Positions 1 to 64,000 of a stretch of 64,000 nucleotides of DNA are shown here, in pieces; position 1 is the stretch's first letter; every line of letters starts with the position of its first letter. Location of the stretch: the NCBI RefSeq assembly GCF_022829445.1, contig NZ_JAKSXY010000059.1:186001-250000 (forward strand), written 5' to 3'. Under the pieces are notes generated by a model. The model worked only from the letters and a program-made list of their open reading frames with translations. It had not been told where the DNA came from and made no database searches. The stretch is from Methylobacterium sp. J-068 (GTDB taxonomy: Bacteria > Pseudomonadota > Alphaproteobacteria > Rhizobiales > Beijerinckiaceae). The position numbers and the translations under genes were made by a program.

Positions 1-646
1 CTTTTGTCCCCTCAGATAGCTTCTGAAAAGCTTTGATATAGTCAAACCACGATTTCGGGGAGGCATCGGGCTCAAACTTCCGCAAGTAGGCTCCCATCAT
101 AAGTTCAAGGCCGCGGAGCGCATGGAAGCCGCAGGCTGTTGGGAGCTGGAATGCAAGGCATCGCCCTGCCTCATCGAACTCATCTAATGCTTCTTGAGGC
201 ACGTCTTTCCGAAGCTCTGAAGCAATCCTAGTGGACGCAGAGGATACCAAGTGAGAAAGTTTATAGATCGAAATTTGTCCGACCGAGTAGACCTCAATGT
301 CTCGACACTCGGCGAGATACACCGTCCTTAGCGCCGTAATCGAGTTGCTCACATTGATATATTTCCAGCTCGGGAATTCGCTATCTAAATTGGTTGGATC
401 GAATTTTACGTCTGTCATCAAGTGAGTATTGATGAAAGCCCGGACAGCCGCGGACAGCTCTGAGGCAATGTGCTTCGATGCTTGTAAGCCATTGTCTTCA
501 GCGATCATACGATTTAGCTTCTCCGGCAGATCTGATGCTGAGAAGAACAGATCATATCCTTTTGCGGTGGATGCGCTGTAAACCGCAGACGCCCGAGATA
601 GGCTTTCTGCGAGTTCGAAGTACTGCACGAGATCGAAGCGCTTCAC
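1..646 (-). CDS. Partial hypothetical protein of an integrated island (C-terminus beyond the window)
   Basis: An uninterrupted reading frame begins at a GTG codon (start VKRFDLVQYF) with GGAG seven bases upstream and stays open for 215 codons to the window edge, so its end is missing. The protein is mostly helical in appearance, with no membrane segment or signal peptide; I do not recognise the family. Base composition is clearly lower in GC than the following genes and codon use is mixed (many A/T-ending codons), which fits transferred DNA. It lies 62 bases downstream of the integrase remnant on the same strand, next to a tRNA gene, so it is probably island cargo, perhaps defence or regulatory. 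That role is inference only. Confidence 0.7.
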   Translation of the reverse strand, partial: MKRFDLVQYFELAESLSRASAVYSASTAKGYDLFFSASDLPEKLNRMIAEDNGLQASKHIASELSAAVRAFINTHLMTDVKFDPTNLDSEFPSWKYINVSNSITALRTVYLAECRDIEVYSVGQISIYKLSHLVSSASTRIASELRKDVPQEALDEFDEAGRCLAFQLPTACGFHALRGLELMMGAYLRKFEPDASPKSWFDYIKAFQKLSEGTK

Positions 647-708
647 TCAATATCTCCGTCTGGGCGAATGGCCACGGCTGCCGTGCCCTCAGGAAAAGAG
701 GTGGTAAT

Positions 709-1435
709 TTACCTCTGCGCAACGCCTTTTTCCGATCCAAAGACTTCGATGTTTATCCGCGGCAATTTATCCACAGCCTCCGCCATCGCCTTCACAGTCA
801 CCTCGCCGTAGACATCATCGGCTGTTCGCGCGGCGTGCCCTTGGATCGCATGAAGCACCCGGTCGCCCATGCCGGCCTCAATCCCCTCCGTCTTGAAGCG
901 GTGGCGCCAAGCGTGGTTCGGAGCCACCCTCGGGTCAGGCACCACCTCCCGCGCGAACTCCGCCAGCCGGTTCTTCAAGCCCTGGAGCGGGCCTAGCACG
1001 TCACCATCAAGCGCAGGCCTCAGGAACAGGTGACCGCTCTTGGCCCGTGCAACGAACCGGCCGAAGCCCAGCTCAATGGGTGACGGCGATGGTGCGATCC
1101 CCGTCGCCGTCCGCCCAGGCCCGATAGAGGTCTCCGGCGAGGGCCGTGGCCTGCTTGTGGCGGGGCGGGAGTTACGGAGCCGTCGCGTAGAAGCGCTCGA
1201 CGGTGGCGGCGGCCACTCCGTGGCGAACCTTCGCCTCACTCGGATCGCGCGTCTTCAGGGAGAAGCGCAGCATCGCCATACGGGGGGTGATGGTGATGTG
1301 CGTGGTCTCGGGGTCGAGCGGCACCGGAAGGGTACGGCCTACCGCGAGGGGCTGAACGTCAGCGGGAATGCGTTGCTTAAGTTGCGGGAGAGAGGAGTCT
1401 GACCGCTTCATCGGACGAGGGATCCTGATGAGCAT
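709..1435 (-). pseudogene. Degenerate tyrosine recombinase (phage or island integrase)
   Basis: Two pieces of one integrase survive in different frames. The N-terminal piece starts near 1435 (MLIRIPRPMKRSDSS) and looks like the DUF6538 N-terminal domain of alphaproteobacterial site-specific integrases, including the SLKTRDPSEAKVRH segment. It meets a TAA at about 1172, and homologous-looking residues (HKQATALAGDLYRAW) continue after that stop. The C-terminal piece ends at 709 and holds the catalytic HAWRHRFKT motif, IQGH and the YGEVT tyrosine region. The core-binding domain and the first catalytic arginine are missing, so an internal deletion joined the two ends. The gene starts beside the 3' end of tRNA-Leu, the usual position for an island integrase. 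It cannot encode an active enzyme. Confidence 0.85.
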
Positions 1436-1520
1436 GTGGCACACCGTTGTGGCACGGTCTGCCTGTCTCAACCACCTAATCCGGCTTAAGTTTCTGAGGC
1501 GTAGACGCTTCTCAGAACAT

Positions 1521-1605
1521 TGGTGCCCAGGAAAGGACTCGAACCTTCACCTCTTGCAAGACTGGTACCTGAAACCAGCGCGTCTACCAATTCCGCCACC
1601 TGGGC
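1521..1605 (-). tRNA. tRNA-Leu (anticodon CAG)
   Basis: The minus strand folds as an 85-base class II tRNA. The acceptor stem is GCCCAGG/CCTGGGC, the discriminator is A and CCA is encoded. The anticodon stem CTGGT/ACCAG frames the loop TTCAGGT with anticodon CAG (1569-1571). A long variable arm and the TTCGAGTCC T-loop are present. Its 3' end faces the integrase remnant, so it is the likely attachment site of the island to the left. Confidence 0.95.
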
Positions 1606-1714
1606 TCGCCGGGGCCGCTTCGCGGCGCCGACGCGGGTTTCGTTTAGGCGGGGTGGGGTCGGCCGTCAATCCGGATTGTGCGGGATTTTTCGGTCGGCCC
1701 CGGCGATTCTGTGA

Positions 1715-3130
1715 TCAGGCCTCGCTGCGCCACTCGCGGATGTCGACGAAGCGGCCGGCCACGGCCGCCGCCGCCGCCATGGCGGGCGAGACGAGGTGGG
1801 TGCGGCCGCGATGGCCCTGACGGCCCTCGAAGTTGCGGTTCGAGGTCGACGCGCAGCGCTCGTTCGGGCTCAGGCGGTCGGCGTTCATGCCGAGGCACAT
1901 GGAGCAGCCCGGCTCGCGCCAGTCGAACCCGGCCGCCTTGAGGATCCGGTCGATGCCCTCGGCCTCGGCCTGGCTCTTCACGAGGCCGGAGCCCGGCACC
2001 ACCATGGCGGAGACGTTCGCGTGGACCTTGCGGCCCTCCACCATCTTGGCCACGGCGCGCAGATCCTCGATGCGGCCGTTGGTGCAGGAGCCGATGAAGA
2101 CGCGGTCGAGGGTGATGTCGGTGATCTTCGTGCCGGGGGTCAGGCCCATGTAGTCGAGGGCCTTCTCCTTCGACTGGCGCTTGTTCTCGTCGAGGATGCG
2201 GGACGGATCCGGCACGGTCCCCAGGATCGAGACGACGTCCTCGGGGCTGGTGCCCCAGCTGACGATCGGGGGCAGGTTGGCCGCATCGAGGCGCACCTCG
2301 CGATCGAAGTAAGCCCCTTCGTCGGTGACGAGGCTCTCCCAATAGGCCCTGGCGCGGGCGAAGGCCTCGCCGGCCGGCGCCTTCGGCCGGCCCTCGACAT
2401 AGGCGTAGGTGGTGGCGTCCGGCGCCACCAGGCCGGCGCGGGCGCCGCCCTCGATCGACATGTTGCAGATCGTCATGCGGCCCTCCATCGAGAGGGCGCG
2501 GATCGCCGAGCCGGCATATTCGATGACGTAGCCGGTCCCGCCGGCGGTGCCGATCTCGCCGATGATCGCCAGGATGATGTCCTTGGCGGTCACGCCGGCC
2601 GGCAGGGTGCCGTCGACGCTGACGCGCATGTTCTTCGCCTTCTTCTGCAGCAGCGTCTGGGTGGCGAGCACGTGCTCCACCTCCGAGGTGCCGATGCCGT
2701 GGGCGAGCGCCCCGAAGGCGCCGTGGGTCGAGGTGTGGCTGTCGCCGCAGACGATGGTCTGGCCCGGCAGGGTGAAGCCCTGCTCCGGCCCGATCACGTG
2801 GACGATGCCCTGGCGGCGATCCAGCGCGTCGTAGAACTCGATCCCGAAGTCGCGCACGTTCTCGGCGAGCGCCTCCAGCTGGATGCGGCTCTCGGGGTCC
2901 TCGATGCCGAAGCGGCGATCCGAGGTCTGGACGTTGTGATCGACCACCGCGAGGGTCTTCTCGGGGTGGCGCACCCGGCGTCCGGCCACGCGCAGGCCCT
3001 CGAAGGCCTGGGGGCTGGTGACCTCGTGGACGAGGTGACGGTCGATGTAGAGCAGGGTGGAGCCGTCCGGCTCGACATCGACGACGTGGTCGTCCCAGAT
3101 CTTGTCGTAGAGGGTGCGCGGCGCGGTCAT
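1715..3130 (-). CDS. leuC: 3-isopropylmalate dehydratase large subunit
   Basis: LeuC is the iron-sulfur subunit of isopropylmalate isomerase, the second step of leucine synthesis, and acts with LeuD in the cytoplasm. The 471-residue length is normal for the family. The [4Fe-4S] cysteines are visible in GSCTNGR (about residue 347) and in [10 protein letters not shown] (about residues 408 and 411). The N-terminus [12 protein letters not shown] is typical. The usual [17 protein letters not shown] end is also present ([19 protein letters not shown]). leuD is not in the window; leuA lies far away at 58.9 kb, so the leucine genes are scattered. Confidence 0.97.
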
Positions 3131-3280
3131 GGCGTGGCTGTTCTGGCTTCGGGAGTCGGGAAACGGGTTCGGGTCCCCCTTTAGTAGTGTTCCAGGGCGC
3201 TTCGCGAAAGTGGGGCCGCGGTCGCGCGCGGCGGATGGCAGCCCGGAACCCGTCGCATGCGCGCGGCCCTCCTATCCCGC

Positions 3281-3332
3281 GCCTCTCTGGCCAAGGTTTT
3301 CTGGCCAAGGTTCTCTGGCCACGCCTCTCTGG
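3281..3332. repeat. Short tandem repeat upstream of the 2-hydroxyacid dehydrogenase
   Basis: A unit close to TCTCTGGCCAAGGTT occurs about three times in a row with a degenerate fourth copy (period about 14-15 bases). It lies between the divergent leuC and dehydrogenase genes (3131-3422), where no gene is visible. Function unknown. Confidence 0.6.
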
Positions 3333-3422
3333 ACCGGGTCGGGTGCGCGGATTAAAGCTGCCGAGGTCGGTCCGCGCCCCGTCGTGCCGATGCTTCCGCT
3401 CCGTTCGCGAGACCTCGACCCC

Positions 3423-4388
3423 ATGCAGCCCGTCGACATCCTGATGCTCAAGGCGATGCATCCCGACGTGATTTCGGGGGTCGAGCGGCGCTTCACCCTC
3501 CACCGCCTCGACACGGCGCCGGATGCCGAGGCGTTCTTCCGCGAGGTCGGGCCCCGCATCCGGGGCCTGGCGACGGGCGCCCAGGCTCCCGTCGACCGGA
3601 CGCTGATCCAGCGCCTGCCGAACCTCGCCGTCATCGCGAGCCTCGGCGTCGGCTACGACACCATCGACACGGCGGCCGCCGCCGAGCGCGGCATCATCGT
3701 GACGCATACGCCGGACGTCCTCACGGACGAGGTGGCCGACCTCGCCCTGGGCCTGCTCCTGGCGACGGTGCGGCAGATCCCGCAGGCCGATCGCTACCTG
3801 CGCGGCGGCCACTGGCCGCGCCAGACGTATCCGCTGACCCCGACCCTGCGGGGCCGGACCGTCGGCATCCTCGGCCTCGGCCGGATCGGGCGCGCCATCG
3901 CGCGCCGGCTCGAAGGGTTCGGTGTCGCCATCGCCTATCACGGGCGCCGGCCGCAGACCGACGTGCCCTACGCCTATCATCCGACCCTGCTCGGGCTGGC
4001 CGAGGCCGCCGACGTGCTCCTCGTGGTGGCGCCGGGCGGCCCCGAGACGACCGGCCTCGTGGATGCGGCGGTCCTGGAGGCCCTCGGCCCCGAGGGCATC
4101 GTGGTCAACGTGGCGCGCGGCAGCGTCATCGACGAGGCCGCCCTGATCCAGGCGCTGCGATCCGGCGCCATCCTGGGCGCCGGGCTCGACGTGTTCGCGC
4201 GCGAGCCGCACGTGCCGCCCGAATTGATCGCGATGGACCACGTCGTGCTGCTGCCCCACGTGGGCTCCGCCTCCGTTCAGACCCGCGCGGCGATGGGTCA
4301 GCTCGTGGTCGACAACCTCGTCGCGTTCTTCGACGGCCGTGGCCCCCTCACCCCGGTGCCCGAGACGCCGTGGACCGCAGGGGCATGA
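3423..4388 (+). CDS. D-isomer 2-hydroxyacid dehydrogenase (glyoxylate/hydroxypyruvate reductase type)
   Basis: A 321-residue NAD(P)H-dependent dehydrogenase that likely reduces glyoxylate, hydroxypyruvate or a related 2-keto acid. The nucleotide-binding motif GILGLGRIGRAIARR lies near residue 150. The substrate and catalytic arginine is in VNVARGSVIDEAAL (about 225), the catalytic glutamate is in the DVFAREP region, and the catalytic histidine is in LLPHVGSAS. The start MQPVDILMLKAM fits the family; the frame is open for 103 codons upstream, but that extension has no family look. The last codons overlap the start of the next gene by 4 bases (ATGA), so the two are co-translated. The exact substrate cannot be set from sequence. 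Confidence 0.9.
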   Translation: MQPVDILMLKAMHPDVISGVERRFTLHRLDTAPDAEAFFREVGPRIRGLATGAQAPVDRTLIQRLPNLAVIASLGVGYDTIDTAAAAERGIIVTHTPDVLTDEVADLALGLLLATVRQIPQADRYLRGGHWPRQTYPLTPTLRGRTVGILGLGRIGRAIARRLEGFGVAIAYHGRRPQTDVPYAYHPTLLGLAEAADVLLVVAPGGPETTGLVDAAVLEALGPEGIVVNVARGSVIDEAALIQALRSGAILGAGLDVFAREPHVPPELIAMDHVVLLPHVGSASVQTRAAMGQLVVDNLVAFFDGRGPLTPVPETPWTAGA

Positions 4389-5236
4389 CGCGGCTCCGTC
4401 TCGGGCTGCTGACCGGCGGCGCCGTCCTGGCGCTCCAGATGTCCGCCCTCGGCCAGGAGCCCGGCCAGAATCCCGGCCCGGACACCGCGCCGGACGCGGC
4501 CAAGGCGCCATTCATCGAGAGCCTGCCACGCGACATTGCCGGCGTGCCCGGCACCTGGGACCTGTCGCGGGATGGCAGCACCCGCCGCTGCGTCATGACC
4601 CTGTCGGGCGAGAGCGGGCCTTCGGGCCGGCGCCTGTCCTTTCCCGCCGGATGCCGCCGGGCGCTCCCGATCCTCAACGGCGTGGCGGGCTGGCTGTTCT
4701 CGGACGGGAACATCCGGCTCGTCGACAAGGACGTCCGGCCGGTGCTGCAATTCACGCGGCGGGCCGATGCCCGCAGCCTCCTGGCACCGGGCGCCACCGG
4801 GGAGACCTTCAGCCTCGTGCCGCTCCAGATCGTCGCGATGATGCCGCCGACCGACGCGGTCCCGACGAGTCCCGGCGCGGGCAGCGCCGCTCCGGACGCG
4901 CGGATCGGCACCGGCCGGACGGAGCCCGGCCCGGCCCGTGACGCGCCGGCTCCCGGGATCTACGCCCTCGACCGCTACCGCGAGCAGGACGTCTGCCGCA
5001 TCGAGCTGACGGACACCGCCCCTCCGGCGCCGGTGCGCATCCTGGACAATTGCCGGGACAGCGGGCTGTCGGTCTTCGATCCCGTCTCATGGCGCTTCGA
5101 CAAGGGACGGATGACGCTGACCGCCCGGCGCGGGCACGTGGTCACCCTGGTTCCCACGGGGGATGGCCGCTGGCGCCGCGACCCGGAAGTCGGCACCACC
5201 TTCGTGCTGCGCAAGGTGGATGCGGCGACACCTTGA
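4385..5236 (+). CDS. Exported protein with two tandem AprI/Inh-type metalloprotease inhibitor domains
   Basis: The protein (283 residues) begins with a signal peptide (MTRLRLGLLTGGAVLALQMSALGQ). Two copies of the AprI/Inh beta-barrel pattern follow. The first is at about residues 50-140 (GTWDLSRDGSTRRCVMTL, FPAGCRRALP, VAGWLFSDGNIRLVD). The second is at about 185-283 (GIYALDRYREQDVCRIEL, ILDNCRDSGL, WRFDKGRMTLTAR). A Pro/Ala/Gly linker joins them, and each domain has the paired cysteines of the family. Known members are single-domain periplasmic inhibitors of serralysin proteases. The ATG overlaps the dehydrogenase stop by 4 bases. Function as a protease inhibitor is inferred; no protease gene is adjacent. 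Confidence 0.75.
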   Translation: MTRLRLGLLTGGAVLALQMSALGQEPGQNPGPDTAPDAAKAPFIESLPRDIAGVPGTWDLSRDGSTRRCVMTLSGESGPSGRRLSFPAGCRRALPILNGVAGWLFSDGNIRLVDKDVRPVLQFTRRADARSLLAPGATGETFSLVPLQIVAMMPPTDAVPTSPGAGSAAPDARIGTGRTEPGPARDAPAPGIYALDRYREQDVCRIELTDTAPPAPVRILDNCRDSGLSVFDPVSWRFDKGRMTLTARRGHVVTLVPTGDGRWRRDPEVGTTFVLRKVDAATP

Positions 5237-5265
5237 GCACCCCCGCCCCCCGATCAATTTGCCCG

Positions 5266-6018
5266 ATGCCGCTGACCGTCGCCGCCCTGTACAAGTTCGT
5301 CGCCCTGCCGGACGCCGAGGCGCTGCAATCGGGTTTGCGGGCCCTGTGCGAAGGGCTCGGCATCACCGGCACGCTGCTGCTGGCCCGCGAGGGCATCAAC
5401 GGCACGGTGGCGGGCACGCCCGACGCGATCGAGGCCCTCCTGGCGGACCTGCGCACCGGGACGCTCTTCGGCGACCGCCTGCGGGACATCGACTGCAAGC
5501 TGTCGCGGGCCGAGACGCCGCCGTTCCGGCAGCTCAAGATCCGGGTGAAGCGCGAGATCGTCACCTTCGACGACGGAGCCACCGACGCGGCCTCCGGCGC
5601 CGGCTCGCCCGTCGCGCCGGAGGACTGGAACGCCCTCCTCGACACGCCCGGCCTCCTCCTCATCGACACGCGCAACGCCTTCGAGGTGGCGCTCGGCAGC
5701 TTCCCGGGCGCCGTCGATCCGGGCATCACCCGGTTCAGCGCCTTTCGCGACTACGTCGATGCGCTGGATCCGGCCGCGCACCCGAAGGTCGCGATGTTCT
5801 GCACCGGCGGCATCCGCTGCGAGAAGGCGGGCGCCTACATGCGCGCGAAGGGGTTTTCCGACGTGCGCCACCTCGCGGGCGGCATCCTGCGCTACCTCGA
5901 GACCGTGCCGGATGCCGAGAACCGCTGGCGCGGCGACTGCTTCGTCTTCGACGGCCGCATCGCCCTCGGACCCGCCCTCGTGGAGCGTCCGGACCACGCT
6001 CCGGAGACCTTGCGATGA
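5266..6018 (+). CDS. trhO: tRNA uridine(34) hydroxylase, rhodanese-domain protein
   Basis: TrhO (formerly YceA) performs oxygen-dependent hydroxylation of U34 in tRNAs on the way to 5-carboxymethoxy or 5-methoxyuridine. The 250-residue protein starts MPLTVAALYKFVAL. It shows the N-terminal acylphosphatase-like part (GITGTLLLAREGINGTVAG), the KIRVKREIVTF bridge, and a rhodanese domain with the active-site loop CTGGIRCEKAGAYM (cysteine near residue 183). The family C-terminal cysteine extension is short here. It starts 29 bases after the inhibitor gene and overlaps slyX by 4 bases. Confidence 0.93.
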   Translation: MPLTVAALYKFVALPDAEALQSGLRALCEGLGITGTLLLAREGINGTVAGTPDAIEALLADLRTGTLFGDRLRDIDCKLSRAETPPFRQLKIRVKREIVTFDDGATDAASGAGSPVAPEDWNALLDTPGLLLIDTRNAFEVALGSFPGAVDPGITRFSAFRDYVDALDPAAHPKVAMFCTGGIRCEKAGAYMRAKGFSDVRHLAGGILRYLETVPDAENRWRGDCFVFDGRIALGPALVERPDHAPETLR

Positions 6019-6248
6019 CAGACTTGGCGATGACAGACCCGAACGACCTCGCCGCCCGCATCGACGCCCTGGAGATGCGGCTGACCGAGCAGGACGTCAC
6101 CATCGACGACCTCAACGCCACGATCACGGCGCAGTGGCGCCAGATCGACGCCCTGTCGCGAACGGTGGCCAAGCTCGTCGAGGAGGTGGAGGAGGCCGCC
6201 AACCGCCCGGGCACGGGCGCGCCGGAGCCTCCGCCACCGCATTACTGA
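6015..6248 (+). CDS. slyX: SlyX family protein
   Basis: A 77-residue coiled-coil protein: the heptad-rich segment RIDALEMRLTEQDVTIDDLN and the end PPPHY match SlyX proteins. The family has no firm function. Its ATG overlaps the trhO stop (ATGA), indicating translational coupling. The first codons contain a near-exact duplication of GATGACAGAC (about 6014-6038), so a second in-frame ATG at 6030 is an alternative start. Confidence 0.85.
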   Translation: MTDLAMTDPNDLAARIDALEMRLTEQDVTIDDLNATITAQWRQIDALSRTVAKLVEEVEEAANRPGTGAPEPPPPHY

Positions 6249-6254
6249 CGGCCG

Positions 6255-7697
6255 CTACGGCCCGGCGCTCGCCTGACTGACGAACTTCGTCGTGAGATAC
6301 GCCTCGATCGCCTCCGAGCCGCCCTCGCTGCCGTAACCGGATTCCTTGACGCCGCCGAAGGGCGTCTCGGGGAAGGCGAGGCCGTGATGGTTGATGCCGA
6401 CCATGCCGCTCTCCACCCGCGCGGCGACCCGGGCGGCGCGCGTGGCCGAGCGCGTATAGGCGTAGGCCGCGAGGCCGTAGGGCAGCCGGTTCGCCTCCGC
6501 ATAGGCCGCCTCGTCGTCCGAGAAGCGCTGGATCAGCGCCACCGGGCCGAAGGGCTCCTCGTTCATGATCCGGGCGCTCTGGGGCACGTCGCAGAGGACG
6601 GTCGGCTCGAAGAAGTTGCCGCGATTGCCGATGCGCTTGCCGCCGGTGCGCAGGTCCGCGCCCCGCGCCACCGCGTCGGCGCACAGGGTCTCCATCGCCT
6701 CCAGCCGGCGGGCATGGATCAGAGGTCCCATCCGGGTGGCGGGATCGAGTCCGTCCCCGACCGTCAGCCCTTCCGCGAACGACACGAAGCCATCGCGGAA
6801 CCGGTCGTAGACGGCCTCGTGCACGAGCATCCGGGTCGGCGCGACGCAGACCTGCCCGGCATTGCGGAACTTGTTGGCGCCGAGCACGGCCACGGCCGCG
6901 TCGACATCCGCGTCCTCGAACACGATCGCGGGGGCGTGGCCGCCGAGTTCCATCGTCGCCCGCTTCATGTGGCGCCCAGCCAGGGCCGCGAGTTCCTTGC
7001 CCACCGGGGTCGAGCCCGTGAACGACATCTTGGCGATGACCGGATGCGGGATGAGGTAGCCCGAGATGCTCGCCGGGTCGCCGAACACCAGGGAGAGCAC
7101 GTCCCCCGGCACGCCGGCATCGAGGAAGGCCCGGATCATCGCGGCGCAGCTCGCGGGCGTGTCCTCGGGGCCCTTCAGGATCACCGAGCAGCCGGCGCAG
7201 AGGGCGGCGGCGACCTTGCGCACGGCCTGATTGATGGGAAAATTCCAGGGCGTGAAGGCGGCGACGGGCCCGACGGGCTCGCGCAGGACCATCTGGACCA
7301 CGCCGTCGGCACGCGCCGGAACGATCCGCCCGTACGCGCGCCGGCCCTCCTCCGCGAACCAGTCGGTGACGTCGGCTCCGGCCAGGATCTCGACGCGCGC
7401 CTCGGCGAGGGGCTTGCCCTGCTCCAGGGTCATGATGCGGGCGATGTCCTCGACACGGGACCGCAGGAGGTCGGCCGCGCGGCGCAGCACCTTCGAGCGC
7501 TCGAAGGCCGAGACCCCGCGCCAGGCGGTAAAGCCGCGCGCGGCGGCGGCGAGCGCCCGGTCGAGATCGTCGCGCGTCGCGACGGCCAGGGTGCCGAGGG
7601 TCTCCCCGGTGGCGGGGTTGAGCACCGGCAGGGTCTCGGAGGCGGACCCATCGGTCCAGACCCCGGCGATGTGCAGCGTCACGTTCGGATACGTCAT
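6255..7697 (-). CDS. gabD: NAD(P)-dependent aldehyde dehydrogenase, succinate-semialdehyde dehydrogenase type
   Basis: A 480-residue aldehyde dehydrogenase that fits oxidation of succinate semialdehyde or a similar aldehyde. Family marks in order: the [17 protein letters not shown] cofactor segment, the Rossmann loop [11 protein letters not shown], the catalytic glutamate in ELGGHAP, and the catalytic cysteine in [13 protein letters not shown]. The C-terminal NEEPFGPV and [16 protein letters not shown] blocks are also present. The ATG at 7697 ([14 protein letters not shown]) has GGGAG six bases upstream and is preferred over the ATG five codons earlier. It converges with slyX. The gene symbol is a best guess because substrate range cannot be read from the sequence. 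Confidence 0.85.
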
Positions 7698-7760
7698 CGG
7701 CGGCTCCCGCATGGCAGTGGAGCCGGGTTGTCCACCCTTCGAACGCGTGCCGCAACCCTC

Positions 7761-8552
7761 TCAGGCGGCGATTCGCTCGACGACCGCGTCCGGTCCGGTG
7801 ACGACCACGTCGCCGCCGCGCCGGGCCTGGAGCGTGCCGCCCTTGGGCACCACCTTCCAGCCGTCGCGGCAGCCGTCGATCGGCTCGGAGACCACGACGA
7901 CGCCGGTCTCGGTCTGACGGTAATAGAGGCTCGGCGGCGAGCCGTCGCAGGCCCAGCGGAAGGCCGTCAGGGTCTCGCCATCGGTGACCACGGCGGTGAA
8001 GCGCAGGGGTTCGACCGCATCGGCGTTGCGCATCAGTTCCCGCACCGTGGCCAGGGTCCGGGTCATGGCGCCGATCGGGTCCTCCGCGAGGCCGTTGGCC
8101 AGGGCCAGGAGGAAGATCGCCTCGGAATCCGTGCTGCCGCGCCGGTCGTCGTAGAGCGCATCGGGGATCAGCGCCTCGATCCGGCGCTTGATGCGGTGAT
8201 AGCCGCCGATCTGGCCGTTGTGCATGAACAGGTGCCGGCCATGGGCGAAGGGGTGGCAGTTCGCGCGCGTGGTGGCGGTGCCGGTGGAGGCCCGCACGTG
8301 GGCGAAGAACATCCGCGCCCGGACCTGCTGGCAGAGATTGACGAGATTCTCGTCCGACCAGGCGGGGCAGACGTCGCGGTACAGGCCCGGATCGACCCGC
8401 TCGCCATACCAGCCGATGCCGAAACCGTCGCCGTTGGTCTCCGTCTTCGCCTCGGCCGCGTGGAGCGACTGATGCACCAGCGAGTGCGTCGGTGCGCAGA
8501 CGAGGTCGGTCAGGAAGACCGGCTCACCGGAATACGCGAGAAAGCGGCACAT
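7761..8552 (-). CDS. Class II glutamine amidotransferase (EgtC/YafJ-like)
   Basis: A 263-residue N-terminal nucleophile hydrolase. Translation starts at MCRFLAYSGEPVFL so that Cys2 becomes the nucleophile after methionine removal; this fixes the start at 8552 although the frame is open upstream. Other family signs are NGDGFGIGWYG, FFAHVRASTGTATTRANCHPF, MHNGQIGGY and the STDSEAIF block. Members hydrolyse glutamine or gamma-glutamyl amides; EgtC does so in ergothioneine synthesis, but no other egt gene is near, so the substrate is open. It is transcribed in the same direction as the dehydrogenase 63 bases downstream. Confidence 0.85.
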   Translation of the reverse strand: MCRFLAYSGEPVFLTDLVCAPTHSLVHQSLHAAEAKTETNGDGFGIGWYGERVDPGLYRDVCPAWSDENLVNLCQQVRARMFFAHVRASTGTATTRANCHPFAHGRHLFMHNGQIGGYHRIKRRIEALIPDALYDDRRGSTDSEAIFLLALANGLAEDPIGAMTRTLATVRELMRNADAVEPLRFTAVVTDGETLTAFRWACDGSPPSLYYRQTETGVVVVSEPIDGCRDGWKVVPKGGTLQARRGGDVVVTGPDAVVERIAA

Positions 8553-9059
8553 GACTGGCAAACACCCCCTGGTCCCAACGAAGCCTCGATCCGCGTTCAC
8601 CGCTGAAGCGCGACGGCCGCCTCATAGGCTGTCCTCGACGTCGTCGAGGGTTAAGTTCGGGTCATCGCGGTGAACGGATCGTTAACGCGACGCCCCGGCC
8701 GAACCTCGCCGAGGACGGGATTCACGCCGCGCGATGCAAGAGACGCACCGCGACGCGGAGCCCGCCGACCGGGTTCGTGATGCCCGAACGCGCATTGAGC
8801 ATGCGACCCCGGCGGGAATGGGGCGCGGCGCGGCCCCGAGGATGCGGGAACCGCATAGCCGGATCAACGATTCGGACTCTTGCCGGCCGCACCGTGGCGG
8901 CGCAGCATCACGTCCAGAGAATCAGCATCGACGGCGGAAAGCCGCCCTGCCTCGGGTTTCGCACACGCAAACCCACGGGTCCCGCACGGGACCCGCACTC
9001 GCAAACCGATGGGGCCCGCACGGGACCCGCACACGAACCGCGCTCGCAAAGGAGACTTC
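8553..9059. other. Intergenic region between divergent genes, with a 34-bp tandem repeat
   Basis: I see no gene here. The stretch 8966-9033 holds two adjacent 34-base copies (beginning CGCAAACCCACGGGTCCCGC and CGCAAACCGATGGGGCCCGC), directly before the ribosome binding site AAAGGAG of the receiver gene. A near-palindrome CCTCGACGTCGTCGAGG lies at about 8632-8650. Promoters of both flanking genes must be here, but no clear hexamers can be named. Confidence 0.6.
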
Positions 9060-9452
9060 ATGGATCGCTCACACGCCGATTGTCCGATCGCCCTCGTGGT
9101 CGAGGACGATGCCGAGGTTCGCAACCTGGCCACAGCCGTCCTCGAGGAGACCGACCTGGACGTGATCGCCTGCGACAGCGCGGAAGCCGCCATCTCGGTT
9201 CTGGAGCGCTCGGGTGAGAACGTGGCGCTGCTCTTCGCCGATGTGCGCCTCGGCGCAGGGATGGACGGCATCGCGCTCGCCACCGCCGTCGGGCGGCGCT
9301 GGCCGGACGTGCGGGTGGTCCTCACCTCCGGCGGAGACGCCCGCGGCGTCGGCGGTCTCCCGGCCGAGGCCGTCTACATGCAGAAGCCGTGGCGGGCCCT
9401 CGATGTGCTGGTCCAGGCGGAGCACGCGACGGTGGCCGCACGCGCCGCCTGA
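9060..9452 (+). CDS. Single-domain response regulator (CheY-like receiver)
   Basis: The 130-residue protein is only a receiver domain. The acidic pocket is D16/D17 (VVEDDAEVR), the phosphoacceptor aspartate is D61 (LLFADVRLG), the conserved serine is in VVLTSGG and the lysine is K109 (YMQKPWRALD). The QKPW ending is common in receivers that accept phosphate from HWE or hybrid kinases in alphaproteobacteria. AAAGGAGA sits well placed before the ATG. No partner kinase is adjacent; the HWE kinase at 26.7 kb is one candidate by type only. Confidence 0.9.
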   Translation: MDRSHADCPIALVVEDDAEVRNLATAVLEETDLDVIACDSAEAAISVLERSGENVALLFADVRLGAGMDGIALATAVGRRWPDVRVVLTSGGDARGVGGLPAEAVYMQKPWRALDVLVQAEHATVAARAA

Positions 9453-9607
9453 TACGGGTCGCCGGCCGATCAGGTCGGTGATGTGGTGACTCGCGCGGGT
9501 CCCCTCTCCTTCCGGGAGAAGGAGACCGTCGCGTCTGATCGTCCCGAAGGGATCGACCGAAACGACATGATCCCTCCGGTCCGGGCGCAGCCGCCCGGAC
9601 ATGACGA

Positions 9608-9638
9608 AACAGCCCGGTCGGATGCCGACCGGGCTGTT
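9608..9638. terminator. Bidirectional intrinsic terminator
   Basis: A perfect 14-bp stem (9608-9621 with 9625-9638) closes a 3-base loop and is followed by TTTT-type tracts on both strands. It sits between the convergent receiver gene and rpsU and can end both transcripts. Confidence 0.8.
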
Positions 9639-9694
9639 TTCGCGAATCGTGGTCAGCGGCCGAGGACGCCGACGGCGTCCCCGAAGCGGACGCT

Positions 9695-10006
9695 TCAGGC
9701 GCTGGCGGCGGGCGGCACGGAGGGAGCCGTCGGCGCGAAGGGCGAACCGCCCGGACGACGCGGGGCGCCGGCGCCGAAACGGGGCTTCGGCTTCGGAGCG
9801 GCGATCAGGCCCTCGCGGATCGCGGTCTTGCGGGCCTGCTTGCGCGCGCGGCGCACGGCCTCGGCCTTCTCACGCGCCTTGCGGACGGAGGGCTTCTCGT
9901 AAGCCTTGCGCTGCTTCATCTCGCGGAAGATGCCTTCGCGCTGCATCTTCTTCTTCAGCACGCGGAGGGCTTGGTCGACGTTGTTGTCGCGAACGAGTAC
10001 CTGCAA
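9695..10006 (-). CDS. rpsU: 30S ribosomal protein bS21
   Basis: bS21 binds the small ribosomal subunit near the anti-Shine-Dalgarno end of 16S rRNA. The family start [20 protein letters not shown] is preceded by a TTG, with GAGGA eight bases upstream, so the start codon is TTG at 10006 and not an upstream ATG. The 103-residue product has the basic core ([19 protein letters not shown]) to about residue 70. A Pro/Ala/Gly-rich tail ([17 protein letters not shown]) follows, longer than in enterobacteria but usual in Rhizobiales. Confidence 0.93.
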
Positions 10007-10824
10007 CGGTTTCAATCCTCTGAAACGGTGTTTGTTGGGTGGCGCCGACCCTGAGACCCCCACGGAGCCCCGCGATGCGAACTGCAAAACGTCCCGGACC
10101 CGGGATCTCACCCGGGCGGGACGTCCGTCAGACGGCCTCGAATCGGCGCAGAAACTGCACTTGGGGCAGGCTCATACACCAACCGCCCGCGAGTTCCAAC
10201 ACGCCTCGCGAAACATGCGCCGCACCATCGTCACGCGGATGCCGAGGCGCGGACGGATCGACCGGGGCCGCCGGATCGACGCGCCCACCCGTGTTCCGAA
10301 CCCGCCCCGCCGCTCCGGGACGACGCAACGGGCAAGCGATCGACCGGGCGCCTCCCCTGATCTCCGACGATCTCACACCGGACCTCGATGAACATGCCTC
10401 AAGCGAGGTCGGCCCGCGCGACGGCGCGGCGGCGGGGGGCCGCCGAACCCCGCACCAGTCACGGCGAATCTTGGACTGCGTCACGCGAAACATGTCCGAC
10501 GTAAATTCGGACCGAACACCTGATCATACCAAATGAAAGGCACGACCCGCTCAATGACAGGCACACCCTGCCGCAGCGGATACGAGCCGGAACGTTCGTC
10601 CGAACACCGAGGTTCGGGACGTCATCTCGGTCCCTCGGATCGGTCTCCAGCGATGACCTCGATTACCCTACGCTGAGTTGAAAAGTTCGCCTCAAACAAC
10701 ATGAAATTTTCGAAAAATTAACACGTGTGGCCCGATCCTCCGCAAGCGAACCGGACGGCCTCCGGGACCAGGGGTTCGCAGGTTCGCAACATGAGCCCTC
10801 CGGGGCTCCGGCCAGGGGTGGTTG
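10007..10824. other. Intergenic region between divergent rpsU and chemoreceptor genes
   Basis: No convincing gene is seen in these 818 bases. The frames that are open are GC-rich shadows with no ribosome binding site. The right third is less GC-rich and contains a near-direct repeat ATGAAAGGCAC/ATGACAGGCAC (about 10532-10565). Promoters for both genes are expected but cannot be pinned down. Confidence 0.5.
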
Positions 10825-12306
10825 ATGTTCGGCGCACTGACGAAGGCGGGTACGGAAACCAGGGCCAAGCTGGCCGCGCTGGACAAGTCCCAGGGCATCA
10901 TCGAGTTCAATCTCGATGGAACGGTGATCACCGCCAACGAGAACTTCCTCGGCGTCATCGGCTATCCGCTGGCCGAGATCCGCGGACGGCATCATGGCCT
11001 CTTCGTCGAAGCCGCCTATCGGGCCAGTTCGGAATACACCGCGTTCTGGGAGAGGCTGCGTCACGGCGAGCATCAGGCCGCCCAGTTCATGCGACTGGCC
11101 AAGGGCGGTCGCGAGATCTGGATCGAGGCCTCGTACAATCCAGTCCTCGACCGGTCCGGCAAGCCCTACAAGATCGTCAAGTTCGCCACCGACATCACGC
11201 GGCAGAAGATGGCGAACGCGGACGACCAGGGCCAGATCGCGGCGCTCCACAAGGCGCAGGCCGTGATCTCCTTCAGCCTGGAGGGCGTCGTGCTCGACGC
11301 CAACCCGAACTTCCTGAAGGCGATCGGCTATTCGCTGTCCGAGATCGTCGGCCAGCACCACCGCATGTTCGTCGACCCGGATGAGCGCGACGGCGCGGAC
11401 TATGCGGCCTTCTGGTCCCGTCTGCGCCGGGGCGAGTATCAGGCGGCCCAGTACAAGCGCATCGCCAAGGGCGGCCGGAACATCTGGATCGAGGCCTCCT
11501 ACAATCCCATCCTGGATGCCAACGGACGCCCGTACAAGGTCGTCAAGTTCGCCACCGACATCACCGCGCAGGTGACGCTCCTGAACGAATTGCGGCAGCT
11601 CATCGCGCAGAACTTCGGCGAGATCGACGGGGCCGTCCTGCTCTCCAACACGCAGACGCGGGCGGCCAGCGAGGCGGCGGGCAGCACGGCGGACAACGTG
11701 CAGACCATGGCGGCCGCCTCCGAGGAACTGGCGGCCTCCGTCGCGGAGATCTCGCAGAGCATGGCGCATTCGCGGGCGGCGACCGACGCCGCCCAGGGGC
11801 AGGTCACATCGGCCGCCGAACTGACGGAGAAGCTGACCCAGGCGGCGACCGCCATGAGCGGGATCGTCGGCCTGATCCAGAGCATCGCGGGCCAGATCAA
11901 CCTGCTGGCGCTCAATGCGACGATCGAATCGGCGCGGGCCGGCGAGGCGGGTCGGGGCTTCGCGGTGGTGGCGCAGGAGGTGAAGAACCTCGCCAACCAG
12001 GCCGCGCGCGCCACCGAACAGATCGCGAGCGAGATCGACAACGTCCAGGCGGTCTCGATGCGGGTCGGGGACGCGCTCCACACCATCCAGGGCTCGGTCG
12101 AGCAGATGCGGGATTACGTGACCAGCACGGCCGCGGCCGTGGAGGAGCAGAGCGTCGTCACCCAGGACATGTCGGGCAACATGCAGCACGCGGCGAGCGC
12201 GGTGGCGGCGATCTCGCACAACATCCAGGCGATCTCGCACTCCATCGGCAGCGTGTCGCGCGCGGTCGAAACCACCAAGGACGCGGCCCGCGTCCTCGCC
12301 CGTTGA
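10825..12306 (+). CDS. Soluble methyl-accepting chemotaxis protein with two PAS domains
   Basis: A 493-residue cytoplasmic chemoreceptor with no membrane segment. PAS 1 (about residues 20-125) and PAS 2 (about 140-245) are close copies; both end IWIEASYNP(V/I)LD...PYK(I/V)VKFATDIT, so they arose by tandem duplication. The signalling domain follows (about 260-490) with the hairpin tip [31 protein letters not shown] changed little from the family. There is no C-terminal CheR/CheB pentapeptide. The PAS type matches aerotaxis or energy receptors that bind flavin or heme, but the ligand cannot be assigned. ATG at 10825 follows GGGGTGG. No che genes are nearby. Confidence 0.92.
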
Positions 12307-12316
12307 GCGCGGGGCC

Positions 12317-15300
12317 TCAGCCCCGGGGCCGCGCCAGATCGGCCAGCAGGCTCGCCGCCACCGTCGCCTTGGAGACCGTGAGCCCCGAGGCGGTGACGGC
12401 CTCCAGGGTCGCGCGGGTGTGGTCGAGGGCGGAGCCCCGGCTGCGGCTCCAGGCCGCCACCGCTTCGGCGCCGGCGCCGACCGTGCCGACGATCTCCGCG
12501 GTCAGCTGCCGGTGCGCGGTGGCGATGTTGGACACCGCGCGCTCCAGGGCGATCCGGTCGAAGGTGTCGCCGGTGGCGACCTCCCGGGCGGCGGCCGCGA
12601 GATCGGAGAGATGGAACGCGCGGTCGAGGGCGAAGTGCGTCGCGGCGATGTCGGGGATCGCACCGCCCCCCGTCTCGGCGACCCGGACGATGTCGGGGGC
12701 CGAGGTCAGGGCGTTGAGCGCGGCGAGGCGGCCGGCCTGCGCGGCGGCCATGCCGAGGCCGACGAGTTCGGCCTCGCGGGCGGCCTGCTGGCAGCTCACC
12801 GCCTCGCCCATCACCTCCGGCAGAACCGCCTGGAGCGCCGCGATGCCCTCGCGGTAGCGGGCGACGATGGGCGCGACGCTTCCCGTCAGGTCGAGATTGC
12901 GGATGAACCAGACGATGCGGCCGACGAGCAGATCCTGCACCTCGGCATAGAGGGCGATCTGCGCCTGACCGCCGATGGCCCCCGCCAGGCCGTCGATGGC
13001 CTGGTTCAGTTCCATCAGCCCGTAGGCGTCGCGGGTGGCCGCATAGGCCTTGGCGATCGTGGCGGCATCCGCGCCGGTCTCGTCGATGAGGCGCGTGACG
13101 AGGGAGGGGCCGCCGCGATTGACGATGATGTTCGAGAGCGCGGTGCTGATGATCTCGCGCCGCAGGCGGTGCCCCTTCACCGCGTCCGGGAATTGCTGCC
13201 GCAGGGCCTCCGGGAAGTAGCGCTGCAGTTCGCGGTCGAAATACGGGTCGTTCGGGGCCGTGCTCGCCAGGAGCGCGTCGTAGAGCGAGAGCTTGGCGTA
13301 GGCCAGGATCACCGCGTATTCCGGCCGCGTCAGCCCCTCGCCCTTGCGCATCCGCTCCGTGATGGCCGCGTCGTCCGGAAGGAGCTCGACCACCCGGTCG
13401 AGGCGGCCCTCGGCTTCCAGCGCCTGCATGGTCCGCATGGCAAAGCCCGTCTCGGTGAGGCCGCGATGCCGGGCCAGGGACAGGGCGAGGGTCTGGAGCT
13501 GGTTGTTGCGCAGGACCAGGGCGGCGACCTCGTCGGTCATCGCCACGAGGAGCGTGTTGCGGGCGGGCGCGTCGAGGCGGCCGTCGCGCTCGGGCCCCAT
13601 GAGGGCGATCTTGATGTTCACCTCCACGTCCGAGGTGTTCACGCCGGCCGAGTTGTCGATGGCGTCGCTGTTGAGGCGAATTCCGGCGCGCGCCGCCTCG
13701 ATGCGCCCGCGCTGGGTGGCCCCCAGATTGGCGCCCTCGCCGATGACCCGGGCGCGCAGCATCGCGCCGGTGATGCGCACCGCGTCGTTGGCCCGGTCAC
13801 CGGCCTCCTCGTCGGATTCCGTGGTCGCGCGGATATAGGTGCCGATGCCGCCGAACCAGAGCAGGTCCACCGGCGCCCCGAGGATCGCCTGCATCACCTC
13901 GGTCGGCGTCGCCTCGGCCAGATCGACGCCGAGCACGGCCCGGATTTCGGCCGAGAGCGGGATGGTCTTGAGGCCGCGGGCGAACACGCCGCCCCCGGTC
14001 GAGATCAGGGACGCATCGTAGTCGCGCCAGGAGGAGCGGCCGAGGTCGAACAGGCGCCGGCGCTCGGCGAAGCTCGCGGCCGCGTCCGGGTTCGGGTCCA
14101 GGAAGATGTCGCGATGGTCGAAGGCGGCCACGAGGCGTAAGGAGCGCGAGAGCAGCATGCCGTTGCCGAAGACGTCGCCGGACATGTCGCCGACGCCCGC
14201 CACCGTGATCGGATCGCTCTGCGTGTCGATGTCCATCTCCAGGAAGTGGCGCTTGACCGCCTCCCAGGCGCCGCGCGCGGTGATGCCCATGCCCTTGTGG
14301 TCGTAGCCCTGGCTGCCACCCGAGGCGAAGGCGTCCCCGAGCCAATGGCCGCGCTCGGCCGAGAGCGCGTTGGCGATGTCCGAGAAGGTGGCGGTGCCCT
14401 TGTCGGCCGCGACCACGAGGTAGGCGTCGTCGGGGTCGTGCCGCACCGTGTCGGCCGGCGGCCGGAGCGTGTCGTCCACGATGTTGTCGGTGAGTTCGAG
14501 CAGGGTGCGGATGAAGATCCGATAGCTCTCGGTGCCCTCCTCCATCCAGGCCTGCCGATCCGAGGCCGGCGGCAGGCGCTTGGGGAAGAAGCCGCCCTTG
14601 GCGCCCACCGGCACGATGACGGCGTTCTTGACCTGCTGGGCCTTCACGAGGCCGAGGATCTCGGTGCGGAAGTCCTCCGGCCGGTCGGACCAGCGCAGGC
14701 CGCCGCGCGCCACGTAGCCGAAGCGCAGGTGCACGCCCTCGACCCGGGGGGAATAGACGAAGATCTCGAAGAACGGGCGCGGCAGCGGCATGCCGCTGAC
14801 CCGGGCGCAGGCGAACTTGAAGGCGATGGTCTCGCGCGCGCCTCCGCCCTCGGCCCGCTGGAAGAAGTTGGTGCGCACGGCCGCCTCGATCAGATTGACG
14901 AAGCGGCGCAGGATCCGGTCCTCGTCGAGGCTGGTGACGGAAGCGAGCGCGGTCTCGATCTCGGCGCGGATCTCGGCCTGACGCGCGGCGCGGTCGCCGT
15001 CGAGCGCGGGATCGAAGCGGGCCTGGAACAGGGCGACGAGCGACCGGGCGATGCCCGCATGGGCCGCCAGCGTGGCGGCGAGGTAGTCCTGGCCGTAGCG
15101 GATGCGCAATTGGCGCAGGTAGCGGCCGAAGGCGCGCAGCAGGGCCACGTCGCGCCAGGGCAGTTCGGCTTCCAGCACGAGGCGGTTGTAGCCGTCCGAT
15201 TCCGCCTGGCCCCTGCCGAGCGCGAGGAGCGCGTCCTCCAGGGGGAGTTCCAGGCGGGCGAGGTCGATGGCCGCCCCCGTGGCCCGCTCCAGCAGCATGT

Positions 15301-17167
15301 CGTGCAGCCAGACCCGCGCGGCTTCCTCGGAGCCGGCCGGCATGACCCGGTAGGTCCGCTCGTTGATGACCCGGAAGCCGAGATTCTCCAGCACCGGCAC
15401 CCGCTCGGACAGGGAGAGCGAAGCGCCGCGCGAAAACACCTTGAGGCGGATCTGCGAATCCGGGTCGGTGACGCGCCGGCCGATATCGGCGGCGCGCGGA
15501 CGGTCCGGGTTCAAACGCTCCAGGGTGGCGATGTCGGCGATCGCGACGCGCGGCGTGAAGCTCTCGCGATAGGCGGCCGAGAAGGCCTCCCCGTAGCGCC
15601 CCGCCAGGGCTCGGGCCTGGGCGCCGTCCATCGTCTCGGCAAGGGCCACGCGCAGTTCGTCGCCCCAGGTCCGCACCAGGGCGGCGATGCCCGCCTCGAG
15701 GGCGGCCGGATCGCGCTCCGGCGCGCCGGCCTCCGGCAGGCCGATGATGAAGTGCGTCCGGGCGAGCGGCCCCTCGGGGAAGTACGGGTAGGCGGCCGAG
15801 ACCCGGCCGCCATATTCGGCGGCGAGATAGGCGCCGATCCGCGCCCGGACGCTCGAATCGTAGCGCTCCTTCGGCACGTAGACGAGGAGCGAGACGAAGC
15901 GGCCGAAGCGGTCGGGGCGCGAGAGCACGCGCAGGCGCGGGCGGTCGGCGAGATGCGCGATGGCGAGGCTGAAGCGGTAGAGCCGGTCGATGTCGATCTG
16001 GAACAGGTCGTCGCGCGGATAGGTCTCGAGAACGTCGAGGAGACCGCGTCCCGCATGGCTCGTCGGGTCGAGGCCCGCACGGGCCGCCACCTGCGCGACC
16101 TTCTCGCGGAGGTAGGGGATCTCCTTCGTCGGCAGGGTGTAGGCACTGGCCGTGAACAGGCCGACGATGACGATCTCACCGGTGAGCGCGCCCTCGGCGG
16201 AGAACAGCTTGCAGGCGATGTAGTCGAGGTAGCCCGAGCGATGCACCCGCGACTTCACGCTGGCCTTGGTGACGATGAGCGCCTGCGGCCCGTCCAGGAA
16301 AGCCCGGATCTCGGGCGTCATGTCGACGAGGGCGCCGCCACGCCGCAGCACCGCCACCGTGGCATCCCGCAGCAAGCCCAGGCCCGACCCTTCGACCAGC
16401 GCGTGCTCGGCACCGGTTAGGCCGTGCTCGCGCAGGCCGAGCACGGTGAAATGTCCATCGCGGAGCCAGCTCAGGAAGGCACGCGCCTCCGCGACCTCTC
16501 TGGGCGGGAGCGGCGGCGGCGCACTCGCGTAGCTCTCCGCGATGCCCGCGAGGCGGGCCATCATCGCGGCCTGATCGTCGGTGGCCAACGCCACGTCCTG
16601 GAAGACCCGGTTCAATCCCTCGACGAGGCGCAGGCGTGCCGCGCCCGCATCGAGACGGTCGAGGTGGATGTGAATGAAGCTCTCGCGGGCGAAGACCGCG
16701 TTGGTTTCGGCCGTCGTCTCGCCGACGACGCGGATCAACGCGCCCGCGGCGTCGCGCTCGACGCCGAGGATCGGGTGGGCGACGAGGTGCGGCGTGAGAC
16801 CCTGCTCGGTCAACTCGGCCAGGGCGGAATCGAGCAGGAAGGGCCGGTTGTCGTTGACCACGTCGATGATGGTCAGGTCACGGGCGCGGCCTTCGCGCTC
16901 GACGACGCGGTCGCTCACGGACAGGCTGGACGCGGCCCCGACGTCCCGGGGCTCGGCCAGATGCGCGCGCGCGGCCAAGGCGAGTTCGGCGAGCGCCGGT
17001 GCGGTGTAGGGCGCGAGATCCTCGGGGGGAACGCGCCCGAATAGGTCGGTGACGAAGCCACCGGGCCCGCCTCCCGCCTCGACCCGTTCGGCGGCGGCGC
17101 TCAGGAGGTCGCTGCGCGCGCCCCGAGCTTCGGGAGTGGAGAGGGCGGCGTTTCGTTCAAGAGCCAT
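12317..17167 (-). CDS. gdhB: NAD-specific glutamate dehydrogenase, large (about 180 kDa) class
   Basis: The 1616-residue enzyme converts glutamate to 2-oxoglutarate and ammonium with NAD. Length and layout match the L-GDH180 class: a long N-terminal region with ACT-like segments (about 1-600), then the catalytic core. The core shows GGLRWSDRPEDFRTEILGLVK (split here in description, about 815-835), the lysine motif PVGAKGGFFPK (about 855), ITARGAWEAVKRHF and GDMSGDVFGNGMLLS (about 995), and a helical C-terminal domain. The start MALERNAALSTPEARG at 17167 is chosen because the 87 residues upstream look non-coding. This class is catabolic and often allosterically controlled. The gene is convergent with the chemoreceptor, 10 bases apart. 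Confidence 0.93.
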   Translation of the reverse strand: MALERNAALSTPEARGARSDLLSAAAERVEAGGGPGGFVTDLFGRVPPEDLAPYTAPALAELALAARAHLAEPRDVGAASSLSVSDRVVEREGRARDLTIIDVVNDNRPFLLDSALAELTEQGLTPHLVAHPILGVERDAAGALIRVVGETTAETNAVFARESFIHIHLDRLDAGAARLRLVEGLNRVFQDVALATDDQAAMMARLAGIAESYASAPPPLPPREVAEARAFLSWLRDGHFTVLGLREHGLTGAEHALVEGSGLGLLRDATVAVLRRGGALVDMTPEIRAFLDGPQALIVTKASVKSRVHRSGYLDYIACKLFSAEGALTGEIVIVGLFTASAYTLPTKEIPYLREKVAQVAARAGLDPTSHAGRGLLDVLETYPRDDLFQIDIDRLYRFSLAIAHLADRPRLRVLSRPDRFGRFVSLLVYVPKERYDSSVRARIGAYLAAEYGGRVSAAYPYFPEGPLARTHFIIGLPEAGAPERDPAALEAGIAALVRTWGDELRVALAETMDGAQARALAGRYGEAFSAAYRESFTPRVAIADIATLERLNPDRPRAADIGRRVTDPDSQIRLKVFSRGASLSLSERVPVLENLGFRVINERTYRVMPAGSEEAARVWLHDMLLERATGAAIDLARLELPLEDALLALGRGQAESDGYNRLVLEAELPWRDVALLRAFGRYLRQLRIRYGQDYLAATLAAHAGIARSLVALFQARFDPALDGDRAARQAEIRAEIETALASVTSLDEDRILRRFVNLIEAAVRTNFFQRAEGGGARETIAFKFACARVSGMPLPRPFFEIFVYSPRVEGVHLRFGYVARGGLRWSDRPEDFRTEILGLVKAQQVKNAVIVPVGAKGGFFPKRLPPASDRQAWMEEGTESYRIFIRTLLELTDNIVDDTLRPPADTVRHDPDDAYLVVAADKGTATFSDIANALSAERGHWLGDAFASGGSQGYDHKGMGITARGAWEAVKRHFLEMDIDTQSDPITVAGVGDMSGDVFGNGMLLSRSLRLVAAFDHRDIFLDPNPDAAASFAERRRLFDLGRSSWRDYDASLISTGGGVFARGLKTIPLSAEIRAVLGVDLAEATPTEVMQAILGAPVDLLWFGGIGTYIRATTESDEEAGDRANDAVRITGAMLRARVIGEGANLGATQRGRIEAARAGIRLNSDAIDNSAGVNTSDVEVNIKIALMGPERDGRLDAPARNTLLVAMTDEVAALVLRNNQLQTLALSLARHRGLTETGFAMRTMQALEAEGRLDRVVELLPDDAAITERMRKGEGLTRPEYAVILAYAKLSLYDALLASTAPNDPYFDRELQRYFPEALRQQFPDAVKGHRLRREIISTALSNIIVNRGGPSLVTRLIDETGADAATIAKAYAATRDAYGLMELNQAIDGLAGAIGGQAQIALYAEVQDLLVGRIVWFIRNLDLTGSVAPIVARYREGIAALQAVLPEVMGEAVSCQQAAREAELVGLGMAAAQAGRLAALNALTSAPDIVRVAETGGGAIPDIAATHFALDRAFHLSDLAAAAREVATGDTFDRIALERAVSNIATAHRQLTAEIVGTVGAGAEAVAAWSRSRGSALDHTRATLEAVTASGLTVSKATVAASLLADLARPRG

Positions 17168-18279
17168 GCGATGCTGTCCTTGTGCGATCAGCCTCGACGC
17201 GACCGATCCTCTCCGACCGGAACCGGCACGCCGGACCATCTCGAGCGTACGAGCCCGCTCCCGTTGCCCGTGCGACGGACAGCCGACTCGGCCGCCGTTC
17301 CACCGAACTCGGCCGCACTTGAGCACCGGCCTTCCAAGGTTTCCATCGGTCGCGCGGAAATTCGGGTGCGGGATGCTACGACCGGGCGTGTGTGTCAGGC
17401 TTTTCGGAGCGTCGGTCACCGCATCCATCGCGAGACAGCCCGCGAACGTCGCCCGCGCCGCGCGTCAAACGGCGGAGCCATGCCACGTGCCGGCATCGCT
17501 CCTCGCATCTCGGTAATGAACCGCAGGTGCCGGGGAATGCCGTGACGCCTGCGTTGCCGTGAGGCGGCACGCCACCAAACCTTGCGAACAACTGCCTGAC
17601 AGCGACGATTTCATGATCAACAGGGAAATCTGAGAGTTTAAACGCTTACGTTGAAGGCAGAATTGAGAATCGATACCAACGAACAGAAAACGAATTCAAT
17701 CAGAGATTGAAAATTCAAATTTTCGTGCCTTTTATAAATCCTTATCGCATGTTATAATTGGTCATAGAAGCCGACGAACGACCCTGAAATTTACGAGATT
17801 GTCGCATTCTATCGATATATACATTCACAGCAACGTCGATATAAAATTTGATCGGATCAATTTATATTCTCGTGCCAATATTTTTACAGATTATATTTTA
17901 ATACTTGCGAAATTGAATTTGGCACGTCAGGCCGTCCTTTTTATCTGAACAATTGCGCCATTCGAGGACCATAATTCGAGAATCGAATATTCGCCGCCCA
18001 TGCCAGCATCGGACGAAAAACAATGGAAAATCTCCCATGCCGTTTTGTATATAGAATTCAATACAAGGGAAAAGTTTGCTTCAATTCGATTTATACTGCC
18101 CAGAAATAAATTTGACATACAGGATGAATTTTATTTTAAACCTTGCTCTGCTATATGAACTCACTTACCACACTTGCCGAGAGCTAGGTCGAGATCTCGG
18201 ATCGTATCCGTTCCTGAATCCTGCCTAGCACGCGCAAGAGCGTTTATCCGCAAACCCAGTCGTCTCAGAGACTTCGTTA
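17168..18279. other. Long intergenic region with an AT-rich core
   Basis: From about 17580 to 18180 the base composition drops sharply below its surroundings, with many A/T runs and a near-palindrome GAAAATTCAAATTTTC at about 17708-17724. The only open frame of note (17927-18118, minus, 63 codons, start MSNLFLGSINRIEAN) has no ribosome binding site and no family I recognise. The region may be a foreign remnant or a silenced promoter region for the PAS-HTH gene to the right. Confidence 0.5.
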
Positions 18280-19332
18280 TTGGACAATATTTTACAATTG
18301 CCGTTCGCCGCCTCGGCGACCCACATGCTGCGACTGATCGAGGATCAGGCTCAGATCGGAGTCTGGTGCGTCAACCTGCATGATTCCACGACAATCATGT
18401 CGGACGGCCTCCTGCGCATCGCCGGATTGCCCCATCCGAGCAACAACACCGATGCCCTGATCGACCTCATCCATCCGGCGGATTGGAGAATTCGAGAGGA
18501 AATCTGGGCCGCCTTGATGTCCGGCCTATGCGCGCATCGTGAATTGCGCATCGTTCGGCCGGATCGGACCGTCCGCTGGATCGAGATCAAGGCGGATGTC
18601 GTGCTCGGCCCCGACGGCCAGCCGATGCGGCTGGATGGAATCGTCATCGACATCACGAGCCGACGGGAAGCTGCGCAGTCGGTCGATCGCAGCCAGACGC
18701 GCTATCAGGGTCTGGTGCAGGCGATCGCCGCCGTCGTCTGGATCATGAATGTCGACGGGGTCTACTGGCCGTGCCCGAGCTGGTGTGAGTTGACGGGACA
18801 ATCCGAAGCGGAGTGGCGCCGAGGCGGCTGGGCCCTCGCCATTCATGAGGAGGATCGAGCGCGCGCGAAACAAGCCTGGGCCACCGCCCTCGAAAGACGG
18901 GAACCCTACGCGGCCAACTACCGGCTGCGCTGCAAGGACGGGCAATATCGCTGGGTGAACAGCCGCGCCGTACCGTTGCTCAATGCCGATCAGACCGTCC
19001 GCGAGTGGATCGGCCTGATCCTCGACATGACGAGTTCCGCCCACACGATCACGCAGCCATCCTGTGCCCGCCTGGAGAACCTGACCGGCCCTCTCGTGCG
19101 CGCCGCACGCGCGATGCTCAACTGGTCAATCCCGGAACTCGCCGCGGCGGCCAAGGTCTCGGATTCGAGCGTCAAGCGGTTCGAGGAGAGCAGTGGAAAC
19201 GTCCTGCGGCCACGAACCAGGGCCGCGATCCGCTCCGCCCTGGAAGCGGCCGGCATCTGCTTCACCGTCCCGTCCCCCGGCGAGGTCGGCCTTCGGTACC
19301 GGGCGCGCCCACCGGCGTCGGCTCAAGACTGA
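18280..19332 (+). CDS. PAS-PAS protein with a C-terminal XRE-like helix-turn-helix
   Basis: A 350-residue cytoplasmic protein. PAS 1 (about 15-130, ending DGIVIDITSRREA) and PAS 2 (about 140-255, with YRLRCKDGQYRWVNSRAVPL and GLILDMT) are of the PAS_3 fold type. A short C-terminal region (about 270-330, ARAMLNWSIPELAAAAKVSDSSVKRFEES split across helices) looks like an XRE-type DNA-binding motif. There is no kinase, cyclase or receptor domain, so a sensing transcription factor is the simplest reading. The start is a TTG at 18280; an ATG at 18325 (MLRLIEDQAQIG) is an equally possible start. The upstream region is AT-rich. Confidence 0.75.
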   Translation: MDNILQLPFAASATHMLRLIEDQAQIGVWCVNLHDSTTIMSDGLLRIAGLPHPSNNTDALIDLIHPADWRIREEIWAALMSGLCAHRELRIVRPDRTVRWIEIKADVVLGPDGQPMRLDGIVIDITSRREAAQSVDRSQTRYQGLVQAIAAVVWIMNVDGVYWPCPSWCELTGQSEAEWRRGGWALAIHEEDRARAKQAWATALERREPYAANYRLRCKDGQYRWVNSRAVPLLNADQTVREWIGLILDMTSSAHTITQPSCARLENLTGPLVRAARAMLNWSIPELAAAAKVSDSSVKRFEESSGNVLRPRTRAAIRSALEAAGICFTVPSPGEVGLRYRARPPASAQD

Positions 19333-19423
19333 TCCCGTCTCCGCTCGATCGAATCGGAGCCGGTCTCGCGCGGCGCCTGAGGCAAGCCCAGATCCGCCAT
19401 CCCGAAGGGATCGACCGGATTGG
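19331..19423 (-). repeat. Dispersed triple-hairpin repeat, copy A
   Basis: About 93 bases match, on the minus strand, the element found at 24.9, 27.8, 57.7 and 62.9 kb. The conserved blocks are ATCCGGTCGATCCCTTCGGG, ATGGCGGAT, the GCGCCGCGCG arm, and a final GTCTCCG...CGGAGAC-like stem. It lies between the convergent PAS-HTH and FKBP genes. Confidence 0.8.
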
Positions 19424-19512
19424 GTCCGGCAGGGGCGCGAACCGCCGGAGACGGGCTCCTGTCGTCCGGCCGGACATCCTGAGCGCCGGCCGGATCGTTC
19501 ACGGCGCGACGC

Positions 19513-19932
19513 TCAACGGGCGCCCAGCAGTTCCACGTCGAAGATCAGGGTGGCGTTCGGCGGGATCACGCCGCCGGCACCGCGCGGTCCGTATCCCTGA
19601 TCGGGCGGAATGATCAGCGTGCGCTTGCCGCCGACCTTCATGGTGGCGACGCCCGTGTCCCAGCCGGCGATGACCTGGCCGGCGCCGAGGGTGAAGGTGA
19701 AGGGCGTGCCGCGATCGCGCGACGAGTCGAACTTCTTGCCCGGCTTCCCGCCGTCGTCGAGCCATCCGGTGTAATGCACGCTGACCTTCTGACCGGCCTT
19801 CGGCTCGGGACCGGTGCCCACGACCTCGTCGCGGTACTGGAGGCCGGAGGGCGTGGTGATGGTCTCGGCGGATGCGGATGCGGTCATGGCGAGGATCAAG
19901 GCTCCGGTGAGGGCGTAGAGCGGACGGCGCAT
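19513..19932 (-). CDS. Exported FKBP-type peptidyl-prolyl cis-trans isomerase
   Basis: A 139-residue protein with a signal peptide ([23 protein letters not shown]) followed by a single FKBP domain. Family residues are visible in [37 protein letters not shown] and the [22 protein letters not shown] blocks. It should help proline isomerisation of proteins in the periplasm. The start at 19932 gives a proper signal peptide; 15 further codons upstream are open but add no family sequence. Confidence 0.92.
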
Positions 19933-20006
19933 GGGGGCTGAGGTCCTGTCTGGCGTGCCGAGACCGGGCAGTAGCACGGACGGGACGATGCGTCAGCGGC
20001 TTTGCC

Positions 20007-20076
20007 CGAGACGCGCCGCACGAGACGCGCCGCACGAGACACGCCTTCCCGAGAAGCGCCTTGGCCCGAGACGCGC
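20007..20076. repeat. Short tandem repeat downstream of the GNAT gene
   Basis: CGAGACGCGCCGCA occurs twice in tandem (period 14), followed by degenerate copies (CGAGACACGCC, CGAGAAGCGCC, CGAGACGCGC). It fills the gap between the GNAT stop and the FKBP promoter. Confidence 0.65.
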
Positions 20077-20077
20077 T

Positions 20078-21229
20078 TCAGCGGCGCCTCAGCAGGCGCT
20101 TGACCTCGCCCCGCGCCTCGCCCTCCAGCCGCGCGAGGCGCAGGCGCTGGTCCAGGCTGACGACGTGGCGCCCCCCGCCCGGGACGGCCACGACCTCGAC
20201 GACGGTTTCGCGCTCCCGGTAGAGGCTCTCCAGGACGCAGTCGCCCGTCGTCGCGGAATCGAGGCGCTCCGCGAAGGCGTCGTCGTGCAGGGCCCGCACG
20301 ATCTCGGCCTCCAGGATCAGGCCCGGCGCCTGCGCGCGCGCCGCCTCGTCGTAGGCCGTCTTCAGCAGGTAGGCGGTGCCGCCCGAGAGCAGCGCCAGGC
20401 TGACCGCGAGCACCCGCCCATCCAGGCGCAACGTATCCGCGCGGACCCGGACCGGCCCCGCCGTTTCCGCGAAGAGCGCGCGCGCGAAGGTCGCGTGGGC
20501 GGGCCGGCACGCCATGGCACTGCCGGCCTCGCCCTTCCAGCCCGCCGCTTCGAGCGCGAGGAAGGCTTCGCGCGCCTCCGCGAGCGCCGGCCCACCGGTG
20601 GCCACCGCATGGGTCACGGTGCCGCCCTCCGCGAGGCGCCGCCGGCGGCGACGCAGGTCCTTGAGGCGGGCGCGATGCGGATGTCCTTCGAGAAAGGCCT
20701 CGTGATCGACGCGCCTGTCGAGGACGGGCCGCGCGAAGCGCGCCACCTCGCCCTGAGCCCATCCGGCCGCGGCCATAGCGGCCATGAGGTCCCGGCCCAG
20801 CGCGTCCGACGCGAGCAGCGGCCAGCGCCAGGGTCGTCCGCCCGAAGCCTCGCGCAGGCCCTCGACGAGGGTGGCGAGGATGGCGGGTCGCTCCGGACCG
20901 GCGGCCACGAGGGGCGCCGTCGCGGTGATGAAGGGGGACACGAAGGGGAGTGCGACCGGCCGGCCGAGGCCGCAGATGTCGTAGGAGATCCGGAACGGCA
21001 GCAAGGCCTCGATCCGCCCCGGACCACGAACGACGAGGATCGAAAGATCGGGGCTGGCGAGACCGCTCTCCGCATGCGCCTGCATCACGTGGCGGCCGTA
21101 GAAAGGATGCGCGTCGCCTGCTCGCGCGGAGAGGGCGTCCCAGGCCCGCGCCTCCGCGCCCAGGGCAGAGAGCGTCGTGATCGCGTATCCGGGGCTGGAC
21201 GTGGCCCTGGCGCTCCGGGCGGCGATCAT
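20078..21229 (-). CDS. GNAT-family acetyltransferase (CelD/BcsL-like)
   Basis: A 383-residue protein of the type found in polysaccharide loci: an N-terminal GNAT-like half (DALSARAGDAHPFYGRHVMQ, ALLPFRISYDICGLGRP) and a second acetyltransferase domain. The latter has FLALEAAGWKGEAGSAM, VLAVSLALLSGGTAYLLKTAYDE and a C-terminal DSATTGDCVLESLYRERE. It likely transfers an acyl group to a sugar or lipid precursor. Its ATG overlaps the stop of the flippase gene by 4 bases, so it is the last gene of the operon. Confidence 0.8.
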   Translation of the reverse strand: MIAARSARATSSPGYAITTLSALGAEARAWDALSARAGDAHPFYGRHVMQAHAESGLASPDLSILVVRGPGRIEALLPFRISYDICGLGRPVALPFVSPFITATAPLVAAGPERPAILATLVEGLREASGGRPWRWPLLASDALGRDLMAAMAAAGWAQGEVARFARPVLDRRVDHEAFLEGHPHRARLKDLRRRRRRLAEGGTVTHAVATGGPALAEAREAFLALEAAGWKGEAGSAMACRPAHATFARALFAETAGPVRVRADTLRLDGRVLAVSLALLSGGTAYLLKTAYDEAARAQAPGLILEAEIVRALHDDAFAERLDSATTGDCVLESLYRERETVVEVVAVPGGGRHVVSLDQRLRLARLEGEARGEVKRLLRRR

Positions 21230-22593
21230 CGGGTGCTCCGGCCGAAATCGGACAGCTGGACGGGCGTCGTCAGCCCGTGGACGGACTTGGCCGCCAGCGC
21301 CATGGCGATGGCCCGGGCCACGGTGGCGAGCGCCATCGCGAGCGCGGCGCCCAGAACTCCGAGGATCGGGATCAGCGCGAAGCACAGGCCGGCCGCCAAC
21401 ACGAGCATGCCCACGGTGATGAAGGCGGCGAGCCGCTCACCGCCCAGCATGTTGAGAAGGTCCTCACCCGGTCCGAAGGCACTCGCGACGATGCTGCCCG
21501 CCACCAGGACCGCGAGGATCGGCAGGCTGTCGTGAAACTCCGGGCCGAACAGCCTCAGCAGGAGCGGCGCGGCCGCGAGCACCGCCGCACCGATGAGGAT
21601 CGTGGCCGCCAACGTCAGGCGCGCCTGCATCCGAACCAGCGTTGCGAGCCCGCGCCGGTCGCCGGCCGCGTGGGCGGCGGTGAAGCGCTGGGCCGTGGCG
21701 GCCGTGGCGGCGAAATGGACGAAGACCACGAATTGCTGGATGCGGGTCGCGGCGAAGTAGAGCCCGACCGTCGCGGGCGAGGCGAGCAGGCTCAGCACCA
21801 CCACGTCCACGAAATTGAAGCCGGCACTCGCCAGATCACTCGCGGCGATCGGCAGGCAGGCCCGAAACCAGCGCCGCCACGCATAGTGGCGCGGGCCGGC
21901 GGCAATGCTCGCCCGCAGGCGCATCACCAGGAGTCCCGCCTGGACCGCCACGGCCAGGCCGGTGGCGACCAACGTGCACAGGACGGCGATGCGCGCCTCC
22001 GCCGGTGCGCCCAGACCGATGGCGATCAGCATGGCCGCCATGATCAGGCCCTGGCGCAGCAGGTAGGGCGGTGCGATGGCGAGGACCGGCCAGTTCTGGC
22101 TGCGGGCGATCCCCTCGCAGTAATCCTGCAGGGCGAAGAGCGGCAGGACGAGCGCCGCGACGAGGAGCGGGGCGGCGTAGAGGCCGGCCAGCAGGGAGCC
22201 CTCCACCCAGACCAGGCCCAGACCGCCGAGCGCGACGGCGGTCGCACAGGCCAGGGTCACGCTCAGGCCGCCGAGGAGATAAGCCCGCATGGCGGCGTCA
22301 TCGCCGCGCGCCTGATCGGCGGGCAGGAACCGGCAGGCCCCTTGCGAGAGGCCCAGGGTCGCGGAATGTCCGAGGATTGCGATCCAGACCCAGATCGCGG
22401 CGTAGATGCCGTACTCCGTGCCCCCCATCAGGCGGGCCATCAGGACCTGCGCCCCATAGGCGAAACCGGCGGCCGCGATGCGGATGGCGAAGACGTCGAT
22501 GGCCGCACCCGCCGCTCCAGTGCGCAGGCGCGCCAAGCGGGCGACACCCCCCCGGAGGCCGGATGTCCCGATCCTGTCCGTCGCGATGCTCAA
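21226..22593 (-). CDS. Polysaccharide flippase (oligosaccharide/lipopolysaccharide export, MOP superfamily)
   Basis: A 455-residue inner-membrane protein with about 12-14 hydrophobic segments. An initial block, AAGFAYGAQVLMARLMGGTEYGIYAA, is characteristic of Wzx/PST-type flippases. A second conserved loop, YFAATRIQQFVVFVHFAATA, lies near the middle. It would move lipid-linked sugars across the inner membrane. It is followed by the acetyltransferase with a 4-base overlap and preceded by the SGNH and OpgC genes. No glycosyltransferase or polymerase gene is present, so the substrate must be made elsewhere. Confidence 0.88.
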   Translation of the reverse strand: MSIATDRIGTSGLRGGVARLARLRTGAAGAAIDVFAIRIAAAGFAYGAQVLMARLMGGTEYGIYAAIWVWIAILGHSATLGLSQGACRFLPADQARGDDAAMRAYLLGGLSVTLACATAVALGGLGLVWVEGSLLAGLYAAPLLVAALVLPLFALQDYCEGIARSQNWPVLAIAPPYLLRQGLIMAAMLIAIGLGAPAEARIAVLCTLVATGLAVAVQAGLLVMRLRASIAAGPRHYAWRRWFRACLPIAASDLASAGFNFVDVVVLSLLASPATVGLYFAATRIQQFVVFVHFAATAATAQRFTAAHAAGDRRGLATLVRMQARLTLAATILIGAAVLAAAPLLLRLFGPEFHDSLPILAVLVAGSIVASAFGPGEDLLNMLGGERLAAFITVGMLVLAAGLCFALIPILGVLGAALAMALATVARAIAMALAAKSVHGLTTPVQLSDFGRSTR

Positions 22594-22673
22594 CGCAATG
22601 CCCCCACTCGCGCCTCCAGCCTAGCAAGCCCCGTGTTGCCGGCCGGTTAAGCGATGAGGTTAAGGCTTCGCCG

Positions 22674-23666
22674 TTAGGGGCCCGTCGGCGCCGGCGGTCC
22701 CTTGACGCTGGCCGCGTCCTTCGGGGGGGCGAGGGTCAGGGCGGGACGCCCGGCGCTGCCCGTGGCGGCCGGGTCCGGCTGGAGCAGCGAGAGGGTGATG
22801 GCGCGGGTGACGTGCTCGGCCATGCAGCGCAGGCCAAGATCGTTCAGGCGAAACTGCGTGCCGAGCAGGTGTCCCTCGCCCTTGTCGTTGCGATGGGCGA
22901 GGTAGCGCATCGCCTCGTAGCGCTGCACCAGGGGCACCCCCTCCCGCAACGCCACGTCCTGCACCTTGCGCACGAGGTTGGTGTAATATGTGTCCTTCGC
23001 CAAGCTCGCCGTGTAGACCGGGCTGACCAGCACCACGTCGATCTCGTGCCCCTTGATCCACTGCACGGTTTCATCGAGGGCGCTCCCGAACGCCTCGAGG
23101 TCGACGCGCGCCAGGGCATCGTGCGAGCCGACCTGCCAGATCACCAGGTCGGGTTCCAACTCGGCCACCATGCCGCGCAGGCGCTCGCCGGCACCGGACG
23201 CGATCTCGCCCTGCAAGCCACGGCTCTCGACGACCACGTCGACATCGGGCAGCGACCGTTCGAGGGCCGTTTCCAGTTTCACCGGATAGGTGGCGGAAGC
23301 CCCGAGCCCCATCGTCGAGGAACCGATGGCGAGGACCCGGACCGGGCGCTTCTCCTTGAGGGCGGCCTTCACCGCCACGAGACGGGCCAGGGTGTAGAGC
23401 TTCGAGCCCGGAACGCGGCACTCCGGCGACAGGGTGACGTCGACGGCCTCCGCATCGGCGGCGAGAGGGGAGACGCTCGGCGGCGAGACGACCGTCGGCG
23501 CAGCCGGGGCCGGGGCCGGCTTCGTCTCTCCTTCCCCGGAAACCGACGGCTGCTGATGCGCCGAGGGTTCCTGTCCGAGCGCCACCCTCCCGCCCCCGAG
23601 GCAGGCGAGCGTCAGGCTCAGGGCGAGGACAGACGCGGCTTGCGGGAGCGCCATTCGACGAACCAT
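22674..23666 (-). CDS. Exported SGNH-hydrolase-like protein, catalytic dyad possibly lost
   Basis: 330 residues: an N-terminal signal or anchor (MALPQAASVLALSLTLACLGGG), a Pro/Ala-rich linker (about 35-75), then an SGNH fold. Block I appears as AIGSSTMGLGAS and the oxyanion block as WQVGSHDALAR. In relatives that accompany OpgC-like acyltransferases the C-terminal catalytic block reads like DxFHLNDLG. Here it reads TQFRLNDLG, so both the aspartate and the histidine seem replaced (from memory of the family, not an alignment). It may bind rather than hydrolyse acylated glycans. The start overlaps the end of the opgC-like gene by 49 bases (ATG at 23654 is an alternative). Confidence 0.75.
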   Translation of the reverse strand: MVRRMALPQAASVLALSLTLACLGGGRVALGQEPSAHQQPSVSGEGETKPAPAPAAPTVVSPPSVSPLAADAEAVDVTLSPECRVPGSKLYTLARLVAVKAALKEKRPVRVLAIGSSTMGLGASATYPVKLETALERSLPDVDVVVESRGLQGEIASGAGERLRGMVAELEPDLVIWQVGSHDALARVDLEAFGSALDETVQWIKGHEIDVVLVSPVYTASLAKDTYYTNLVRKVQDVALREGVPLVQRYEAMRYLAHRNDKGEGHLLGTQFRLNDLGLRCMAEHVTRAITLSLLQPDPAATGSAGRPALTLAPPKDAASVKGPPAPTGP

Positions 23667-24766
23667 GCGGTGAAACCCAGTGCGAATAGGCCGAACCCTA
23701 CGACGAAAACATCGACGACGACACCGCCACCCGTCCAGAACCTGACAAGTTGCGCGGCGAGGCTGAGCAGCGAGCCGATGGAGAAGACCGCCAGGGAGTT
23801 TCGCCCGAGACTGGCGAGGAAGGTCGTCACCCATCCGAGGCGCGGCGCGAGGACGGCATAGAGCGTCTGAAAGGCGAGGAGCACGCCGAGGAAGTGGATC
23901 AGGCGGGCCGGCGACAGGTAGGTCTTGTCGAAGGTGAAGACGAGGCGCGGATCCGGCACGAGCAGGGGATCGGGCCGCAATTCGAGCACCGACAGGACGA
24001 TGCCGGTGAGCACGATCAGCACGCCGACGGGCACGAGGCGGTGCGCCCAGCGCTTCAGCCAGGGCGAGGTGCGGCTCCAGTCCTGCGCGGTGAAACCGAG
24101 GACCAGGAGAAGCTGCCAGCACAGGGGATCGAAGAACCAGTCGCCCTCCCCCGGCCAGGAGGGCAGGTTCCACTCGAAGACCAGGCTCGCGGCATAGAGC
24201 CCGAAGGAGAGGGCCAGGGCGGCAAGCCGGCTCCGGCGCCCGATCAGCACGAAGACCGGCGCGATGCCGAGGAGCACCACGTAGAGCGGAAGGATGTTGA
24301 AGAAGCCGAGCTGGTGCGTGAGCAGCACGAACCCGACCATGGTCTGGATCGGATCGGCGAAGAACCCGCCGGCATTGTGCCATTCGAGCAGCAGGGGGTT
24401 GTCGAGCAGCAATGCGGTGCCGGCGATCATGGCTAGCGCCAGCGCCATCGTGGTGATCTGGGCGCGATAGACCTCAATGGTGCGGGACAGGAGTCGCAGC
24501 ACCGTCTTCAGCCGTGGCTCGGGGGTGCCGTCGCGATTGCGCGTGGCGATGCCGATCGACCAGCCGGCCAGGAACACGAACAGTTCGGCGGCATCCGAGA
24601 TGCCGTACTGGGAGTAGGTGTAACGCTCGAACGTGTTGCCGGGAATGTGGTTCACGAAGATCGTGACGAGGGCGAGCCCTCGCCAGAAATCGACCGCGTT
24701 CGGTTCGCGCATCGGTAATCCGCACTCCGGCACTTCGACGGGACAGGGGCTCAACGGGCTGGACAT
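23618..24766 (-). CDS. opgC: OpgC-domain membrane acyltransferase
   Basis: A 382-residue integral membrane protein of about ten helices. The N-terminal motif NAVDFWRGLALVTIFVNHIPG and YTYSQYGISDAAELFVFLAG are diagnostic of OpgC, which adds succinyl groups to osmoregulated periplasmic glucans. Further blocks are HNAGGFFADPIQTMVGFVLL and LSPARLIHFLGVLLAF. It is the first gene of a four-gene minus-strand operon (SGNH, flippase, GNAT follow), pointing to decoration and export of a surface or periplasmic glycan. The start at 24766 lacks a clear ribosome binding site; ATG at 24712 (MREPNAVDFW) is a good alternative. Confidence 0.88.
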   Translation of the reverse strand: MSSPLSPCPVEVPECGLPMREPNAVDFWRGLALVTIFVNHIPGNTFERYTYSQYGISDAAELFVFLAGWSIGIATRNRDGTPEPRLKTVLRLLSRTIEVYRAQITTMALALAMIAGTALLLDNPLLLEWHNAGGFFADPIQTMVGFVLLTHQLGFFNILPLYVVLLGIAPVFVLIGRRSRLAALALSFGLYAASLVFEWNLPSWPGEGDWFFDPLCWQLLLVLGFTAQDWSRTSPWLKRWAHRLVPVGVLIVLTGIVLSVLELRPDPLLVPDPRLVFTFDKTYLSPARLIHFLGVLLAFQTLYAVLAPRLGWVTTFLASLGRNSLAVFSIGSLLSLAAQLVRFWTGGGVVVDVFVVGFGLFALGFTAWFVEWRSRKPRLSSP

Positions 24767-24940
24767 GCAGGCCGCGCGGCGAGGCCCGGCCCTGATACGG
24801 TGCCCCCGGCGATCTGCAAAGGGCAGGCCGCGCGCAAGCGGCGATTTGGGAACCCGCGCCCCGGCTCGCGGCTTCGGATGGAGGCATGCCTGGGGCGCGT
24901 CGGCGCGCGGGCCGGCCGAGCCAGACCGACGCCTCGGACC

Positions 24941-25038
24941 AGATCCGGTCGATCCCCTCGGGATGGCGGATTCGGGCTTCGCTCAGGCGCCGCGCGGGCT
25001 GAGCGAAACCGGCTCCGATTCGATCGAGCGGAGACGGT
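24941..25038 (+). repeat. Dispersed triple-hairpin repeat, copy B
   Basis: Full-length copy in the gap 24767-25102 between the divergent opgC-like and KaiC-like genes. Hairpins: ATCCCCTCGGGAT-type, GCTCAGGCGCC...GGGCTGAGC, and CCG(A)TTCGATCGAGCGG. No gene is seen in this gap; the promoters of both genes must share it with the repeat. Confidence 0.82.
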
Positions 25039-25102
25039 CTCGGGGGCTCATCCCCTGCCGCCTGTGGCATAAATATCGAGGACGCCTGGGGGTGGCGCGC
25101 TT

Positions 25103-26704
25103 ATGGTCGACATCGTTGTTCAGGACCCGGAACCCTTCATGCAGAGTCCCGTCGCAGGCGATGCCGCGCCAATCCCGACCGGAGTGGCCGGGCTTGATGA
25201 GATTCTCCACGGGGGTTACGCGGCGCAGCGCGCCCATCTCATCGAGGGGCGTCCGGGCAGCGGCAAGACCACGCTCGGCCTGCAATTCCTGCTCGAGGGC
25301 CTGAATCGCGGCGAGCGCGGGCTCTACATCACCTTGTCCGAGAGCCGGCGCGAACTCCTCTCGGTGGCCGAGCGCCATGGCTGGTCGCTGGAAGGCCTCG
25401 AGATCTACGAGCTGGTGCCGCCCGAACTCAGCCTCGATTCCGAGCAGCAGCAGAGCCTCATCCACGCGTCCGACCTCGAACTCGGCGAGACCGTGCGGAT
25501 GGCACTCGCCGAGATCGAGCGCGTGAATCCGGTGCGGGTGGTGTTCGACAGCCTGTCGGAGATCCGGCTGCTGTCCCAGGGCTCGCTGCGCTACCGCCGT
25601 CAGGTGCTGGCGCTCAAGAGTTATTTCCTCCTGAACAACGCCACCGTGCTGATGCTCGACGACCTCAGCGCCGAGGATGACGACCTGAACCTGCACTCGA
25701 TCAGCCACGCGGTGCTGCGGCTGGAGCAGGTGATTCCGGCCTACGGCGCCGGACGGCGGCGCCTCCACGTCATCAAGATGCGCGGCACGCCCTACGAGAG
25801 CGGCTACCACGATTTCGTGCTCAGGCGCGGCGGCGTGCGCGTCTTCCCGCGCCTCGTGGCGGCGGACCACCACACCACCTTCGAGCCCGGCACGATCGCC
25901 TGCGGCGTGCCGGAACTCGACGCGGTCCTGGGTGGCGGCCTCGATCGAGGCACCACGAGCCTCATCATCGGGCCCTCGGGCGTGGGCAAGTCCACCCTGG
26001 CGCTCGGCTACCTCATGGCCGCCCTCGATCGGGGCGAGCACGGCCTCGTCATCAGCTTCGACGAGACCCTCGGCATCCTGATGCGCCGCGCCGCCGGAGT
26101 CGGCCTCGACATCCGCCGCCACCTCGAATCGGGCCTGCTGCGGATCGAGCAGATGGACCCGGCCGACGTCTCGGCGGGCGACTTCGCCGGGCGCATCCGC
26201 GACGCGGTGGAGACGGACGGGGCACGCGTCGTCGTGATCGACAGCCTCACCGGCTACATGAGCGCGATGAGCGATCAACCGCATCTCGTGCTCCAGATGC
26301 ACGAGATGACGACCTACCTGAACCAGCAGGGCGTGACGACGATCCTGGTGCTCGCCCAGCACGGCATGGTCGGGCGCATGGAAGCCCCCGTCGACCTGAC
26401 CTACGTCAGCGATACGGTGGTGATGCTGCGCTTCTTCGAGGCTGGCGGCCGGGTGCGGCGCGCCCTCTCGGTGCTCAAGAAGCGCACGGGCGCGCACGAG
26501 GACAGCATCCGCGAGTTCCGGATCGACGCACAGGGCCTGCGGGTGGGGCGCGTGCTCGAGGATTTCCGCGGCGTCCTCACCGGCGTGCCCACCTACGACG
26601 GCGATCGCGAGGCTCTCCTCAGCGACCGGCCGTCTCCCGCCACGCCGATCACGGACACGACCGCCGGACCTCATGGCGTAGCCGGACCTCATGGCGCAGC
26701 CTGA
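25103..26704 (+). CDS. KaiC-like double RecA/RAD55-family ATPase
   Basis: A 533-residue protein with two KaiC domains. Domain 1 has Walker A EGRPGSGKTT (residues 49-56) and a B-like strand VRVVFDSLSEI. Domain 2 has Walker A GPSGVGKST (about 289-297), VVVIDSLTGYM and VTTILVLAQHGMVG. Each begins with the (I/V)P(T/E)LD...GG family entry pattern. No kaiA or kaiB is nearby, so this is a non-clock KaiC homologue, probably a signalling ATPase. It overlaps the next gene, an HWE kinase, by 14 bases, so the two very likely work together. The C-terminal 35 residues are low-complexity and partly made by an 18-base duplication. Confidence 0.88.
   Translation: MVDIVVQDPEPFMQSPVAGDAAPIPTGVAGLDEILHGGYAAQRAHLIEGRPGSGKTTLGLQFLLEGLNRGERGLYITLSESRRELLSVAERHGWSLEGLEIYELVPPELSLDSEQQQSLIHASDLELGETVRMALAEIERVNPVRVVFDSLSEIRLLSQGSLRYRRQVLALKSYFLLNNATVLMLDDLSAEDDDLNLHSISHAVLRLEQVIPAYGAGRRRLHVIKMRGTPYESGYHDFVLRRGGVRVFPRLVAADHHTTFEPGTIACGVPELDAVLGGGLDRGTTSLIIGPSGVGKSTLALGYLMAALDRGEHGLVISFDETLGILMRRAAGVGLDIRRHLESGLLRIEQMDPADVSAGDFAGRIRDAVETDGARVVVIDSLTGYMSAMSDQPHLVLQMHEMTTYLNQQGVTTILVLAQHGMVGRMEAPVDLTYVSDTVVMLRFFEAGGRVRRALSVLKKRTGAHEDSIREFRIDAQGLRVGRVLEDFRGVLTGVPTYDGDREALLSDRPSPATPITDTTAGPHGVAGPHGAA
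26663..26698. repeat. 18-bp tandem duplication spanning a gene junction
   Basis: GCCGGACCTCATGGCG occurs at 26663-26678 and again at 26681-26696 (period 18). The second copy supplies the ATG (26691) of the kinase; the first copy supplies a matching ATG that would meet TAG after two codons. The duplication extends the KaiC-like C-terminus by VAGPHGA-like residues. Confidence 0.8.
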
Positions 26705-27731
26705 CCCCATCGCGCTGATCCTCGCGCCCGGCGGCCGGGATGCCGGGATCGCCGCCGCGATCCTGGCGGAGGTCGGCATCGCCTCGCGGATCAAGGAAAG
26801 CTTGGCGGACCTCGTGGCGGATCTCGACGCCGCGGCCTGCGCGGTGATCACCGAGGAGGCCCTGCTGCGCTCCGATCGCCGGGCGATCGCCGAATGGTCC
26901 GAGCGTCAGCCGCCCTGGTCGGACTTCCCCTTCATCCTGCTCAACCATCGCGGCGCCTCACCGGACGAGCGCCTGACCGGGCTGCTCGGAAACGTGACCT
27001 TGCTGGAGCGGCCGTTCCACCCGGCCGTGCTCGCCAACGCGGTGCGCTCGGCCCTGCGCGCCCGGCGCCGGCAGTGGGAGGTCGCGGCCCATCTGGACGA
27101 GCGGCAGAAGACGCACGAGCGTCAGGCGCTGTTGATCCGCGAACTCCATCACCGCGTGAAGAACACGCTCGCGACGGTGCAGGGGCTGCTCGGCGCGACG
27201 GCGCGCTCCACCAAGGACGTCGAGACGTTCTATCAGTCCTTCTCGAACCGCATCGTCTCCCTGGGCAAGACCCACACCCTGCTCACCGAGGATTACTGGC
27301 AGACGGCCCCCTTGCACGAACTGCTCGAGAACGAACTCAGCCCGTACAACGACGCGGAGACCCAGCGCATTCGCCTCGACGGACCGCCGATCGAACTCGC
27401 CGCCGACCTCGCGGTGCCCACCGGGATGGCCTTCCACGAATTGACCACGAATGCCGCCAAGCACGGGGCCCTCTCCCTGCCGGAGGGGCGCATCACCGTG
27501 GCCTGGAGCGTGACGGCGGGAGAGGCCGGCCGACGTCTCACGCTGGATTGGACGGAATCGGGAGGCCCGTCCGTCAAACCGCCGCAACGCAAGGGCTTCG
27601 GCTCGACGCTGCTGCAGCGGGTGCTGGCGCAGCAATGCAACGCCACCGTCACGATCGACTACGCGGCGGCGGGCCTGCGCTTCCACATGGATGCGCCGCT
27701 CCCCGAGGAACGGTTGGTCCCGAGCTACTGA
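26691..27731 (+). CDS. HWE-family sensor histidine kinase with degenerate receiver-like N-terminus
   Basis: 346 residues, soluble. The N-terminal 125 residues resemble a receiver fold (ALILAPGGRDAGIAAAIL, CAVITEEALL, FPFILLNHRG, LLERPFHPAVLANAV) but lack an obvious phosphoacceptor. The kinase part has the phosphohistidine box LIRELHHRVKNTLATVQ, the N-box FHELTTNAAKHGAL and the WTE motif (LDWTESGG) that names the HWE group. Its start lies inside the KaiC-like gene, so translation is coupled. The pair probably passes KaiC nucleotide or phosphorylation state to a receiver; the free receiver at 9.1 kb is only a speculative partner. Confidence 0.9.
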   Translation: MAQPDPIALILAPGGRDAGIAAAILAEVGIASRIKESLADLVADLDAAACAVITEEALLRSDRRAIAEWSERQPPWSDFPFILLNHRGASPDERLTGLLGNVTLLERPFHPAVLANAVRSALRARRRQWEVAAHLDERQKTHERQALLIRELHHRVKNTLATVQGLLGATARSTKDVETFYQSFSNRIVSLGKTHTLLTEDYWQTAPLHELLENELSPYNDAETQRIRLDGPPIELAADLAVPTGMAFHELTTNAAKHGALSLPEGRITVAWSVTAGEAGRRLTLDWTESGGPSVKPPQRKGFGSTLLQRVLAQQCNATVTIDYAAAGLRFHMDAPLPEERLVPSY

Positions 27732-27756
27732 CGGGCCGAATCGGCGCCGTCATCCC

Positions 27757-27853
27757 AAATCCGGTCGATCCCTGCGGGATGGCGGATTTGGGCCTCGCTC
27801 AAGCGCCGCGCGGGCTGAGCGATCCTGTCTCCGCTTCGATCGAGCGGAGACAC
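27757..27853 (+). repeat. Dispersed triple-hairpin repeat, copy C
   Basis: Full-length copy between the convergent kinase and GntR genes, ending three bases before the GntR stop codon. It contains GATCCCTGCGGGAT, GCTCAAGCGCC...GGGCTGAGC and GTCTCCGCTTCGATCGAGCG. Its position suggests it may also serve as terminator for both genes. Confidence 0.85.
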
Positions 27854-27855
27854 GA

Positions 27856-28548
27856 TCAGTCGAGATAGTCGCCGTATTTCTCGACGTGACGCGCAAGACC
27901 GAGCCCGTGATCGCGGACCAGGCGCTCGGCCCGCTCTGAATCCCGCGCCTCGAGCGCCTGAATGATCTCGACATGCTCCTTGATCGAGTTCGCGGCGCGG
28001 TCGCCCTGCCGTAGGGCGGTGTTGCGGATGCCGCGGACATGCATCAGCAGGTTGCTGGTGATGTCCTTGATCACGTCGCAGCCGCCCAGCGAGATGATCT
28101 TCTGGTGGAAGCGGATGTTGGCATCCGAGTACTCGTCCATGTGATCGGACGGGCGGCCCTCGTAGAATTCCGGAAAGTGCTCCCGCAGGCAGCGAAGCTG
28201 GTCGTCGGTCGCGTATTCGCAGGCGAGACGCGCCGCCATGCTCTCCAGCGCCGACCAGGCCTGGATCATGGCGACGATCTCCTTCTTGGACTTCTTGATC
28301 ACGAAGACGCCACGCCGCGCCTCGAAGCGAACGAAGCCCTCCTGCTCCAGCACCGTCAAGGCTTCGCGCACCGGCGTGCGGCTGACACCGAGATCCTGCG
28401 AGAGCTTGCGCTCGTCGAGTCTCACCTCTTCGCGCTGGCTGTAGATGTTCATGTTCGTGATGGCTTCTTTCAGCGCATCGTAAGCCAGGGCACGCAGACT
28501 CGACGTCGCGGCGAGCGGCTTGATCTGAAAGGTCGTCGACTCAACCAT
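27856..28548 (-). CDS. GntR-family (FadR subfamily) transcriptional regulator, likely of the oxalate genes
   Basis: 230 residues. The N-terminal winged helix (about 15-85) shows ALKEAITNMNIY, LDERKLSQDLGVSRTPVREAL and EGFVRFEARRGVFV. The C-terminal FCD ligand domain (about 95-225) has metal-type residues in DEYSDANIRFHQKI, NLLMHVRGIR and the EHVEIIQALEARD block. It is divergent from oxc with a 550-base gap holding a TGGTATGCCA element, the palindrome type bound by FadR-subfamily regulators. It is therefore the natural candidate to sense an oxalate-pathway acid or CoA ester. The start at 28548 (MVESTTFQIKPL) is preferred over an ATG 14 codons upstream. Confidence 0.88.
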   Translation of the reverse strand: MVESTTFQIKPLAATSSLRALAYDALKEAITNMNIYSQREEVRLDERKLSQDLGVSRTPVREALTVLEQEGFVRFEARRGVFVIKKSKKEIVAMIQAWSALESMAARLACEYATDDQLRCLREHFPEFYEGRPSDHMDEYSDANIRFHQKIISLGGCDVIKDITSNLLMHVRGIRNTALRQGDRAANSIKEHVEIIQALEARDSERAERLVRDHGLGLARHVEKYGDYLD

Positions 28549-28783
28549 CGTTACACCCGAAACAATCACAAGAACGCTGACGCCGCGCACATTTGGGTCG
28601 GAGGATGCCGAACCCGATCACGGAACACAAGGAAACCGACGCCTTTGATCCGGGACAAGATTTGAATAGGCCCCCTGCAACGGAGACATGGCTGTTTGAA
28701 CACGCGAATGCGTGATCGGCCTCCGCACCGTTGCGCGCGCGAGGCCACGTCCAGCCTCGCTCCAGGTCGGATCGCGATCCGGT

Positions 28784-28812
28784 TTGACACTTGGTATTTG
28801 GTATGCCACCAT
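28784..28812 (+). promoter_or_regulatory. Putative oxc promoter with embedded GntR-type operator (site 1)
   Basis: TTGACA at 28784-28789 could be a -35 box. The following spacer holds TTGGTATTTGGTATGCCA (28791-28808), an 18-base string repeated exactly at 42237-42254. The half-palindrome TGGTATGCCA matches the FadR-subfamily operator form. A weak -10 (CACCAT) would follow. The rest of 28549-29098 shows no gene. Confidence 0.55.
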
Positions 28813-29098
28813 TCTTGAACTGGCAATCGAAGAGTCAGGACCGGCAGCGAGACTCCGAACTCAATCCCAGAGGCGTCCGACCTCGATCTGCGCGGCACGC
28901 CGCCAAGGTTTCGGCGTGCGGCCACCCGTCGAGAGCGGCCTTCCGATTGCGGATGAACGGATCGCGCAGTCGCATCCAAGACGAATACTTCATCGTGACA
29001 GCAAGACTTTTGTCTCGCCACGACATTCCAACGCAGACGATACGCTTCAAGAACGGCGCACAAATCAATAACAAGCGCCTCAACCGGAGGAAATCATC

Positions 29099-30877
29099 AT
29101 GGATAGAACCGCTGTCTCCGAGCAGTCGCACGCCGTCGCCGGGGCGAATTCCGGCGCGCACGCCGAATCGACCCATGAGCGCGAACAGACCGATGGCTTC
29201 CATCTCGTCATCGACGCCCTGAAGCTCAACGGCATCACCAACATCTACGGCGTGCCCGGCATCCCGATCACCGATCTCGGCCGCCTCGCGCAGGCCGCCG
29301 GCATGCGCGTCATCTCCTTCCGTCACGAGCAGCATGCCGGCAACGCCGCCGCCATCGCGGGCTTCCTGACGAAGAAGCCCGGCATCTGCCTCACGGTCTC
29401 GGCGCCCGGCTTCCTCAACGGCCTGACGGCGCTCGCCAACGCCACCACCAACTGCTTCCCGATGATCCTGATCTCGGGCTCCTCCGAGCGCGAGATCGTC
29501 GACCTGCAGCAGGGCGACTACGAGGAGATGGACCAGCTCGCCATCGCCAAGCCCCTCTGCAAGGCCGCCTTCCGCGTGCTGCACGCCGCCGATATCGGCA
29601 TCGCCGTCGCGCGCGCCATCCGGGCCGCCGTGTCGGGTCGTCCGGGCGGCGTCTATCTCGACCTGCCCGCCAAGCTGTTCTCCCAGGTGATGGACGCCGA
29701 GGCCGGCGAGAAGTCCCTGGTCAAGGTGATCGATGCCGCGCCCGCGCAGCTTCCCGCGCCCAGCGCCATCGCACGCGCCCTCGACGTGCTGAAGGGTGCC
29801 AAGCGCCCCCTGATCGTGCTCGGCAAGGGTGCCGCCTACGCCCAGGCCGACGAGGAGATCCGCAATCTCGTCGAGCGCAGCGGCATTCCCTACGTGCCCA
29901 TGAGCATGGCCAAGGGCCTCCTGCCCGACACCCACGCCCAGTCCGCCGGCGCGGCGCGCTCCCTGGTACTTAAGGAGGCCGACGTCGTCCTGCTGGTCGG
30001 CGCGCGCCTGAACTGGCTGCTCTCGCACGGCAAGGGCAAGACCTGGGGCGCGCCCGGCTCGAAGAAGTTCATCCAGATCGACATCGAGCCCAAGGAGATG
30101 GATTCCAACGTCGAGATCGTGGCCCCCGTGGTCGGCGACATCGGCTCCTGCGTGTCCGCCCTCCTCGACGGCATGGGCCAGAACTGGCAGGCGCCCCCCG
30201 CTGCCTGGACCGATGCGATCCAGTCCAAGAAGGAGGAGAACCTCTCCAAGATGGCCTCGAAGCTGAAGAAGAACTCGGCTCCGATGGACTTCCACGGCGC
30301 TCTCGGGGCGCTGCGCACCATCATCAAGGAGCGGCCCGACGCGATCCTGGTCAACGAGGGCGCCAACACCCTCGACCTGGCGCGCGGCATCATCGACATG
30401 TACCAGCCGCGCAAGCGCCTCGACGTGGGCACCTGGGGCGTGATGGGCATCGGCATGGGCTTCGCCGTCGCGGCCGCCATCGAGACCGGCAAGCCGGTGC
30501 TGGCGGTCGAGGGCGACAGCGCCTTCGGCTTCTCCGGCATGGAGGTGGAGACGATCTGCCGCTACGACCTGCCGGTCTGCATCGTCGTCTTCAACAACAA
30601 CGGCATCTATCGCGGCACCGACACCGACCCGACCGGTCGCGATCCCGGCACCACGGTCTTCGTGAAGGACTCGCGCTACGACAAGATGATGGAGGCCTTC
30701 GGCGGCGTCGGCGTCAACGTGACGACGCCGGACGAACTCTCCCAGGCCGTCAACGCGGCGATGGATTCGGGCAAGCCGACGCTCATCAACGCGGTGATCG
30801 ACCCGGCCGCCGGCACCGAGAGCGGCAATATCGGCAGCCTCAACCCGACCAGCACGGTGCGCAAGAAGCCGGCCTGA
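29099..30877 (+). CDS. oxc: Oxalyl-CoA decarboxylase
   Basis: Oxc is the thiamine-diphosphate enzyme that turns oxalyl-CoA into formyl-CoA and CO2. The 592-residue protein starts after CGGAGGAAATC and carries a family-unusual charged N-terminal tail of about 30 residues. Order of parts: Pyr domain with the catalytic glutamate E77 in [15 protein letters not shown], a central domain ([15 protein letters not shown]), and the ThDP-binding domain. The latter has [20 protein letters not shown] and ends in [11 protein letters not shown] (about 471-505). The GNIGSLNP C-terminal segment that covers the active site is present. It is followed by frc, so oxc and frc form the core pathway. Confidence 0.97.
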
Positions 30878-30929
30878 CCCGGACGCGGCTCTCCGCCCCC
30901 GACTCCGCTCACCGACCCGCGACGCGCCG

Positions 30930-31076
30930 GCCCTCCTCCCCGTCGTGGGGAGGAGTTTGAGGCGGGGCGGGTCGGGCGGCCCTTCCGGGTGCGACCGCTG
31001 GGCGGAACCACCCACACCCCCGACCCCTCCCCACAAGGGGGAGGGAGCACGCCTCGCCCGGACTCGGGCGAGGCGT
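30930..31076. repeat. Stem-loop cluster between oxc and frc
   Basis: Three hairpins follow one another: CTCCTCCCC/GGGGAGGAG (about 30933-30955), CCCTCCCC/GGGGGAGGG (about 31022-31044) and GCCTCGCCC/GGGCGAGGC (about 31050-31074). They occupy most of the 229-base gap. They may stabilise or separate the oxc and frc parts of the message. Confidence 0.65.
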
Positions 31077-31106
31077 CCCCTTTGGCCCCGGAATCGGGTG
31101 GGACCC

Positions 31107-32381
31107 ATGAAAGCCCTGGAAGGCGTCAAGATCCTCGACTTCACCCATGTCCAGTCCGGGCCGACCTGCACGCAGTTGCTGGCCTGGTTCGGAGCCGACG
31201 TGATCAAGGTCGAGCGGCCCGGCGTGGGGGATGCCACCCGCCAGCAATTGCAAGACATTCCCGACGTGGACAGCCTCTATTTCACGATGCTGAACCACAA
31301 CAAGCGCTCCATCACCCTCGACACCAAGAACCCGAAGGGCATCGAGGTGCTCTGGCGCTTGATCGGGGAATGCGATGTTCTCGTGGAGAATTTCGCCCCC
31401 GGCGCGCTGGCCCGGATGGGTCTGACCTGGGAGGCGATCCACGCGGCCAACCCGCGCATGATCCTGGCCTCGGTGAAGGGGTTCGGCCCGGGCGCCTACG
31501 AGAACTGCAAGGTCTACGAGAACGTCGCCCAATGCGTCGGGGGCGCCGCCTCGACCACCGGTTTCCGCACCGACATCCCGATGGTGACCGGCGCGCAGAT
31601 CGGCGATTCCGGCACGGGGCTCCACCTCGCGCTCGGGATCGTCACGGCCCTCTACCACCGGACCCAGAGCGGCCTCGGCCAGCGGGTCGACTGCGCCATG
31701 CAGGACGGCGTGCTCAACCTCTGTCGGGTGAAGCTCCGCGATCAGCAGCGCCTCGAGCGCGGCCCCCTGCCGGAATACAGCCAGTTCGGCGAAGGGATCT
31801 CCTTCGGGGATTCGGTGCCGCGCGCCGGCAACGATTCCGGCGGCGGTCAGCCCGGCCGCATCCTGAAGTGCAAGGGCTGGGAGACGGACCCCAACGCCTA
31901 CATCTATTTCATCACGCAAGGGGCGGTGTGGCCGCAGATCTGCGACGTCATCGGTGAGCCCGCCTGGGCGACGCATCCGGACTACGCCACGCCGAAGGCC
32001 CGCCTGCCCCATCTCAACGAGATCTTCACCCGCATCGAATCCTGGACGATGTCGAAGACCAAGTTCGAGGCGATGGAGATCCTCAACGCTCTCCACGTGC
32101 CCTGCGGCCCCATCCTGTCGATGAAGGAGATCGCCGAGGACGAGTCCCTGCGAAAGTCGGGCACCGTCGTCGAGGTCGATCATCCGACGCGGGGCAAGTA
32201 TCTCACCGTGGGCAATCCCATCCGGCTCTCGGCGAGCGAGACCGAGATCACGCGCTCGCCCCTTCTCGGCGAGCACACCGACGAGATCCTGCGCACGGTG
32301 CTCGGTTACTCGGACGCCGATTGTCTCGGAATCGCCGAATCCGGCGCGATCGGCTCTGTCGCGAGGATCGCGGCGGAATAG
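31107..32381 (+). CDS. frc: Formyl-CoA:oxalate CoA-transferase
   Basis: Frc moves CoA from formyl-CoA to oxalate, feeding Oxc and releasing formate. The 424-residue class III CoA-transferase shows the N-terminal [28 protein letters not shown] signature (given in parts), the nucleophilic aspartate D167 in [10 protein letters not shown], and the glycine loop SGGGQPG that opens and closes over the active site. It ends with about 20 residues beyond the usual family end. It follows oxc in the same direction and is closed by a strong terminator. A close paralogue lies at 40.3 kb. Confidence 0.95.
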
Positions 32382-32411
32382 ACCCTCGGCCTCGTTCCGA
32401 ACTCCTCTCCT

Positions 32412-32454
32412 GACTCGCGCGGTATCGATCCCCTCGATATCGCGCGTCTTTTTT
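32412..32454 (+). terminator. Intrinsic terminator of the oxc-frc transcript
   Basis: A GC-rich stem (32416-32428 with 32434-32446, loop TCCCC) with one G-T pair is followed by six T residues (32449-32454). Confidence 0.85.
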
Positions 32455-32487
32455 CAGGAGCCTTCCCTTCACCGATTCGTCGGCGGC

Positions 32488-32649
32488 TCAGGCGATGCCG
32501 GCGAAACGCCCGTTGACGCTGCCGACCACGACGTCGTTGCGGCCCTCGGCCGTGCCGGAATCCTGCGACATCCAATCGGCGACCTTCATGACGAGAACGA
32601 CCTGAAGCGCGATCAGGCTGACGGTCGTGACGACGATGGATGCGAGCAC
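32488..32649 (-). CDS. Small single-helix membrane protein of the oxalate locus
   Basis: A 53-residue protein starting at GTG 32649, with GAGGGGG placed before it. Residues 2-27 (LASIVVTTVSLIALQVVLVMK) form one membrane helix; the rest is a short polar tail (WMSQDSGTAEGRNDVVV). The frame is open for another 46 codons upstream, but a GGTATACC operator-like element lies there and the upstream residues look unrelated, so the short form is favoured. It is the last of four minus-strand genes between frc and oxlT. Function unknown; a subunit or regulator of a membrane protein in the locus is possible. Confidence 0.5.
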   Translation of the reverse strand: MLASIVVTTVSLIALQVVLVMKVADWMSQDSGTAEGRNDVVVGSVNGRFAGIA

Positions 32650-32705
32650 GGTGAACCCCCTCGATGCATATTGCACCGCCGTTGTGACATGCTGCGTCGC
32701 AAGGA

Positions 32706-32728
32706 GGTATACCACATCCCATACACCA
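32706..32728 (-). promoter_or_regulatory. GntR-type operator-like element (site 4)
   Basis: GGTATACCACATCCCATACACC carries the palindrome GGTATACC and an outward second half-site. It lies 57 bases upstream of the 53-residue membrane protein and shares GGTATNCCACAT with the site before oxlT. Confidence 0.45.
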
Positions 32729-32783
32729 GCTTTGCCTTGGGAGCATGACTGGTCGCGCGCCGGGTCGTGAAAGCCGCCCGTTG

Positions 32784-34586
32784 TCACGATGATACCGCCT
32801 GCCCCCAGGCGCCGAGCGTGCGGGCGTCCCGCCGTCGCAACACCTCGCCGGCATCGGCGACCGGCGCCGTCGGTCGCAGTCCCAGGGCCGTGAGGACGCC
32901 GCCGATCACGCCGCCATCGATCCCCTCAAGGGCGAGGCTGGTCAGGCGACCCTGGTCCAGCCGGGCGAGGACGCGTCCGGTGGCGTGGTCGGCGAATCGG
33001 ATCGTGGTCATTCGCCGAACGCAGTCGCGCAGGAAGCGCATGTCGCCGGGGGCATCCCGCGCCGGCACGCCGAGATAGACGTCGTCCGGGCATTGCGCCT
33101 GGATGTTGATGGCCCGGTAGCGGTCGATGTCGAACAGGAACCCGACATCAAGGATGTTCATGACGCCGTTCGCGCCGTAGGCGATCGTGCGTGGCCGCTC
33201 GCCCTCCGGCACGCTGTTGTCCAGGAACTCGAAGTAGACCTCCTTGTCCGGACGCAGCACCCAGGTGAAAAACAGGCGCGGCATGCCCGTATAGGCCTCG
33301 ACATTGTGGGCGAGGAGGTCCTCCACGGCCTTGTAGCGGCCGAACTGCTCGCCGCGTTTCCAGGCCCGCTCCACGGTGGCATCCGGCGGCGTGATCATGA
33401 ATTGCATATAGACCTGGTGTCCGAAGCGGGTGAGGAGCTGGCCGCCCATCTCGGTGCCGGGATTGACCGTGAAGCTGTCGAAGCGGAAGCGGTCGATGAG
33501 CAGGTGCGAGATGCGGCAGGCATCGGCCTTGCGCGCCATGTATCCATCGAGCTTGCGATCGACGATCTCGACCTCGTGCCCCGTCAGCGGCCCGGCATAG
33601 CGACGAGCCTCCCCGAGGCTGTCGTAATCCAGCAGGAACTTGCGCCAGACATCCGGCGTGATCAGCGCGAAATCCGACCAGTCGAGTCCCAGAGCCTGCG
33701 TCAGCGCCCGTTGATAGGGCCGGATCGTGCTCTTGCCCGAGGCCGACGAGCCCTTCACGTTCATGATGACGGGGGAAGCCTGCGGGTTGAGCCGAACGAA
33801 GCCCTCGCGGTCGACCACCTCCTGCACCCAGGGCTCGATCATCTCGCCGAGCGCCTGACTGCCGTAGCCGTTCGAGACCAGGGTGCCCGCGAGTACGGTC
33901 AGCAGGTCCTTGTCACGGATGAGGAATCCGCGTCGCCCGATCAGGCTCGCGACCACGCTTCGCAGCGCCGCGCAGGCCGCGAGGTCGAGGGGGTCGCCGG
34001 ATGCCGTGGCCCGCTGCTGCCAATCCGCGAGGTGCCGCTCGGCGCGGGTCTCGGGATCGGCGGGAAGGCGCCGTGGCGAATCGGGCCGCCGCCGCCGAAA
34101 CAGGCTGGCCCAGCCCCGGGGACGCGACGGCGCGGTCCCCACGGAGGATTGCGGCTCGCCCAGCATCGCGGCGATCTCGACCGCGAGCAAGGCATCGGAC
34201 CGCGCGCGAATGGCCGCGAGGTGCGCATCGAGCGACGCGGCATGCGCGGCGATCCCGCCGCGCAGGATCGCCGCGACGATCGCCCGGAAATTCACCCCGA
34301 GATCGCCGTAGGTCTGCCCGACCGGAACCGAGAAATCCGCCATCACGCGGATCAGCACCTCGTGGACGACGAGACGCCCGGCCCGGAAGCGGACGAGCTG
34401 CGTCGGTGACAGGCCGCTGACGTCGCCCATCTCGAAGGCTTGGCCGAGGGAGGTCTCGACATGCTCGGGCCGGAACACCGTCGCCAGGGGCAGGATGGCG
34501 CGCGGCAGGCTCGATTCGAGGCCGGGATTCCAGGGCCCATAGGCGGAATCCCGACAGGGCCGTGCAGGAAGCGCGCGGGCGTCCAT
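32784..34586 (-). CDS. Uncharacterised 600-residue P-loop protein with zeta-toxin-like kinase domain
   Basis: The C-terminal half carries a clear Walker A, NVKGSSASGKSTIRPYQ (about 270-286). It is followed by ALITPDVWRKFLLDYDSLGEARRY, HEVEIVDRKLDGYMARK and an arginine-rich lid ERAWKRGEQFGRYKAVEDLL. That order is like zeta-toxin or UMP/UDP-sugar kinase folds. The N-terminal 200 residues are helical and unfamiliar, with a basic Arg/Pro linker near 155-175. There is no signal peptide. It sits in the minus-strand set CBS protein, small protein, this gene, one-helix protein, inside the oxalate locus. A toxin role is unlikely without an antitoxin; a phosphotransferase acting on a metabolite or nucleotide is possible. 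Confidence 0.75.
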   Translation of the reverse strand: MDARALPARPCRDSAYGPWNPGLESSLPRAILPLATVFRPEHVETSLGQAFEMGDVSGLSPTQLVRFRAGRLVVHEVLIRVMADFSVPVGQTYGDLGVNFRAIVAAILRGGIAAHAASLDAHLAAIRARSDALLAVEIAAMLGEPQSSVGTAPSRPRGWASLFRRRRPDSPRRLPADPETRAERHLADWQQRATASGDPLDLAACAALRSVVASLIGRRGFLIRDKDLLTVLAGTLVSNGYGSQALGEMIEPWVQEVVDREGFVRLNPQASPVIMNVKGSSASGKSTIRPYQRALTQALGLDWSDFALITPDVWRKFLLDYDSLGEARRYAGPLTGHEVEIVDRKLDGYMARKADACRISHLLIDRFRFDSFTVNPGTEMGGQLLTRFGHQVYMQFMITPPDATVERAWKRGEQFGRYKAVEDLLAHNVEAYTGMPRLFFTWVLRPDKEVYFEFLDNSVPEGERPRTIAYGANGVMNILDVGFLFDIDRYRAINIQAQCPDDVYLGVPARDAPGDMRFLRDCVRRMTTIRFADHATGRVLARLDQGRLTSLALEGIDGGVIGGVLTALGLRPTAPVADAGEVLRRRDARTLGAWGQAVSS

Positions 34587-34661
34587 CGCTCACCGCTCCA
34601 TCCGTTTAGAACATGAGCCCGAACCGGTCGGCCTTACCGGTCTCCGATGCGGATCGGGCGC

Positions 34662-34943
34662 TCAGGCGGCCTGGGTCTCGTCGATGACCTCTAGGCGGAG
34701 CTGGTACTGGTCGCCCCAGAGTTCGCCGGCCTTCTGATACCAGGCGGTATCGTAGAACACCCGGCAGCAGAACTCGCTGGTCCAGATGCAGACCGCGATC
34801 AGCCGGCCGTCGACCACCTTGACGTGTCGGCTGATGAGGCCGCCGGTGATCCCGGTGGAGGGGCACATGTCGATGCTGGTCATCCCGTAGCTGTTCTCGC
34901 CGCTGAAGATCACGGGGCAGTCGAGGATCGCCAGATAACGCAT
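34662..34943 (-). CDS. Small conserved-looking protein, possible dimeric alpha-beta barrel fold
   Basis: A 93-residue protein starting MRYLAILDCPVIFSG after GAGAAGGAAA. It has five cysteines (for example DMCPSTG, AVCIWTSEFCCRVF). The pattern GGLISRHVKVVDGRLIAVCIW then FYDTAWYQKAGELWG then LRLEVID recalls small ABM/YdhR-type monooxygenase-fold proteins, but this is a weak resemblance. It lies 75 bases before the P-loop gene on the same strand, within the oxalate locus. Confidence 0.65.
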   Translation of the reverse strand: MRYLAILDCPVIFSGENSYGMTSIDMCPSTGITGGLISRHVKVVDGRLIAVCIWTSEFCCRVFYDTAWYQKAGELWGDQYQLRLEVIDETQAA

Positions 34944-35063
34944 AGTGCCGTTTCCTTCTCTCACAACCCGAAGGCCACGCGGCGCCGACGGGCAAGCGTC
35001 AAAACCTGTATTCAAACGTCTACAGGGTCAAGATCGTGCCATCGCCAAAAGTATTGCGTGGCA

Positions 35064-35077
35064 CAATAACGTTATTG
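35064..35077. promoter_or_regulatory. Perfect 14-bp palindrome upstream of the small cysteine-rich protein
   Basis: CAATAACGTTATTG is a perfect inverted repeat 121 bases upstream of the start at 34943. It differs from the TGGTAT sites, so it may bind a second regulator. Confidence 0.4.
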
Positions 35078-35133
35078 CAGCGCATGATCTTTCGAGCGTG
35101 CCCTTCAGCGGCCGTCAGTTCGCGATCCATGCG

Positions 35134-35577
35134 TCACGCTCGCAGACCACGGGATCTCCAGTCCTCAGGCGCCCCCGTCCGGCCCGGATCCTCGGCGACA
35201 CAATCCCAGATGCTCTGAACCGAGTGCAGGCACAGCCCGTCCATGATCGCGATGTGGTTGGTCTTGTGGGCGCAGAAGGCTTGCAGCCGGTCGGCCGGCG
35301 TGGTCCGGACGTCGACAGAGACGAAGTCGTTCGTCGTCAGCATCCAGACGAGACGGTCGAGAACATCGAGGCCCTGTTCGGCCATCGCGCGGAAGATCTC
35401 GCGCTCGGTCAGGATGCCGATGAAGGCGCCGTCGCAATCCTCGCGGTCACCGTCGACGACGATCACGGCATCCACCTCCGGATCGGACAGGACGCGCACG
35501 GCATCCCGCACCGAGCGGTTCATGCGGAGATAGCGCACGCCGTCGGTCCTGCTGCCGGTCTGCTGGCTTGCCGTCAC
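35134..35577 (-). CDS. CBS-domain pair protein
   Basis: 147 residues made of two CBS motifs. CBS 1 is about 12-75 (VRYLRMNRSVRDAVRVLSDPEVDAVIVVDGD, FIGILTEREIFRAM) and CBS 2 about 80-140 (MLTTNDFVSVDVRTTPADRLQAFCAHKTNHIAIMDG). Such pairs bind adenine nucleotides and regulate a partner. The start is GTG at 35577 with CGGAGGAGCC upstream; the open frame further upstream covers the promoter element at 35621. It heads the minus-strand set in the oxalate block and may gauge energy state for it. Confidence 0.8.
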   Translation of the reverse strand: MTASQQTGSRTDGVRYLRMNRSVRDAVRVLSDPEVDAVIVVDGDREDCDGAFIGILTEREIFRAMAEQGLDVLDRLVWMLTTNDFVSVDVRTTPADRLQAFCAHKTNHIAIMDGLCLHSVQSIWDCVAEDPGRTGAPEDWRSRGLRA

Positions 35578-35620
35578 GGCGCGGCTCCTCCGAACGCAAC
35601 GAATTCTTGTTGCCTCCACG

Positions 35621-35631
35621 CTGGTATACAG
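35621..35631 (-). promoter_or_regulatory. GntR-type operator-like element (site 5)
   Basis: CTGGTATACAG lies 44 bases upstream of the CBS-protein start. It matches TGGTATNCCA at eight of ten positions. Confidence 0.4.
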
Positions 35632-36279
35632 AATTTCAGCTGTCAACGGACGAGGGGAACTATCCTGCATCGAACGTGAGACAGAAACCTCGTTCTGTCG
35701 TGCGGTCCCCCGGGACGTTCCTCATCCGCCGTGCGGTCCGGTGACAGATTTTTCCACTTTCGAGCGGAAATTTTACGCTGCGACGCAGCATAAACGGGTC
35801 CTTGCGATTGCGCGCCGACCTGAAGCGCTCCGATCGCCGGTGATGGACCCGGGCGCGAGGCGCCGCACCGAGAACCCGGGCGATGGGCGCAAGACCTTGC
35901 ACGATCTTTCATTCCACCCCTGGGCCTCGCATGCGGCGCGGCGTTGCCGACGGGACCGGAATCGATCCGGTCGGCGGGCTTCGAACCCATCGACCGGCTC
36001 GATTCACGACGCGAAACAGCCCCTGAAACCGAGCCGCGATCTACTTCCCGACGCTTCAGGGAAGCTTCACGCAGCAAGAAAAAGCGGGTTCGCGGCCCCT
36101 TCTGTTGCATTGCGGGATCAAATTTTCGGGATGAAACTCTTGACGACCGCGACGTCGCGAGGGAGGCTGGTATTCCACATACCAAGCCGGCATCAAGCTC
36201 GGCGCCAGCGGCCTTGACGCGAATGACGGTCGAAGAACCGCACGCGTCCTTCGTTCCAACGGAACTATCGGAGGAAAGC
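35632..36279. promoter_or_regulatory. Upstream region of oxlT with GntR-type operator-like element (site 3)
   Basis: No gene is seen in this gap. TGGTAT-TCCAC-ATACCA at 36168-36184 is an inverted repeat 96 bases before oxlT and contains TGGTATTCCA. A second dyad, TTTACGCTGCGACGCAGCATAAA in two arms, sits at 35772-35794 and may belong to the other gene direction. Confidence 0.5.
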
Positions 36280-37596
36280 ATGTCCAGGACGGAAACCACG
36301 ACCGAGCGCGTATCCGACGGCTATCGATGGGGACAGCTCGTCATCGGCGTCATCTGCATGGTGATGATCGCCAACCTGCAATACGGCTGGACGTTCTTCG
36401 TCCCCGACATCCAGAAGAAGTTCGGCTTCGATCGCGCCGCGATCCAGTGGGCCTTCACCCTGTTCGTGCTCTTCGAGACCTGGCTGGTTCCGGTCGAGGG
36501 CTGGTTCGTGGACAAGTACGGCCCGCGCGTCGTGGTGCTGTTCGGCGGCCTCCTCTGCGGCATCGGCTGGGTGATCAATTCCTACGCCACCTCGCTGAAC
36601 ATGTTCTATCTCGGCCAGGTCGTCGCCGGCATCGGCGCGGGCGCGGTCTACGGCACCTGCGTGGGCTCGGCCCTGAAGTGGTTCCCGGACAAGCGAGGTC
36701 TCGCCGCCGGCATCATCGCCGCCGGCTTCGGCGCCGGCTCGGCGCTGACCGTCGCCCCCATCCAGTGGATGATCGCCGACCACGGCTTCCAGGCCGCGTT
36801 CTTCAACTTCGGCATCGGCCAGGGCCTCGTCGTCTGCGCGCTCGCCTTCTTCTTCACCTCGCCGAAGAAGGGCCAGGTTCCGGAGGTCGTCGCCAACGCC
36901 AACATCATCCAGACCCGGCGCAACTACACCCCCGGTGAAGTGGCCCGCCAGCCGATCTTCTGGCTGATGTACTTCATGTTCGTCATCGTGGGCGCCGGCG
37001 GCCTGATGATCACCGCCAACCTCAAGCCCATCGCCTCCGACATCGGCGTCGACAAGGTGCCGGTGACGATCATGGGCATCACCATGGTGGCGATCACCTT
37101 CGCGGCCACCATCGACCGGGTGCTCAACGGCCTGACCCGCCCCTTCTTCGGCTGGGTCTCGGACAAGATCGGCCGCGAGAACACGATGTTCATCGCCTTC
37201 GCCATGGAAGGCTTCGGCATCTACATGCTCTACCTCTGGGGCCATGACCCGCTGTGGTTCGTGCTGCTCTCGGGCTTCGTGTTCTTCGCCTGGGGCGAGA
37301 TCTACTCCCTCTTCCCCTCGACCTGCACGGACACCTTCGGCACCAAGTTCGCCGCCACCAACGCCGGCCTGCTCTACACGGCCAAGGGTACGGCGGCCCT
37401 CCTCGTGCCGGTGGCGAACTACCTCCAGCAGGCGACCAACAGCTGGGACGGCGTGTTCCTGGTGGCGGCCGGCGCCAACGTCCTGGCCTCGCTCCTCGCC
37501 ATCGCGGTGCTGAAGCCCTGGCGCAAGCGGGTGGTGGCCCAGGCGCTCGCGGTCTCCGACGACGCCAAGCCCGCGCCCCGCGTCGTGGTGGCCTGA
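36280..37596 (+). CDS. oxlT: Oxalate/formate antiporter, OFA family (MFS)
   Basis: A 438-residue inner-membrane transporter of twelve helices that swaps external oxalate for internal formate. Family marks are ANLQYGWTFFVPDIQKKFGFDRAAIQWAFTLF (in parts), the helix-2/3 loop VDKYGPRVVVLFGG, GIGAGAVYGTCVGSALKWFPDKRGLAAG and GEIYSLFPSTCTDTFGTKFA. A short basic C-terminus ends it. Start ATG follows CGGAGGAAAG. The protein completes the pathway with Frc and Oxc: oxalate in, formate out or on to formate oxidation. Confidence 0.93.
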   Translation: MSRTETTTERVSDGYRWGQLVIGVICMVMIANLQYGWTFFVPDIQKKFGFDRAAIQWAFTLFVLFETWLVPVEGWFVDKYGPRVVVLFGGLLCGIGWVINSYATSLNMFYLGQVVAGIGAGAVYGTCVGSALKWFPDKRGLAAGIIAAGFGAGSALTVAPIQWMIADHGFQAAFFNFGIGQGLVVCALAFFFTSPKKGQVPEVVANANIIQTRRNYTPGEVARQPIFWLMYFMFVIVGAGGLMITANLKPIASDIGVDKVPVTIMGITMVAITFAATIDRVLNGLTRPFFGWVSDKIGRENTMFIAFAMEGFGIYMLYLWGHDPLWFVLLSGFVFFAWGEIYSLFPSTCTDTFGTKFAATNAGLLYTAKGTAALLVPVANYLQQATNSWDGVFLVAAGANVLASLLAIAVLKPWRKRVVAQALAVSDDAKPAPRVVVA

Positions 37597-37707
37597 CGGC
37601 TCGAACCACGATCGTCATCGCGAAGCGCGGGGGCCGGACGCCACGTCCAGGCCCCCGCGCCGTTTCCAGGACCGACACGATCCCTCATCGTCCCGCAGGA
37701 GTGCCCG

Positions 37708-38034
37708 ATGCCACCGCTTCCCTGGAGCCCGATGCACACGGCCCCTTCGGTCGCCGACCGGGTCTGGCTCAACCACCTCACCCTCGGCCCGATCCTGGCG
37801 GAAGGCCGGCCCGGTCGCTGGTACGCTCCGAGCGCGGCGCGTCAGGTCTGGCGCTGGTACCGGCCGGCGGGGGCGGAGGCGCTGGAACCCTTCAGCGGCT
37901 GGCTTCCGTTCGAGGCCCTGGCCGTGGAGCAGGCCGGCGAGGAAGCGCCGGCCGAAACCGATCCGTTCGGCGGCCTCAGCGGCGCGCGTCCGTCGCCATC
38001 CGGACGGCGAGCGCCGCCAGCGCCGTTCCCATGA
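37708..38034 (+). CDS. Small hypothetical protein downstream of oxlT
   Basis: 108 residues beginning MPPLPWSPMHTAP after CAGGAGTGCCCG. The middle VWLNHLTLGPILAEGRPGRWYAPSAARQVWRWYRP is tryptophan-rich and the C-terminus is Pro/Ala/Ser-rich. It overlaps the 3' end of the convergent lysE-like gene by 59 bases; the overlapping tail may be shorter in reality. I do not recognise it. Codon use and the ribosome binding site support translation. Confidence 0.5.
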   Translation: MPPLPWSPMHTAPSVADRVWLNHLTLGPILAEGRPGRWYAPSAARQVWRWYRPAGAEALEPFSGWLPFEALAVEQAGEEAPAETDPFGGLSGARPSPSGRRAPPAPFP

Positions 38035-38608
38035 TCCAGCGCTGCACGACGGCGAAGGACGGGCGCCTAGTGAGGAACAGCGCGATCGAGCCCGCCGAGA
38101 TCGCGATGGCGGCATTGACGAGGACGCTGATGACGATCTGCGTCATCCCCAGGACGAGGGCCTGACCCAGCACGCCGCCCTGGGCCGGTTCGATGAATTG
38201 CGGCAGCAGCGACAGGTACAGGACCGCGATCTTCGGGTTCAGGAGATTGGTCAGGAATCCCATGAGGAACAGCTTTCCCGGCCCGTCCTTCGGCAGGTCC
38301 CGGACCTGGAAGGGCGAACGGCCGCCGGGCCGCACGGCCTGCCAGGCCAGCCAGAGCAGGTAGAGCGCGCCTCCGATACGGATCGTGTCGTAGGCATAGG
38401 GCACGGCGAGAACGAGTGCCGTCAGGCCGAAGGCGGCGCAGGCCATGTAGAACACGAAGCCGAGGGCGACGCCGCCAAGGGAGATCAGGCCGGCCATCCG
38501 CCCCTGGCAGATCGACCGCGAGATCAGGTAGACCATGTTGGGTCCCGGCGTGAGGACCATTCCGAGCGCGACGGCGGCGAAGGCGATCAGGTGGCTGGCG
38601 TCTGGCAT
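37976..38608 (-). CDS. LysE/RhtB-family amino-acid exporter
   Basis: A 210-residue membrane protein with about six helices. The family N-terminus MPDASHLIAFAAVALGMVLTPGPNMVYLISRS and the GFLTNLLNPKIAVLYLSLLPQFI motif are clear. It exports an amino acid or derivative; the substrate is open. The start at 38608 has AGGGA upstream. Confidence 0.92.
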   Translation of the reverse strand: MPDASHLIAFAAVALGMVLTPGPNMVYLISRSICQGRMAGLISLGGVALGFVFYMACAAFGLTALVLAVPYAYDTIRIGGALYLLWLAWQAVRPGGRSPFQVRDLPKDGPGKLFLMGFLTNLLNPKIAVLYLSLLPQFIEPAQGGVLGQALVLGMTQIVISVLVNAAIAISAGSIALFLTRRPSFAVVQRWIMGTALAALAVRMATDARR

Positions 38609-38837
38609 CGTGCATCCCTGCTTCTCGGGAGGATGCCCAGACGCGCGGCGGAAACGCCGTCGCGCTCCCCGATGGTGGCCCATCACAAGCGTCAGTCACG
38701 CGTGGCGACGCTCATCGTAGCGATCCCGGTCCCGGCCTGTAAAGCCTGCCGGACATGGGCCGACCGGACATGGAGCCTCGGGCCAGCATCGGTCGGCAGG
38801 TCGGCGGGCATCCGCCGAACCGCGATGAGACCGAATG

Positions 38838-40088
38838 TCAGACCGCCGGCACGGCCGGCGCGCGGCGTCCGCCCACCGGATGGATGCCCGATTCCGGGCC
38901 GGCATGGCCGGAGGGCGGCAGGGTGTGCCGCTCGGCGGCATCGGCCAGCAGCTCCGACACGAGGTCGGTCTGCGAGACGATCCCGACGAGGCGGTCGTCC
39001 GGGCCGACCACGGGCAGGTGGTGCAGGCCGGCATCCGACATCCAGAGCACGAGGTCGGCGATCGGCGTCTCGGGCCGTGCGCAGGTCACGGGCGCCGTCA
39101 TGATGTCCTCGACGCAGCCATGGGGCGCGCGGCCCCGGGCAAGCGTCAGGCGCAGGCGCCGCTTCGGGCCGAGGCGCGGCCCGGTTTGGTCCCACCGCGT
39201 CTTGTCGAGGAGGTCGGTCTGAGTGACGATGCCCAGCACCCGGGCGCCCTCGTCGGTCACCGGGAGGGCCTTGATGTGGTGCCGGCGCAGCAGGTCCAGG
39301 GCCTCGTGCAGGGGCGCCTCGGGACCGATGGCGACGACGTCGCGGGACATGATCTCGCCGCAGGTGGCCTGACCCGAGCGGCGCCGGTAGGAATGCAGCT
39401 GCGCCTGGAGCAGGATCGCCTCGAGGTCGGTCCGGCGCACGTCGAGGACCTGGTCGTAGTCCTTCAGCACAGCGTCGAGATCGGAGGCCGTGATCCCGGC
39501 GCGGGCCGAGGGCAGCGGGTCCTTCGTGCCATGGCCGGCGGGTGCCTTCGGCGACGAAACCTTCGAGAAGGTATGCGGATAGGTTCGGCCCGTGAGATTG
39601 TTGAACAGCAGCGCCACGGCCAGCAGCAGCAGTGAGTTGGCGCCCACGGGCCAGAGGACGAAGCCGTAGCCGAGACCATGGATCGGCGCGCCGCCGAGCA
39701 CCGCCGTCAGCGCCACAGCGCCGCTCGGCGGATGCAGGCAGCGCAACGCCATCATGAGCGCGATCGCGACGCCGATCGCGAGCGCGGCGGCGATATAGGG
39801 ATTGCCCACCAGGAGGGCGGCGCTGACTCCGACGAGGGCCGCGATCACATTGCCGCCGAGGATCGACCAGGGCTGTGCCAGGGGGCTTGCCGGCACCGCG
39901 AAGAGCAGGACCGCCGAGGCGCCCATCGGGGCGATCAGGATCGGCAGGGCCGAGCCCGAACCCACGGCGGCCTGGCTGATGAGCCCGGTGACGAGGATGC
40001 CGAGCAGGGCGCCGCCGGCCGAGCGCAGGCGCTCGCGCAGGCTCAAAGGCGCCGCTTCGGGAATCAGAGTGCGGAGGGAGCTTCGCAT
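38838..40088 (-). CDS. HPP-family membrane protein with two C-terminal CBS domains
   Basis: 416 residues. The N-terminal HPP domain has four helices (LLGILVTGLISQAAVG, LIAPMGASAVLLFAVP, PWSILGGNVIAALVGV) and the name-giving RCLHPPSGAVALTAVLGG. A linker (about 190-240) leads to CBS 1 (IMSRDVVAIGPEAPLHEALDLL) and CBS 2 (IMTAPVTCARPETPIADLVLWM). HPP proteins have been linked to nitrite transport in plants; in bacteria the role is unclear. The start is uncertain: ATG 40088 (MRSSLRTLIPEAAP) is chosen by family look, with open frame upstream to 40247. Confidence 0.85.
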   Translation of the reverse strand: MRSSLRTLIPEAAPLSLRERLRSAGGALLGILVTGLISQAAVGSGSALPILIAPMGASAVLLFAVPASPLAQPWSILGGNVIAALVGVSAALLVGNPYIAAALAIGVAIALMMALRCLHPPSGAVALTAVLGGAPIHGLGYGFVLWPVGANSLLLLAVALLFNNLTGRTYPHTFSKVSSPKAPAGHGTKDPLPSARAGITASDLDAVLKDYDQVLDVRRTDLEAILLQAQLHSYRRRSGQATCGEIMSRDVVAIGPEAPLHEALDLLRRHHIKALPVTDEGARVLGIVTQTDLLDKTRWDQTGPRLGPKRRLRLTLARGRAPHGCVEDIMTAPVTCARPETPIADLVLWMSDAGLHHLPVVGPDDRLVGIVSQTDLVSELLADAAERHTLPPSGHAGPESGIHPVGGRRAPAVPAV

Positions 40089-40286
40089 CGGGAGGATCGA
40101 CCTCGCGTTCGAGACCGGGGAGCCGCGCACGGACACGATGCGCATGCCGCATCCGCGGTATCGCGGACAGGCCCGAGCCGCGTAGAGGACGGGCGCGGGA
40201 CGCGTCAAACGAAGACGGCGCGCCTCGCGGCGCGCCGTGGTGTTCATCGCGCGGTCGGATCGATGACCCGCCGCGTCATCCGCACC

Positions 40287-41537
40287 TCAGACGGCGCGGG
40301 CCTGGTGCAGGCGCTCGATCTGCTGTTGGGTGTAGCCGAGGTCGAGCAGGACCTCGTCGGTGTGCTCGCCGAGCAGCGGCGAAGACTTCACCTCGACCGG
40401 CATGTCCGAGAACTTGATCGGGCTTCCGACCGTCAGGTACGAGCCGAGCTTCGGGTGCGGGACCTCGACGATGGTGCCGCTGGCGCGCAGGGACGGGTCG
40501 ACCGAGAGCTCCTTCATCGACAGCACCGGCGAGCACGGGATGTCGAACTTGCGCAGGATGTCGACGGCCTCGAACTTGGTCTTGTCGGCCAGCCACGCCT
40601 CGATCGTGCCGAAGATGTCCATGATCTTGTCCTGGCGAGCCCGGGCGGTGCTGTAGGCCGGGTCGTTTTCCCATTCGGGCTTGCCGATGGCCTTGCAGAT
40701 CGGGGCCCAGGCATGGCCCTGGATCGTGAAGTAGATGTAGGCGTTCGGGTCGGTCTCCCAGCCCTTGCACTTCAGCACCCAGCCCGGCTGGCCGCCGCCG
40801 CCCGCGTTGCCGCCGCGCGGCACCACGTCCGTGAACTCGCCGTGCGGGTACTGGGGGTATTCCTCGAGGTAACCGAGGGCATCGAGGCGCTGCTGGTCAC
40901 GCAGCTTGACGCGGCAGAGGTTGAGCACCGAATCCTGCATCGAGACGGCGACCTTCTGGCCCTTGCCGGTCTTGTTCTTCTGGTGCAGCGCCGTGAGGAT
41001 GCCGATGGCGAGGTGCATGCCGGTGTTGGAGTCACCGAGCGCGGCGGCGCTGACGGTGGGCGGGCCATCCCAGAAGCCGGTCGTGGAGGCCGCGCCGCCG
41101 GCGCACTGCGCGACGTTCTCGTAGACCTTCAGGTCCTCGTAGTGGTGGCCGTCCGAGAAGCCCTTCACCGAGGCGAGGATCATGCCCGGGTTGAGCTCCT
41201 GGATGCGGGCCCAGGAGAAGCCCATGCGGTCGAGGGCGCCGGGTCCGAAATTCTCGACCATCACGTCGGACTGCTTGATGAGGGTCTCCAGGACTTCCTT
41301 GCCCTCGGGGGTCTTGGTGTCCAGCGTCAGCGAACGCTTGTTGGAGTTGAGCATCGTGAAGTAGAGCGCGTCGGCATCCTCCACGTGGCGAAGCTGCGTG
41401 CGCGTCACGTCGCCGGCGCCGGGCCGCTCGACCTTGATCACGTCGGCGCCGAACCAGGCCAGCAGCTGCGTGCAGGCCGGACCCGCCTGGACGTGGGTGA
41501 AATCGATGATCTTGGTACCCTCGAGCGGCTTGCTCAT
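40287..41537 (-). CDS. frc: Second formyl-CoA:oxalate CoA-transferase (Frc paralogue)
   Basis: 416 residues, colinear with Frc at 31.1 kb through most of its length (for example [27 protein letters not shown] and [15 protein letters not shown]). It has the nucleophile D169 in AALGDSNTG and the glycine loop AGGGGQPG, which is closer to the textbook oxalate enzyme than the other copy. It forms a minus-strand set with the PAS protein and 21-codon ORF upstream. The two copies may differ in regulation or in acceptor acid. Confidence 0.94.
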
Positions 41538-41644
41538 CGTGGCGTTCTCCCTGTCGGTTGAGACGTTGACTTGGTCTGACGGTCGCCCGGTCGATCCGGG
41601 TTCTTGCGTTGGCCGCGAGGCGGCTTGGGTCCGGCGCGCCGCCC

Positions 41645-42073
41645 TCAGGCGACGCGGGATTCGAGGTCGGCCAGGCGCCGGCGCAGGTCGCGCTCGTCGG
41701 TCCAGCGCTGGGTCTCGTCGCGGATGATCGCGGCGATGCCCGTGACCTGGTCGTCGGGGCCGTGGATCAGCCCGACCGTGAAGGCGATGGAGAGGGCGTG
41801 GCCGTCCTTGTGGATGGCCGGCACCCGGAGGACGTCGGCGCCGTACTTGGTCACCCCCGTCCGCATGGTCTGGGCGTAACCGTCCCAGTGGCGCTTGCGC
41901 TGGCGCTCCGGGGTGATCAGATCGAGGGACTGGCCGATCGCCTCCTCCGCCGCGTAGCCGAAGATGCGCGTCGCGGCCGGGTTCCAGACGGTGATCGCCC
42001 CTTGCGGATCGGACACCACCACCGCGTCACCGGCCGCCGCGACCAGCGCCGCGAAGTCGATTTCCGGTGGCAT
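41645..42073 (-). CDS. Single PAS-domain protein upstream of the second frc
   Basis: 142 residues: one PAS fold (about 5-120: [70 protein letters not shown]) and a short charged helix at the end ([15 protein letters not shown]). The PAS core resembles heme or flavin-type S-box domains, but no output domain follows. The ATG lies two bases after the stop of the 21-codon ORF, so translation is probably coupled. It is 107 bases before frc on the same strand and likely senses redox, oxygen or a ligand for this pathway. Confidence 0.85.
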
Positions 42074-42075
42074 GG

Positions 42076-42141
42076 TCAGGCCGCCCGCGACCGGCTCCGC
42101 GCGTTCCAGTGTCGGGGCGGGACGTTGGGGTTCAGCGGCAT
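42076..42141 (-). CDS. Putative 21-residue peptide or leader ORF
   Basis: ATG CCG CTG AAC ... encodes MPLNPNVPPRHWNARSRSRA plus one alanine. A strong AGAGGAG lies seven bases before the ATG and the stop TGA is two bases before the PAS-gene ATG. The site-2 operator lies 96 bases upstream. Nothing similar is known to me; it may act in translational coupling or be a functional micro-peptide. Confidence 0.5.
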   Translation of the reverse strand: MPLNPNVPPRHWNARSRSRAA

Positions 42142-42236
42142 GAGACGCTCCTCTGTTCTCCGTCGAGCCGAGGCCCGGACGGTGGCGTTGCGAGGACTTG
42201 CTGTGACGAAGACTTGCTTTTTGCCTGCTTCCGTCG

Positions 42237-42255
42237 TTGGTATTTGGTATGCCAA
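42237..42255. promoter_or_regulatory. GntR-type operator-like element (site 2)
   Basis: CGTTGGTAT-TTGGT-ATGCCAACG is a near-perfect inverted repeat. Its TTGGTATTTGGTATGCCA is identical over 18 bases to the element before oxc. It lies between the divergent PAS-frc set and the OsmC gene (42142-42432 holds no other gene). Confidence 0.6.
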
Positions 42256-42432
42256 CGATCCGAGGGTGTCAACAGAGGCCCCCGGTGTCAATCGGGGGAT
42301 TCCCGCCGCTCCGGTGACGGCGCGCGCGGATTGTCAACGGTCGCGGTGGAGCGGGCATCCCGCGCGAACGTTTCCGCCGGGACGCCGCGGATCGCGGGCG
42401 CAAACAAGAAGACCGGAAGGGGGAGAGACGCC

Positions 42433-42876
42433 ATGGGCCCGGGCCCGAGCATCACGATCACGCAGATCGAAGGCTACAAGTTTGCGGTCGATTTCGGCAG
42501 CGTCCTGCCGCTTCTCATCGTCGACGAGGCGGTGCCGATCGGCAACGGCGAGGGGCCGTTCCCCGAGCAGATTCTGGTGAGCGCGGTGACCAACTGCCTG
42601 TGCGCCAGCCTCGTCTTCGCCCTGGCCAAGTTCAAGCAGGAGGCGGAGGGCATTCGGGCGGAGGCCCGCTGCGAGGTCACCCGCAACGCCGAGAACCGCC
42701 TGCGGATCACCGGCATCGCCGTCAGCATCAGCCTCGGGGCGCGGGCCGAGGCGGTGCCGCGCATCGACCGGGTGCTGGAGCAGTTCCAGCGCTTCTGCAC
42801 CGTCTCCGAGAGCGTCCAGGCCGGCATCCCCGTGACGGTGGCCGTCCGCGACGGCGCCGGCACGCTGCTGACCTGA
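42433..42876 (+). CDS. OsmC-family protein
   Basis: 147 residues with the OsmC fold. The redox cysteines are in SAVTNCLCASLVFAL (C55 and C57) and FCTVSESVQAGIPV (C122). Members reduce organic hydroperoxides or bind small molecules. It starts a plus-strand series with the SnoaL-like and hydrolase genes, divergent from the PAS-frc set. Confidence 0.85.
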   Translation: MGPGPSITITQIEGYKFAVDFGSVLPLLIVDEAVPIGNGEGPFPEQILVSAVTNCLCASLVFALAKFKQEAEGIRAEARCEVTRNAENRLRITGIAVSISLGARAEAVPRIDRVLEQFQRFCTVSESVQAGIPVTVAVRDGAGTLLT

Positions 42877-42902
42877 GCTTCCCACCCACAGGAGGACATC
42901 CC

Positions 42903-43277
42903 ATGACGACATCCGCACGGAACCACGCTCCGGCCGAGACGCCGGAGGACCTCGCCCGCCTGTTCAACGAACGCGCCAACGAGGGCGACGTCGAGGGATT
43001 GGTGGCGCTCTACGAGCCCGGCGCGGTGCTGGCCGCCGGCAAGGTGGTGGCGACGGGCGAGGCGGAGATCCGCCGGTTCTACGCCGACCTCCTGTCCCGC
43101 CGCTCGGAATTCCCGGCGGCCGAGACCCTGCCGGCGCTTCGGAACGGCGACATCGCCATGACCTTCGCGCGCCTGCCCAACGGCACGATCTCGGCCGAGA
43201 CCGCCCGTCTCCAGGCGGATGGCGGATGGCGCTGGCTGATCGACCAGCTCAAGATCAAGCCGCTGAGCCCTGGCTGA
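42903..43277 (+). CDS. SnoaL-like (NTF2 fold) protein
   Basis: 124 residues; LARLFNERANEGDVEGLVALYEPGAVL and IRRFYADLLSRR are the start of a SnoaL/ketosteroid-isomerase-like cone. Ribosome binding site CAGGAGGAC precedes the ATG. It lies 26 bases after osmC, so the two are probably co-transcribed. The substrate cannot be told. Confidence 0.8.
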   Translation: MTTSARNHAPAETPEDLARLFNERANEGDVEGLVALYEPGAVLAAGKVVATGEAEIRRFYADLLSRRSEFPAAETLPALRNGDIAMTFARLPNGTISAETARLQADGGWRWLIDQLKIKPLSPG

Positions 43278-43328
43278 CCCGCCCCCCCTCGAAAGCCATC
43301 GCCTTCCCTCCAGCGCCGGGTTGCCCGC

Positions 43329-44015
43329 ATGATCGATCCCCACCTCGCCGGGCGGCTCGCCTTCGCGCATCGGCTGCCCACGAAGGCGCCGCTGCCGCCG
43401 GGCTCCCACGCCCTCGGGCTGTTCCCCGAACGCGACGCCCTGCTGGTGGTGCCGGAGGGCGTCGACCCGCGCCGGCCGACACCGCTGGTGGTGCTCTTCC
43501 ACGGCGGCGGCGGCAGCGCGGAGAAGATCCTGCCGATGCTGCGCGCGCATGCGGAGGCGCGCGGCTTCCTGCTCCTCGTACCGCAATCGGTGTTCCCGAC
43601 CTGGGACCTCGTGATCGGCGGCCACGGGCCCGACCGCGAGCGCGTCGACCTCGCGCTCGCGGAGGTCGGCGCCCGCTTCCTGCTCGATCCGTTCCACCTC
43701 GTCTTCGCGGGGCACTCCGACGGCGGCAGCTACACGCTCTCCCTCGGGCTCGCCAACGGCCACGTGGTGACCCACCTCCTCGTCTCGTCGGCAGGCTTCC
43801 TGTCCGTCCACCTGCAATCCGGCGCGCCGCGCATCGTCCTCACTCACGGCACGCGCGACGAGCAGATCCCCATCGACCGCAGCGCCCGCACCCACGTCGC
43901 GCAGCTGCGGGATGCCGGCTACGACGTCACGGCGATCGAATATGACGGCCCGCACGCCTACGATCCGGCCGTGGTGGCGCAGGCCGTGGATATCGTGCTG
44001 CGCGACGACGGCTGA
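43329..44015 (+). CDS. Alpha/beta-hydrolase (phospholipase/carboxylesterase type)
   Basis: 228 residues. The oxyanion entry is VLFHGGGGSAEKILP, the nucleophile S130 sits in FAGHSDGGSYTLSLG, the acid in LTHGTRDEQIP and the histidine in YDGPHAYDP. No signal peptide is present, so it acts inside the cell on an ester of unknown nature. It is 51 bases after the SnoaL-like gene. Confidence 0.88.
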   Translation: MIDPHLAGRLAFAHRLPTKAPLPPGSHALGLFPERDALLVVPEGVDPRRPTPLVVLFHGGGGSAEKILPMLRAHAEARGFLLLVPQSVFPTWDLVIGGHGPDRERVDLALAEVGARFLLDPFHLVFAGHSDGGSYTLSLGLANGHVVTHLLVSSAGFLSVHLQSGAPRIVLTHGTRDEQIPIDRSARTHVAQLRDAGYDVTAIEYDGPHAYDPAVVAQAVDIVLRDDG

Positions 44016-44118
44016 GACTCGGTCTCACTGGGGTTCGGCGGAAGCCCCCCACCGCGCAGTCGCGCGGGCAGACTTCGATTGAGTTCGCCCAACCAAATCG
44101 AGAGGCTTCGGGCGCGTC

Positions 44119-44394
44119 TCAGCCGGCCCCGATCTCGAACGCCATCCCGCGCCCCGGTCCCTGGTCGGCATAGTCGACGAGGCTGTAGCCGCGCGCCGCC
44201 AGGGCGTCCTCCAACACATCTCTGTGCTTGCGGAACGTCTGGCCGATGGCCAGCGGCGTCAGGCGCGGATTGCCCTGCCGCAGCTGGTCGATTCCGATCG
44301 TGAGGGGCGCCTGCTCGCGATCCGCGATGCGGATGAGCGCGGATGCCAGCTCGGCCGCTTTCGTCTCGGAGGCCGATTTCGCCTTGAATGCCAT
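44119..44394 (-). CDS. Hypothetical protein
   Basis: 91 residues, soluble, helical, starting MAFKAKSASETKAAELASAL. The segment FRKHRDVLEDALAARGYSLVDY could be a small DNA- or protein-binding unit. I know no family for it. It is convergent with the hydrolase. Confidence 0.6.
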   Translation of the reverse strand: MAFKAKSASETKAAELASALIRIADREQAPLTIGIDQLRQGNPRLTPLAIGQTFRKHRDVLEDALAARGYSLVDYADQGPGRGMAFEIGAG

Positions 44395-44496
44395 GTCCGT
44401 CTCGAAACTCCCGTCTGTCCCAACGACGTGCCCGACTCACGGACAGCGTGACCTCGGCCGTTCCGCCGCGCTCCCAGGCGGGTCGGCCTTCCGATC

Positions 44497-44760
44497 CTAC
44501 CGACCGCGGGCGGCCCGAAGGCTCGCGATCACCGTCCCGACGAAGGCCTCGCCCTCGGCGGTGAAGGCGATCTGCTCGTCCGTGCAGGTCGCCAGGCCCT
44601 TGTCCGTGATCTCGGCGACGCCCTCCGGGTCGGCCTCATGGCCGTGCCCGTCCCGGCGGATGACCGAGGCGACGCGCTCGCCGCTGATGAGGCTGTGATA
44701 GGCCGCGAAAGCGAAGATCGAGAGAGCCTTGTCGCTCAGGGAATCGGTCGGTCCGGCCAT
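44497..44760 (-). CDS. Hypothetical protein
   Basis: 87 residues starting MAGPTDSLSDKALSIFAFAAYHSLISGERV, with GGAGGAGATA before the ATG. The body (VASVIRRDGHGHEADPEGVAEI, DEQIAFTAEGEAFVGTVI) reads like a small regulatory protein. The family is not recognised. The longer open frame upstream lacks coding character. Confidence 0.65.
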   Translation of the reverse strand: MAGPTDSLSDKALSIFAFAAYHSLISGERVASVIRRDGHGHEADPEGVAEITDKGLATCTDEQIAFTAEGEAFVGTVIASLRAARGR

Positions 44761-45187
44761 CCGGGATATCTCCTCCGCCTCCGGTCTCCCGCGAACGCGA
44801 TCCGGCTCCCCCGTCAACGTCGGTCCGGGCCGCTCGGTGCCCTCGGCGCCGCCCGGTCGATGCCGCAGGCTCGCGCGGACGGCGCACCACACCGCTTCCG
44901 GACGCGGCTCACGGGACAGGCCGGGCGCATTTTTCGCTTCGTCTTGTCTCGGCGTCCCGATCTTTTGACGATCGATCCTCGGGGACTTGCCACAGACCCG
45001 GTTTCGGGAACGGCTCCTGTCCGTCGAAGGACGGCAAGCGCGAACCCGATCCGGACCGTTCAGCGGGTTCGGCGACGGCGCCGCCTTGATGTCTGGCCCA
45101 ACGGTCAGTAACGGACGCATGCTCTCCGCTTTCTATAAAGATCGGCCGCAGCGACGACCGACGCCCTGAAGAGTACCGGATAAGACA
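44761..45187. other. Intergenic region, no gene seen
   Basis: A gap between divergent genes. Near the right end, TTTCTATAAAGATC (about 45128-45141) could be part of the DUF805 gene promoter. Nothing else is recognised. Confidence 0.5.
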
Positions 45188-45616
45188 ATGAAGCAACTCC
45201 TGTTTTCCATCGAGGGCCGTATTCCGCGCAGTCAGTTCTGGCTCGCGATGCTGATCTTCGTCGGGGTTTCCGCCGCCGTCGGCGGCGTCGGCTACCTGCT
45301 CGGCGCGCTGATCCCCGGAACCGTGAGCCCGGATGGCACCATGTCCGTCACCGGACTCGCCGCCATCCCCTACCTCGCGCTCTCGCTCGGCTACATGGTG
45401 TTCAACATCTGGGCCGGCATCTGCGTCAGTGCCAAGCGCTGCCATGATCGGGGCCGCTCGGGCTGGTTCATGCTGGTGCAGTTGATCCCGCTCATCGGCG
45501 GCATCTGGTACCTCATCGAGGTCTGCTGCCTGCGCGGCACTCCGGGGCCGAACCGTTATGGCCCCGACCCGCTCGACCACCCCACGCCGCTGTTGCCTAT
45601 TCCCTCGGTGGTCTGA
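45188..45616 (+). CDS. DUF805 membrane protein
   Basis: 142 residues with four membrane helices. The N-terminal FSIEGRIPRSQFWLAMLIF and the central SAKRCHDRGRSGWFMLVQLIPLIGGIW (in parts) are the family signature, and PGPNRYGPDP ends it. Function is unknown; members sit in the inner membrane. Confidence 0.92.
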   Translation: MKQLLFSIEGRIPRSQFWLAMLIFVGVSAAVGGVGYLLGALIPGTVSPDGTMSVTGLAAIPYLALSLGYMVFNIWAGICVSAKRCHDRGRSGWFMLVQLIPLIGGIWYLIEVCCLRGTPGPNRYGPDPLDHPTPLLPIPSVV

Positions 45617-45632
45617 CAAGTCTCTCTTCCTT

Positions 45633-45680
45633 CGAAGACCGACCCCGCCTCGAGGACCGACCGCGCCTCGAGGACCGGCA
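45633..45680. repeat. 18-bp tandem repeat
   Basis: CCTCGAGGACCGACC-type units recur with period about 18 (TCGAAGACCGACCCCGCC, TCGAGGACCGACCGCGCC, TCGAGGACCGGCACC). It lies directly after the DUF805 stop in the 274-base gap, where no gene is visible. Confidence 0.7.
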
Positions 45681-45890
45681 CCGTGAACGCAGCCTCGCGG
45701 GGACGCGGGTCACGCTGGAGCGAGATTAGCCCGCTCGACTGGCCGCCCACCGCTCGCCGCCCTACCCTTTCTCCCGGGAGTCGTTTCCGTGGACACGGGA
45801 CCGGCTTCCGGTTTTCGCGTGGCCGCGTTCCTTCGCGTCGCCCGCATCCGCCGGACGTGAATACGCTCAAGCGAGGCTTTGGAGACCATC

Positions 45891-46415
45891 ATGCGCGGTT
45901 CGAGATGGATGCTTACCGGAGGCGCCCTGGACGGAGCGTCCAAGACCCTGTCATCCAAGATCCTGTCGTCCAAGATCCTGTCGTCCCTGACCCTGTCCTT
46001 CCTCGTCCTGTCGTCCGGCGGCGCGGCGGCCGATTGCCTGCGTCACGTCTACAACCGCTCGCCGCTGGTGCTGGTCGCCACGCAGGATGGCGGCCCCTCC
46101 TTCGTCGTCCGGCCCGGCTCGTCGCGCACGATCCGGCTCTCGGGTCCGGGAAAGCTGGATCTTGCCGGCTACTGCGCGCCACTGGGCCGGGGCGACGACC
46201 TCGCTTCCCTCGGAGCGCCCGCCGTGCAGAGTTCCTTCGGCTATCAGGCGGTCCTGGATCGTTGCTTCTTCGAGTTCGGTCACGACTTCTTCGACCGCGA
46301 GCTCGGGCGCGGCTTCTTGCCCTATGACGGCACGCAACCCTTCACCCTGAACAATCCGAAGCAGGGCGACATCGTGCTCACCACCGATCAGGCGACCTGC
46401 CTACCCCGGCGCTGA
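45891..46415 (+). CDS. Exported hypothetical protein with repeat-built signal sequence
   Basis: 174 residues; TTGGAG is placed before the ATG at 45891. The N-terminal segment contains KTLSSKILSSKILSSLTLSF, coded by a 15-base tandem repeat (about 45938-46000), followed by a hydrophobic stretch and a likely cleavage near GGAAAD. The mature part has several cysteines (ADCLRHV, GYCAPL, DRCFFEF, ATCLPRR) and no family I know. It likely resides in the periplasm. Confidence 0.7.
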   Translation: MRGSRWMLTGGALDGASKTLSSKILSSKILSSLTLSFLVLSSGGAAADCLRHVYNRSPLVLVATQDGGPSFVVRPGSSRTIRLSGPGKLDLAGYCAPLGRGDDLASLGAPAVQSSFGYQAVLDRCFFEFGHDFFDRELGRGFLPYDGTQPFTLNNPKQGDIVLTTDQATCLPRR

Positions 46416-46501
46416 CGTCTCCGCGCGGTGCATGCCGGCCTGCGGGAACAAGCGGTGCCGCGCGCGCTTCCTTCGTCAGCGACACATCACGGGAGGGCGC
46501 C

Positions 46502-46741
46502 TTGAGCACGGACCGGAGCCACGAGCCACCCAGCCCCTCGGATCGGCGACCCGCCACCGGCGGGCATCACGACAAGACCGAGGAACGCGGAGCGGACGAG
46601 ACGGGCCCTGGAGACCTCGGGCCCCATTCCCCCGCCAGCGCCGGACCGAACACCGATCCCGGCCCCGAGACGGGCGGCTACGACGATCACTCGCCCAGCC
46701 GGCATCCGACCAACAGTAAGGGCGGATACGGCGCCGGGTGA
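46502..46741 (+). CDS. Small disordered hydrophilic protein
   Basis: 79 residues from a TTG start with GGGAGGGC before it. Composition is Pro/Gly/Ser/His/Asp-rich (HEPPSPSDRRPATGGHHDK, GGYDDHSPSRHPTNSKGGYG), so it is probably unfolded. Such proteins are often induced by stress in this group, but that is inference. It could also be a chance frame. Confidence 0.45.
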   Translation: MSTDRSHEPPSPSDRRPATGGHHDKTEERGADETGPGDLGPHSPASAGPNTDPGPETGGYDDHSPSRHPTNSKGGYGAG

Positions 46742-46781
46742 GAGCCGGCGATGACGCTTGGCCCGTCGCCTCGACGGGCGC

Positions 46782-47126
46782 CTACTCGGACAGGAATGCG
46801 ACGCCGATCTCGCTGGGACTTCGCCACGCCACGCGGACGCGCAGGTCCTCGGCGCCCACGCTCAGCACGAACGCGTCCGGAATGCCGAGCACGCTCAGGA
46901 CCTTCAGGCGCGCGCCGCCCTCCGACCGGTCGACCAGGGTGCAGGAGACCGGGCTACCGAACGTGGTCCTGATCAGGGCCGGGTCGGAGGCCGCATAGCG
47001 GCGCGTCGCCCTCCGATCCTCGAACGTCACGCCGGGATCGGCCCGCGCCGCCATGGCGTCGATGCAGCGCTCCGACCAGTCGCCGCTTGGGAGCGGACGC
47101 GATCGGTCAGCTATGCCGGTTCGCAT
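46782..47126 (-). CDS. PilZ-domain protein
   Basis: 114 residues. The PilZ core starts with EDRRATRRYAASDPALI (an RxxxR-like c-di-GMP entry) and continues TLVDRSEGGARLKV, the D/NxSxxG element, then RVAWRSPSEIGVAFL. It probably binds cyclic di-GMP. The ATG at 47126 has GGGAG and overlaps the upstream gene by 20 bases. Confidence 0.85.
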   Translation of the reverse strand: MRTGIADRSRPLPSGDWSERCIDAMAARADPGVTFEDRRATRRYAASDPALIRTTFGSPVSCTLVDRSEGGARLKVLSVLGIPDAFVLSVGAEDLRVRVAWRSPSEIGVAFLSE

Positions 47127-47418
47127 CGTGCGCTCCCGTCAGGGGCTCGCAGCCGATGTCCGTCCGGTCGCAATTGAACCAGGCCGTGATGACCTCGTCG
47201 CTGCGCGAAACCGCCTTGCAGGGCAGCGCCTTGTCGAAGGCGAACGAGTACAGGACGAAGTCACCGGGGACGGCGTCGGCGCCGATCATGACCAGGCGGG
47301 CTCCGAGATCGGTGGAATCCTGGATCACGCAACCCTTGTGGGTGTGCTCGTCGATGGCGATGAACCCGAAGAGCTGCTCGGTGTTCGTCTCGATATGGTC
47401 CCATGCTCTTGTTGCCAT
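47107..47418 (-). CDS. Divergent PilZ-like small protein
   Basis: 103 residues starting MATRAWDHIETNTEQLFGFIA after GGGAGGTGG. The pattern GCVIQDSTDLGARLVMIGAD and LYSFAFDKALPCKAVSRSDEVITAWF resembles the PilZ barrel without the RxxxR motif. It is co-transcribed with the PilZ gene and may be its partner or a decayed copy. Confidence 0.65.
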   Translation of the reverse strand: MATRAWDHIETNTEQLFGFIAIDEHTHKGCVIQDSTDLGARLVMIGADAVPGDFVLYSFAFDKALPCKAVSRSDEVITAWFNCDRTDIGCEPLTGAHDANRHS

Positions 47419-47577
47419 ACTGCCACCTCCCGGCCTGCGTGCGAACGAGACATCGCGGATACCCATCCCGCACGGACCTTGTTGAGATTAGGCGAATTTA
47501 GCAACTCAAATGCGAACTTTCCCGCTTTTCCACACGATGGGCGCGGCCTTCCACACGCGGGAACCGAATCCGTCCCA

Positions 47578-48609
47578 TCAGAGACCGTCGTCCGGGCCGC
47601 AGATTCCATCGACGAGATTGAGCCCGAGGAGGAACTCGGACGTGAACCGGGTGCGCACCAGGGGCTCCAGGGACGGGCGTCCGCGCAGGCACGCGGCCTC
47701 GTCGCGGCGGGCCGCGACGGCCTCCTCGCGCGTGACGGCCCGGAACCGCAGGCGCGTACCGGGCCGGCCTTGCGCGAACCGGCCGAGATCCGGTCCGATC
47801 ACCGTCGCGATCTTCGGGTAGCCCCCCGTGGGCTGGCGGTCCGCCATCAGCACGACCGGGCGCCCGTCGCCGGGAACCTGGATCGCGCCCATGACGATCC
47901 CGTCGGAGACGATGTCGTGGCCCGCCGCGTGCCGAAGCCGGGGACCGTCGAGGTAGCTCGCCATCCGGTCGCTGCGGTTCGAGATGGTCCAATCCGCCGC
48001 CAGGAAGGCGTCGATCTGATCCGGATCGAAGGCATCCGCCTGCGGCCCCGGGAGGACGCGGATCGTGTCGGGCGCGCGCTCCAGCCAGGGCGCATCGATC
48101 CGGCTCGGCGCCAGCGGCAGGTGGCGGGCAAGCACCCGGATCCGGTCCCCCGCCCGCAGGCCGCGACCCTCCAGCCCGCCCATCCCCGAGCGGATATGGG
48201 TCGCCGTAGACCCCAGGACCGGCGCGACGTCGAGGTCGCCCGCCACGGCGAGGTAGCACCAGGAACCGCCCGCGCCGGCCCGGATCCCGAGCACGGCGCC
48301 CGGCTCCAGCGTCAGCGCCACATCTGGTCCGAGTTCCTGGCCATCCAGGCTGACCGCGAACGCGCCGCCCGCGACCGCGACGGTCAACGCGGCCCCCTCG
48401 GCCGTGAGCGCGATCCCGCCCAGCGAGACCTCGATGGCGGTGGCCTGCGCCGGACATCCGAGACTGAGATTCGCCGTGGCATGCGCCAGCCGGTCCATCG
48501 GCCCCGCCGCGGTGATGCCGTAGCGCAGGTATCCGTGCCGGCCGCCGTCCTGAAGCGTCGTGCCGGGACCGGCCGAGAGCACGCGCAAAGCCGTGCTTTC
48601 CTCCGTCAC
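47578..48609 (-). CDS. pxpC: 5-oxoprolinase subunit C (biotin-dependent carboxyltransferase-like, KipA type)
   Basis: 343 residues; PxpABC hydrolyses 5-oxoproline to glutamate with ATP. Typical blocks are SAGPGTTLQDGGRHGYLRYG, AGPMDRLAHATANLSLGCP, SGMGGLEGRGLRAGD and the C-terminal DRQPTGGYPKIATVI. Start is GTG 48609, overlapping the pxpB stop (GTGA), with CGGAGAGG upstream. Third gene of the pxpABC operon. Confidence 0.93.
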   Translation of the reverse strand: MTEESTALRVLSAGPGTTLQDGGRHGYLRYGITAAGPMDRLAHATANLSLGCPAQATAIEVSLGGIALTAEGAALTVAVAGGAFAVSLDGQELGPDVALTLEPGAVLGIRAGAGGSWCYLAVAGDLDVAPVLGSTATHIRSGMGGLEGRGLRAGDRIRVLARHLPLAPSRIDAPWLERAPDTIRVLPGPQADAFDPDQIDAFLAADWTISNRSDRMASYLDGPRLRHAAGHDIVSDGIVMGAIQVPGDGRPVVLMADRQPTGGYPKIATVIGPDLGRFAQGRPGTRLRFRAVTREEAVAARRDEAACLRGRPSLEPLVRTRFTSEFLLGLNLVDGICGPDDGL

Positions 48610-49331
48610 GTGCCTCTCCGGCGCGCCACGACCTCGCCGCCGGCCGCGCGCCGTTCGAGGGACCGGAACGCGTCGGCATCCACCGCCTCGAAGGACAGCC
48701 CGTCGCCGGGCTGGATCGGGAAGGGCTCCGGGCGCTCCGGAGCATAGAAGCGCTCGGGCGTGCGCCCGACGACGTACCAGCCGGTCGGCATCGGAAAGGT
48801 GCCGACGGCGCACAGGCCACCGCCGATGAGGATCGCGCCCGCCGGGTGCGGCGGGCGCGGCGCGGCCCGGCGCGGAACCGCGAGGGCCTCCGGCAAGCCG
48901 CCGAGATAGGCGAAGCCCGGCGCGAAGCCGTACATGTAGACGCGATAGTCGCCCTGCGCGTGCGCCCGCGCCAGGGCTTGGGACGACAGACCGAGCCGCG
49001 CGGCGGCCTCGTCCAGGTCCTCACCGAAGCCGGGATCGTAGCAGCAGGGCAACGTCCAGACGCTGGCCGCGCGCGCTTCGGTCTGCCCGCGCTCCAGCGC
49101 CGCCTCGACCGCGGCGACGAGGGCGTCGCGGTCGATCCGCAGGGGATCGTAGTGGATCATCAGGGAGCGGTAGGTCGGCACGCACTCGCACAGGCCCACG
49201 GGGGCCGCTTCCCGCAGGGCGGCGTCGAGGGCGAGGACCCGCTCGTTCAGGACGGGGTCGACGATGCGGCCGAACTCGACCACCAGGGCCGCCTCGCCGG
49301 AATCGAGGAAGCGCGGGCGCGGGGCGCTCAC
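48606..49331 (-). CDS. pxpB: 5-oxoprolinase subunit B (KipI type)
   Basis: 241 residues. Family marks are FLDSGEAALVVEFGRIVDP at the start, LPCCYDPGFGEDLDEAA, the YMYGFAPGFAYLGGLPE block and the GxxxxPxP..GWYVVGRTP end. Its start overlaps the pxpA stop by 4 bases. Confidence 0.94.
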   Translation of the reverse strand: MSAPRPRFLDSGEAALVVEFGRIVDPVLNERVLALDAALREAAPVGLCECVPTYRSLMIHYDPLRIDRDALVAAVEAALERGQTEARAASVWTLPCCYDPGFGEDLDEAAARLGLSSQALARAHAQGDYRVYMYGFAPGFAYLGGLPEALAVPRRAAPRPPHPAGAILIGGGLCAVGTFPMPTGWYVVGRTPERFYAPERPEPFPIQPGDGLSFEAVDADAFRSLERRAAGGEVVARRRGT

Positions 49332-50122
49332 GTGAAGGCCTTCAGCCGGATGCCGGCCTCCTCCAGGGCCCGCCGCACCGCCCGCGCGGTCGCGACCGCC
49401 TGCGCCGAGTCGCCGTGGACGCAGATCGAGTCGATCGGCGTCCCGAGATGCGCGCCGTCCTCCGTGATGATCGCTCCCGCCTCGACCATCTCGCGGGTCC
49501 GCCGGGCCGCCGCGCCCGCATCCTCGATCAGGGCGCCCGGTCGGCCGCGCGGGATCAGCTGGCCCGCCGGGTCGTAGCCCCGATCGGCGAAGATCTCCTG
49601 GAACACCCTGAGGCCGGCCGCCTCCCCCACCTGCACCTGCTCGGTCCGGGCGATCGCCAGCAGGGCAAGGGTCGGGTCGACTGCCCGCACGGCCCGCGCG
49701 ATCGCCTCGGCGACGGCGCGCTCGCGGGCGGCGAGATTGGCCAGGGCGCCATGCGCCTTGACGTAGCTGACGCGGTGCCCGGCATAGGTCGCGAGCGCCT
49801 GAGCCGCCCCGACCTGATAGGCGACGAGCCGCTCGATCTCGGCCGGCGCCAGGGGGATCTGCCGGCGGCCGAAGCCCGCGAGGTCCGCGTAGCCCGGATG
49901 CGCTCCCACCGCGACCCCGCGCGCGCGGGCGAGCGCGAAGGTCTGCGCCATGATGTCGGGATCGCCGGCGTGCAGGCCGCAGGCGACGTTGGCGGAGGTG
50001 ACCGCGGCCAGCATGGCCGCGTCGTCGCCGCAGCGATAGCTTCCGAAGCCCTCGCCGAGATCGGCGTTGAGATCGACGGACCTGTTCGGCGCGGTGACCG
50101 CGCGGGGATCAGCGTCTGTCAT
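49328..50122 (-). CDS. pxpA: 5-oxoprolinase subunit A (LamB/YcsF family)
   Basis: 264 residues. Signature blocks: VDLNADLGEGFGSYRCGDDAAML, SANVACGLHAGDP, GVAVGAHPGYADLAGFGRR, VKAHGALANLA and the end TEDGAHLGTPIDSICVHGDS (in parts). First gene of the operon. ATG at 50122 lies beside a 14-base tandem duplication that could affect the promoter-proximal sequence. Confidence 0.94.
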   Translation of the reverse strand: MTDADPRAVTAPNRSVDLNADLGEGFGSYRCGDDAAMLAAVTSANVACGLHAGDPDIMAQTFALARARGVAVGAHPGYADLAGFGRRQIPLAPAEIERLVAYQVGAAQALATYAGHRVSYVKAHGALANLAARERAVAEAIARAVRAVDPTLALLAIARTEQVQVGEAAGLRVFQEIFADRGYDPAGQLIPRGRPGALIEDAGAAARRTREMVEAGAIITEDGAHLGTPIDSICVHGDSAQAVATARAVRRALEEAGIRLKAFT

Positions 50123-50655
50123 GGCCTCTCGATCTTGGCATCTCGATCTTGGCATCCCGATTCATGAGATCTCATGATGTCCTGGCCCGCCCGATGAAGC
50201 ACGATGCTCGGCATCGAGCCGGTTCGGCGAACAGCACGTCCCAGACCTCCTCATAGCAAAACCCCGGAGCCGTGCCGACGTGCCGCTGCGCACGGGATGC
50301 ACGAACGGTCGGGATTAAAATAAATCTCTATACTTGTGTCGTTGAGCACTTTCCAGCGCATCGTCTTGGCCTAACTTGAGATCATCGAGACGGCGGAAGG
50401 ATACGGAGCTTGGACAACGCCGATCCTGCGACACGCGCGGATCGCGCCGCGCATCCCCGGACTCTCCGGAACGCCCCATCGGGTGGCCACCCGCATCCGC
50501 ATTCACGGCCGGTCCCGGTACGGATGGTTCGCACACGGGATCGTCAACGGCGCGCGGGAACGGAACGGCTTCCCTCGCGTCGCCCCGCCGGTTTCCGCAA
50601 TCACGGCCCTCGTCCGCCCGGTCGGCGCGAGGCCCCCATCACAGAAGGATCACGC
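50123..50655. other. Intergenic region between divergent pxpA and carbonic anhydrase genes
   Basis: TCTCGATCTTGGCA is repeated in tandem at 50127-50154 (period 14) right before pxpA. AT-rich sequence around 50315-50335 (TTAAAATAAATCTCTATAC) is a possible promoter. No gene is supported; open frames here are shadows. Confidence 0.5.
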
Positions 50656-51342
50656 ATGGACACGCTCATCCAAGGCATCTCGGAGTTTCGCGGCAACGTC
50701 TTCCCCGGCCAGAAGGCGATGTACAATCGGCTGGTCCGGGACGGGCAGCAGCCCAAGGCCCTGTTCATCGCCTGCGCGGATTCCCGCGTCTCGCCCGAAC
50801 ACATCACGCAGTCCGGCCCCGGCGAACTGTTCGTCTGCCGCAATGCCGGCAACATCGTGCCCCCGTTCTCGCAGGTGAATGGCGGCGTCTCATCGGCCAT
50901 CGAGTACGCGGTGGTGGCCCTCGGCGTGAACGACATCGTGATCTGCGGCCATTCCGATTGCGGGGCGATGAAGGGCATGTCGGACGCCAAGGCCCTGGAG
51001 GCGATGCCGAGCGTCGCCGCGTGGCTGCGCCACAGCCAGGCCGCGCACAAGATCGTCTGCGAGGCCTATCCGGCGGACATGGACCCGAAGACCCATGCGC
51101 GGGCACTCGGCCTCGAGAACGTCGTAGTTCAGCTCAACCACTTACGTACGCATCCGAGCGTCGCGGCCGGCCTCGCCAAGGGGGAGCTTCGCCTGCACGG
51201 CTGGTTCTTCGAGATCGAGAGCGGCGAGGTCCTGGCCTATGACGGGGAGGGGTCCCGTTTCATCTCCCTGGAGGACGGCGAGGAGCTGCCCGTGGCGCTC
51301 GCCTCGTCCCGCCGCGTCTCCGCGCCCGGCCTCGTCGGCTGA
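50656..51342 (+). CDS. Beta-class carbonic anhydrase
   Basis: 228 residues; converts CO2 to bicarbonate with zinc. The zinc and catalytic residues are visible as C40-A-D42-S-R44 and H99-S-D-C102 in IVICGHSDCGAMKG. The family entry FRGNVFPGQKAMYNRLVRDGQQP is normal. Start ATG follows AGAAGGATC. A CO2/bicarbonate supply role fits a methylotroph, but it is also a general housekeeping enzyme. Confidence 0.95.
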   Translation: MDTLIQGISEFRGNVFPGQKAMYNRLVRDGQQPKALFIACADSRVSPEHITQSGPGELFVCRNAGNIVPPFSQVNGGVSSAIEYAVVALGVNDIVICGHSDCGAMKGMSDAKALEAMPSVAAWLRHSQAAHKIVCEAYPADMDPKTHARALGLENVVVQLNHLRTHPSVAAGLAKGELRLHGWFFEIESGEVLAYDGEGSRFISLEDGEELPVALASSRRVSAPGLVG

Positions 51343-51376
51343 CCGCCTTCGGCGGTGGGCCCGGAAACCCGCCGCC

Positions 51377-52711
51377 TCAGGCGGCGGGCGGAACGGCCCG
51401 AGGCTCCCCCGCCGCTTCACCGACCCAGGAAAGCGCGAACAGGCGCATGTCGCGGGTGTCGCGACACTCCGAGGGCGGCAGTCCGGCGAGATGAAGCGGC
51501 GCGCGGACGGCCGGGCTCAGCAGGCGGAGCACGTCGTCGGAGGCCGCCAGGGTCAGGTCCGCCGCCTTGGCGCGGGCCTCGATCCGAGCGAGGCGGTTCA
51601 TCGGTGTTCCCAGCACCGTGAACTCGGCCCGGTGCCCGTCGTCGAACACGCCCACGAGGACCTCACCCGCATGCAGCGCCATGGTGGTGCGCAGGAGCGG
51701 GCGGCCCTCGCCGGCGCGCTCGGCGTTGAGCGCGTCGAGGCGCGCCAGGATGGTCCGGGCGCAGGCGAGGGCGGCCTGCGCCTGCGCCTGCGGACGCCCG
51801 ACGATGAACTGCGCCAGGATGCCGTCGCCCACATACTTGTCGACGATGCCGCCGTGCTCGGTCACGGCCACGTGGGTCAGGGCCCGCACGTCGAGGAGCG
51901 CCCGCACCACCTCCTCCTGCGCGTGGTCGCGCGAGAAGGCCGAGAACCCCCGCAGGTCGAGGCCGAACAGGCAGGCGTGGCGGGATTGCACGGTGCCGAG
52001 GCCGCCGCCGCTCTCGGCGAGCGCCCCCGCCACCCGGCGCGGCACGAAGCGCGCGAGGCTGGTGCGCTCCCATTCCATGCGCAGGGCCGTGGTCACCGCC
52101 GCTCGCAGGCGGCGCACGCCGTCGATCACCACGAGGCTCGCGGCCAGGAAGGTCAGGAGGCCCGGCACCTCCTCTTCCAGGGTGACGTGCGGGCCGAGGA
52201 GCGCGCTCTCGGGCGCCAGGAAGGCCAGCAGGATGGTGCCGCCCCAGCCGAGCGACACCAGCGCGGCGAACGCGACCGTGTGCCAGACTCGCATGCTCAG
52301 CCCGGTCTGGAGCAGGAGCAGGAAGGCCGGCAGGCGGCTCACCGCCGTCGCGGTTTCCTGGGTGTCGGCCGCGCCCAGCAGCATGTGCTCGACGAGGAGG
52401 AACAGGGCGATGCCGGCATTGAGCAGGGTCGCGGTCCAGGTCAGCCACGCCGTCGTGCGGTCCGCGTCGCCCGCGCGATGCATGGCGCGCCAGTCGGCGA
52501 TGCCGAGGCCAAGGGAGATCAGCGCGTAGAGGCCGAGGCCGATCCAGTGGTGGGCCGAGTGGTTCGAGCCGTCATAGCCCTGCGCGGTGGCGAGCAGCAC
52601 CAGTACGATGAGCAGGTGCAGCACCAGGGACCGGCGCCCGGACGCGGCCTGGAGCCGGCGCAGGATGTCGGGGTCGCCCCCCTGGGACGTGCGGCGGACG
52701 GGCAGACGCAT
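51377..52711 (-). CDS. Membrane-bound class III adenylate/guanylate cyclase
   Basis: 444 residues. About five or six membrane helices fill residues 28-190 (HLLIVLVLLATAQG, LGLYALISLGLGIADW, ALFLLVEHMLLGA and others). The cyclase domain follows (about 235-400): metal aspartates in FGLDLRGFSAFSRD and GGIVDKYVGDGILAQF, then TTMALHAGEVLVGVF and GTPMNRLARIEARAK. Nucleotide choice cannot be told with certainty. The N-terminal part resembles a membrane sensor. Confidence 0.88.
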   Translation of the reverse strand: MRLPVRRTSQGGDPDILRRLQAASGRRSLVLHLLIVLVLLATAQGYDGSNHSAHHWIGLGLYALISLGLGIADWRAMHRAGDADRTTAWLTWTATLLNAGIALFLLVEHMLLGAADTQETATAVSRLPAFLLLLQTGLSMRVWHTVAFAALVSLGWGGTILLAFLAPESALLGPHVTLEEEVPGLLTFLAASLVVIDGVRRLRAAVTTALRMEWERTSLARFVPRRVAGALAESGGGLGTVQSRHACLFGLDLRGFSAFSRDHAQEEVVRALLDVRALTHVAVTEHGGIVDKYVGDGILAQFIVGRPQAQAQAALACARTILARLDALNAERAGEGRPLLRTTMALHAGEVLVGVFDDGHRAEFTVLGTPMNRLARIEARAKAADLTLAASDDVLRLLSPAVRAPLHLAGLPPSECRDTRDMRLFALSWVGEAAGEPRAVPPAA

Positions 52712-52795
52712 GGACGCGCGGATCGTTGTGGCGGGAGCCGGCTCCCTATCACGTCTTGCGCGCGATGGCCCCTGGCCCCCCTGCTCACGCGATTC

Positions 52796-53281
52796 TCAGA
52801 GAGCCCCCTCGCGGATGGCCCCCGGATCGGCCAGGGCGTGCAGCAGGCGCGCGGCGCTGTGGGCGAAGCGCAGGGTCACGGCCTTGCGCCGGGGGCCGCT
52901 CAGGGCGTGGTCGGCGGGGTCGCGCAGGATCGCGGCTCCGAAGGCATCCGCCACGATGAGGCCGGCATCCTCCGGGGTCAGGGTGGTGGAGAGCGTCTCC
53001 GGAATCGCGAAGTAGAAGCGGTCGCAGTAATCGCGGTAATCCGGCCATTTCCGGTCGGCCCGAAAATCCGCCACGCTCGACTTGATCTCCACGATGGTCA
53101 GGCGCCCGGCCGGGCACAGGGCGATGACGTCGGCCCGCCGGCCGTTCGCCAGGGAAAATTCCGGGATGGTGACGTGCCCGAGTTCGGAAAAGAGCCGCCG
53201 GACCCCGCGCTGGACCTGGAGCGCGGTGGCCGACTGGCGCCGGTCGGGCGGAAGGATGGCGGTCGCGAGGGCTGCTGACAT
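52796..53281 (-). CDS. mmcB: MmcB family DNA repair protein
   Basis: 161 residues of the PD-(D/E)XK nuclease superfamily: RRADVIAL then TIVEIKSSVADFRADRKWPDYRDYCDRFYFAIP. MmcB is an alphaproteobacterial, SOS-linked protein that helps DNA repair after damage such as by mitomycin C. The nuclease-like motif is intact. Confidence 0.88.
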   Translation of the reverse strand: MSAALATAILPPDRRQSATALQVQRGVRRLFSELGHVTIPEFSLANGRRADVIALCPAGRLTIVEIKSSVADFRADRKWPDYRDYCDRFYFAIPETLSTTLTPEDAGLIVADAFGAAILRDPADHALSGPRRKAVTLRFAHSAARLLHALADPGAIREGAL

Positions 53282-53360
53282 AAGGCTCTGATGGCGCGGA
53301 CAATGCGTCCCGAATCGGGACCGCCCCCAGGAAATCAGCCGCCGCCCGGCTTGTCACCTG

Positions 53361-53460
53361 CGACCCCATTGCGCGGGCCCGTCGATCCCGTCGCGGGTCC
53401 TTCTGTCCCGTCGTAGGCCCTTCGATCCCGTCGCGGGCCCTACGCTCCGGTTGCGGGCCT
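53361..53460. repeat. Five tandem copies of a 20-bp unit
   Basis: Five back-to-back 20-base units, consensus close to TTCGATCCCGTCGCGGGCCC, each containing the dyad CCCGTCGCGGG-like core. They sit in the gap 53282-53576 between mmcB (minus) and the plus-strand membrane gene. No spacers separate the units, so this is not a CRISPR. Confidence 0.85.
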
Positions 53461-53576
53461 GGAGACCCGCGCCGGATCGTGTCACCTTTCCGAACCCGCC
53501 GATTTGCGCCCATTCATCCAGGGAGGCCGGCCTGCCGGAGGAGACGATCGGGGACCGCACGCGGGAGACCGGCCGC

Positions 53577-54005
53577 GTGGCGCGCGAGATCCGGCGGCTG
53601 GAAGCGCTCGCGGCGCGGCGGCGGCTCCGGGTGCGCGTGCTGCGGGCCTTGCGCGGAACCCTCGGCGCGGGCGCCACCCTGGCGACCCTGGTCAAGCTGA
53701 AGCTCGCGGGTTCGCTCGCGCTGAAGCTCGGAATCGCCGCCCTGGTGGGTCTCGGGCTGGCCTGGCCCTTCGTCGCCTTGGCGCTGGTCGTCCTGTTCGG
53801 ACTCGTCGTGACGATCGTTGCCCTGTTCTCGGGCGAGAACATCTCCTGCCCCGAGGCCGCCTGTGACTGGGGCTGCGACGGGCGGGAGAAGCGGGGCGCG
53901 CGGCTCAAGCAGCGGATCGCCGAGCGCCGGGCCTGGCTCGCCGCCCCGTCGGGGCCGGCACCGAGCCTCCTGCGCTTGGGCGGCGGCCGGAAGGCTAGCC
54001 CTTGA
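53577..54005 (+). CDS. Hypothetical membrane protein
   Basis: 142 residues from a GTG start (MAREIRRLEALAARRRLRV; start uncertain, the frame is open upstream to 53451). A basic coiled segment is followed by two close membrane helices (AALVGLGLAWPFVALALVVLFGLVV in parts, about 62-95). A short cysteine-bearing tail follows (ISCPEAACDWGCDGREKRGARLKQR). It overlaps the convergent dedA end by 11 bases. Family unknown. Confidence 0.55.
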   Translation: MAREIRRLEALAARRRLRVRVLRALRGTLGAGATLATLVKLKLAGSLALKLGIAALVGLGLAWPFVALALVVLFGLVVTIVALFSGENISCPEAACDWGCDGREKRGARLKQRIAERRAWLAAPSGPAPSLLRLGGGRKASP

Positions 54006-54516
54006 AATAGCCGAGGATGCCGGCGCCCGGCGCCAGCATGAGGAAGGCCCAGGCCAGGGCCGAGGTCACGTTGGCGATCTGGAAGGGCAGGCGCCGGACC
54101 CCGAACACCCCGGCGATCAGCGGCACCACGGCGCGGGCCGGGCCGATGAAGCGGCCGATCACGATGCCGCCGGCCCCCCACTTGCGGCAGAAGGCCTCCG
54201 CGCGGTCCACGAGCTTGGGGTAGCGCCGCATCGGCCACATCCGCTTAGCGCCCTCCTTGTAATAGTGCCCGAACTCATAGGAGACCCAGTCGCCGAGCAC
54301 CGCCCCGAGGGCGCCGGCCAGCATCACCGGCCAGAACGGGATGCCGACCGCCCCCATCATCGCGCCGATGGCGAGGAGCAGGAAGGTCGCCGGCACCAGC
54401 AGCGACAGGAAGGCCAGCGACTCGCAGAAGGCGAGCACGCCGACGATCAGCGGCGTCCAGCCCTGGTTCGCCTCCACGAAGGCGAGGGTGCTGGCGCGAA
54501 GGGCTTCGAAATCCAT
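53995..54516 (-). CDS. DedA-family membrane protein
   Basis: 173 residues. The VTT/DedA core is plain: FCESLAFLSLLVPATFLLLAIGAMMG, GALGAVLGDWVSYEFGHYY and RFIGPARAVVPLIAGVFGV with the functional arginines. It acts in the inner membrane, in lipid-carrier recycling in known members. ATG 54516 (MDFEALRAST) is chosen by family length. Confidence 0.9.
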   Translation of the reverse strand: MDFEALRASTLAFVEANQGWTPLIVGVLAFCESLAFLSLLVPATFLLLAIGAMMGAVGIPFWPVMLAGALGAVLGDWVSYEFGHYYKEGAKRMWPMRRYPKLVDRAEAFCRKWGAGGIVIGRFIGPARAVVPLIAGVFGVRRLPFQIANVTSALAWAFLMLAPGAGILGYFKG

Positions 54517-54600
54517 GAGGCTCGAACATTCCGTGACACGTGTCCGTCGGATCGGCCGCTCCGCTGTGGCCGAGCCCGCGCCTCGGGGCAAGCGGCCCGG

Positions 54601-54645
54601 GTCTTGGCGGACCAGGTCTTGGCGGACCAGGTCTTGGAGGATGCG
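54601..54645. repeat. 15-bp tandem repeat
   Basis: GTCTTGGCGGACCAG occurs twice, followed by GTCTTGGAGGATGCG (period 15). It lies in the gap 54517-54784 between the divergent dedA and pdxY genes. No gene is seen there. Confidence 0.85.
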
Positions 54646-54784
54646 AAGGGCGAGCGAACCGGGCTATGGGTTCGGGCCACCGATCCTTGGACTCCCGCTG
54701 CACCGTGGTGCCCGGAGCGAGAACCGAGGATGGGGGGGAGTTTTGTGAGGCACTCTTAGACCCGCGTTCTTCGGAGCATCCGGC

Positions 54785-55633
54785 GTGAACATCCTCTCGA
54801 TCCAATCGCACGTCGCCTACGGCCATGTGGGCAACGCCTCGGCGGTGTTTCCGATGCAGCGCCTCGGCGTCGAGGTCTGGGCGATCCACACGGTGCAGTT
54901 CTCCAACCACACCGGCTACGGCGCCTGGCGCGGCCGGGTCTTCGACGGCCCGGCCATCGAGGACCTCGTCGCCGGCATCTCCGAGCGCGGCGTGCTCGGC
55001 ACCTGCGACGGCGTGCTGTCGGGCTACATGGGCTCGGCCGATATCGGCACCGCCATCGTGGCGGCGGTCGCGGCCGTGCGCGCCGTGAACCCGCGGGCGC
55101 TCTATGCCTGCGACCCCGTGATGGGCGACACCGGCCGGGGCATCTACGTCCGGCCCGGCATCCCGGAATTCCTGCGCGCGCGGGCGGTGCCGGCCGCCGA
55201 CATCGTGACGCCGAACCAGTTCGAGCTGAACCACCTCTCGGGGCTGCCCACCGGCACCCTGGCGCAGGCCAAGCGCGCGGTGGCCTCGGTGCAGGCGCTC
55301 GGACCGCGTGTCGTCCTTGTCACCTCGCTGATCACCGACGACACGCCCGCCGACGCCATCGACCTGATGGCCGGCGAGGGCGGCCGGTTCTGGCGCCTGC
55401 GCACCCCGCGCCTGCACCTCGACGTCAACGGCGCCGGGGACGCCATCGCCGCCCTGTTCCTGGTGCATTACGCCCGCACCGGCTCGGCGGCGCTGGCGCT
55501 CGGCATGGCGGGCGCCTCGGTCTACGGCCTCCTGCGGCGCACGGCGGAGGCCGGCTCGCGCGAGATCCTGACCGTGGCGGCGCAGGACGAGTTCGTCGCG
55601 CCGAGCGAGACGTTCCCGGTGGAGACGGTCTAA
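54785..55633 (+). CDS. pdxY: Pyridoxal kinase
   Basis: 282 residues; phosphorylates pyridoxal in B6 salvage. The start MNILSIQSHVAYGHVGNASAVFPMQRLG is family-typical, from a GTG codon. The active-site lid YxCDPVMGDTGRGIYV and the anion hole DVNGAGDAIAALFL are present. It is followed 33 bases on by phzF. Confidence 0.94.
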   Translation: MNILSIQSHVAYGHVGNASAVFPMQRLGVEVWAIHTVQFSNHTGYGAWRGRVFDGPAIEDLVAGISERGVLGTCDGVLSGYMGSADIGTAIVAAVAAVRAVNPRALYACDPVMGDTGRGIYVRPGIPEFLRARAVPAADIVTPNQFELNHLSGLPTGTLAQAKRAVASVQALGPRVVLVTSLITDDTPADAIDLMAGEGGRFWRLRTPRLHLDVNGAGDAIAALFLVHYARTGSAALALGMAGASVYGLLRRTAEAGSREILTVAAQDEFVAPSETFPVETV

Positions 55634-55666
55634 GCTCGGCGCACAGACAAGCCGGGAGAGCCCCCC

Positions 55667-56563
55667 ATGCCGCGCCGCTTCGTGACCCTCGACGTGTTCA
55701 CCGACACCGCGCTCACCGGCAACCCGCTCGCGGTGGTGCTGGACGCGGAGGGGCTCGACACGCCCGCGATGCAGGCGCTCGCCGCCGAGTTCAACCTCTC
55801 CGAGACGGTGTTCGTGCTGCCGCCCACGGAGGCGCGCCACCGGGCGCAGATGCGCATCTTCACGCCCACCGCCGAGTTGCCCTTCGCCGGTCATCCGACC
55901 CTCGGCACCGCCGTGCTCCTGGCCTTGCGCGATCAGCGGGCGGGCCTCACCGACGCCATGGCCTTCGGGCTCGAGGCGACGCTCGGAACCCTGGCCTGCG
56001 TGGTCGAGCCGGGCGAGGGACGCGGCACCGGCCGCTTCCGGATGCCGGTGCTGCCCGAATATCTCGGCGACGGGCCGGAGACCGGGCCGGTCGCCGCGGC
56101 GCTCGGCCTGGAGCCCGCCGAGATCGGCTTTGCCCGCCACGCCCCGAGCCGGCACCGGGCGGGCCCCCCCTTCCTGTTCGTGCCCGTGGCCACGCGCGCG
56201 GCCCTGGACCGGGCGCGCGTCGTGCCAGCCGCCCTCGACGACCTCGGCCCCCCGGCGGCCCTCTACTGCTACACGCCCGACCCGGACGGGCTCGGGCATC
56301 GCTATCAGGCGCGGATGTTCGCGCCCCATCTCGGCGTGCCGGAAGATCCGGCGACGGGCTCGGCGGCGGCCGCCTTCGCGGGCGTGATGATGCAGTTCGA
56401 GCCGCTCGGCGACGGCGAGCACGCCATCGTCCTGCGCCAGGGCGTCCGGATGGGCCGGCCGAGCAGCATCGGGGTGCAACTCTGCATCGAGGCGGGGGCC
56501 CTGCGCGCCGTGGAGATCAGCGGCGGCGCCGTGCTGGTCAGCGAGGGAACCCTGCTTGTCTGA
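55667..56563 (+). CDS. PhzF family isomerase
   Basis: 298 residues with the double diaminopimelate-epimerase-like fold. Marks: TLDVFTDTALTGNPLAVV, the catalytic glutamate in FNLSETVFVLPP, ELPFAGHPTLGTA, and EDPATGSAAAAFAG. The substrate is unknown; phenazine genes are absent. It overlaps the NUDIX gene by 8 bases. Confidence 0.93.
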   Translation: MPRRFVTLDVFTDTALTGNPLAVVLDAEGLDTPAMQALAAEFNLSETVFVLPPTEARHRAQMRIFTPTAELPFAGHPTLGTAVLLALRDQRAGLTDAMAFGLEATLGTLACVVEPGEGRGTGRFRMPVLPEYLGDGPETGPVAAALGLEPAEIGFARHAPSRHRAGPPFLFVPVATRAALDRARVVPAALDDLGPPAALYCYTPDPDGLGHRYQARMFAPHLGVPEDPATGSAAAAFAGVMMQFEPLGDGEHAIVLRQGVRMGRPSSIGVQLCIEAGALRAVEISGGAVLVSEGTLLV

Positions 56564-57272
56564 CGCCTTCACGCTGACGCCCCTGCGCGCGCTCACCGCG
56601 CGGCTCGTCACGCATGACTGGGCCTGGGCCGAGGCGAACGCCGCCGCCATCGCGCGGAACTGGGAGCGACGCCGCGCGGCAGCGCCCGCGATGTTCGACG
56701 GGCGCGTGCTCCTCGCCCGCGCCTGCCGCGTCACGGAAGGCGTCTGCGCGGTCGAGCTGTTCGAGACGGCCTATGCGAGCTTCCTCGCCTTCCGGGATGC
56801 CGGTTCGCCCGACCCGGAGGTCACCAACGCCTTCGCGGCGGTGGCGCCCTGGACGGCGGACGGCGCCGCGCTGCTCGGCCTCATGGGCGGGCAGACGGCC
56901 AATGCGGGCCAGGCCTACTTTCCCTGCGGCACGCCCGACCGCGACGACGTGCGCCCGGGCGGGCGGGTCGATCTCGCCGGCAGCGCCGCCCGCGAGTTCC
57001 GCGAGGAGACCGGCATCGGGCTGGCGCCGGACGCGCCGGAGGATTGGGTCCTCGTCAGCGGCCAGGGTCAGCGCGCCTTCCTGCGCCCCGTCCGGTTCGC
57101 AGAGGACGCCGCGACCCTGCTCGCCCGCATGGAGGCGCATTGCCGGGGGGAGGACGCCCCGGAACTCGCCGGCTTCCTGACCGTGCGGGGCGCGGGCGAC
57201 CTCGACGCCGCCCGGATCGCCGGCTTCGCCCGCGCCTATCTGGCGCGGGAATTCGCTGCGGCCTACGGATAG
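56556..57272 (+). CDS. NUDIX hydrolase
   Basis: 238 residues from a TTG start inside phzF. The NUDIX helix reads DLAGSAAREFREETGIGLAP (about 144-163) and lacks one spacing residue group of the textbook box, so the fold is clear but the activity may be shifted. It probably cleaves a nucleoside diphosphate or related compound. It overlaps the convergent lipoprotein gene by 10 bases. Confidence 0.8.
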   Translation: MSDAFTLTPLRALTARLVTHDWAWAEANAAAIARNWERRRAAAPAMFDGRVLLARACRVTEGVCAVELFETAYASFLAFRDAGSPDPEVTNAFAAVAPWTADGAALLGLMGGQTANAGQAYFPCGTPDRDDVRPGGRVDLAGSAAREFREETGIGLAPDAPEDWVLVSGQGQRAFLRPVRFAEDAATLLARMEAHCRGEDAPELAGFLTVRGAGDLDAARIAGFARAYLAREFAAAYG

Positions 57273-57592
57273 CCGTAGCGCGACTTCGCCGCCGCCAGCA
57301 GGCCGAGCGCCTCGCGGTCGCGGCCGCCCTGGCAGGCCTGCGCGGCATGGCGCAGATCGGCGCTGAAGCGCTCGCCCACCGGCGCATTGAGGTTGCCGGT
57401 GGCGACATCGCTGTCCACCACGGCCTGGGTGCGGGCGATGGCGGGGCCGCAGCCGCTGCCCTGCGGCAGGGGGCCGGGCGCGGGCGCGGCGGGCAGGGCC
57501 GCCACGGCGGGCGGCGCCGACGCGGTCGGCTTGCATGCACCGAGCAGCGCGGCGGTGAGAAGGGCGGCGACGGCGAGGCTGACGCGGGACAC
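57263..57592 (-). CDS. Small lipoprotein
   Basis: 109 residues from GTG 57592 with CAGGAGCC upstream. The signal MSRVSLAVAALLTAALLGACKP ends in a lipobox (LLGAC), so the mature protein is anchored in the outer or inner membrane through Cys20. An Ala/Pro linker is followed by a helical domain with two cysteines (GSGCGPAIART, AAQACQGGRDREAL). Function unknown. Confidence 0.8.
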   Translation of the reverse strand: MSRVSLAVAALLTAALLGACKPTASAPPAVAALPAAPAPGPLPQGSGCGPAIARTQAVVDSDVATGNLNAPVGERFSADLRHAAQACQGGRDREALGLLAAAKSRYGYP

Positions 57593-57707
57593 GGCGGCTC
57601 CTGACAACAAGGGGGTGCCGCGGCAACGGCACAGCTTGATTCGGGCCGTTTCTGGCCCGCGCCGCACGGCCGGTCAATCGGGCGCCGGGCGCGTCAGCCC
57701 TGAGACC

Positions 57708-57762
57708 GCGCGACGCCCGAGCGAAGCTCAGATCCGCCATCCCGAAGGGATCAACCGGGATG
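57708..57762 (-). repeat. Dispersed triple-hairpin repeat, copy D (partial)
   Basis: Only the first hairpin and part of the second remain: AGATCCGCCATCCCGAAGGG with ATCAACCGGGA. Lies between the lipoprotein gene and the SRPBCC gene; no gene is seen in 57593-57837. Confidence 0.75.
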
Positions 57763-57837
57763 TCACCCTGAATCCGGGAGGGCGACGGCGGACGCGTCGC
57801 CCTCCTGCCGACAGCGGAACCGAGCCGCGCTTGCCGA

Positions 57838-58323
57838 CTACTTGGACTTGTCGGCGATCGCCTTGAGACCGGATTCGTAGATGCCCGAGATCGCGTCCGT
57901 CGCCACCGCGTCCGGCGCGCCCTTGGCCTTGAAGCTGCCGGTCCACTTCACCGTCGAGCCCGCGCCCTTCGGCATCACCGAGAGCGTCGAGCTGTAATCG
58001 CTCACCGGCAGCGGACCGGAGACGATGCCGTAGGTGTAGCTCATGGCCTTGTCGTCGCGGGCGGTCTGCGATTCGACGATGGTGCCGCCGCCCTTGAGGC
58101 TCAGGGTGCGCAGGGTCTTGCCGCCATCCTGGGAGAGCGCGCACTTCTCGATGGCCGGATGCCACTGGCCGATCCCGCAGAAATCGCCGATCGTCGACCA
58201 GACCTTGGCCGGGGGCGCCGCGACGTCGATGGATTTGGCGACGTCGATGGCGAGGCCCGGCACCGTACCGGCGACGAGAGCGAGGGCGGGAAGCGCGAGG
58301 ACGCGCGTGAAGATCTGCAGCAT
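57838..58323 (-). CDS. Exported SRPBCC-family protein
   Basis: 161 residues. The signal peptide MLQIFTRVLALPALALVAGTVPGLA is followed by a START/Bet v1-like domain: IDVAAPPAKVWSTIGDFCGIGQWHPAIEKC and the SYTYGIVSGPLPVSDYSSTL strand pair. Such exported polyketide-cyclase-like proteins bind hydrophobic ligands. The start ATG follows AGGAAGGA. Confidence 0.83.
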   Translation of the reverse strand: MLQIFTRVLALPALALVAGTVPGLAIDVAKSIDVAAPPAKVWSTIGDFCGIGQWHPAIEKCALSQDGGKTLRTLSLKGGGTIVESQTARDDKAMSYTYGIVSGPLPVSDYSSTLSVMPKGAGSTVKWTGSFKAKGAPDAVATDAISGIYESGLKAIADKSK

Positions 58324-58628
58324 GGCGGGGATTCCTTCCTGTTTTTCTTGGCTTGTGCCGATTATTTCTGGCGGACGATCACCGCCGGACCGCGTTCGGT
58401 CCGCATGCGAAGCTAGGCGGGGAACCGCGCAGGGCAATGCGCGCCGCGTGAACCGGCGGCGCGCGAGACCATAAACAATCCGTGACACGGCCCCGGTCCT
58501 CGGAATGCGCGGCGGCGGCCCAAGATGGTCTGCCTTGTCAAGCCGGCATCCAGGGTCTACCAAAGCCGCCTCCGCAACCGCTCGCGCGTCGCATCGACGC
58601 GCCGTTGCCCTTCCGGGAGAGACGAGCC

Positions 58629-58770
58629 TTGGCCAGCGCCGGCTCCACGCGCAGCACCGCCGACGCCGCTTTCGCGGCCGCTCGGTCGCGCGCGTCTCTT
58701 CGCCCGCTGCTTCTCCTTAGCCGCCCCTGAGGGCCGTCCGGGCGCGTGCGCCTGGGCTCTCAGGGGTTTG
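58629..58770 (+). promoter_or_regulatory. Probable leucine attenuator (leader peptide and hairpins) of leuA
   Basis: A short ORF from TTG 58629 (GGGAGAGACG upstream) to TGA 58728-58730 ends in SLRPLLLLSRP, with four leucine codons in a row (CTG CTT CTC CTT at about 58706-58717). At the stop codon CCCCTGAGGGCC starts a stem (58724-58735) whose partner (GGGCTCTCAGGGG, 58755-58767) lies 20 bases on, followed by TTTGCC. This layout is that of an amino-acid attenuator. The rest of 58324-58628 shows no gene. Confidence 0.6.
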
Positions 58771-58873
58771 CCTCTCCGCGAGACCCGCGACGGCCGCTCC
58801 GCGCCGCCGGGCTCCCCCGACGACAAGGGCGCCGCTTCCCCGCGAGGGACCGCGCCGCGACAGGAATATCCCC

Positions 58874-60451
<1,578 letters not shown>

Positions 60452-60467
60452 CCGAGAAAATAACGCC

Positions 60468-60494
60468 CCGGGGGTGGACACCCCCGGAGGCCTT
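60468..60494 (+). terminator. Intrinsic terminator of leuA
   Basis: An 8-bp perfect stem, CCGGGGGT (60468-60475) with ACCCCCGG (60480-60487), loop GGAC, is followed by a short T run (CTTTG at 60491-60495). Confidence 0.7.
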
Positions 60495-60553
60495 TGCTAT
60501 CAGCCCCCTCGTCGCGGCGGACTTGGTGGCCGCAGCGACCGCCGCAAGGCGAT

Positions 60554-60629
<76 letters not shown>

Positions 60630-60967
60630 AGTTATCCAGCCTCGACAGCGATTGATCTGCGGGCTGCGGTGTGACCGGATGGTACCTGATCCACGGCGTC
60701 ACCTTCTGAATCCATTTCTCCTCCTTGTCGGGCCTCAGCATTGCGCGGCAGCCGACCATTCGCGCGCCCTTGATGGGCAGCGCTCGGATCGTGGTGTCCT
60801 CACGGACGGCCACCCCCGCCGCGGCGACACGAAGCGCACGGTGTCGGACGACAGTGGACGCGCTCGGTCGGCGGGGGCGCCCTGCGGCGGCGGCCCGCGC
60901 CCGGGCGTGGCTCGCTGGGGGGCCTCGCGATCTCGGGGAGGACGATCCCGGCGGCGCGCGGCGAACC
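60630..60967. other. Intergenic region downstream of tRNA-Lys
   Basis: No supported gene. A 73-codon minus-strand frame crosses the tRNA and is rejected. The position, next to a tRNA 3' end and a phage-tail-like gene, could mark an old insertion, but no attachment repeat is seen. Confidence 0.5.
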
Positions 60968-62827
60968 TCAGTCCTGACCGGGCCAGAGCGGCTTGATGTA
61001 CGCGAGGCTGGCGGAATCGGTGCCCTGGACGATGCCGAGGGTTTGGCCCTCGTTCATCCCGGTCGCGGCGACCGCCTGCCCGGCGTGACGGCCCGATCCC
61101 GATTTCAGGATGGTGCCGACGCCCTGCGACGTCGTGGTGGCGACCGGAAGACGCGAGCCCCCGTAACAGATGATCGGGACGAGACCGGACTGCGTGGGGT
61201 TGGTCGTCCTGAAGTCCTGGCAGGCGACCCCTGCGACGGGCCGAGAGGTCCCCTGACCGGCTGGTTGAACCACAGCGCCGCCCGGTCCCGGCACCGCCCC
61301 GTATTCGACGGCGGTGCCGAGCGGAAGCGTGGGCCCGGTCTGGAACGGCATCGGGCGAGCCTTGAAGCCAGGCCCCTGCAGGACGATGTTCTGGTTCGAG
61401 CCGCTGGCCCAGAAGTCGCCCGTGATGCCGCCCGGGCCCGTGACGAGGTTCCGGCTCACGGCGGCGGCCGCCTGGATCAGGCGAAGGACGCCCGACCCCT
61501 CCAATCTGAAGCCTCCCTGCCCAAAGCCCGCATAGGCATCCAGCCGGCTCACGCGCAGGAGTGACGCGTCCATCGTCCGCGGGATGAGTTCGAACGCTCC
61601 CGCGCGCTGCTGGCGCGTGATGTTGAATCCGTTGGCGGCGAGGACGTCGAAATACGCCGCCCAGCGGCAGCCGCCTCGCGGCATCGGGACCGCGCCGGGC
61701 CCGAAGGCGCCATAGCCGCCCGTGAACCCGCCGACGTAATCGAGGTCGCTGATCGTTCGCGAGCCTCCGGTCGCCGCGAAGCCGTCGCGGATGCCGTTGT
61801 CCTTGATGATGCCGCAGGCGGGGTTCTCGAAGTTCGGCTCGACGATCGTCGTGCGCTGGATGCAGCCGAGCGGGTTCGGACCGGGCTCGCATTCTATGGC
61901 GTAGGGATTGCTCGAAATATAGGGCTTGATGGCCGTGACGTTCAGGAACGCTTTCGGCGAGATACTGACGCCGGCCCACATGTTCCCGTCGAAATAGGGC
62001 TGCTCCCAGAGATTGTCGCTGTGAATATTCGGCTGGAGGTCATCCATGTAGAGGCCGACGAAGTTGTTCCGCAGGTGCGGGTGGATCCAATGCGTATGGT
62101 CCATCACCGCCCGGATACCCTTGTCGAAATGGGACACGTAGACCGTGTCGGTCCGCATCGTCCGGCGCGGCCCGAGCTTGAGACCATCCATCGCCACGGG
62201 CGTGCCGCCCCACGTCGGGCGGTTCCCGTGGTTCAGGACCACGGGAAGGAGCGTCTGCGCGATGTCCAGCCCCCCGAAATCGCCCGTGCAGAACAGGCCC
62301 TCCGGGCGATAGAGGTCGCGGCCGTTCGTCGCGTGCGCACCGGGATCGCCGCAGGAGAACACCGCGCTGCCGGGGCCGAAATCCTTGGTCGGGGTGATGC
62401 GCGTTCCCGCGAAACTGCCCGGCGTGCCGAGGATCGAAACGGACTGGCGGCCATCGGTGTAGTTGACGAAGGTCGGCAGGATGACCGGCCCATCGAAGCG
62501 GTACCGGCCCGTGGGGATCAGGACGGAGGCACCGAGCGACCCCGTGAAGGCCCGCGCGGCCTCGACCGCGGCCTGCACGCCGAGCCGGTCCCTCTCCAGG
62601 GCCCTCGCCTCGGCATCGGTGTAGCGACGGCTGAAGGTGATCGGCGTCGGGTAGGCCCGGGGCGTGATGCCGCTGCGCATGGCGGTGGCGGCCGTCACGC
62701 CGGCGGTGAGCGGCTTCGACAGGTTGACCCACCCATTCGCCAGATCGACGGAGGCGACGGGCGTGCCGGCGGCCACCGCGCCGTTCGACGGCCCCTGCAC
62801 CGCCATGCCGACCTCGACCCGGTTCAT
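60968..62827 (-). CDS. Parallel beta-helix protein (tailspike/pectate-lyase-like), possibly 5'-truncated
   Basis: 619 residues. The first 45 residues (GMAVQGPSNGAVAAGTPVASVD, WVNLSKPLTAGVTAATA) match a repeat-type module common inside longer surface or phage proteins, so the real ancestor may have been longer. The rest has beta-helix features: ASVLIPTGRYRFDGPVILP, many short strands with asparagine turns, RTISDLDYVGGFTGGYGAFG, and QGPGFKARPMPF. No signal peptide is visible. A C-terminal part of about 150 residues (TLPLGTAVEYGAV onward) is glycine- and valine-rich. It could be a phage tailspike or a secreted polysaccharide-binding protein; the first is suggested by the fold and the nearby tRNA. 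Confidence 0.65.
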   Translation of the reverse strand: MNRVEVGMAVQGPSNGAVAAGTPVASVDLANGWVNLSKPLTAGVTAATAMRSGITPRAYPTPITFSRRYTDAEARALERDRLGVQAAVEAARAFTGSLGASVLIPTGRYRFDGPVILPTFVNYTDGRQSVSILGTPGSFAGTRITPTKDFGPGSAVFSCGDPGAHATNGRDLYRPEGLFCTGDFGGLDIAQTLLPVVLNHGNRPTWGGTPVAMDGLKLGPRRTMRTDTVYVSHFDKGIRAVMDHTHWIHPHLRNNFVGLYMDDLQPNIHSDNLWEQPYFDGNMWAGVSISPKAFLNVTAIKPYISSNPYAIECEPGPNPLGCIQRTTIVEPNFENPACGIIKDNGIRDGFAATGGSRTISDLDYVGGFTGGYGAFGPGAVPMPRGGCRWAAYFDVLAANGFNITRQQRAGAFELIPRTMDASLLRVSRLDAYAGFGQGGFRLEGSGVLRLIQAAAAVSRNLVTGPGGITGDFWASGSNQNIVLQGPGFKARPMPFQTGPTLPLGTAVEYGAVPGPGGAVVQPAGQGTSRPVAGVACQDFRTTNPTQSGLVPIICYGGSRLPVATTTSQGVGTILKSGSGRHAGQAVAATGMNEGQTLGIVQGTDSASLAYIKPLWPGQD

Positions 62828-62850
62828 CGTGGTCTCCGTGCTGTCATAGC

Positions 62851-62968
62851 AAATCCTGTTGATCCCTTCGGGATGGCGGATTTGGGGATGGCGGATCTGG
62901 GCTTCGCTCGGGCGCCGCGCGGGCCGAGCGAGACCGTCTCCACTTCGATCGAGCGGCGACAGGATCGG
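62851..62968 (+). repeat. Dispersed triple-hairpin repeat, copy E
   Basis: Copy with an internal duplication: GGATGGCGGATTTGG is followed directly by GGATGGCGGATCTGG. The other hairpins (GCTCGGGCGCC...GGGCCGAGC and GTCTCCACTTCGATCGAGCG) are kept. It lies in the gap 62828-63206, in which no gene is seen. Confidence 0.82.
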
Positions 62969-63206
62969 ACGACCCGTGTCGGGCCCGGCGGCGCGACGAT
63001 CGGGCGTCAGCCCCAGGGCCAGGACCTCGCGACCGGCCCCGACGTCCCGCCCGTCCGGCCGAGGCGGGTTTCCCGTGAGGGTGTCGTGGTTGTGATCTCG
63101 GCGGATCGCACCAACGGGAGCCCGCGGCGTTCAACCTCCATCGCCTGCGGACGCGGTCCCTTCCGGGATCCCTTCCGGCGCAGGCCCATCGATAGGTGTT
63201 CACCCC

Positions 63207-63482
63207 ATGCGGAAGCTCATCCTGGCGAGTATCGCCGTCCTGGCCATTGTTCCGGCACTCTCCCCGGCTCTCGCGCAAAGCGGCCTGGCTCCGCGCCAGC
63301 CCGGCACCACCGGGACGGTGGTCGTGCCGGAACCGAACAGCACCGGCAACGATCGCGACGTGGTCATCTCACGGGGCGCGACCGGCGCGGATACGGTGAC
63401 GACCGACTCCGCGGCGGGCGGCAATGCGAGCCGCCCCGAGCAAGCTGTTCCGAACAGCAGCGCGGGTGGCAGCAGCCGCTGA
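63207..63482 (+). CDS. Small exported protein
   Basis: 91 residues: signal peptide MRKLILASIAVLAIVPALSPALAQ, then a 67-residue Gly/Ser/Thr/Asn-rich mature part without cysteines (NSTGNDRDVVISRGATGADTV). Family unknown; probably periplasmic or secreted and unfolded. Confidence 0.65.
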   Translation: MRKLILASIAVLAIVPALSPALAQSGLAPRQPGTTGTVVVPEPNSTGNDRDVVISRGATGADTVTTDSAAGGNASRPEQAVPNSSAGGSSR

Positions 63483-64000
63483 CGCCCCATCGCAGTCTCG
63501 AAGCTCTTGCCCGCCCGGTCCCCTGGCCGCGGCGGGTTCTTTCTTGTCCGGTCACTGCGCCCGCGCCGCCTTCGCACGGCGAGACGATCCGCTCGCTCCC
63601 GCTCCGACGATCGCTTCGGCCGTCGGATCTCCGGCAGGCCGCGACCGACGCCGACGTCCGCCGGCGATCGCAAGCCTCGTTCGACCGTCTCGCATCCGGA
63701 GACCGCCGCAGAGCGCTGAGCCATCCATTCGCTCGGAAAGCGTTCGCGAGACATGACGCTCCATGTCATCAAGTCTCGACCCGCCCGAAACCTTTGCTTC
63801 ATGCAAAGGCTACGCGCCGAGGCGCGACCAACATTCAGACAAAGCCAGAACGAATTACGTCATCACGCATGATGGACGGCTGGTAAATCGACGGAAGCAA
63901 GCACGAAGAGACTCGGCGAATGCAATTCATTTATTCGTCTAACGATCTGAAATGCGCGACAAGTCCTGACAACTGTTGCATGGAAAATTCCCATCTCCAA
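63483..64000. other. Terminal region without a recognised gene
   Basis: Open frames in 63483-63806 overlap on both strands, have no ribosome binding site and look like GC shadows. The last 150 bases are less GC-rich. A gene reaching in from the right edge cannot be excluded. Confidence 0.4.

Follow-up and report, generated by a model that had tools for sequence, protein, structure and literature searches.

The leuA locus

The window, i.e., the whole 64,000 nt stretch of Methylobacterium sp. J-068 DNA that was analysed, carries leuA preceded by a short leader ORF and a hairpin. The features are listed below.

58615..58621, + strand: Shine-Dalgarno (SD) sequence of the leader ORF, GGGAGAG, seen in the sequence; a strong SD is likewise present in 103 of 106 genus leaders
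58629..58730, + strand: leader ORF of 33 codons, with a TTG start (58629-58631) and a TGA stop (58728-58730)
58707..58718, + strand: four consecutive Leu codons (ctg, ctt, ctc and ctt), a stretch that in relatives pairs with the leuA SD region
58723..58767, + strand: conserved hairpin with the leader stop codon (58728-58730) in its 5' arm, identified from structure, covariation and covariance models R1 and R2
58862..58865, + strand: leuA SD core AGGA, which in this genome is a weak candidate for pairing with UCCU 58714-58717
58874..60451, + strand: leuA, encoding 2-isopropylmalate synthase (525 aa), by NCBIfam and Pfam matches

The leader ORF translates as LASAGSTRSTADAAFAAARSRASLRPLLLLSRP followed by the stop; the first codon is printed as L and would initiate as Met. 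The peptide ends in four consecutive Leu residues followed by Ser-Arg-Pro-stop. The original prediction of a short ORF with four consecutive Leu codons near its stop, upstream of leuA, agrees with the codons at 58707-58718. The leuA product scores 681.2 bits against TIGR00973 leuA_bact (cut-off 598.7) and 866.1 bits against NF002087 (cut-off 729), and has the Pfam domains HMGL-like and LeuA_dimer.

A tRNA-Lys gene (CTT, 60554-60629, + strand) is directly 3' of leuA, and a tRNA-Leu gene (CAG, 1521-1605, - strand) is at the opposite end of the window. The window also has a ZMP/ZTP riboswitch at 38628-38709 on the - strand (Rfam RF01750, 52.9 bits). It overlaps the start region of a 236-aa ORF (37976-38686, - strand), which by eye looks like a LysE/RhtB-type exporter.

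The leader in the genus

A leuA match of some kind is found in all 111 genus genomes. The number of genus loci compared is 109, with G024 (no close leuA) and G110 (cut at a contig end) omitted. Comparison of these leuA leaders bears out both parts of the predicted element: a run of at least three Leu codons is present in 104 of the 107 loci that were oriented, family members included, and the hairpin is found in 109/109 genus loci, in L069 only by a looser pattern. Among these 104 Leu-run loci, the ORF at L124 has probably arisen by chance.

The leader start is TTG (62) or GTG (41), and never ATG, in 103 of 106 genus leaders, each behind a strong SD with an energy of -6.5 or better; in L031, L038 and L090 no start codon with a strong SD was found. 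The TTG at 58629, which had been proposed as the leader start, conforms to this pattern. Genus leaders start 31–37 codons before the stop, with one at 46. The 33-codon leader of the window is long by usual standards, as had also been noted. Internal leader indels among 24 close relatives are of 3 or 12 nt, as expected for a translated sequence. From the conserved start, SD and frame we infer that the leader ORF is translated.

Single-sequence folding energies are ordinary for such GC-rich DNA, both for the leader (z +0.97) and for the hairpin region (z -1.21). The case for the element therefore rests on comparison.

The hairpin at the leader stop codon

The lower stem of the hairpin consists of positions 58724-58735 paired with 58755-58766, with one internal G-U pair (58732-58758), and is closed by an additional G-U pair, 58723-58767. 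After a 3-nt bulge an upper stem is formed by 58739-58744 and 58749-58754. The 12-pair stem with a single G-T pair described originally is thus present, except that it begins four bases before the stop codon and not at the stop codon itself.

In a class alignment of 100 sequences, which was fitted to the model and so leans towards the hairpin, 92.5% of hairpin cells are paired. There are 206 double changes compared with a shuffled mean of 70.3, and none of 500 shuffles is as high. When the partner is shifted by 1–3 columns in the same alignment, pairing falls to 34–57%. A family alignment that was built without structure shows 96.4% of cells paired, with 14 double changes versus 3.2 in shuffles. 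The stop codon itself takes part in these changes. In 18/100 sequences the stop is TAG or TAA, with A and not G as its middle base, and the opposite arm has U. In 3/100 the last codon is CTC in place of CCC and the partner G becomes A. These changes are matched on the opposite arm, i.e., the pairing is maintained and the residue is not.

The distance between the Leu codons and the hairpin is constant in the class alignment, where a gap in columns 10–29 is found in 1/100 rows; the search models presuppose this spacing, and leaders with other spacing may be missed. In a set of 165 leaders, one of them with TGG where the stop is expected, 161 have CTT and 4 have CTA as codon -4, and the Arg codon CGA replaces Leu at codon -5 in 14. 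Codon -2 varies (CGC, TGC, AGC, GGC, AAC, CAC or TAC), and the last leader codon is Pro in 163/165.

The tetranucleotide CUUA, which consists of the last Leu codon and the next base (58716-58719 in the window), is near invariant: CU is present in 100/100 sequences, the second U in 95 and the A in 99. Its conservation seems to exceed what coding or SD pairing would need. A second conserved stretch, GGCGC...GCGCC, is seen by eye just 5' of the SD in the window's clade; it was not recovered by RNAalifold.

Distribution and the gene that follows

Covariance model R1 was made from 45 genus and family leaders and spans the last Leu codons and the hairpin. It matches 130/160 genomes of the order and 75/385 of the class, and the broader model R2 matches 82/240 class genomes; these counts are lower bounds, with strict filters and few candidates scored, and genomes that do not match may lack leuA or have a diverged leader. 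In a phylum sample of 249 genomes (class members included, their share not given), this same class accounts for all 42 matches. There is one convincing copy in the window's genome, where the next match has an E value of 1.2.

Gene content was determined for 161 model loci (L138-L298), which include the window and some genus genomes. A bacterial-type leuA is present in 152, a yeast-type isopropylmalate synthase gene in seven (L209, L211, L215, L216, L228, L230 and L232) and a cupin gene in two. The element is 5' of the gene and in the same orientation in those of the 161 loci that were inspected for this. The yeast-type assignment rests on L211, whose enzyme scores 709.4 bits against TIGR00970 (cut-off 697.4), and on L216, with 697.3 bits, just below the same cut-off, and 773.6 bits against NF002991 (cut-off 455); both proteins are cut at the locus end. 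The five others were assigned by match to L211. That the element is kept beside another form of the enzyme speaks for a role in leucine control, as opposed to simple co-inheritance with one gene. At L169 and L180 (genomes G381 and G609) the element precedes a small cupin gene (Pfam Cupin_2), and leuA lies 3' of this gene in the same orientation. This cupin may have a part in leucine metabolism or its control.

At L209, L211 and L216 the stretch before the yeast-type gene (GGCTAA(A)GAG, GGCTGACGAG) resembles by eye a partner of the Leu run CTCCTTAGCC.

The leader set

The final set consists of 272 leaders, 174 of them non-redundant, and analyses were performed on 173 (spacing of at least 60) or 165 (spacing of at least 85). 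Among the first 137 loci, L124 and L128, which are without the hairpin by the patterns used, and L039, L055 and L080, which have weak leuA anchors, were dropped, as was L093, which has no start. L040 and L110 represent one genome. Class loci were then added: 27 of the first 30, with the omission of L138 and L139, which repeat genus genomes, and of L161, which is like L160, and 114 of the 126 later loci (L168-L293), which passed the stop and anchor filters; those omitted from the later loci include yeast-type leuA, cupin and contig-edge cases. A script was used to assign the leuA starts, with a few errors (L023, probably L164).

Predicted pairing between Leu run and leuA SD in the class

In several species complementarity between the Leu-codon stretch and the leuA SD region was first seen by eye. 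For long stretches RNAduplex gives energies of -13.7 to -50.5 kcal/mol, which have little meaning in GC-rich DNA, and a test of own versus swapped partners was used instead. In this cognate test the duplex of each leader with its own leuA SD is compared with those formed with the SDs of other species, as a residual from the row and column means. Leader positions -27 to -6, counted from the stop, tested against leuA -28 to 0 give a residual of -1.72 kcal/mol with Z -9.4 and none of 20,000 permutations as extreme (n = 173 non-redundant leaders), the loci being related by descent and the permutations blind to the tree. A longer leader stretch, -48 to -6, gives Z -6.8 with the SD region.

Controls are much closer to zero. 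Leader positions -48 to -27 against the SD give Z -1.7. In same-organism controls, Z is -0.4 for the upstream leader against the SD, -1.3 for the Leu run against leuA +3 to +31, and -1.3 for the Leu run against leuA -58 to -30 (139 leaders). In a grid scan of 165 leaders with 110 window pairs, the strongest signal is at leader -24 to -10 and leuA -18 to -4 (Z -8.8). Elsewhere in the grid most cells lie between +1 and -3, with values down to -5.1 further upstream in the leader against leuA -24 to -10. The signal is maintained when the genus is removed (144 leaders, Z -8.1) and below 60% identity (116 leaders, Z -8.3, 0/20,000). Against GC-matched partners, a leader's own pair is better in 111/167 cases (p 3e-9).

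Contiguous Watson-Crick helices of at least 8 bp are present in 31/173 leaders compared with 3.6% when SDs are swapped, and they occur in more than one register; helices of at least 7 bp are found in only 48/173. Examples are UCCUUCGACU/AGUCGAAGGA in L162, UCCUUUCGCU/AGCGAAAGGA in L174 and UCCUUAUCAG/CUGAUAAGGA in L264. L162 and L174 are informative in that their Leu run contains Arg or Ser codons, and these too have complementary bases next to the SD. In partition-function folds the Leu run pairs with some base of leuA -24 to -3 at a probability above 0.5 in 137/173 leaders (79.2%), versus 62.5% with swapped SDs. The gain is clear, on a background that is high, and some pairing is to be expected in any case from the resemblance of CUU and CUC to an anti-SD. 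These comparisons show that the Leu-codon run coevolves with the leuA SD region across the class.

Predicted pairing in the window and in its genus

In the window the match is limited to 4 bp, UCCU 58714-58717 with AGGA 58862-58865. This pairing is present in the minimum-energy fold of 58629-58873 and is absent in the three other stretches folded. The pairing probability between the Leu run and the SD is at most 0.086 for any base; with more of the leader included, that of the SD core is 0.0, and a local GGA/UCC hairpin takes 0.45. Since the SD match is of only 4 bp, the window's SD may be hidden in another way.

When only the 33 nt upstream of the leader stop are folded, at least one base of leuA -24 to -3 has a probability above 0.5 in 11 of 25 close relatives (L001-L025). 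With 105 nt upstream folded, the probability for the SD core exceeds 0.3 only in L003 among the 19 close relatives listed and exceeds 0.5 in 6 of 16 other genus loci listed; it reaches 0.9 in 9 of 10 loci from other genera, a selection made partly for strong helices. Over the genus, 70/105 leaders exceed 0.5 with their own SD versus 55.0% with SDs swapped within the genus. A genus-only grid of 50 leaders gives Z -3.4 at best for these windows, and values of -3.7 and -4.5 are found elsewhere. This modest gain at the genus level slightly lowers our confidence in translational control, and for the window's own copy that mechanism is inferred by homology with the relatives.

Terminators and alternative explanations

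The original prediction was of a leucine attenuator in which downstream GC-rich arms could form an alternative terminator. The leader with its Leu run and the conserved stem are supported, and the part that corresponds to classic transcription attenuation is not. No terminator-like site is present in the window between 58400 and 58900. In related leaders such sites occur between the leader stop and leuA at the frequency of shuffled sequence: 7/164 compared with 6.0 in base shuffles and 7/165 compared with 8.4 expected from dinucleotide shuffles. Beyond the hairpin only, there are 4/165 versus 3.2 in shuffles. Such scans would miss terminators that have no U tract. Five or more T residues in the 8 nt 3' of the hairpin, whose end was set by a rough pattern, are found in 5/164. 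The stretch between the hairpin and leuA is, by eye, not conserved across the class. The distance from the leader stop to the leuA start has a median of 120 nt (10th–90th percentile, 93–143 nt).

In classic transcription attenuation the hairpin would act as an antiterminator or pause, and a downstream GC-rich stem would terminate unless a ribosome stalls at the Leu codons. As in trp-type attenuators, regulatory codons in the leader are combined with a stem at the leader stop, and a short T run is present 3' of the hairpin in some relatives (L072, L076). A Rho-independent terminator has been described for ilvBN in Caulobacter, also an alphaproteobacterium, according to the portion of PMC4117421 available. 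Yet the terminator-like sites that this explanation needs are not in excess in related leaders and were not detected in 58400-58900, and we consider it unlikely. A Rho-dependent variant, in which release of the ribosome would expose the untranslated stretch to Rho and a stalled ribosome or the hairpin would block loading, accords with the lack of any excess of intrinsic terminators and with the length of that stretch, which by eye is C-rich in the window. It could add to translational control, but it leaves the coevolution of the Leu run and the leuA SD unexplained and is likewise improbable as the explanation.

The hairpin could instead bind a regulatory protein or belong to a peptide-arrest system, with the Leu run being secondary. 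The conservation of the hairpin base and of CUUA seems to exceed pairing, and for the LEU element of Actinobacteria the part of PMC1262725 available proposes that it binds a protein. The apical part of the hairpin varies, however, mostly with compensation, and the peptide end is not conserved save for the Leu run and the last Pro, so this explanation is given a low probability. CUU A followed by a stable hairpin also resembles recoding sites, with the hairpin as stimulator of a programmed frameshift. Against this, the +1 frame is open to leuA in 71/173 leaders (0.410 versus 0.421 shuffled) and the -1 frame in 53/173 (0.306 versus 0.268 shuffled), and a frameshift is very improbable.

Proposed mechanism

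Translational control is the better reading than a terminator. That the coevolving partner of the Leu run is the leuA SD points to control of translation initiation. With moderate confidence, and on comparative grounds, the element is read as a leader-peptide attenuator, presumably responsive to leucine, that most likely acts at the initiation of leuA translation. Leucine supply would be the natural reading of the controlling cue. Translational attenuation is the simplest model that gives every part of the element a role.

When leucyl-tRNA is plentiful, a ribosome would pass the Leu codons, terminate and depart. The Leu-codon stretch would then be free to pair with the leuA SD region, the hairpin forming a bridge between the two, and leuA would be poorly translated. 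When leucyl-tRNA is scarce, the ribosome would stall on the Leu codons with its footprint over the SD-pairing stretch; the leuA SD would be freed and leuA translated. A ribosome covers approximately 15 nt in each direction from its decoding site. One whose A site holds codon -6 would cover the SD-pairing stretch and end short of the hairpin. The hairpin, located five bases past the last Leu codon, may also slow the ribosome over the Leu codons.

A wider proposal is put forward tentatively, as possible rather than probable. The element would be a widespread alphaproteobacterial translational attenuator in which the Leu codons serve as an anti-SD that slips in register, e.g., leader -20 to -13 or -14 to -5, and so tracks a drifting SD. 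The stop-codon hairpin would be a roadblock that poises the ribosome over CUU, and the module would stay with isopropylmalate synthase despite another enzyme type or an inserted cupin gene. If true, much of a large bacterial class would share a common RNA switch for leucine synthesis made of simple parts, and the identity of a conserved region 5' of leuA would be explained. It would also represent a case where a leader peptide governs initiation of translation of a biosynthetic gene and not termination of transcription.

Relation to known systems

The element is like the trp and leu attenuators of E. coli in having a leader peptide with codons for the end product. It differs in that no terminator/antiterminator pair or U tract was detected and in that the partner is the SD of the structural gene. 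In ermC and other antibiotic-resistance genes, a ribosome stalled in the leader unmasks the SD of the next gene, and stalling is induced by the drug. A stalled leader ribosome would unmask an SD here as well, whereas the cue would be uncharged leucyl-tRNA.

The closest described system that was found is the actinobacterial LEU element, which is likewise located 5' of leuA. As described in the available part of Seliverstov et al. 2005 (PMC1262725), it has a leader peptide with a Leu run, Leu codons proposed to pair with the leuA SD, and a pseudoknot; that text deems a mechanism based on leader translation unlikely and proposes a binding protein. Both elements have a Leu-run leader before leuA and a run proposed to pair with the leuA SD, here on evidence from the class as a set, and other attenuator elements are said in the same text to be missing there. 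The LEU element as presented there has its pseudoknot in the base stem and belongs to Actinobacteria, whereas the core of the present element is one hairpin that holds the leader stop just past the last Leu codon, in another phylum. The plan of the two is similar, and a resemblance, not homology, is proposed. The uORFC-8-2 motif at cysS in Rhodobacterales, from what is available of PMC8632094, has Cys codons and a stem that would fit an intrinsic terminator. Like the present element it is an RNA motif of an alphaproteobacterial leader in which regulatory codons stand in tandem; in the element described here the codons are Leu and no terminator was detected. The same available text does not mention leuA.

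Among the matches listed in open-access full text, seen in part, no report of an alphaproteobacterial leuA leader was found, and we do not claim that it is unreported. The 2004 work of Vitreschak and colleagues may already list a leuA leader. An ilvB leader peptide is given as known in the accessible portion of Corbino et al. 2005 (PMC1273637), which cites Vitreschak et al. 2004. As far as the matches listed from their text go, leuA is not mentioned in two ribosome-profiling studies, of Sinorhizobium (PMC10117765) and of Caulobacter (PMC4117421).

Rfam 15 gives no match at the element in the window at the gathering score. At a permissive threshold (E up to 10) one match was obtained in 58500-58900, on the other strand, and was rejected as chance. 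A search of 20 related loci gave one tRNA and nothing at the element. The covariance models presented here find the element from sequence alone and could become a family entry.
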